IMG/VR virus record: IMGVR_UViG_3300021957_000346
Span: 1-22,365 of that record
Direction: 5' to 3' (one strand)
From: a virus
DNA: 22,365 nucleotides
This document shows, one piece after another, positions 1 through 22,365 of this stretch. The notes below the pieces were generated by a model. That model saw only the letters and a program-made list of their open reading frames with translations, was not told where the DNA came from and searched no databases. Numbering within the stretch: position 1 is the stretch's first letter; each line of letters starts with the position of its first letter. Made by a program: the position numbers and the translations under genes.

Positions 1-164
1 GTTATAGTGTCCGGCTCAATGTCCGGTTGGTGTACTTCCGATGTACTGTAGTTTTTAAAATACTTATTACAACTAAAGCAGAATGCAGACCCATCATCAT
101 TGATACCTGCTGCATCGCTAGAGCCGCACTCAAAGCACGGCTGGTGCATTTTAACGAAAGGCAT
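1..164 (-). CDS. DNA primase-helicase, T7 gp4-like (N-terminal zinc domain; cut by window edge)
   Basis: The first 54 codons of a leftward gene are visible; the rest lies beyond the left edge. Residues 10-35 carry a Cys4 zinc-ribbon: C10-x2-C13, then 15 residues, then C29-x2-C32, preceded by HQP and followed by a lysine and tyrosine (CNKY). This spacing and the CGSSDA context match the zinc-binding domain of T7 gp4-type primase-helicases, which recognises the template trinucleotide during primer synthesis at the replication fork. The ATG at 162-164 is preceded by GGAG with 8 nt spacing and follows the upstream stop (170-172) closely, so it is co-transcribed with the DUF6447-like gene and SSB. 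The primase catalytic and helicase domains are inferred from the family; a stand-alone zinc protein is possible but less likely. Confidence 0.85.
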   Translation of the reverse strand, partial: MPFVKMHQPCFECGSSDAAGINDDGSAFCFSCNKYFKNYSTSEVHQPDIEPDTI

Positions 165-169
165 TTGCC

Positions 170-397
170 TTACTCCTCAGTTTGTGCAACTTCCTCTGTT
201 GCGATAGCCTCTTCCGTAAGGTGGTTTTCTTTAAGATCATTAATCAGTGCTACAGTGGCTGCTTGCATTAAGCCTGCGGTCATTGAAGCTTCTTGTAGCT
301 TGGCGTTTGCTTCTACCAAGTGTGAAAGAATTACCCTACCCTCATCTGAGAGTAGGTCTGATTCATAGTTTACGTTGTCGATTGTTACTAGTGCCAT
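170..397 (-). CDS. Small DUF6447-like phage protein
   Basis: A 75-residue protein that opens with MALVTIDNVNYE, a beta-hairpin-like start, followed by a helical segment (about residues 16-58) and an acidic, Glu-rich tail. The opening and the helical pattern recall small phage proteins of the DUF6447 type, whose function is unknown. Its ATG shares one base with the SSB stop codon (TAATG at 395-399), so translation is coupled to SSB, and the primase starts six bases beyond its stop. The position between SSB and primase suggests a replication accessory role, but that is inference only. Confidence 0.65.
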   Translation of the reverse strand: MALVTIDNVNYESDLLSDEGRVILSHLVEANAKLQEASMTAGLMQAATVALINDLKENHLTEEAIATEEVAQTEE

Positions 398-825
398 TAC
401 AGTTCATCCTCCATTCCGCTATCTAATGCATCAAACTCTGAGCCATCAGGTGAACCAACTTCTACTAAGTCAATAACCTGCATAGCTTGGAAGTCTAAGC
501 CCTTAAATATCTTGCCTTTCCATTCTGATTCCCACTCCTTGTACTGAACCTTAACGCTTGAGCCGTTACCTACACGAGCATCTAGCGGGTTCTTGTACGC
601 ATCTACCAAGCGGGGTGCTGGACGTACCATGCCGTTCGGGCCGTTAACTTTACGCTTGATTACAACTGCTGGGCCTTCATCCATCTGTTTAATAGTGAAG
701 CCTCGTGATTGAAAATCTTCAGCAGTCGCCTCATCTACAACTAGATTAACCGAATACACTGGCTCATAAGTTGTGTTAGGTGTAGTGACTGAAGCCCAAT
801 ATGCTGCGCCTTGTAGTATTGCCAT
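397..825 (-). CDS. Single-stranded DNA-binding protein, T7 gp2.5-like
   Basis: A 142-residue protein recognised from its opening (MAILQGAAYWASVTTPNTTY), the PVYSVNLVVDE strand region and the strongly acidic C-terminus ending in MEDEL. Marine podovirus SSBs of the gp2.5 type have this layout: an OB-fold core that coats single-stranded DNA, and an acidic tail that contacts polymerase and primase-helicase. The ATG at 825 has an AGAGGAAA Shine-Dalgarno site 6-8 nt upstream. A consensus-like promoter (862-890) lies just upstream with a leader of about 30 nt, so this gene can be transcribed separately from the rest of the leftward block. It is followed by the DUF6447-like gene (1-nt overlap) and the primase. 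Confidence 0.85.
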   Translation of the reverse strand: MAILQGAAYWASVTTPNTTYEPVYSVNLVVDEATAEDFQSRGFTIKQMDEGPAVVIKRKVNGPNGMVRPAPRLVDAYKNPLDARVGNGSSVKVQYKEWESEWKGKIFKGLDFQAMQVIDLVEVGSPDGSEFDALDSGMEDEL

Positions 826-861
826 GTTGCTTTCCTCTTTGTGGTTGTAAAATGTTTGTGG

Positions 862-890
862 AATATACCACGTTTATTTGTTGCCGTCAA
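862..890 (-). promoter_or_regulatory. Sigma70-type promoter for the SSB-primase unit
   Basis: On the minus strand, TTGACG (885-890) is separated by exactly 17 bases from TATATT (862-867). The start point would fall near 855, giving a leader of about 30 nt with a Shine-Dalgarno site before the SSB ATG at 825. The -35 box overlaps the last codons of the MazG gene. The spacing and hexamer match are strong, but transcription itself is inferred. Confidence 0.7.
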
Positions 891-1215
891 TATCTGAATC
901 CTTGATAAAGATTCCGTCCTTCATTATTCCTGTACGATCTTTAATATCTTCATAAGCATGATCAATACAGTGCTTCAAAGGCAGGTTGTTTCGTACAGCT
1001 ATGTTAATTAATATAACTATGATGTCTCCGATGTCATCAACAGGTGTCGTATTTTTGCAGATGCTGTCTGATAACTCCCCAACTTCCTGCATAAGTTTTA
1101 ACACTTGTTGTTTATCATCCGACCCATGTATAAGGTTACGAGCTAAGTGCCAAGAAATTATTCGCTGTATTGAAATCTCTATGCCACGATTTTCTTCATT
1201 TATTTCTTGCTCCAT
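874..1215 (-). CDS. mazG: MazG-like nucleotide pyrophosphohydrolase
   Basis: A 113-residue all-helical protein with the MazG superfamily signature: the QEVGEL helix (about residues 43-48, E-x2-E) and the DDIGDIIV helix (about 60-67, D-x3-D), which together bind Mg2+ and the NTP phosphates. The C-terminal YEDIKDRTG...GIFIKD block is typical of short phage MazG-like proteins. The family hydrolyses (d)NTPs to monophosphates, and in phage it may adjust nucleotide or alarmone pools. The start at 1215 has an AGGAGGAG site and lies 16 nt inside the end of the upstream HTH gene, which implies coupled translation. The C-terminal coding sequence also carries the -35 box of the SSB promoter. Confidence 0.82.
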   Translation of the reverse strand: MEQEINEENRGIEISIQRIISWHLARNLIHGSDDKQQVLKLMQEVGELSDSICKNTTPVDDIGDIIVILINIAVRNNLPLKHCIDHAYEDIKDRTGIMKDGIFIKDSDIDGNK

Positions 1216-1448
1216 ATCTCTCCTCCTTTAACTTTTGTTTTAACGGTGTCTGATTTAACAGCCATTAACTCCATCATAGCCTCATATTCAGTCTTGTCGA
1301 TAATGTATTGTATTACAGTTTGCTCCCTGACATTGTACATGGAGCAGGCTGTACTTAAAGGAACCTTCCCGTCCACCACATCCAAAGCTGCTTTAGCTGT
1401 AGCCATAGCTTCAAGACTAGGACTGCCAGATATTGTTTGTTCAAACAT
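1200..1448 (-). CDS. Small helix-turn-helix-like protein
   Basis: An 82-residue protein read from the ATG at 1448, which has GGAG 8 nt upstream and shares one base with the preceding stop (TAATG). The segment VDGKVPLSTACSMYNVREQT (about residues 25-44) looks like a homeodomain-type helix-turn-helix: a short helix, an STACSMYNV turn and a recognition helix. That suggests DNA binding, perhaps gene regulation, but no family was recognised. A longer reading from 1517 would run through the neighbouring membrane gene and lacks a ribosome site, so it was not used. Confidence 0.65.
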   Translation of the reverse strand: MFEQTISGSPSLEAMATAKAALDVVDGKVPLSTACSMYNVREQTVIQYIIDKTEYEAMMELMAVKSDTVKTKVKGGEIWSKK

Positions 1449-1594
1449 TATGCTAACTCCAAAAACATAAATAACAATGTGAACAGCACTGCGAATATCA
1501 CTACAACATTGCTCCACTTTATGAACCTGTTAGGTATCCTTGAAAAATCAAGTAGTCTTTTTACTCTCCTTGACTTTAGTAGATTGCTTAACAT
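1448..1594 (-). CDS. Single-span membrane mini-protein
   Basis: A 48-residue protein starting at the ATG at 1594, preceded by AGAGGAG with 7-8 nt spacing. The first half is basic (KSRRVKRLLDFSR), and a hydrophobic stretch, NVVVIFAVLFTLLFMFLELA, fills the C-terminus as one membrane segment. The basic N-terminus before the span predicts an N-in orientation. It overlaps the upstream 53-residue gene by 47 nt in another frame, and its stop shares one base with the next start. The function is unknown. Confidence 0.6.
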   Translation of the reverse strand: MLSNLLKSRRVKRLLDFSRIPNRFIKWSNVVVIFAVLFTLLFMFLELA

Positions 1595-1709
1595 TTTTAA
1601 TCTCCTCTTTAAATGTTTGTTTAAATATTGCATCAAAATTTTTACTAAACTTATCGTGATCTACTTTTCTAGCTCGATCACCTTTACCGCCATGAGTTTG
1701 TTCGCCCAT
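1548..1709 (-). CDS. Small basic phage protein with N-F-DAIF motif
   Basis: A 53-residue protein from the ATG at 1709, which has a strong GGAGGAG site 5 nt upstream and begins one base after the previous stop. It starts MGEQTHGGKGDRARK and contains FSKNFDAIF at about residues 20-28, followed by a Lys-rich tail. Small marine-phage proteins with a THGGKG start and a short DAIF-like motif are familiar, but no function is known. A second window protein (16282-16455) contains the related YEDNYDAIF, so the motif may be a shared peptide with a common partner. Confidence 0.65.
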   Translation of the reverse strand: MGEQTHGGKGDRARKVDHDKFSKNFDAIFKQTFKEEIKNVKQSTKVKESKKTT

Positions 1710-1710
1710 G

Positions 1711-1911
1711 TCACTCCTCCATATATACTTGTCCGAATGTAAACACAAAGAAAGGCACACACAATACTATGCCTTCAAACTGTGCGGCTTCAAAACCATC
1801 TATGTCATCACCACACACCCACACTGCACGAGTATCAGTAAACTCTAAGTCTAAACCTACACCGTTTCGTACATTTACACTGAAGTTATACTTTCCAAAA
1901 TTGATTGTCAT
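1711..1911 (-). CDS. Hypothetical small protein
   Basis: A 66-residue protein with an alternating hydrophobic/polar pattern (MTINFGKYNFSVNVRNGVGLDLEF) that predicts a mostly beta fold. The ATG at 1911 has a GGAG site with about 8 nt spacing and shares one base with the upstream stop (TAATG). It sits inside a string of coupled small genes downstream of DUF932. No family was recognised. Confidence 0.65.
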   Translation of the reverse strand: MTINFGKYNFSVNVRNGVGLDLEFTDTRAVWVCGDDIDGFEAAQFEGIVLCVPFFVFTFGQVYMEE

Positions 1912-2135
1912 TATTTTTTCTCCACATATGGCTTTATATACTCGCCAATAGTTAAGTCAGAGCTTGTTATATGTTTTATAACTACTCCCCATTCTTTCGG
2001 AGTCCATCTTGTATCTTCTCCGCATACTAAGTCTAACACTGATTTTTCTAAATTGCTGTCTCCTTTTTCAAAGATGTAGCGCACCTTGAGATGCGCCTTG
2101 GATTGTAAATTGAATGGGGCATTGGTCAGTTTCAT
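1911..2135 (-). CDS. Hypothetical small protein coupled to DUF932
   Basis: A 74-residue protein without a recognised domain. The text MKLTNAPFNLQSKAHLKVRY followed by a helical second half suggests a small alpha/beta protein. Its ATG overlaps the DUF932 stop as ATGA (2132-2135), which indicates translational coupling. Only a weak AGGTTAG ribosome site is present, consistent with reinitiation. Confidence 0.6.
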   Translation of the reverse strand: MKLTNAPFNLQSKAHLKVRYIFEKGDSNLEKSVLDLVCGEDTRWTPKEWGVVIKHITSSDLTIGEYIKPYVEKK

Positions 2136-3091
2136 GCCGCTAACCTAAGTACAGGCTCAGACTTGATAGCCTTTCGGATTACTTGCTGTCGCTCATTCTG
2201 GATTGAAGCTATGTTACGCTCACTGGATTGTCGAACCGCGCCAAAGTGTGTTGACCAGTCGGTCATGGCATTATACACAGCCCACCAGTTAGCACCTAAA
2301 CGATTTCTGTAAACAGTATCATACACTCGCCAGATATAATTTAGATTTTCATTTCGTCTTGGTAGTTTGTGTAGCAGATCAGCAGGGCTATAACTATGCG
2401 AAAAGCTTTTAGAATTTAGCTTAACGTCCAAGGCATCCGCAAAGAAGTAGAAAGCCTCCATGTCTCTGACCTGAGTGCCTTGCCAAGCCTTCCACAGTTC
2501 ACGCTCTTTGTGAAAGAGCTGTAAAGACTTAGTGATAACTCGACCACCCTGCTCAATGTCCAAAGACCTTGTGTGCTTTGCTTTAAACACAGCAACCTCA
2601 CCGCTAACAAAGACTTGTAGATTTGTACACGCCTGCTGAATAGCTGCTGCACTGATCATGAACGGCCAAGTACCATCGAAGGATGATATGGACAACAGAC
2701 TCAGAGCAGCTGTATCTCCATCAGCAGTTCTATACGTATGCTCAGGAAGCTTGTACTGCACAAAAGTTCTTGATCCATCGTGAGATGTTCGAATAGTTTC
2801 TTGTATACCGTTGATTGCTAAATCAGAACGCTCAATAATATTACGAGTAACATCTATCATGTGCTTAGGTGCAACAGGTTTGTAACCATGTCCGTGTACT
2901 CCCAGCTCTTGCCCTGTATCTTTGCGGTAGATAACAGACTTAGAACTAGGGTAGTCAATGTTATCATCGGGGTAAGGCATGTTGTATGTAAGGGGTGCAA
3001 CAGCTATATCAAAATCTGCTGAACCGTAACCGCCATTGCGGATTGTAGTTAACGCTGTGTTGTTTGCAAACATAGGTGTAATGTTGTTCAT
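2132..3091 (-). CDS. DUF932 family phage protein
   Basis: A 319-residue protein that fits the DUF932 family found in phages and plasmids. The supporting segments are YRKDTGQELGVHGHGYKPVAPKHM (a G-x-HGxGYxPV region, about residues 54-77), the SFDGTWPF...ACTNLQVF region (about 138-159), and the following helical half with H-rich and W-rich patches. The biochemical role of the family is not established. The ATG at 3091 has a TTGGAGAT site 5-7 nt upstream, and a near-consensus promoter at 3118-3146 gives a leader of about 20 nt, so the gene heads its own transcription unit. The downstream 74-residue gene overlaps its stop by 4 nt. Confidence 0.8.
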   Translation of the reverse strand: MNNITPMFANNTALTTIRNGGYGSADFDIAVAPLTYNMPYPDDNIDYPSSKSVIYRKDTGQELGVHGHGYKPVAPKHMIDVTRNIIERSDLAINGIQETIRTSHDGSRTFVQYKLPEHTYRTADGDTAALSLLSISSFDGTWPFMISAAAIQQACTNLQVFVSGEVAVFKAKHTRSLDIEQGGRVITKSLQLFHKERELWKAWQGTQVRDMEAFYFFADALDVKLNSKSFSHSYSPADLLHKLPRRNENLNYIWRVYDTVYRNRLGANWWAVYNAMTDWSTHFGAVRQSSERNIASIQNERQQVIRKAIKSEPVLRLAA

Positions 3092-3117
3092 TTGGAATCT
3101 CCAATAATTGAGTTAAG

Positions 3118-3146
3118 ATTATATTAAATTTAAATAGTTTTGTAAA
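3118..3146 (-). promoter_or_regulatory. Sigma70 promoter for DUF932 unit
   Basis: On the minus strand, TTTACA (3141-3146) and TATAAT (3118-3123) are separated by exactly 17 bases. The start point falls near 3111, leaving a leader of about 20 nt that contains GGAGATT before the DUF932 ATG. The 15-base context AACACTTTACAAAAC (3137-3151) differs at one base from the context of the terminase promoter (8296-8310). Confidence 0.8.
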
Positions 3147-3154
3147 GTGTTAAA

Positions 3155-3188
3155 AAGTACTTGACAGTTTTTTAAATACCTTTAAAAT
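3155..3188 (+). promoter_or_regulatory. Possible opposing (antisense) promoter
   Basis: On the plus strand, TTGACA (3161-3166) is followed after 16 bases by TAAAAT (3183-3188). The upstream AAGTACTT palindrome makes the 12-mer AAGTACTTGACA, which recurs at the leftward promoter at 8171-8182. No rightward gene follows, so if active it would make antisense RNA against the small-gene block at 3211-3752. Overlapping AAATACCTTTA direct repeats (about 3173-3196) may instead mark a regulator site. Confidence 0.3.
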
Positions 3189-3210
3189 ACCTTTAAAGGG
3201 TTTATGCACT

Positions 3211-3363
3211 TTATGCACTTTCTTTTAATGGATATACATAAGTATCTTCAAGATCTTTAAAGTTTAATACATCTTTAAAGCATCTTTTACATAGTTGATC
3301 ACTGCTTTCATGATCTTCATAGTCGTTTAAACATAAACTACAGTTGTGTTTTTCTTTATTCAT
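3211..3363 (-). CDS. Cys4 zinc-ribbon-like mini-protein
   Basis: A 50-residue protein read directly from the minus strand. It has HNC8-S-L-C11 near the start and LC25-K-R-C28F in the middle, two C-x2-C knuckles 13 residues apart, which is the spacing expected of a small zinc ribbon or treble clef. The remainder is acidic and helical, ending YPLKESA. The ATG at 3363 overlaps the end of the upstream gene by 8 nt (ATGAATAA), so it depends on coupling. Its stop at 3211 falls in a duplicated TTTATGCAC sequence. Zinc binding is inferred from the cysteines; the partner is unknown. Confidence 0.65.
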   Translation of the reverse strand: MNKEKHNCSLCLNDYEDHESSDQLCKRCFKDVLNFKDLEDTYVYPLKESA

Positions 3364-3589
3364 TTATTTCTACCTCTGCTTCAATAACCTCCACAGGCAT
3401 TGTTTCAACCACTTGGTTTTCATATTCTTTATAGGTGTTCTTATTTTTATTTAATTCTGCATACTCCATAGCTTCTTCAGCGTTAGTCGCTGCAACATCT
3501 ATGTAATATCCACGAACTTGAGACATTAAAACTTTATAAACTTGTATAGGCTTTTCAATATCTCTTTGCATTACTAATTTATCTACCAT
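3356..3589 (-). CDS. Hypothetical small acidic protein
   Basis: A 77-residue protein from the ATG at 3589. The start was chosen because the upstream sequence is occupied by another gene in a different frame (3579-3752); the longer reading from a GTG at 3652 would overlap that gene by 74 nt. The middle GYYIDVAATNAEEAMEYAE resembles a strand followed by a helix, and the tail is Glu/Val-rich. It overlaps the previous gene by 11 nt (ATGGTAGATAA) and the next by 8 nt. No function was recognised. Confidence 0.55.
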   Translation of the reverse strand: MVDKLVMQRDIEKPIQVYKVLMSQVRGYYIDVAATNAEEAMEYAELNKNKNTYKEYENQVVETMPVEVIEAEVEINE

Positions 3590-3752
3590 TTTCTTGCACC
3601 TCTGATTTAATTTGTTTGACTCCTTCTTTTCGGAAGCGTTTGTTGTAGCCACGCTTAATCTTTTTAGCTTCTTGGCTTTTAAGACTTATAAATTTTCTCC
3701 AGCGGGTCAGAACATCCTGCTCATCGCCACCTTTTAGTTTTATTCGCTCCAT
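3579..3752 (-). CDS. Small basic phage protein (IKLKGGDEQD type)
   Basis: A 57-residue, strongly basic protein read directly from the minus strand. It begins MERIKLKGGDEQDVLTRWRK and continues with KKIKRGYNKRFRKE, a pattern seen in small hypothetical proteins of marine phages. The Lys/Arg content suggests nucleic-acid binding, but this is inference. The ATG at 3752 has an AAGGAG site 6 nt upstream and starts one base after the preceding stop. Its existence fixes the start of the following gene at 3589. Confidence 0.7.
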   Translation of the reverse strand: MERIKLKGGDEQDVLTRWRKFISLKSQEAKKIKRGYNKRFRKEGVKQIKSEVQENGR

Positions 3753-3753
3753 A

Positions 3754-4014
3754 TTAGCTCCTTAAAGGTCTAGATAACCATGCTTGAGAACATACCTGAG
3801 AGCTTGTTTCAAGCCTAGAAGGAAGGGGTCGGGGTATATATTCTTCTAACATCTTATCGCTTACATACTCGTGTCTAGATAGCTTGTGATGCAGTCTTTT
3901 ATAGTCTCTGCCAGAGGCTTCTGAATATTCAAAGATTGTATACTCCATTCCTGTTTGTAGTTTTGGGTGTGTTCCTTTAAACACTAGTCTTCTTGCATGG
4001 CTTCTTGAGGACAT
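3754..4014 (-). CDS. Hypothetical protein, basic
   Basis: An 86-residue protein. The central part (YTIFEYSEASGRDYKRLHHK, then LSRHEYVSDKMLEEY) looks like a strand followed by two helices rich in Arg and His, and could be a small DNA-binding unit; no family was recognised. The C-terminal 25 residues are Ser/Arg/Pro-rich and probably disordered. The start at 4014 has an AGGAGAG site 5 nt upstream and lies 31 nt inside the previous gene. Confidence 0.55.
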   Translation of the reverse strand: MSSRSHARRLVFKGTHPKLQTGMEYTIFEYSEASGRDYKRLHHKLSRHEYVSDKMLEEYIPRPLPSRLETSSQVCSQAWLSRPLRS

Positions 4015-4136
4015 TTCCGCTCTCCTAAATAAGTTATAATATAGAATGGCCCGCCACGCTGACCAATTTTATGTGCATCTTCAAGGGTTGCAGCGTACTG
4101 CGTACAACCCATCTCATCCCAATCAATTGCCCACAT
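3984..4136 (-). CDS. Hypothetical mini-protein
   Basis: A 50-residue protein from the ATG at 4136, which has AGGAG 8 nt upstream and shares one base with the preceding stop (TAATG). It begins MWAIDWDEMGCTQYAATLED, contains RGGPFYIITYLGERKC and looks like a compact alpha/beta fold. A longer reading from a TTG at 4181 would overlap the membrane mini-gene in another frame and has no ribosome site. The function is unknown. Confidence 0.6.
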   Translation of the reverse strand: MWAIDWDEMGCTQYAATLEDAHKIGQRGGPFYIITYLGERKCPQEAMQED

Positions 4137-4231
4137 TATTTGCGCTCCTTTTTTTCTTGAATCATTTTCTCTGATTCCCAAACCAGCAGGAACGCTACAA
4201 CAATTAGTACTGCTCCGAATAGTTCCATCAT
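4136..4231 (-). CDS. Single-span membrane mini-protein (31 aa)
   Basis: Found by reading the minus strand. The sequence MMELFGAVLIVVAFLLVW forms one hydrophobic span, followed by an acidic and then a basic tail (ESEKMIQEKKERK). GGAGAG lies 5 nt before the ATG at 4231, and the start is one base after the preceding stop. The stop shares one base with the next ATG. The basic tail after the span predicts an N-out, C-in protein. The role is unknown; it is too short to be called a holin on this evidence. Confidence 0.6.
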   Translation of the reverse strand: MMELFGAVLIVVAFLLVWESEKMIQEKKERK

Positions 4232-4232
4232 A

Positions 4233-4661
4233 TTATCTCTCCACCGTTACTCTAAAGTCTATTGCATCTATTTCTGTTCGCACTGCATCAACAATGAACT
4301 CTTCTACATTGTCACGCACTGACCGCTCAATCGCATCAGTATCTACTTCAGCTACACTATCTGACTCTAGCTGATCAATGCGATATTCGTGGTCATCAAC
4401 TCTGCAATCTACACTCTCAGCTATGCTTTGAGCCTCTTCAGCACTAGCCAGCGCATCTTCAGCTGAAGACTCAATAATGTCTAGACGCTCAGTCAGGGTC
4501 ACCATATCTTCAACACCTGTAGCATTTTCTAGAGCCAGTATTTTCCGCTCTAGTGTTGCAATTCTATTGGTATCTCTACAAGCTCTAACGTCAAGCTCAT
4601 TTACTTTAGCTTTAATGCGACCATCAATCCACGTTTCTACTGCTTCAATTAAAGTTTTCAT
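4233..4661 (-). CDS. Acidic coiled-coil protein, hypothetical
   Basis: A 142-residue, strongly acidic, almost wholly helical protein. Heptad-like patterns run through residues 20-100 (NRIATLERKILALEN, then LTERLDIIESSAEDALASAEEAQS, then VDDHEYRIDQLES), predicting a coiled-coil rod, and the C-terminal 35 residues form a separate helix-strand unit. The ATG at 4661 has an AAGGGG site about 9 nt upstream. Phage proteins of this build often multimerise; no function is assigned. Confidence 0.6.
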   Translation of the reverse strand: MKTLIEAVETWIDGRIKAKVNELDVRACRDTNRIATLERKILALENATGVEDMVTLTERLDIIESSAEDALASAEEAQSIAESVDCRVDDHEYRIDQLESDSVAEVDTDAIERSVRDNVEEFIVDAVRTEIDAIDFRVTVER

Positions 4662-4667
4662 TTTAAT

Positions 4668-4922
4668 TTACCCCTTAATAATTTCAAATATGTATCGGTT
4701 TTCTTCGGCCTTGTAAAAAGTATAGCGGCCTTTGCAATAAGCATTTGCAGCAGCAGTAACCCTGCTATATATGTTATCGCCTGTCTTACACTCTACCTCA
4801 AACCAGTGTCCACGCTTCATCGGTGCTAGAACATTTCTCCAATCTGAAGCTGGTTGCGTCATTCTTTTTGGTGCTGGACGAGTAGTAATTACTTTTATGT
4901 TTAAAGGTTTTGCAGTTTTCAT
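4668..4922 (-). CDS. DUF7303-like small phage protein
   Basis: An 84-residue protein from the ATG at 4922, with GAGG 8 nt upstream. The order W-x6-Mk-GHWFEVECKTGDN, then SRVTAAANAYCKGRYTFYK, then NRYIFEI matches small phage proteins in which a beta start (GDxF) is followed by a helix rich in Ala and a final beta pair; I associate this with DUF7303. The function of such proteins is unknown. A longer reading from 5051 would run through the Cys4 mini-gene in another frame and was rejected. Confidence 0.6.
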   Translation of the reverse strand: MKTAKPLNIKVITTRPAPKRMTQPASDWRNVLAPMKRGHWFEVECKTGDNIYSRVTAAANAYCKGRYTFYKAEENRYIFEIIKG

Positions 4923-4932
4923 AGGTTTATCC

Positions 4933-5103
4933 TCAAAGTATATCGTTAATATTAAAGTTAGTAGTAAATATAGTTCTTGCCATATCATAATCCTTATAAT
5001 TAATTTTAAATGACTTACTGAATAACCGTATCCAGCAAGCAGCACAAACATATAAACCTTTCTCTATTACATCAGCTCTTTTACCGCAGCTACATTTAGC
5101 CAA
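4933..5103 (-). CDS. Cys4 zinc-ribbon-like mini-protein, TTG start
   Basis: A 56-residue protein read from the minus strand, starting at a TTG (5101-5103) two bases after the stop of the HhH-like gene. The opening MAKCSCGKRADVIEKGLYVC (Met for the TTG) continues with AACW and holds C4-x-C6 and C20-x2-C23, a zinc-ribbon arrangement; the rest is basic and aromatic (KSFKINYKDYDMART). AGGTGA lies 6-7 nt upstream, inside the end of the previous gene. Conservation-like cysteine spacing is the main support; the non-ATG start lowers certainty. Confidence 0.6.
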   Translation of the reverse strand: MAKCSCGKRADVIEKGLYVCAACWIRLFSKSFKINYKDYDMARTIFTTNFNINDIL

Positions 5104-5105
5104 GA

Positions 5106-5720
5106 CTATTCACCTGTCAGATAAGTGTAGTGGACTTCACTTACATGACTAGCATCTCGCCACTTTGGAGACTTTGTAGCCAAGAAACTACACCAACTAT
5201 CCCATAAATTTTCAGTACCGTATTCATGACATACTTGGATATAGTTTCTAATCTTTTTATTATTGGACTCAATGCCCTTAACTGTCTTAGGATTTTTAGC
5301 GAGAGCAAAATCTTTTGCATCTAAGCCATACATTTTAATGTTATGACTATCCATACATCCAACTAAGCCTGCTGTCAGTTGACACATAAACCCTGCTTTA
5401 GCAACTCCAAGCCCATCAACTCTAAGAAATATTCTCATCAGGCTCATAGATTTACTGGCATCAGTTTTAGAACTATTGATAACTGCCATGACTTGTGAAT
5501 ACATCAGGTGCTTGTTAGATTGTAAATACTGGTAGGTTTTTTTCTTGCCGCCCCAGAGTGACTTAGCCTCAGATCTATTATCTCTAACATCTTTCAACTG
5601 AAAGCCTATATTCAACCAAGGTTGGCGAATACTCAACACTGTCATCAGAGCTACATCAGACATATTATCTGCTGATTCTTGTGCATATTTTTGAACTGCT
5701 GTTGCATGAATTTTATACAT
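5106..5720 (-). CDS. Candidate HhH-GPD / DNA glycosylase-like protein
   Basis: A 204-residue helical protein. Around residues 101-126 it reads RVDGLGVAKAGF, then CQLTAGLVGCMDSHN. This resembles the helix-hairpin-helix of base-excision DNA glycosylases (G-x-G-x3-A) followed about 21 residues later by an Asp in the (V/M)D-x-H context, where the family keeps its catalytic Asp (D124 here). The position of the lyase Lys of endonuclease III is Ala here, as expected for a monofunctional or non-catalytic member. The ATG at 5720 was chosen because GAGG sits 9 nt upstream; an in-frame ATG at 5735 has no ribosome site. It overlaps the upstream gene by 8 nt. The family call is inference from the motif only. 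Confidence 0.6.
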   Translation of the reverse strand: MYKIHATAVQKYAQESADNMSDVALMTVLSIRQPWLNIGFQLKDVRDNRSEAKSLWGGKKKTYQYLQSNKHLMYSQVMAVINSSKTDASKSMSLMRIFLRVDGLGVAKAGFMCQLTAGLVGCMDSHNIKMYGLDAKDFALAKNPKTVKGIESNNKKIRNYIQVCHEYGTENLWDSWCSFLATKSPKWRDASHVSEVHYTYLTGE

Positions 5721-5901
5721 AATTAATATCCTCATTTAAACCGTATTTTTGCATTAAATGTTTTTCATTTATCTCACAAGTAATATCTATTAAATCCATT
5801 AGTGTCCTTCTATCTGCACCATCAATGGGCAAAGAACATATCCAAGTGTACAAGTCTTTAAACTCTTTAATATTTTCTATTGTTACTTCAGATAAAAGCA
5901 T
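5713..5901 (-). CDS. Hypothetical small acidic protein
   Basis: A 62-residue, helical, acidic protein (MLLSEVTIENIKEFKDLYTW, then DGADRRTLMDLIDITCEINE) with no recognised family. AGGAAA lies 6 nt before the ATG at 5901. It is the first gene after the minus-strand terminator at 5917-5941, so its transcription needs read-through or an unseen promoter. Its stop overlaps the start of the HhH-like gene, suggesting they work or are at least translated together. Confidence 0.6.
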   Translation of the reverse strand: MLLSEVTIENIKEFKDLYTWICSLPIDGADRRTLMDLIDITCEINEKHLMQKYGLNEDINYV

Positions 5902-5916
5902 AGTTATTTCCTATTC

Positions 5917-5941
5917 AAAAAAATGCCCTCCGAAGAGGGCC
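5917..5941 (-). terminator. Rho-independent terminator with UUCG tetraloop
   Basis: On the minus strand, GCCCTC-TTCG-GAGGGC (5925-5940) is followed by ATTTTTTT (5917-5924). A six-pair GC-rich stem with the very stable C(UUCG)G loop and a U-run is a classical intrinsic terminator. It lies between the stop at 5959 and the next start at 5901, inside the leftward gene string. Confidence 0.85.
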
Positions 5942-5958
5942 AAGGGGGTGATATAACT

Positions 5959-6249
5959 TTATAGACGGCCTGCCATCAGTGTTCCGGGATCATAAGGCTC
6001 AGGATAAAATCCATGTTTATGTAGCATATTGTATAACTTTGGATGCACTCCATCAGTAGCTTCGTGGATTCCAAAACTCATATGATAATCAAACAATGGT
6101 AAACCATCTGGAGCAGTGCCACATTCTGATCCTTTAAACCATATACCGTTTTCAGGCTCATAATCACTATCAAACTCTACAGCATCCACTGCATCTAGCT
6201 CTGGAAAGTTACTATTTAAAATGCTAAGTATTGTTTTCAGCTCAATCAC
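5959..6249 (-). CDS. Hypothetical phage protein, GTG start
   Basis: A 96-residue acidic protein starting at a GTG (6247-6249) with AGGAG 8 nt upstream. It contains FDSDYEPENGIWFKGSECGT and DGLPLFDYHMSFGIHEATDG, and ends HKHGFYPEPYDPGTLMAGRL. The C-terminal pattern (HGFYPE-YD-GT) is familiar from small marine-phage hypotheticals of unknown function. It is the last gene before the UUCG terminator. Confidence 0.65.
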   Translation of the reverse strand: MIELKTILSILNSNFPELDAVDAVEFDSDYEPENGIWFKGSECGTAPDGLPLFDYHMSFGIHEATDGVHPKLYNMLHKHGFYPEPYDPGTLMAGRL

Positions 6250-6281
6250 AACGGTGTCTCCTATTACTAGTTAATTTATTG

Positions 6282-6307
6282 AAGCCTACTACTAACGTAA
6301 TAGGCTT
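6282..6307. other. Intergenic hairpin
   Basis: AAGCCTA (6282-6288) pairs with TAGGCTT (6301-6307); after one mismatch, TAC pairs with GTA, leaving a TAAC loop. It lies between the stop at 6323 and the ribosome site of the GTG-start gene on the minus strand. Without a U-run it is not a standard terminator; mRNA processing or stabilisation is possible. Confidence 0.5.
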
Positions 6308-6322
6308 TATAAATTTACTATA

Positions 6323-6556
6323 TTAAGCTTGCTCAACCCATTTCAAACCAAATACAGACGGGTATAGCTCTCTGTTAAAGTTTTTATCGCCCACTGAAGA
6401 GACCCAAACTTTGCCTTGGCTAGAAGATTTATGCGGAGGATTGCCGCCTTCAAGAACATATGATTCATCTCTAAAAGATTTAATCAGTTCTTTTTGAACT
6501 ACCCGATCACCAGTTTCATTGTGTACCAAAATCCAACCATTTTTAGATATAAACAT
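6323..6556 (-). CDS. Hypothetical phage protein
   Basis: A 77-residue protein that looks like a small beta-rich unit: GWILVHNETGDRVV, then FRDESYVLEGGNPPHKSSSQ, then GKVWV and YPSVFGLKW. This order (strand, FRDE-Y-L-GG-PPHK, GKVWV) is seen in small hypothetical proteins of marine phages. A strong GGAGG lies 6 nt upstream of the ATG at 6556, which shares one base with the stop of the membrane mini-gene (TAATG). The function is unknown. Confidence 0.65.
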   Translation of the reverse strand: MFISKNGWILVHNETGDRVVQKELIKSFRDESYVLEGGNPPHKSSSQGKVWVSSVGDKNFNRELYPSVFGLKWVEQA

Positions 6557-6663
6557 TATGCACCTCCAGTAAGTACAACATAAAATAATATTCCGATATA
6601 TGTAAAACCAATTGCCGAGATTAACAAACCTACTTCTAGTAGAAACTCAAATAAATTTTCCAT
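6556..6663 (-). CDS. Single-span membrane mini-protein (35 aa)
   Basis: Read from the minus strand. MENLFEFLLEVGLLISAIGF and the following TYIGILFYVVLTGGA are almost continuously hydrophobic, enough for one long or two short membrane segments. A GAGG site precedes the ATG at 6663 by 9 nt, and the preceding stop is only 4 nt away. Its stop is fused to the next start as TAATG. No function was recognised. Confidence 0.6.
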   Translation of the reverse strand: MENLFEFLLEVGLLISAIGFTYIGILFYVVLTGGA

Positions 6664-6667
6664 AGCT

Positions 6668-6835
6668 CTATACCTCAAAACAGTCGGTTACAGTTTCCCA
6701 CTTAATTTCTTTTAAAACAAAACTATTCATATACAGATGTTTATAGACTTCTTCAGTACCATCAGCATAAACAACACAAATTTTATCCCTAAAACTAACA
6801 TTAGGAAATAATATTTCCCACCAATAATTATTCAT
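6668..6835 (-). CDS. Hypothetical mini-protein (55 aa)
   Basis: Read from the minus strand: MNNYWWEILFPNVSFRDKIC, then VVYADGTEEVYKHLYMNSFV, then LKEIKWETVTDCFEV. It looks like a small beta-alpha-beta unit. An AAGGGGA site lies about 5 nt before the ATG at 6835, and the stop is 4 nt from the next start, so it belongs to the same coupled string. No family was recognised. Confidence 0.6.
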   Translation of the reverse strand: MNNYWWEILFPNVSFRDKICVVYADGTEEVYKHLYMNSFVLKEIKWETVTDCFEV

Positions 6836-6887
6836 AACGTCCCCTTATAAATTCTATTAAGCCATCCTTGGCCGTTGATAATTCTAT

Positions 6888-7346
6888 TTATTTGCTCAGG
6901 ATTTCTAGGATAGCGTCTAGCTTGCTGTCAACCTCAGAGACTTTAGTCTCCAGCGCAGTAACTCTGCTATCCATCTTTTTAGCTACGCTATTGATCGGGG
7001 TAACTTTCTTGGCAGCAGCCTTTGGCTTCTTAGAATCTAAAGACTTCTCAGCTTGCTGAACTGTCTGAGCCTTAGCTTTCTTTGAAGCCTTTGGCTTCTT
7101 GATCAGTTCGATGAACTGCTTTGGGACAACCTGATGGTCAAAGAAGTCTGTGACTTCACCGTGAGTCATATGAGCATCCTGATCGCCATAGAATTTATTC
7201 AGGACAGCGTTGAACACTTTGGTCAAACCATATCTCTCCGAAGGAGACTTGGCATAGATATTTGCAAAGTGGCAAGCTACGCCATAGACTTGTTTGGCAG
7301 AAGCAATTCGGTTGTTGTCGATTTGAGCAAAAACTACGTTTTTCAT
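6888..7346 (-). CDS. Lys/Ala-rich coiled-coil protein, first gene of the leftward block
   Basis: A 152-residue protein with three parts: an N-terminal globular unit (residues 1-82, with SPSERYGLTKVFNAVLNKFY), a Lys/Ala-rich linker (about 83-120, KKPKASKKAKA and KKPKAAAKK), and a C-terminal heptad coiled coil (about 122-152, MDSRVTALETKVSEVDSKLD). The basic linker suggests DNA or RNA contact, and the coil suggests oligomerisation. The ATG at 7346 has AAGGTGA 7 nt upstream. It is the first gene behind the leftward promoter at 8148-8176, with an unusually long leader of about 795 nt. Its position suggests an early role, but no family was recognised. Confidence 0.65.
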   Translation of the reverse strand: MKNVVFAQIDNNRIASAKQVYGVACHFANIYAKSPSERYGLTKVFNAVLNKFYGDQDAHMTHGEVTDFFDHQVVPKQFIELIKKPKASKKAKAQTVQQAEKSLDSKKPKAAAKKVTPINSVAKKMDSRVTALETKVSEVDSKLDAILEILSK

Positions 7347-7408
7347 ATCATATCACCTTATAAAATTTTAATTTTTGGAAGCTGGATCGACCAGCAGTTT
7401 GACCCTTT

Positions 7409-7475
7409 AGTCTCTTAATTAAATAACTTAAAAAGTCATAAATGACTTCTTTTTAAGTTATTTAATTAAGAGACT
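7409..7475. repeat. Long inverted repeat, 30/33-bp arms
   Basis: The left arm is 7409-7438 and the right arm 7443-7475, with a TAAA loop. The outer 25 pairs or so are perfect (AGTCTCTTAATTAAATAACT onwards), and the inner AAGTCA/TGACTT pairing continues after a 3-nt bulge (GAA on the complement). It is AT-rich and has no U-run on either side, so it can form a cruciform or RNA hairpin rather than an ordinary terminator. Confidence 0.85.
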
Positions 7476-7478
7476 TTA

Positions 7479-7519
7479 TTAGTATCACCATAACCTTTTA
7501 TAGGTTATGGAGATACTAA
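7479..7519. repeat. Second inverted repeat, 18-bp arms
   Basis: The left arm TTAGTATCACCATAACCT (7479-7496) pairs with AGGTTATGGAGATACTAA (7502-7519) with one mismatch and a 5-nt loop. It begins three bases after the preceding long inverted repeat, so the two form a tandem hairpin pair. Confidence 0.85.
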
Positions 7520-7556
7520 AATTTTGACTGACAGCATAGCTGTTGTGCGGGCATTG

Positions 7557-7947
7557 AAGACTTTAAAAGTCTTTGAAGAAGATCGACCTGAAATCGCCAA
7601 CTCTCCCTTCGGGAGGCTGTTAACTCCAAAATCTAGAAAACTCTGGAGAGGTATAATCGGTAGATTATAAAAGCTTGTAAGTCTCTGAAATCCTTGGAAG
7701 TCTTTGGAGAGATTCTAAAGAATCTTAAAAGTCTTACAAGTCTCCCTAGTTAGTAAACTAGACCTGAAGCTTTGGAGTCTTTGAAGACTTTGAAAGTCTT
7801 ATGTGCAGGATAGAATCTTAAAAGACTCAGGAGTCTTTGAAGGGCGGGCAGGTGACCATACCCCCTCCCCCCTATATATACACAATCTTATACATTTTGG
7901 AAGACTTTGGAGTGTCAACCAGTTAGGGCGGCAGCTTTAAAGACTTT
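7557..7947. repeat. Cluster of AAGACTTT / AAAGTCTT repeats
   Basis: Seven perfect copies of the 8-mer, in either orientation, fall in 390 bp: 7557-7564, 7566-7573, 7728-7735, 7784-7791, 7793-7800, 7901-7908 and 7940-7947. Near copies lie at 7698-7705, 7776-7782, 7821-7828 and 7831-7838. Several form tight palindromes: AAGACTTT-A-AAAGTCTT, AAGACTTT-G-AAAGTCTT and AAAGACTC-AG-GAGTCTTT. This density suggests binding sites for a dimeric protein, such as an origin, repressor or terminase protein. Confidence 0.75.
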
Positions 7948-7972
7948 AAAGGTGGGAGGTATGTGCATATAA

Positions 7973-8039
7973 ATGTACACAAAGTACATAAATATGTACA
8001 TATAAGTGTATACATCGGTTTATATTTATGCATATATGC
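7973..8039. repeat. AT-rich TGTACA-type palindromes
   Basis: ATGTAC-ACAAA-GTACAT (7973-7989), ATGTACAT (7994-8001), TGTATACA (8007-8014) and GCATATATGC (8030-8039) follow one another within 67 bp. The region is also very AT-rich and easily melted. It lies downstream of the leftward promoter, inside the predicted leader. Confidence 0.55.
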
Positions 8040-8147
8040 GGTGTTAGAGTGCGTATATACACACAAATCTAAACCTAGAAGGCGGGGGGAGATGAATAAG
8101 GAATGTATGGCTGATATGTCTATATAACCCCGGAGGGCTTAATATCC

Positions 8148-8176
8148 ATTATACACCTGAAATTCAATTTTGTCAA
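8148..8176 (-). promoter_or_regulatory. Leftward consensus sigma70 promoter
   Basis: On the minus strand, TTGACA (8171-8176), 17 bases, then TATAAT (8148-8153), both hexamers perfect. The start point falls near 8141. The nearest leftward ATG with a ribosome site is at 7346, giving a leader of about 795 nt. The -35 box is preceded by the palindrome AAGTACTT. Confidence 0.85.
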
Positions 8177-8300
8177 GTACTTCTATATACTTTTTAGTTA
8201 TGTGCACCTGTATTGATATACCATAAGTGATATATGCACCCCTTTTATGCGTATTTATATATCATAAATAAGATTCTTATGCAAATAAGTTATAAAACAC

Positions 8301-8329
8301 TTGACAAAACCCCATTTTACCTGTATAAT
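8301..8329 (+). promoter_or_regulatory. Rightward consensus sigma70 promoter for the virion block
   Basis: TTGACA (8301-8306), 17 bases, then TATAAT (8324-8329), both perfect. The start point is expected at 8336-8337, and the terminase small-subunit ATG begins at 8337, so the mRNA should be leaderless. An in-frame TAA at 8331-8333 excludes an upstream start codon. Confidence 0.88.
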
Positions 8330-8336
8330 GTAATAC

Positions 8337-8735
8337 ATGTCAAACAATAAAGAACTCACAACTAAGCAACAATCATTTCTTGATAGCCTTGTAGCCTGCA
8401 ATGGGGACACAAGACTAGCAGGAGAAATGGCAGGCTATGCACCTACAAGCATTAATAGTGTTGTTAAGAGTTTAAAAACAGAGATCTTAGACCTAGCTAC
8501 TAATATACTAGCGCAGAGCGCCCCTAAAGCTGCTCTAAAGCTCGTACAGGTCATGGACAGTGAAGTACCTATCCCGCAAGCTAACATGCGTATACAGGCC
8601 GCACAGACCATTCTAGACCGTGTAGGCTTAGGCAAGACAGATAGGCTTGATGTGACAGTAAACACAAATGGTGGTTTATTCGTCATACCGGCGAAAAAAG
8701 AGGTAGTTATAGATGCAGACTATACGGAGGTCTAG
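8337..8735 (+). CDS. terS: Terminase small subunit
   Basis: A 132-residue protein with an N-terminal helix-turn-helix (LTTKQQSFLDSLVACNGDTR, then LAGEMAGYAP) of the type that recognises the packaging site. A helical oligomerisation region follows (SVVKSLKTEILDLATNILAQ, then SAPKAALKLVQVMD), and the C-terminal RIQAAQTILDRVGLGKTDRL stretch is typical of phage TerS proteins. TerS rings bind concatemeric phage DNA and hand it to the large subunit. There is no Shine-Dalgarno site: the ATG coincides with the predicted transcription start of the 8301-8329 promoter. It overlaps the next small gene by 23 nt, with TerL following. Confidence 0.85.
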   Translation: MSNNKELTTKQQSFLDSLVACNGDTRLAGEMAGYAPTSINSVVKSLKTEILDLATNILAQSAPKAALKLVQVMDSEVPIPQANMRIQAAQTILDRVGLGKTDRLDVTVNTNGGLFVIPAKKEVVIDADYTEV

Positions 8736-8946
8736 TAGCACTATACCGTTTGGCTATGCATTAGATGAGAAGAACACAGAGCTTCTTATGCCTATAGACA
8801 ATGAACTAAACGCTTTAGATAAGGTCATACCCATGATCAAAGATAAAACATTAAGTTTACGAGAAGGCAGTTTGTGGTTAGAGTTTGAAACAGGACGCAA
8901 GCTTTCGCACATGGGTCTAAAGAAAATAGTAGATAAGCGCACATGA
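8713..8946 (+). CDS. Small HTH-like protein between terS and terL
   Basis: A 77-residue protein starting inside terS at the ATG at 8713 (GAGG 9 nt upstream) and ending with TGA overlapping the TerL ATG (ATGA). The middle STIPFGYALDEKNTELLMPI is followed by two predicted helices (NELNALDKVIPMIKDKTLSL, then REGSLWLEFETGRKLSHMGL, then KKIVDKR). The last part resembles the recognition HTH that follows the catalytic domain in serine recombinases, but no catalytic domain is present. The position between terminase genes suggests a packaging accessory role. The assignment is by pattern and position only. Confidence 0.65.
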   Translation: MQTIRRSSSTIPFGYALDEKNTELLMPIDNELNALDKVIPMIKDKTLSLREGSLWLEFETGRKLSHMGLKKIVDKRT

Positions 8947-10619
8947 ATGATTGGGAACTAAATCCCGATAACTACGCAAAAGACGACAACGGAGAGTTTA
9001 TACTCAAAGTTGACGGGACACCGCGTAAGAAGTCAGGTAGAGCTAAAGGATCTAAAAGCCGTGGTTATAATTACCATTCTGAGACTAAGGCAAAAATGGC
9101 TGCAAAGAAAGCAGTCAAAGAAAAACAAAAGAAATTAAAGGCAGCCCAAGCTAAGGTCGATAACTACAAGAAGTCAATAAGTAAAACTAAAAAGACTTTG
9201 ATACAGCTTGCTAATGATAAAGCAAGTAAAGTTATAAGCGAAGAAGATTTACAAGATCTTCCAAAGCCCTTAGCAACTGAAGCTCAAGAGGATGTTATCT
9301 TCAAGGCCAACGAAGGCCCACAGGAAGACTTCCTTGCCGCAGGAGAAACAGATGTCCTGTATGGTGGAGCAGCAGGGGGTGGTAAGTCCTACGCTATGCT
9401 TGTAGATCCGTTGCGTTTTGCACACAGAGCTGCACATAGAGGTTTGATTATTAGGCGCTCTATGCCTGAATTGCGCGAACTGATTGATAAGAGCCGTGAG
9501 TTGTACCCAAAAGCCTTTCCGGGCTGTAAGTACAAAGAAGTAGAAAAACTCTGGAACTTCCCAAGCGGAGCAAAGATTGAGTTTGGATTCTTGGAACGAG
9601 ACGCAGATGTTTATCGTTATCAGGGTCAAGCATATAGCTGGATAGGGTTTGATGAGATTACTCACCTTCCGACAGAGTTTGCTTGGAACTACTTAGCATC
9701 TCGATTGCGTACAACTGATTCAGAGATTCAAACGTACATGCGTTGTACAGCTAACCCCGGCGGTGCTGGAGCAACGTGGGTAAAAAAACGATACATAGAC
9801 CCCGCACCGTCCTACGAATCTTTTATAGGTGCAGACGGGCTAACACGGAAGTTTATACCTGCTAGGTTACAGGACAACCCCTTCCTAGCTACAGACGGAC
9901 GTTACGAACAGATGCTAAAGGCTTTGCCGCCTACACAGCGACAACAACTGTTAGATGGCAATTGGGATGTTTCAGAGGGCGCAGCCTTCACTGAGTTTGT
10001 TCCGCAGCTACATGTAATTACACCTTTTGAGATTCCAGTACACTGGGAACGCATAAAAGGGATTGACTACGGGTATGCATCTGAGTCTGCTTGTATTTGG
10101 GGTGCAGTAGACCCAAGTGACGGCACACTAATTATATATCGTGAATTGTACAAAAAAGGTTTATTGGGTACTGACCTAGCAGATTTAATTACAAACATGG
10201 AACTAGCAGACCCCTTTTCAGTTCCCGGAGTGCTTGACACAGCTTGCTGGAGTCGCACCGGAACTACAGGCCCGACAATCGGAGAGACCCTCATCAGAGC
10301 TGGTCATAAGCTAAGAAGAGCTGATAAGAACCGAATACAAGGCAAAATACAAATCCATGAATACTTGAAAGTAATGCAAAGCGGTAGGCCACGAATACAG
10401 ATATTTAATACATGCCCGAACCTGATACGCGAACTGCAAAGTATTCCTCTGGATAAAAAGAACCCAGAAGACGTAGATACACATGCACCCGATCACGCAT
10501 ACGATGCACTACGTTATCTGATTATGTCTAGACCTCGTATAAACGATACGTTGAGTCAGATGAGACAGTTTCATCGGGAAAGCACATTTACTCCTGTTGA
10601 TTCCACCTTTGGATATTAA
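8943..10619 (+). CDS. terL: Terminase large subunit (packaging ATPase-nuclease)
   Basis: A 558-residue packaging motor. An N-terminal Lys-rich extension (1-110) precedes the ATPase domain: Walker A GGAAGGGKS at 141-149, Walker B WIGFDE at 233-238 (catalytic E238) and coupling motif CTANPGG at 268-274. The C-terminal RNase H-like nuclease has GIDYGY (D375), GVLDT (D432) and HAPDHAYDALRY (D517/D521), the acidic residues that bind Mg2+ and cut concatemeric DNA. TerL docks on the portal and pumps DNA into the prohead. All key motifs look intact. The start overlaps the preceding stop (ATGA), and the portal begins 5 nt after its stop. Confidence 0.95.
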   Translation: MNDWELNPDNYAKDDNGEFILKVDGTPRKKSGRAKGSKSRGYNYHSETKAKMAAKKAVKEKQKKLKAAQAKVDNYKKSISKTKKTLIQLANDKASKVISEEDLQDLPKPLATEAQEDVIFKANEGPQEDFLAAGETDVLYGGAAGGGKSYAMLVDPLRFAHRAAHRGLIIRRSMPELRELIDKSRELYPKAFPGCKYKEVEKLWNFPSGAKIEFGFLERDADVYRYQGQAYSWIGFDEITHLPTEFAWNYLASRLRTTDSEIQTYMRCTANPGGAGATWVKKRYIDPAPSYESFIGADGLTRKFIPARLQDNPFLATDGRYEQMLKALPPTQRQQLLDGNWDVSEGAAFTEFVPQLHVITPFEIPVHWERIKGIDYGYASESACIWGAVDPSDGTLIIYRELYKKGLLGTDLADLITNMELADPFSVPGVLDTACWSRTGTTGPTIGETLIRAGHKLRRADKNRIQGKIQIHEYLKVMQSGRPRIQIFNTCPNLIRELQSIPLDKKNPEDVDTHAPDHAYDALRYLIMSRPRINDTLSQMRQFHRESTFTPVDSTFGY

Positions 10620-10624
10620 GATAT

Positions 10625-12787
10625 ATGAACGAAGAAAACGGTTTATTCGGAAACGCAAACGAGCTTTACTTCACTCCTGTTGAGGGGGAAAGTGGTCTCG
10701 ATTTAACGCTAGAAGAAGATGTTCGTCTTCGTTTTGTTGGTTTAGTTGAAGATCGTTTTGAGCAAGCTGAAAGAGCTAGAGAGCATGACGAAGCTCGTTG
10801 GCTTCAAGCGTACCACAACTTCCGTGGTCTATATCCAAAACACGTTAAGTTTAGAGAATCAGAAAAATCTAAAGTATTTATTAAAGTAACTAAAACAAAA
10901 GTGATTGCAGCATTTGGTCAGCTGGTCGATGTTATATTCGGCACTGGTCAGTTTCCAATCGGCGTTAAAGAAACTAAAATTCCTGAAGGCGTTTCAAGCT
11001 ATAAGCATTTAGACACTGCTCCGGGAATTGAAACTTCTGCTCCTGTAGAAACCGCCGAAGAAAAAGTTAATCCTTTTGATGTTGGTTATGAAGGTGACGG
11101 AAAAGTATTAAAGCCCGGCGCAACTTTTTCATCTGGCGAATCAGCTTTTGAAAATGCAATAGAAGAAGCAGATTTATCTTTTGTTGACGGCCCTAGTCCT
11201 AACCCACAAGCGTTAGAAATTGCACCCGCAAAAAGCGCAGCACGGCTAATGGAAAAACTAATACACGACCAGATAGAAGAGTCTAACGGTTCTTCAGAGC
11301 TTCGTAATGCTTTATTTGAGTCTGCGTTGTTTGGAACTGGAGTTGTTAAAGGCCCATTCAACCATAACAAAACTTTAAGCCGCTGGGAAAAAGATGAAGC
11401 TACAGGAGAAAGAACCTATAATCCTTTGTTTGTTCGTGTTCCGCGTATTGAGTTTGTAAGCATCTGGGACTTCTTTCCAGATCCTAATGCAACTACAATG
11501 GATGACTGCGAATACACATTCCACCGCCATAAAATGAACCGCTCTCAGCTTAGAGGTTTAGCAAAACTTCCTCATTTCAATAAAGATCAAATCCGTGAAT
11601 GTTTGCAGATGGGTTCAAATTATATTGAAAAAGACTATGAAACTGAATTAAAAGACGATCAAACTACCGAAGAGTATGGAGACGGCCTATTTGAAGTTTT
11701 AGAATACTGGGGCGTTATGGATGCACAGTATGCTAGAGAAGCTGGAATGGATCTTCCAAACGAGGTAGACGATTTAGATGAAGTACAAGTTAATGCTTGG
11801 ATTAGTAATGGTAAGCTGTTACGTGGGGTTGTTAATCCATTTACTCCGTACCGACTCCCCTACAATGCCTTTCCTTACGAGCGTAATCCTTATTCTTTCT
11901 TTGGTATTGGTGTTGCTGAGAATATGGACGATTCGCAACAAATAATGAACGGTCACGCACGTATGGCAATCGACAACCTAGCGTTGTCAGGCTCATTAGT
12001 GTTTGACGTAGACGAGTCTGCTTTAGTTGGCGGACAGTCAATGGAAATATACCCCGGCAAGGTGTTTAGAAGGCAAGCAGGAATGCAAGGTCAAGCTATT
12101 CATGGCTTAAAGTTTCCTAACACATCACAAGAAAACATGATGATGTTTGACAAGTTTCGTCAGCTTGCCGATGAGCAGACAGGCATTCCAAGCTACTCGC
12201 ACGGACAAACAGGCGTACAAAGCATGACACGTACTGCATCAGGAATGTCTATGCTGTTGGGTGCTGCATCTTTAAACATTAAAACAGTTGTTAAAAACAT
12301 AGACGATTTTTTACTCAAGCCTCTTGGTAAGTCTTATTACCAGTGGAACATGCAGTTCTTTGAAGGCGAGTTAGACATCGAAGGTGATTTAGAAATTCAA
12401 GCTATGGGCACAAACAGCCTAATGCAAAAAGAAGTTCGAAGCCAACGACTAACTATGTTTCTTCAAACTGCACAAAACCCTGCGATTGCGCCGTTTGTTA
12501 AAATCTCTAAGATTGTTAGTGAGCTGGCTTATAGCCTTGATCTTGATCCTGATGAGATTCTTAATGATCCTGAAGAAGCCGCAATCATGGCACAAATTAT
12601 AGGAGCGCAAAATGCTGGACAAGGAAATGGCAGCGAGGCTGTCCCCCCTAGTGACCAACCCGGATCTGTGGGAGGCGTTCAAGGAGCATCTGGGCAACCT
12701 CAAGACCTTGGAGTTACAGGCACTGGCGGTGGCAACATCGGAACTGGAAATGTTCCGCAAGCAGGGGAAAGTGAGTTCTCTGGGTAA
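10625..12787 (+). CDS. Portal protein
   Basis: A 720-residue protein with the marine podovirus portal pattern: HNFRG (about residues 65-69), then SEKSKVFIKVTKTKVIAAFG (about 79-98), then QLVDVIFGTGQFP. A long variable acidic segment (about 105-205) follows, and a conserved core contains the FPYERNPYSFFGIGVAENMD region and a Gln/Met-rich segment near residues 500-545. The C-terminal 60 residues are low-complexity, rich in Gly, Gln and Pro. The dodecameric portal sits at one capsid vertex and is the DNA gateway for TerL and the tail. The ribosome site is weak (GGAT about 11 nt upstream). The low-complexity tail overlaps the next gene out of frame by 176 nt. Confidence 0.85.
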   Translation: MNEENGLFGNANELYFTPVEGESGLDLTLEEDVRLRFVGLVEDRFEQAERAREHDEARWLQAYHNFRGLYPKHVKFRESEKSKVFIKVTKTKVIAAFGQLVDVIFGTGQFPIGVKETKIPEGVSSYKHLDTAPGIETSAPVETAEEKVNPFDVGYEGDGKVLKPGATFSSGESAFENAIEEADLSFVDGPSPNPQALEIAPAKSAARLMEKLIHDQIEESNGSSELRNALFESALFGTGVVKGPFNHNKTLSRWEKDEATGERTYNPLFVRVPRIEFVSIWDFFPDPNATTMDDCEYTFHRHKMNRSQLRGLAKLPHFNKDQIRECLQMGSNYIEKDYETELKDDQTTEEYGDGLFEVLEYWGVMDAQYAREAGMDLPNEVDDLDEVQVNAWISNGKLLRGVVNPFTPYRLPYNAFPYERNPYSFFGIGVAENMDDSQQIMNGHARMAIDNLALSGSLVFDVDESALVGGQSMEIYPGKVFRRQAGMQGQAIHGLKFPNTSQENMMMFDKFRQLADEQTGIPSYSHGQTGVQSMTRTASGMSMLLGAASLNIKTVVKNIDDFLLKPLGKSYYQWNMQFFEGELDIEGDLEIQAMGTNSLMQKEVRSQRLTMFLQTAQNPAIAPFVKISKIVSELAYSLDLDPDEILNDPEEAAIMAQIIGAQNAGQGNGSEAVPPSDQPGSVGGVQGASGQPQDLGVTGTGGGNIGTGNVPQAGESEFSG

Positions 12788-12845
12788 TTTACTGCAACTA
12801 AAAGATCAAATACGAGAAGCCAAACAAAGGGCTGAGGAAATATAA
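12612..12845 (+). CDS. Small helical protein overlapping the portal C-terminus
   Basis: A 77-residue protein in a different frame from the portal, with an AGGAG site 7 nt before the ATG at 12612. The sequence (ARLSPLVTNPDLWEAFKEHL, then LKTLELQALAVATSELEMFR, then KQGKVSSLGNLLQLKDQIREAKQ) forms two amphipathic helices and resembles small proteins found after the portal gene in other marine podoviruses. The 176-nt overlap lies where the portal is Gly/Gln/Pro-rich, a pattern expected when one frame is constrained. A role in the packaging or head-assembly string is inferred from its position. Confidence 0.75.
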   Translation: MLDKEMAARLSPLVTNPDLWEAFKEHLGNLKTLELQALAVATSELEMFRKQGKVSSLGNLLQLKDQIREAKQRAEEI

Positions 12846-12847
12846 TA

Positions 12848-14215
12848 ATGAGTAAGATAACTAAAGTTTTAAGTCTTCTAGGAAAATTAGACGAAGCTTC
12901 TGCTAAAGAAGCAGGTAAAAAAGTATCTAAAGCTAAAAAAGAAAAAATAGACAGCGAGCGTGTACTTGAAGCTTTAAATGAAAAAATTGCTGATAATCCT
13001 CAGTATTTAGATACTTTAGAAGATGATGAATATTTTGATCTTATGGAAGCTCTCCCAGCTAAACAACGTGCAGATGTAATGGGCGACGACTACGGCATGG
13101 AAATGATAGAGTCTCAGTCAGAAATGATGACAAGCATGAAGCCTAAAGAAGCTGCTGAGAATTTAAGTCTGTTTACAGGCGCAGAAGAAGTTTCTTCTTA
13201 TTTAGGACAGCTTGATGCAAAAGGTTTAAAAGAATTTAAAGCCGCAGTAAGTACAGAAGACGCAGACCTTTATCAAACTGCTTTAGACAAATTAGAATCT
13301 TTAGGCCCAAGAGCTGCAAAAATGAAAGGCGGGTCAACAAAAAAACAATCTTCAATTTCTGCTAGTGATCATATTGCTAATGATTGGCGCATGGTAGATA
13401 GCAATCAACTAGACTCAGAAGAAGCTTTAGACAGATCTTTGAGCCAGTTAAGTAAAGCTAAAAGCTCTGAAGAATTAATGGATTTAAAATTACAGCTAGC
13501 AAAAAGCTGGGAAAAAGTAACTGATCAAGAACTCCCTGAAGAGTTTTATAATGCAGACTTTAAGAATAAAAAAACTTTAGAAAAGTTAGATGCAAGCGTT
13601 CTTAAAAGAATGAAAGAACGTAAAAATATGGGCGGTAAAATAAAAGTTAATTATGCTGAAGGGGGGTCTATGCTTGTTCCACCCGAAATGTCGATGCCAG
13701 TAGATACTTACGATAACATCCCAGAAGATGAACAAGCAGCTGTAGAAGCTTCACAGCTTCCAGATGATGAGATGGAAGAAGACTACACCGAATATGTTTT
13801 AGAGCAATCTTTAGACATGGAAGACCAAGAATATTTAATGGACGTTCTAGAAGGCGATGAACGTCTAAGTAGCATCTTTGATAAAGTTATGGATGTTGCA
13901 GGAGAATTTGCTGGCGAAGGCGCTGTAGAAGGCCCCGGAGACGGCACATCAGATTCGATACCCGCAAGGTTATCGGACGGTGAATTTGTTTTCACCAAAA
14001 AGGCCACCGATCAATTAGGTGCGGATCAGCTTCAAACTATGATGGACGATGCTGAACGTGCATATGATGGAGGCTACATAAAAAAAGCATTTGGCGGCAT
14101 GGTAGACGATAATCCTACTGATGATGATAGAGATGGGATGTATGGAGAAACCAGAGAAGACGAAGAAATTAAAAAACAAATGATTTCTTCTAATCGTATG
14201 CCAAGTGTTAAGTAA
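12848..14215 (+). CDS. Acidic virion-associated protein with GPGDGTSDSIPARLSDGEF motif
   Basis: A 455-residue, strongly acidic protein rich in Glu, Asp and Lys. The N-terminal half is helical and low in hydrophobic residues. A Gly-rich patch (about residues 261-275, KIKVNYAEGGSM) precedes an acidic stretch, and near residues 355-385 it carries the motif GPGDGTSDSIPARLSDGEF followed by VFTKKATDQLG. That motif recurs in head-module proteins of marine phages and may be a virion-binding or processing signal; its function is not established. GAGG lies 10 nt upstream of the ATG at 12848. The position between portal and scaffold suggests a head or internal virion protein. Confidence 0.6.
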   Translation: MSKITKVLSLLGKLDEASAKEAGKKVSKAKKEKIDSERVLEALNEKIADNPQYLDTLEDDEYFDLMEALPAKQRADVMGDDYGMEMIESQSEMMTSMKPKEAAENLSLFTGAEEVSSYLGQLDAKGLKEFKAAVSTEDADLYQTALDKLESLGPRAAKMKGGSTKKQSSISASDHIANDWRMVDSNQLDSEEALDRSLSQLSKAKSSEELMDLKLQLAKSWEKVTDQELPEEFYNADFKNKKTLEKLDASVLKRMKERKNMGGKIKVNYAEGGSMLVPPEMSMPVDTYDNIPEDEQAAVEASQLPDDEMEEDYTEYVLEQSLDMEDQEYLMDVLEGDERLSSIFDKVMDVAGEFAGEGAVEGPGDGTSDSIPARLSDGEFVFTKKATDQLGADQLQTMMDDAERAYDGGYIKKAFGGMVDDNPTDDDRDGMYGETREDEEIKKQMISSNRMPSVK

Positions 14216-14244
14216 CGATAAGGCTACTCTTTTTATAAGACCCC

Positions 14245-14258
14245 TTATTATTTTTTTT
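14245..14258 (+). terminator. Possible weak terminator after the acidic virion gene
   Basis: A T-rich run (TTATTATTTTTTTT) follows an imperfect ATAAGG...CCTTAT pairing with a long loop (from about 14218). The stem is weak, so termination would be partial if it occurs. Confidence 0.35.
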
Positions 14259-14266
14259 ACCTAGAG

Positions 14267-14335
14267 GCCACCTTGAAGTATCAAGACCCTATATTGTAAA
14301 CGCGAACAATATAGCCACCTTGAAAGACTGACAAG
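14267..14335 (+). ncRNA. Candidate structured leader of the scaffold gene
   Basis: Two copies of GCCACCTTGAA (14267-14277 and 14314-14324) flank a perfect inverted repeat, CTATATTGT-AAACGCGA-ACAATATAG (14289-14314). Each copy can itself close a CTTG...CAAG hairpin. The block ends just before the scaffold Shine-Dalgarno site (AAAGGAG, 14341-14347), so it may be a cis-acting RNA that tunes scaffold translation. No known RNA family is claimed. Confidence 0.5.
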
Positions 14336-14357
14336 CCCCAAAAGGAGTGTGATAGAT

Positions 14358-15212
14358 ATGTCCAATGTAAACGAACAAATTGAAGAACCGACTGCTAACC
14401 CGTATAACTCTCGAAAGGAGTGGCATACGCCAGATGCTCCAAGTAGAGGCAAAGCGGATGGGCTTTTCTTTGAAGACAAACCTCAACAGGCTACCCGCGA
14501 AGAAGCGGCCCCTGAAAAAGAAGAGACTGCTTCCAAAGGAAGAACAAATTATAAAAAAAGATACGATGATTTAAAGAAGCACTATGATCAGCGAATCGCA
14601 GAGTTTAAACAACGAGAATTAGAACTTACAGCGGCAGCAACAGAAACGCAAGAAGCGTATGCACCGCCTAAGTCAACTGAAGATCTTGAAAGCTTCCGCG
14701 AACAATATCCTGATTTATATGAAACTGTTGAGACAGTTGCACACTTACAAAGTGAACAACAACTTCAAGCTATCCGAAGCAAGATGACTGTTATCGAAGA
14801 ACGAGAAGCAGCTATTCAGCGAAGAGAAGCAGAAGAAACTCTCAAGTCAAGACACCCGGACTTTGAAGATATTCGTGGTGATGACAATTTTCATAACTGG
14901 GCTAAAGAACAACCTGAGCAAATTCAGGATTGGATCTACAACAACCCAGACAATGTTTCTTTAGCAGTTAAAGCTATCGACCTTTATAAAATGGAAAACG
15001 GTATTGGAACTAGTTCTAAACAAAAGACAAAGAAATCACAAGCTCCCAAGTCTTCCGCAGCAGATATGGTATCCACACGGACTACTCAGATTGATGCTAA
15101 GGAACCAAAGATTTGGACACAACGGGAAATTGCTGCTTTGTCTATGGCTCAGTATGATAAATTTGAACAAGAAATTGATCAGGCCATAATAGAAGGCAGA
15201 GTAGTAGCATAA
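14358..15212 (+). CDS. Capsid assembly scaffolding protein
   Basis: A 284-residue, charged, largely helical protein. The N-terminus is disordered and acidic, a coiled-coil region (about residues 60-90, NYKKRYDDLKKHYDQRIAEF) follows, and a second helical part contains SKMTVIEEREAAIQRREAEE. This composition and its place directly before the major capsid gene are typical of phage scaffolds, which template procapsid assembly and then leave or are degraded. The ATG at 14358 was chosen because GGAG lies 10 nt upstream; a GTG at 14349 is only one base from that site. No protease gene is visible nearby. Confidence 0.8.
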   Translation: MSNVNEQIEEPTANPYNSRKEWHTPDAPSRGKADGLFFEDKPQQATREEAAPEKEETASKGRTNYKKRYDDLKKHYDQRIAEFKQRELELTAAATETQEAYAPPKSTEDLESFREQYPDLYETVETVAHLQSEQQLQAIRSKMTVIEEREAAIQRREAEETLKSRHPDFEDIRGDDNFHNWAKEQPEQIQDWIYNNPDNVSLAVKAIDLYKMENGIGTSSKQKTKKSQAPKSSAADMVSTRTTQIDAKEPKIWTQREIAALSMAQYDKFEQEIDQAIIEGRVVA

Positions 15213-15242
15213 TAAAATTGTCTTTTTTAGGAGTAACACAAC

Positions 15243-16223
15243 ATGGCTTATAACGTAAGTGACGCAACATTTGAACAAAGCACCACCACCAATGGTAACT
15301 TCGCTAGTGATGGCACAGGTCAAACTAACCAGTTTTTCCTTCCTTCAGTCTTTTCTAAGAAGGTTCTTAACTTCTTCCGAAAAGCTTCTGTAGCCGAAGC
15401 AATTACCAATACTGATTATGCTGGTGAAATCGCAGCTTTCGGTGATTCTGTAAAGATCATCAAAGAGCCAGAAATTACTGTTTATCAGTATGAGCGTGGT
15501 GCAGACGTAACTCAGACTAAACTGACTGACGTTGAAACTTCTTTGATTGTAGATGTGGCTAACGCATTTAAATTCAAAGTTGACGACATTGAAACTTCTA
15601 TGTCTCACGTAAACTTTAAAGAAGTTGCATCTTCATCTGCTGCTTACGCTCTGCGTGATGCTTTTGATGCTGGTGTAATTGCTAAGATGTTTGCTGGTGT
15701 TTCAGCTGCCACCCCTAACCACATTTTGGGTGCTGATAGCGGAACTAACCTTGGTGCTGGCGTATTTGACGGCTCTGGCGCTGTTGATATTACTGGCGCT
15801 AACGATCCTCTTGATCTGATGGCTCACATGGCCCGTCTTCTTGACGAGCAGAACATCCCAGAAGAAGGTCGCTGGTTCTTGGCTCCTCCTGCTTTCTACG
15901 AGCAGCTATCTCAGTCTAGCTCTAAGTTGATGTCTGTAGACTTCAATGCTGGTCAAGGCTCTATCCGCAACGGTCTGGTTTCTTCAGGCAAGCTGCGCGG
16001 CTTTGACATGTACAAGTCTAACAATGTGCCTGCTGCTACTACAGCTGCTGGTCAAGTTATTTGTGGACACATTAGCTCTACAGCTACTGCGCAAACAATC
16101 ACCAGCACTGAAGTCCTTCGTGACCCAGATAGCTTCGGTGATATCTGCCGTGGTTTGCACGTATATGGTGCTAAAGTATTACGTCCTGATGCACTCGTAT
16201 CAGCGTTCTACGAAGTAGACTAA
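15243..16223 (+). CDS. Major capsid protein
   Basis: A 326-residue protein. The segments FLPSVFSKKVLNFFRKASVA (about 33-52), FGDSVKIIKEPEITVYQYERGADV (about 67-90) and the helical SSSAAYALRDAFDAGVIAKMF region match the major capsid proteins of marine podoviruses with the HK97-like fold. Asp/Gly-rich loops (about 163-182) could be surface insertions. An AGGAG site precedes the ATG by 9 nt. It directly follows the scaffold gene and is closed by a strong terminator 16-42 bases after its stop, which suits a very highly expressed gene. Confidence 0.9.
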   Translation: MAYNVSDATFEQSTTTNGNFASDGTGQTNQFFLPSVFSKKVLNFFRKASVAEAITNTDYAGEIAAFGDSVKIIKEPEITVYQYERGADVTQTKLTDVETSLIVDVANAFKFKVDDIETSMSHVNFKEVASSSAAYALRDAFDAGVIAKMFAGVSAATPNHILGADSGTNLGAGVFDGSGAVDITGANDPLDLMAHMARLLDEQNIPEEGRWFLAPPAFYEQLSQSSSKLMSVDFNAGQGSIRNGLVSSGKLRGFDMYKSNNVPAATTAAGQVICGHISSTATAQTITSTEVLRDPDSFGDICRGLHVYGAKVLRPDALVSAFYEVD

Positions 16224-16238
16224 GCTTAGTCAAAAAAC

Positions 16239-16265
16239 GAGGGGTGTAAAAGCCCCTCTGTTTTT
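16239..16265 (+). terminator. Strong rho-independent terminator after the capsid gene
   Basis: GAGGGG (16239-16244) and CCCCTC (16253-16258) pair with an 8-nt loop and are followed by TGTTTTT. An A-run before the stem lets it act in both directions. It separates capsid from the tail genes and should lower tail-gene transcription, matching the large excess of capsid subunits needed. Confidence 0.85.
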
Positions 16266-16281
16266 AATAGGAGAACTAAGA

Positions 16282-16455
16282 ATGCCACAAATTGGAAGCG
16301 CAACAAATAGAGTTAAATTAAGAAACAATCAGAATAATAGAATTTTTGGTGATACTGGAAGCTGGTATAAAGCTGAAAATAAAAAGAAATACGAAGATAA
16401 CTATGATGCTATCTTTGGAAAAAAAGAAAACAAAACTAAATCAAAGGCACAATAA
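16282..16455 (+). CDS. Small basic protein with N-Y-DAIF motif
   Basis: A 57-residue protein read directly from the plus strand, with AGGAG about 9 nt before the ATG. It begins MPQIGSATNRVKLRNNQNNR, contains SWYKAENKKKYEDNYDAIFG, and ends in a Lys-rich tail. The YEDNYDAIF segment resembles FSKNFDAIF of the 53-residue protein at 1548-1709. The tail tube gene starts 3 nt after its stop. The function is unknown; the basic, low-complexity composition suggests a disordered protein that binds something else. Confidence 0.65.
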   Translation: MPQIGSATNRVKLRNNQNNRIFGDTGSWYKAENKKKYEDNYDAIFGKKENKTKSKAQ

Positions 16456-16458
16456 ACC

Positions 16459-17229
16459 ATGTCTACATCTTATTTAGATTTAACAAATGAACTCTTGCGT
16501 GAGCTAAACGAAGTGACGTTGACTAACGGAACTTTTTCTACTGCGGTAGGCGTACAGCAACACGTTAAAGATTCTTTAAATCGTGCTTACTTTGATATTG
16601 CAAATGAAGAACCGCAATGGCCTTATCTGGCTGTTAATGAAAGCGGTCAAACAGACCCCATGTATGGAAACACATATGTTGAAACAGTAGCTGGCACACG
16701 TTTTTATGAGCTAAAGCCAGCCAGTTCAGACATTACTACAGATTATGGTTCAGTAGATTGGGATAACTTCTACTTAACTACAGTGGATGTTGCAGGAGAA
16801 ACTGCTCCGTACACAGCTAGAAATTTAAGTTACATGACTACAGAAGCTTGGAAGGATTTTCGAAGAATCTCAGAAAACTTAGATGATGCGGATACTCAAC
16901 AGTATGGTGTACCTTCCAATGTTATTCGAAGCCCAGACTCTCGCAAGTTTGGACTTAGCCCTATCCCAGACAAAGTATATCGAATATGGTTCTATGCTTG
17001 GAACCTGCCCGAAAAACTTGTTAACGCTACAGATACTGTAGTATTTCCAGAAATGTATACTGCTGTGCTGTTAGCTAAAGCTCGTTACTACATTTGGCAG
17101 TTTAAAGATAATCCACAAGCAGCAGCATTTGCATTAGAAGATTATAAAAAAGGATTACGCAGCATGCGTTCAAATCTTTTAGAGCCTACACCTTCGTACT
17201 TTAAAGACGACAGAATGAGATTCGTATAA
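16459..17229 (+). CDS. Tail tubular protein A-like (head-tail adaptor)
   Basis: A 256-residue protein of the T7 gp11-like type. The N-terminal helix (YLDLTNELLRELNEVTLTNG), the VGVQQHVKDSLNRAYFDIAN region (about 30-49), the FRRISEN and PSNVIRSPDSRKFGLSPIPD segments, and the helical C-terminus (PEMYTAVLLAKARYYIWQFK) follow the marine podovirus adaptor layout. It would sit under the portal and connect it to the tail nozzle. Only a weak ribosome site (AAGG) precedes the ATG, consistent with coupling to the mini-gene 3 nt upstream. Confidence 0.78.
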   Translation: MSTSYLDLTNELLRELNEVTLTNGTFSTAVGVQQHVKDSLNRAYFDIANEEPQWPYLAVNESGQTDPMYGNTYVETVAGTRFYELKPASSDITTDYGSVDWDNFYLTTVDVAGETAPYTARNLSYMTTEAWKDFRRISENLDDADTQQYGVPSNVIRSPDSRKFGLSPIPDKVYRIWFYAWNLPEKLVNATDTVVFPEMYTAVLLAKARYYIWQFKDNPQAAAFALEDYKKGLRSMRSNLLEPTPSYFKDDRMRFV

Positions 17230-17230
17230 T

Positions 17231-18832
17231 ATGGCAGCTTCGCAACCCTTTGGTGTTTCGTGCAAAGGTGGGTTAAATACTAACCTTAACCAGCTTGAAA
17301 TGCTTGGACAGCCCGGACTAGCTACAAAGCTTACAAACTTTGAGGTAGATCCTGATGGCGGTTACAGACGAATAAATGGCTATACAGCTTTTGGTTCTAC
17401 ACGCCCAAATAGTGCAAACCCAATACTAGGTCTAAATGTTTATGCAGACGGAGTTATTGTTTGTTCTGGGGATGGAATCTTTTTTAGTGTTGATGGAAAT
17501 AGCTGGCTTCAAATAAACCGCGCAGGCGCGCACAGCAGTGGGGATAACTATACTACATTTATTGGTCGTAGTTTGGATGCAAGAACTAGTCAAGAACAGT
17601 GTTCATTTGCAATTTTTGAAGGCAATACAGATTACGGTCAAATTGTAATATGTGATGGAGTCAATAAGCCTTTTTACTTCCACATGGAAGGCACGGGTGG
17701 TCTAACAAGCCGTACATTTTTTGCAGAAGAAATTGTAGTAAGCAACACAGTAGCCCCTACAGTGTGTGCAGTACATGACCATCATCTTGTTGTAGCAGGA
17801 GCTTCAGAGGCTAAAAATACTATATACTACAGCCACAACTTTGAGCCTGAAAACTTTGTAGGCGCTGGCGCAGGCAGTATATCATTAAGCGATCAAGTAA
17901 TCGGACTTAAAAGTTTCCGTGATGATCTAATTATATTTTGCAGAAACAGTATACACAAGCTTGTAAACATTAATGATTCTAATAACATTGCTGTTGTACC
18001 TGTTACACAAAACGTAGGTTGTTTAAGTTCACACAGCATTCAAGAAATTGGCGGCGACTTAGTATTCCTTAGTCCTGATGGTATTCGATCTGTTGCAGGT
18101 ACAGCGCGTATTGGTGACGTTGAATTAGGATCAGTAAGCCGACAAATACAATCTATTATTTCAGACATTGCACTAGCTATTAATTCATTTACAATTACAA
18201 GCGCAGTGCTTCGAAGCAAGTCGCAATATAGATTATTTTATACTTCAGATAATGCGTCTCCACAGGCTTCAAAAGGAATTATAGGCACACTAACTTCTAA
18301 TGGTTTTGAGTGGTCAGAAACTTTAGGTATACAAGCAGTAGGATTTACATCTGGATTTAATAGTGACGGCGTTGAAAAAGAGTTTCATGGCGACTTAGCT
18401 GGTTATATCTACAATCATGACACTGGAAACAGTTTTATTAGTTCTGGAAATCCTTTTGATATTGATGCACAGTACACAACACCTAATTTTGATTTTGGCG
18501 ACATAGGAACTAGAAAGACTTTGCATTATGCAAAAATTTCTATTGCGCCTGAAGGCGAAGTACAACCGACACTTAGAGTTCGGTATGATTATGAAGATAC
18601 AGAAATTCCTCAACCCGCAGATTATATATTAGACGCTGTTCCGCTTCCAGCAATTTTCGGAACTTCTGTTTTCGGTACTGCAATATTTGGCGCAAGTAAC
18701 GATCCAATGTTGCGACAAGCAATTCAAGGCAGCGGCTCTGTGTGTAGTTTTAGAATTAGAAGCTCTGATCAAAATGCACCATACGCAATTAACGGTCTAT
18801 ATATAAATTACGTCCCATCAGGTAGGAGATAA
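17231..18832 (+). CDS. Tail tubular protein B-like (tail nozzle)
   Basis: A 533-residue, beta-rich protein. The opening KGGLNTNLNQLEMLGQPGLA, then LTNFEVDPDGGYRRINGYT, is a signature of marine podovirus tail proteins assigned as gp12-like nozzle or tail tube B. Repeated strand-turn patterns (for example VVAGASEAKNTIYYSHNFEP and LVFLSPDGIRSVAG) suggest a beta-propeller. It should form the distal part of the tail tube, where fibres attach. It starts one base after the previous stop and has no good ribosome site, so translation is probably coupled. Confidence 0.72.
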   Translation: MAASQPFGVSCKGGLNTNLNQLEMLGQPGLATKLTNFEVDPDGGYRRINGYTAFGSTRPNSANPILGLNVYADGVIVCSGDGIFFSVDGNSWLQINRAGAHSSGDNYTTFIGRSLDARTSQEQCSFAIFEGNTDYGQIVICDGVNKPFYFHMEGTGGLTSRTFFAEEIVVSNTVAPTVCAVHDHHLVVAGASEAKNTIYYSHNFEPENFVGAGAGSISLSDQVIGLKSFRDDLIIFCRNSIHKLVNINDSNNIAVVPVTQNVGCLSSHSIQEIGGDLVFLSPDGIRSVAGTARIGDVELGSVSRQIQSIISDIALAINSFTITSAVLRSKSQYRLFYTSDNASPQASKGIIGTLTSNGFEWSETLGIQAVGFTSGFNSDGVEKEFHGDLAGYIYNHDTGNSFISSGNPFDIDAQYTTPNFDFGDIGTRKTLHYAKISIAPEGEVQPTLRVRYDYEDTEIPQPADYILDAVPLPAIFGTSVFGTAIFGASNDPMLRQAIQGSGSVCSFRIRSSDQNAPYAINGLYINYVPSGRR

Positions 18833-18837
18833 ACCAA

Positions 18838-21800
18838 ATGGCAGGAACAAGCTACACTAGACAAAGTACACTCACCGATGGCGATACAATTACAGCGTCA
18901 CTTTTTAATGCGGAATATAATCAACTAGTCTCTGCTTTTTCATATGCAGCTAGTGCAACTACCGGACACCAACATGACGGTTCTGCGGGCGAAGGCGGCA
19001 ACATTCATACTATTGGTGACCAAGATTTTAATAATAAAATAGTTGTTGATAGCACCAACAACCGCTGGAGCGTTTACGTTGAAGTGGGTGGAACTGCTGT
19101 TGAACAAGTACGCATTGAAGATGGCGTAGTATATCCAGTTACAGATAGCGATGTAGATTTAGGTACAAATGCTTTACGCTTTAAAGACGCGTACATTGAC
19201 AGCCTTACAGCTACAGGTAATCTTACAATTGGTGGCAACATAGATGTAGATGGAACTATAGAATTTGACGGTCTATCAGGCACAGGCTCAGTTACAGTTA
19301 CGGACATTTTAGATCAAGATGATATGTCAGGCGATAGTGCTACAGCTCTTGCAACTCAGCAGAGCATCAAAGCCTACGTAGACGCACAGGTTACTGCACA
19401 AGACCTAGACCTAACTGATGGCACAACAAGCATCTCAATTGATTTAGATTCAGAAGCTTTGAGTGTGTTGGGCGGTACTGGTGTTACTTCTACTGCAAGT
19501 GGCAATGGCGTAACGCTCGCAATTGATAGCACTGTATCCACGCTTACAGGCTCTCAAACGCTCACCAACAAAACTCTTACTGCTCCTGATGTAAATACGC
19601 CTGACATTGATGGCGGTACTATTGACGGTACTATTATTGGTGGTACAACAGCCGCAGCGGGTTCATTTACAACCGTAGGCGCTACAGGAAACATTACAGT
19701 TGGCGGCACAGTCGATGGCCGTGATGTTGCTGCTGATGGTACTAAGCTAGATACTGTTGAAACTAACGCTGATGTCACTGACACTGCTAACGTAACAGCC
19801 GCTGGTGCTTTGATGGATTCTGAAGTCACTAACCTTGCACAGGTTAAGGCTTTTGACTCTACGGACTACGCTACGGCAGCACAGGGCACTACAGCAGACG
19901 CTGCGTTGCCTAAAGCTGGTGGTGCTATGACTGGCGCTATTACAACTAACAGCACTTTTGATGGCCGTGATGTTGCTACAGACGGCACTAAGCTAGACGG
20001 CATTGAAGCCTCCGCAGACGTAACAGACACAGCTAACGTGACAGCCGCTGGTGCATTGATGGACAGCGAGTTGACTAGCATTGCAAGCGTTAAAGCTCTT
20101 AACCAAGGTGTTGCTACTACTGACAGCCCTCAGTTTGTAGGTATTACTTCTACTTCTAATGTAATTGTAGGCGGGAACCTCACAGTAAACGGCACTACAA
20201 CAACTCTAAACACTGCAACACTTGATGTAGAAGACAAAAACATCACTATAAATTATGGTGCAGGAGATACTACAGGCTCTGCAAATGGAGCAGGTATTAC
20301 AATTCAAGATGCCGTGGATGTTTCTACAGACGCTACAATCCTTTGGGACACAACTAATGACGAGTTTGATTTTTCTCATCCTATTAATGTAGCAGGCACT
20401 TCAACATTTGCAGGACTAACTACTAGTGCAGATGTGTCTTTTGGAGATAATGACAAAGCCATCTTCGGTGCTGGCTCTGACCTACAGATTTACCATGATG
20501 GGTCTAACTCTATCATTAAAGATAGCGGGGCAGGCAACATACAGCTACAGACTTCTGGTCAAATCTTTATTGGCGACAACGCCGCCGCAGAAACTTTTGC
20601 TACGTTTAACAATGATGGGGCTGTTAATCTTTATCATGACAATGCCCTAAAACTAGCCACAACCTCTGGCGGTATTCAGGTAACGGGACATATAAGCAAT
20701 GCTTCTGGAGACCTAACACTAGACGTTGCAGGAAACATTAATCTTGATGCCGATGGCGGTGAGTTTAGATTTAAAGATGCCGGTACTTTGTACGCTACAG
20801 CTTATCAAGGTGGTGGCGGTAGCTTTTATTTAGCCAGTGCTGTTCAAGACAAAGACCTTATTTTCCAAGGCAACGATGGCGGCTCAACCATTACAGCCCT
20901 CACCCTTGATATGTCAGCGGCAGGTGCGGCTACTTTTAATGCAGGGGCTACTTTTAACGGCACAGCCACGATGGATGGGCTTACTGTCAGTGGCGCACAA
21001 AACTCAAAGGTTGCGTATTTTGACGATTCCTCTGAAGCAGGCCATCGTCAACTTCAGTTTACATCTTCAAATAATGGTCAGCATTGGGATATAAACTCGC
21101 AAGGAACTTCTGGTGGCTTAGGTGGAGTGCTTACGCTTAGCACTAGAGGGTCAGAACGGCTTACTATTGATACATCAGGGAATGTGGGTATTGGTGATAC
21201 AAGCCCTAACGTAAAACTTGACGTTTACCAAAGCACCGCAGGTACTGGAGCTGTAGATTTCAGGCACGTTAACGGCAACCGCATACTAATTAATCCTAGT
21301 TATAATTATCATGATGCCTATAACCATATCTTCCGTGGCTTAAACGGTACGTCTACTCACATGACTATTGATAATAGCGGTCGCGTGGGTATTGGTACTA
21401 GTTCGCCTCAAAGCATCGTTCACATTGACCAAGGCGCTTCAGGGGATGCTCAACTAACCCTTGAAGCTCATGCCGCAGGTGACAGTAAAATTGTATTTAG
21501 TCAAGGTCAAACCGCAGGAAACTGGGCGGTAGGTTATGATGATGGCGGTGGGGCTACTGAAAACTCATTAAGTTTTGCATATAAAGCAGATGGCTACCCA
21601 TCGCTGTCTGGTCAAAACAAAATGATACTGACTCCCACAGGCAACGTGGGTATTAATTCTGCCTCACCAGCAGCAACCCTTCACACAGTAGCTAACGCAG
21701 GAACAACAGGTTTTTTACTTACAGGTGCGGCAAGTAATAACATTGCCTCTTTCTACACAAGCGGTGGCAGTCAGGCTATGACGCTAGACGCATCAGGTCG

Positions 21801-22365
21801 CTTGGGTCTTGGTGTAACTCCAGAGGCGTGGTCTTCTATATTTAAAGTTCTACGGGTAGGAACAGGTTCTTCTATTGCGGGTGAATCAGGTGGAACTTCA
21901 ACTTGGTTTAATACGAACGCATATTATGATGGCTCTTGGAAACGTATAAACACCAATACTGCGGCTCAGATTGCACATACTTCTGATGGTAAGCAAGAGT
22001 TTAAAGTAGCCGCATCAGGTTCGGCAGGCTCAGCTATAAGCTGGAATACTGCGATGACTGTTGATAACTCAGGCAACCTGTTGGTGGGCACTACTGCTAC
22101 TACGATAAACACTTCTTCATCTGTATCAGGACATAATTTATTCAGCTCTGGATACACTGTTCACTCTCGCTCAGGTCAAACAGTGATGTCTTTAAACAGA
22201 CTGTCAACTGACGGCACCATCGTTGACTTCCGAAAAAACGGCACAGCCGTAGGTAGTATTGGTACTAACGTGGGCAGACTTTCTATTGGTAGCGGTGACA
22301 CGGGTGTCCTCTTTGCTGGTGACATTGACGCTATTTACCCTGCTAACGGCATTGCTGCGCGAGAC
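18838..22365 (+). CDS. Tail fibre protein (open at right edge)
   Basis: An open frame of 1176 codons with no stop before the window ends; the TAGGAG site lies 9 nt before the ATG. The N-terminal 130 residues (with HQHDGSAGEGGN, then VTDSDVDLGTNALRFKDAYI) look like the fibre attachment region. After that come long Gly/Thr/Asp-rich beta repeats, two 46-residue repeats (293-338 and 375-420), LTGSQTLTNKTL, and five shaft motifs of the type SGNVGIG (starts near residues 780, 847, 934, 986 and 1078). Such fibres trimerise and bind host receptors, and often end in a self-cleaving chaperone (Peptidase_S74) domain. That domain, if present, is beyond the window. The ending AIYPANGIAARD is typical of the segment just before it. 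Confidence 0.85.
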   Translation, partial: MAGTSYTRQSTLTDGDTITASLFNAEYNQLVSAFSYAASATTGHQHDGSAGEGGNIHTIGDQDFNNKIVVDSTNNRWSVYVEVGGTAVEQVRIEDGVVYPVTDSDVDLGTNALRFKDAYIDSLTATGNLTIGGNIDVDGTIEFDGLSGTGSVTVTDILDQDDMSGDSATALATQQSIKAYVDAQVTAQDLDLTDGTTSISIDLDSEALSVLGGTGVTSTASGNGVTLAIDSTVSTLTGSQTLTNKTLTAPDVNTPDIDGGTIDGTIIGGTTAAAGSFTTVGATGNITVGGTVDGRDVAADGTKLDTVETNADVTDTANVTAAGALMDSEVTNLAQVKAFDSTDYATAAQGTTADAALPKAGGAMTGAITTNSTFDGRDVATDGTKLDGIEASADVTDTANVTAAGALMDSELTSIASVKALNQGVATTDSPQFVGITSTSNVIVGGNLTVNGTTTTLNTATLDVEDKNITINYGAGDTTGSANGAGITIQDAVDVSTDATILWDTTNDEFDFSHPINVAGTSTFAGLTTSADVSFGDNDKAIFGAGSDLQIYHDGSNSIIKDSGAGNIQLQTSGQIFIGDNAAAETFATFNNDGAVNLYHDNALKLATTSGGIQVTGHISNASGDLTLDVAGNINLDADGGEFRFKDAGTLYATAYQGGGGSFYLASAVQDKDLIFQGNDGGSTITALTLDMSAAGAATFNAGATFNGTATMDGLTVSGAQNSKVAYFDDSSEAGHRQLQFTSSNNGQHWDINSQGTSGGLGGVLTLSTRGSERLTIDTSGNVGIGDTSPNVKLDVYQSTAGTGAVDFRHVNGNRILINPSYNYHDAYNHIFRGLNGTSTHMTIDNSGRVGIGTSSPQSIVHIDQGASGDAQLTLEAHAAGDSKIVFSQGQTAGNWAVGYDDGGGATENSLSFAYKADGYPSLSGQNKMILTPTGNVGINSASPAATLHTVANAGTTGFLLTGAASNNIASFYTSGGSQAMTLDASGRLGLGVTPEAWSSIFKVLRVGTGSSIAGESGGTSTWFNTNAYYDGSWKRINTNTAAQIAHTSDGKQEFKVAASGSAGSAISWNTAMTVDNSGNLLVGTTATTINTSSSVSGHNLFSSGYTVHSRSGQTVMSLNRLSTDGTIVDFRKNGTAVGSIGTNVGRLSIGSGDTGVLFAGDIDAIYPANGIAARD
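19714..20097 (+). repeat. Segmental repeat in the tail fibre
   Basis: Positions 19714-19851 and 19960-20097 each encode 46 residues, DGRDVA-DGTKLD...SVKA in form, at a 246-base offset. They share DGRDVA, DGTKLD, ADVTDTANVTAAGALMDSE and a final VKA. The repeats are diverged in DNA but clear in protein, showing tandem growth or recombination of fibre shaft units. Confidence 0.85.

Follow-up and report, generated by a model that had tools for sequence, protein, structure and literature searches.

Messages that open with their own start codon have been described both in phages and in bacteria. The cI mRNA of lambda is the classic leaderless message of a phage, and 70S ribosomes together with initiator tRNA favour initiation that dispenses with a Shine-Dalgarno (SD) sequence (PMC9031893, PMC3160421). 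Among bacterial genes, those called TA-led (Zheng et al. 2011, PMC3160421) and the -10-adjacent ORFs of Deinococcus-Thermus (PMC12340547) carry a TANNNT or -10 signal about 10-12 bp before the start and lack an SD, a combination read as evidence that they are leaderless; in Deinococcus the -10 motif itself can act as a promoter (PMC12340547). Leaderless transcripts with mapped 5' ends are also known for host genes of the alphaproteobacteria Caulobacter (PMC4117421) and Zymomonas (PMC7566282), and Caulobacter has 375 leaderless mRNAs, accounting for 9.6% of its coding sequences, whose translation is as efficient as that of led ones (PMC4117421). For phages, one remark holds that transcripts are often leaderless (PMC5312081). 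In the terminase-related literature, judged by titles and abstracts, we found no report of a leaderless terS, the gene of the terminase small subunit, in tailed phages of bacteria; the word 'promoter' is absent from the genome paper on HMO-2011-type phages (PMC9038755), whose TerS is homologous to the one studied here.

The terS locus analysed in this work resembles each of these systems in part. Like cI, it is a phage gene whose transcript would start at the AUG, which for terS is a prediction; but cI encodes the repressor of a temperate phage, whereas terS is a packaging gene with a promoter-start geometry kept over a wide group of marine phages. It shares a -10 signal close to the start and the lack of an SD with the TA-led genes and the Deinococcus-Thermus ORFs, but those are bacterial genes, whereas terS is found in phages and has full consensus -35 and -10 elements at a 17-bp spacing. 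Caulobacter and Zymomonas belong to the probable host class of our phage, although the 5' ends of their transcripts are mapped and that of terS is predicted. The cultured phages HTVC103P and HTVC115P are alike in TerS homology, promoter-ATG geometry, divergent promoters and the position of terS at the head of an operon. In HMO-2011 and the CRP Roseobacter phages that we inspected, by contrast, terS has no such promoter and lies mid-operon, directly after another gene (CRP-738, CRP-207 and HMO-2011). These phages are distant relatives, and the feature is therefore one of those lineages that have terS as the first gene of a divergent operon. This type of start is known in itself; its strict conservation at terS, as far as the sequences can tell, appears to be new.

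Promoter, start codon and product of terS

The window, by which we mean the whole stretch of DNA analysed (an IMG/VR record of 22,365 bases, probably a fragment), contains the following features around the start of terS.

8148..8176, minus strand: divergent perfect promoter (TTGACA-17-TATAAT), which serves the leftward operon and nearly mirrors that of terS
8301..8306, plus strand: -35 element TTGACA, read directly and found by promoter scan, near-invariant in relatives
8324..8329, plus strand: -10 element TATAAT, 17 bp from the -35 element, read directly and found by promoter scan
8330..8336, plus strand: discriminator gtaatac, 7 nt, with C at 8336
8331..8333, plus strand: in-frame TAA stop, which excludes any start upstream
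8337..8339, plus strand: ATG start codon of terS and predicted transcription start (A8337; alternative C8336)
8337..8735, plus strand: terS, terminase small subunit, 132 aa, identified by tblastn, PHROG and position
8713..8946, plus strand: 77-aa ORF that overlaps terS at its end, without a PHROG match
8943..10619, plus strand: terL, terminase large subunit, PHROG match

A sequence-only reading of this DNA had claimed a perfect TTGACA-17-TATAAT promoter ending at 8329, seven bases before the ATG at 8337, and an in-frame TAA at 8331-8333 that blocks any upstream start; both are confirmed by direct reading. With its two hexamers, a spacing within the 16-18 bp range and a frequency above chance, the promoter is of the sigma70 type, and the 7 nt between the -10 element and the ATG fall within the range of about 6-8 nt taken to characterise a leaderless start. 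Only two sites in 20 kb match sigma70 at 12/12 positions, namely the terS promoter and the divergent one on the minus strand (8176..8148), while weaker matches in the 20-kb scan are not in excess (48 vs 48.1 in shuffles). The complete arrangement TTGACA-N17-TATAAT-N7-ATG has a single occurrence in the window and none in 100 shuffles. A chance promoter at terS is ruled out by the shuffles, the rarity of 12/12 matches and the conservation of the hexamers in relatives. A promoter-like site on the minus strand that overlaps the ATG (8343..8314) is taken as chance because its TTGACA derives from ATGTCAA and is missing from relatives such as L005.

The absence of an SD at terS, unlike at most genes, had been noted before and was borne out, since its anti-SD pairing, at +0.8 kcal/mol and without any 3-nt match, is the weakest among 27 candidate genes and most genes of the window lie at about -3 to -13 kcal/mol; the other weak scorers include terL (-0.9), which overlaps the gene upstream of it. 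As a comparison between classes of loci, SD energy is not useful for leaderless ones because the 20 nt that are scored take in untranscribed promoter bases. From the upstream stop to the conserved LTxKQ motif, the ATG at 8337 is the only in-frame ATG, GTG or TTG, the next in-frame ATG being at residue 31. This agrees with the earlier claim that no nearby downstream start fits the TerS N-terminus, and with a single in-frame start ahead of the motif, a mis-annotated terS start was rejected. The message is predicted to be unfolded over its first 40 nt.

The product matches annotated phage TerS in 18 records (tblastn), with Pelagibacter phages as the best matches (54% identity to HTVC115P and 50% to HTVC103P), and its match to PHROG 2538 (TerS) is weak (E 2.7e-4). 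Homology to annotated TerS and the position before terL place it in the HTVC103P/115P-related group; terL, portal and capsid genes follow downstream. The hosts of cultured relatives are alphaproteobacteria, as far as records name them, and this is the probable host class of the window phage. The GC content is 40.8% in the window and 32.9% in HTVC115P.

The best explanation, which we hold to be very probable, is that terS RNA from the consensus promoter at 8301-8329 starts at A8337 (or 8336) and that ribosomes initiate on the 5'-terminal AUG without an SD. The promoter would be recognised by the host RNA polymerase of the sigma70 type, and a start at A8337 or C8336 would leave a message that opens with its own AUG, preceded by 0-1 nt. 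Because the start of terS is the predicted start of the mRNA, ribosomes would have to initiate right at its 5' end, probably as intact 70S particles with initiator tRNA, and the later genes of the packaging block would use their own sites or coupling. The modal discriminator of the alphaproteobacterium Zymomonas is 6 bp (PMC7566282), which would put +1 at C8336 and give one leader base.

Conservation of the spacing and competing explanations

We placed 116 distinct related terS loci on a quickly built tree, several forks of which are weak. This comparison of the spacing in related phages, which the sequence-only reading had proposed as a check, supports the leaderless start: the -10 element and the ATG are 6 or 7 nt apart in 87/116 loci, with promoters scoring 11-12/12. 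A conserved TerS start elsewhere in homologues would have spoken against it, and in these 87 no ATG is sensible other than the one 6-7 nt downstream of the -10 element. The remaining loci have 29-33 nt (26/116), 11 nt (L080) or no good promoter (L253 and L364). The 6-nt class corresponds to the HTVC103P branch and every other leaderless-class locus has 7 nt; within the class the distance changes once on the tree. The start codon is ATG in 87/87 of these loci as parsed, and most relatives offer one possible terS start only. Across the 87, five of the six -35 positions are unchanged and there is one change, at position 4, and the -10 element is invariant apart from A/C at position 5. Spacer positions underwent 3-13 changes each on the tree, and positions -2 to -6 of the discriminator 7-14 each. 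Position -1 is C or T in 55/55 distinct upstream sequences of leaderless loci, with 4 C/T changes on the tree and none to a purine; the other five discriminator positions show 3-8 purine/pyrimidine changes each. Initiation usually prefers a pyrimidine at -1 followed by a purine at +1, which makes the A of the ATG the best transcription start.

Two of the 87 loci are from pelagiphages in culture, HTVC115P (7 nt) and HTVC103P (6 nt), which keep the geometry with N-termini that are longer and different, and among 80 annotated starts of HTVC115P terS alone has it at 12/12, the next best reaching 9/12. The promoter keeps company with the ATG and not with the conserved TerS domain. From the spacing conserved in 87/116 loci, the pyrimidine at -1 and the linkage of promoter and ATG, we strongly infer that the terS transcript would be leaderless, as had been predicted, and that selection may hold the distance for the sake of translation.

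The distance is bimodal among relatives, at 6-7 or 29-33 nt, and values of 8-28 nt are nearly absent. The longer spacings are scattered over several branches, and the tree, a quick one in which some forks are weak, requires about nine changes of state. Close relatives at 29-33 nt are thus found here and there, and leaderlessness is therefore not essential for terS. The gap would fit a translational constraint whereby the AUG must either be 5'-terminal or have enough RNA ahead of it for standard 30S binding. In many of these short-leader loci another TATAAT (e.g. in L069, L314 and L326) or a CATAAT follows the first by about 7 nt, at the place where leaderless relatives have the ATG.

For an independent control we sampled IMG/VR stretches by the presence of a perfect promoter and a start codon within 1-20 nt, which gives a sample and not a census. 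Among the matches listed, ATG is at +6/+7 after perfect promoters in 61/247 cases (p 2.5e-11), in 34/88 when ORFs have at least 40 aa (p 1e-12) and in 32/76 for TATACT promoters (p 3e-13), where all p-values assume an equal chance at every position 1 to 20. GTG and TTG are not enriched at +6/+7 after perfect promoters among the matches listed from IMG/VR, and neither is ATG in bacterial contigs, again among the matches listed and in a sample made mostly of Firmicutes.

These data bear on three other accounts of the locus. A transcript starting 2-7 nt before the ATG (e.g. at A8332, A8333 or A8335) would have a very short SD-less leader, and might arise because RNA polymerase can shift its start site by a few bases and the terS discriminator contains A and G; but this requires a discriminator of at most 5 nt, below the usual 6-8, and the strict pyrimidine at -1 with A at +1 points to the A of the ATG, which renders such a leader improbable. 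The functional message could instead come from a promoter further upstream, or from a phage-modified polymerase, and carry an SD-less leader, the close promoter being secondary. Led translation without an SD does seem possible, since most of the 29-33 nt leaders lack one. Still, the scan found no further plus-strand match of at least 10/12 between 7350 and 8300, the upstream operon runs leftward, opposite to terS, and the hexamers are nearly invariant over 87 loci, so that we regard this origin of the message as very improbable.

The distance of 6-7 nt could finally be held by promoter function alone, with the coincidence of the ATG a by-product of compact intergenic DNA. Phages are indeed compact and promoters close to starts are common, but the intergenic region beside terS spans about 1 kb, relatives lengthen the distance only via a jump to 29-33 nt, the ATG stays at +6/+7 even though the N-terminal length varies, and the phage-wide enrichment at these positions concerns ATG and not GTG/TTG (among the matches listed). 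A mere by-product of compactness is thus hardly credible, and initiation on a 5'-terminal AUG is the explanation that we retain.

The divergent promoter and the non-coding DNA

The promoters of terS and of the leftward operon have 32-nt arms that are 78% complementary. A matching divergent promoter scoring 11-12/12 is found in 113/113 relatives tested, and the gap between the divergent -35 elements ranges among relatives from about 13 to 124 bp. The leftward transcript opens with a conserved G+C-rich element (window 8120-8147, minus strand; TTAAGCCCNCCGGGGTTATATAG), about 800 nt ahead of the first long ORF. Variants of this element such as AACGGcccaCCGTT and AACCCctttGGGTT point to a small hairpin that paired changes have maintained; RNAalifold gave no consensus energy for the window type of the leftward leader, whose alignment is too gappy. 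The search of the intergenic region for known RNA elements returned only miRNA-type matches, far below gathering scores. The long non-coding stretch includes a perfect inverted repeat of 27 bp around a 13-nt loop (7409-7475) and many AAGACTTTAAAGTCTT-like palindromic repeats (7550-7960), which are possibly an origin or a packaging site. Several HTVC115P (MN698247.1) promoters, at 50926 (-), 18860 (-), 54266 (-) and 54284 (+), share an extended form, GGTGTATAAT, that is also present in the window's leftward promoter.

Starts in other phages and the meaning of the terS start

Genes whose ATG is at +6/+7 in the IMG/VR sample include those of clamp loader, primases, DNA polymerase, helicase and exonucleases. 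T4-like replication genes, namely those of clamp loader, primases, exonuclease, DNA polymerase and helicase, start 6-7 nt after perfect sigma70 promoters in L105, L119, L120, L126, L146 and L179, and leaderless starts may therefore be common in marine T4-like phages. In L089 and L110, a perfect TTGACA-17-TATAAT-7-ATG lies inside the terL reading frame, where translation from the internal ATG would give about 140 aa of the TerL C-terminus; this is either a coding coincidence or an internal start. It is an evenly balanced proposition, in our view, that promoter-proximal genes of environmental phages commonly, and not just rarely, combine a consensus host promoter with leaderless translation. This would be seen in terS here and in several replication genes of T4-like phages, and the terS lineage would toggle between a leaderless state and a spacing 22-26 nt longer while avoiding intermediates.

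If the terS start is leaderless, an essential packaging gene of an abundant group of marine phages would be translated without a ribosome-binding sequence, and its spacing would have been held while the adjacent bases and the TerS N-terminus changed. Relatives at 29-33 nt are natural matched pairs for what leaderlessness does, and cultured relatives exist in which the start may be examined. The enrichment in the IMG/VR sample suggests that many phage starts and 5' ends may be callable from promoter geometry alone.
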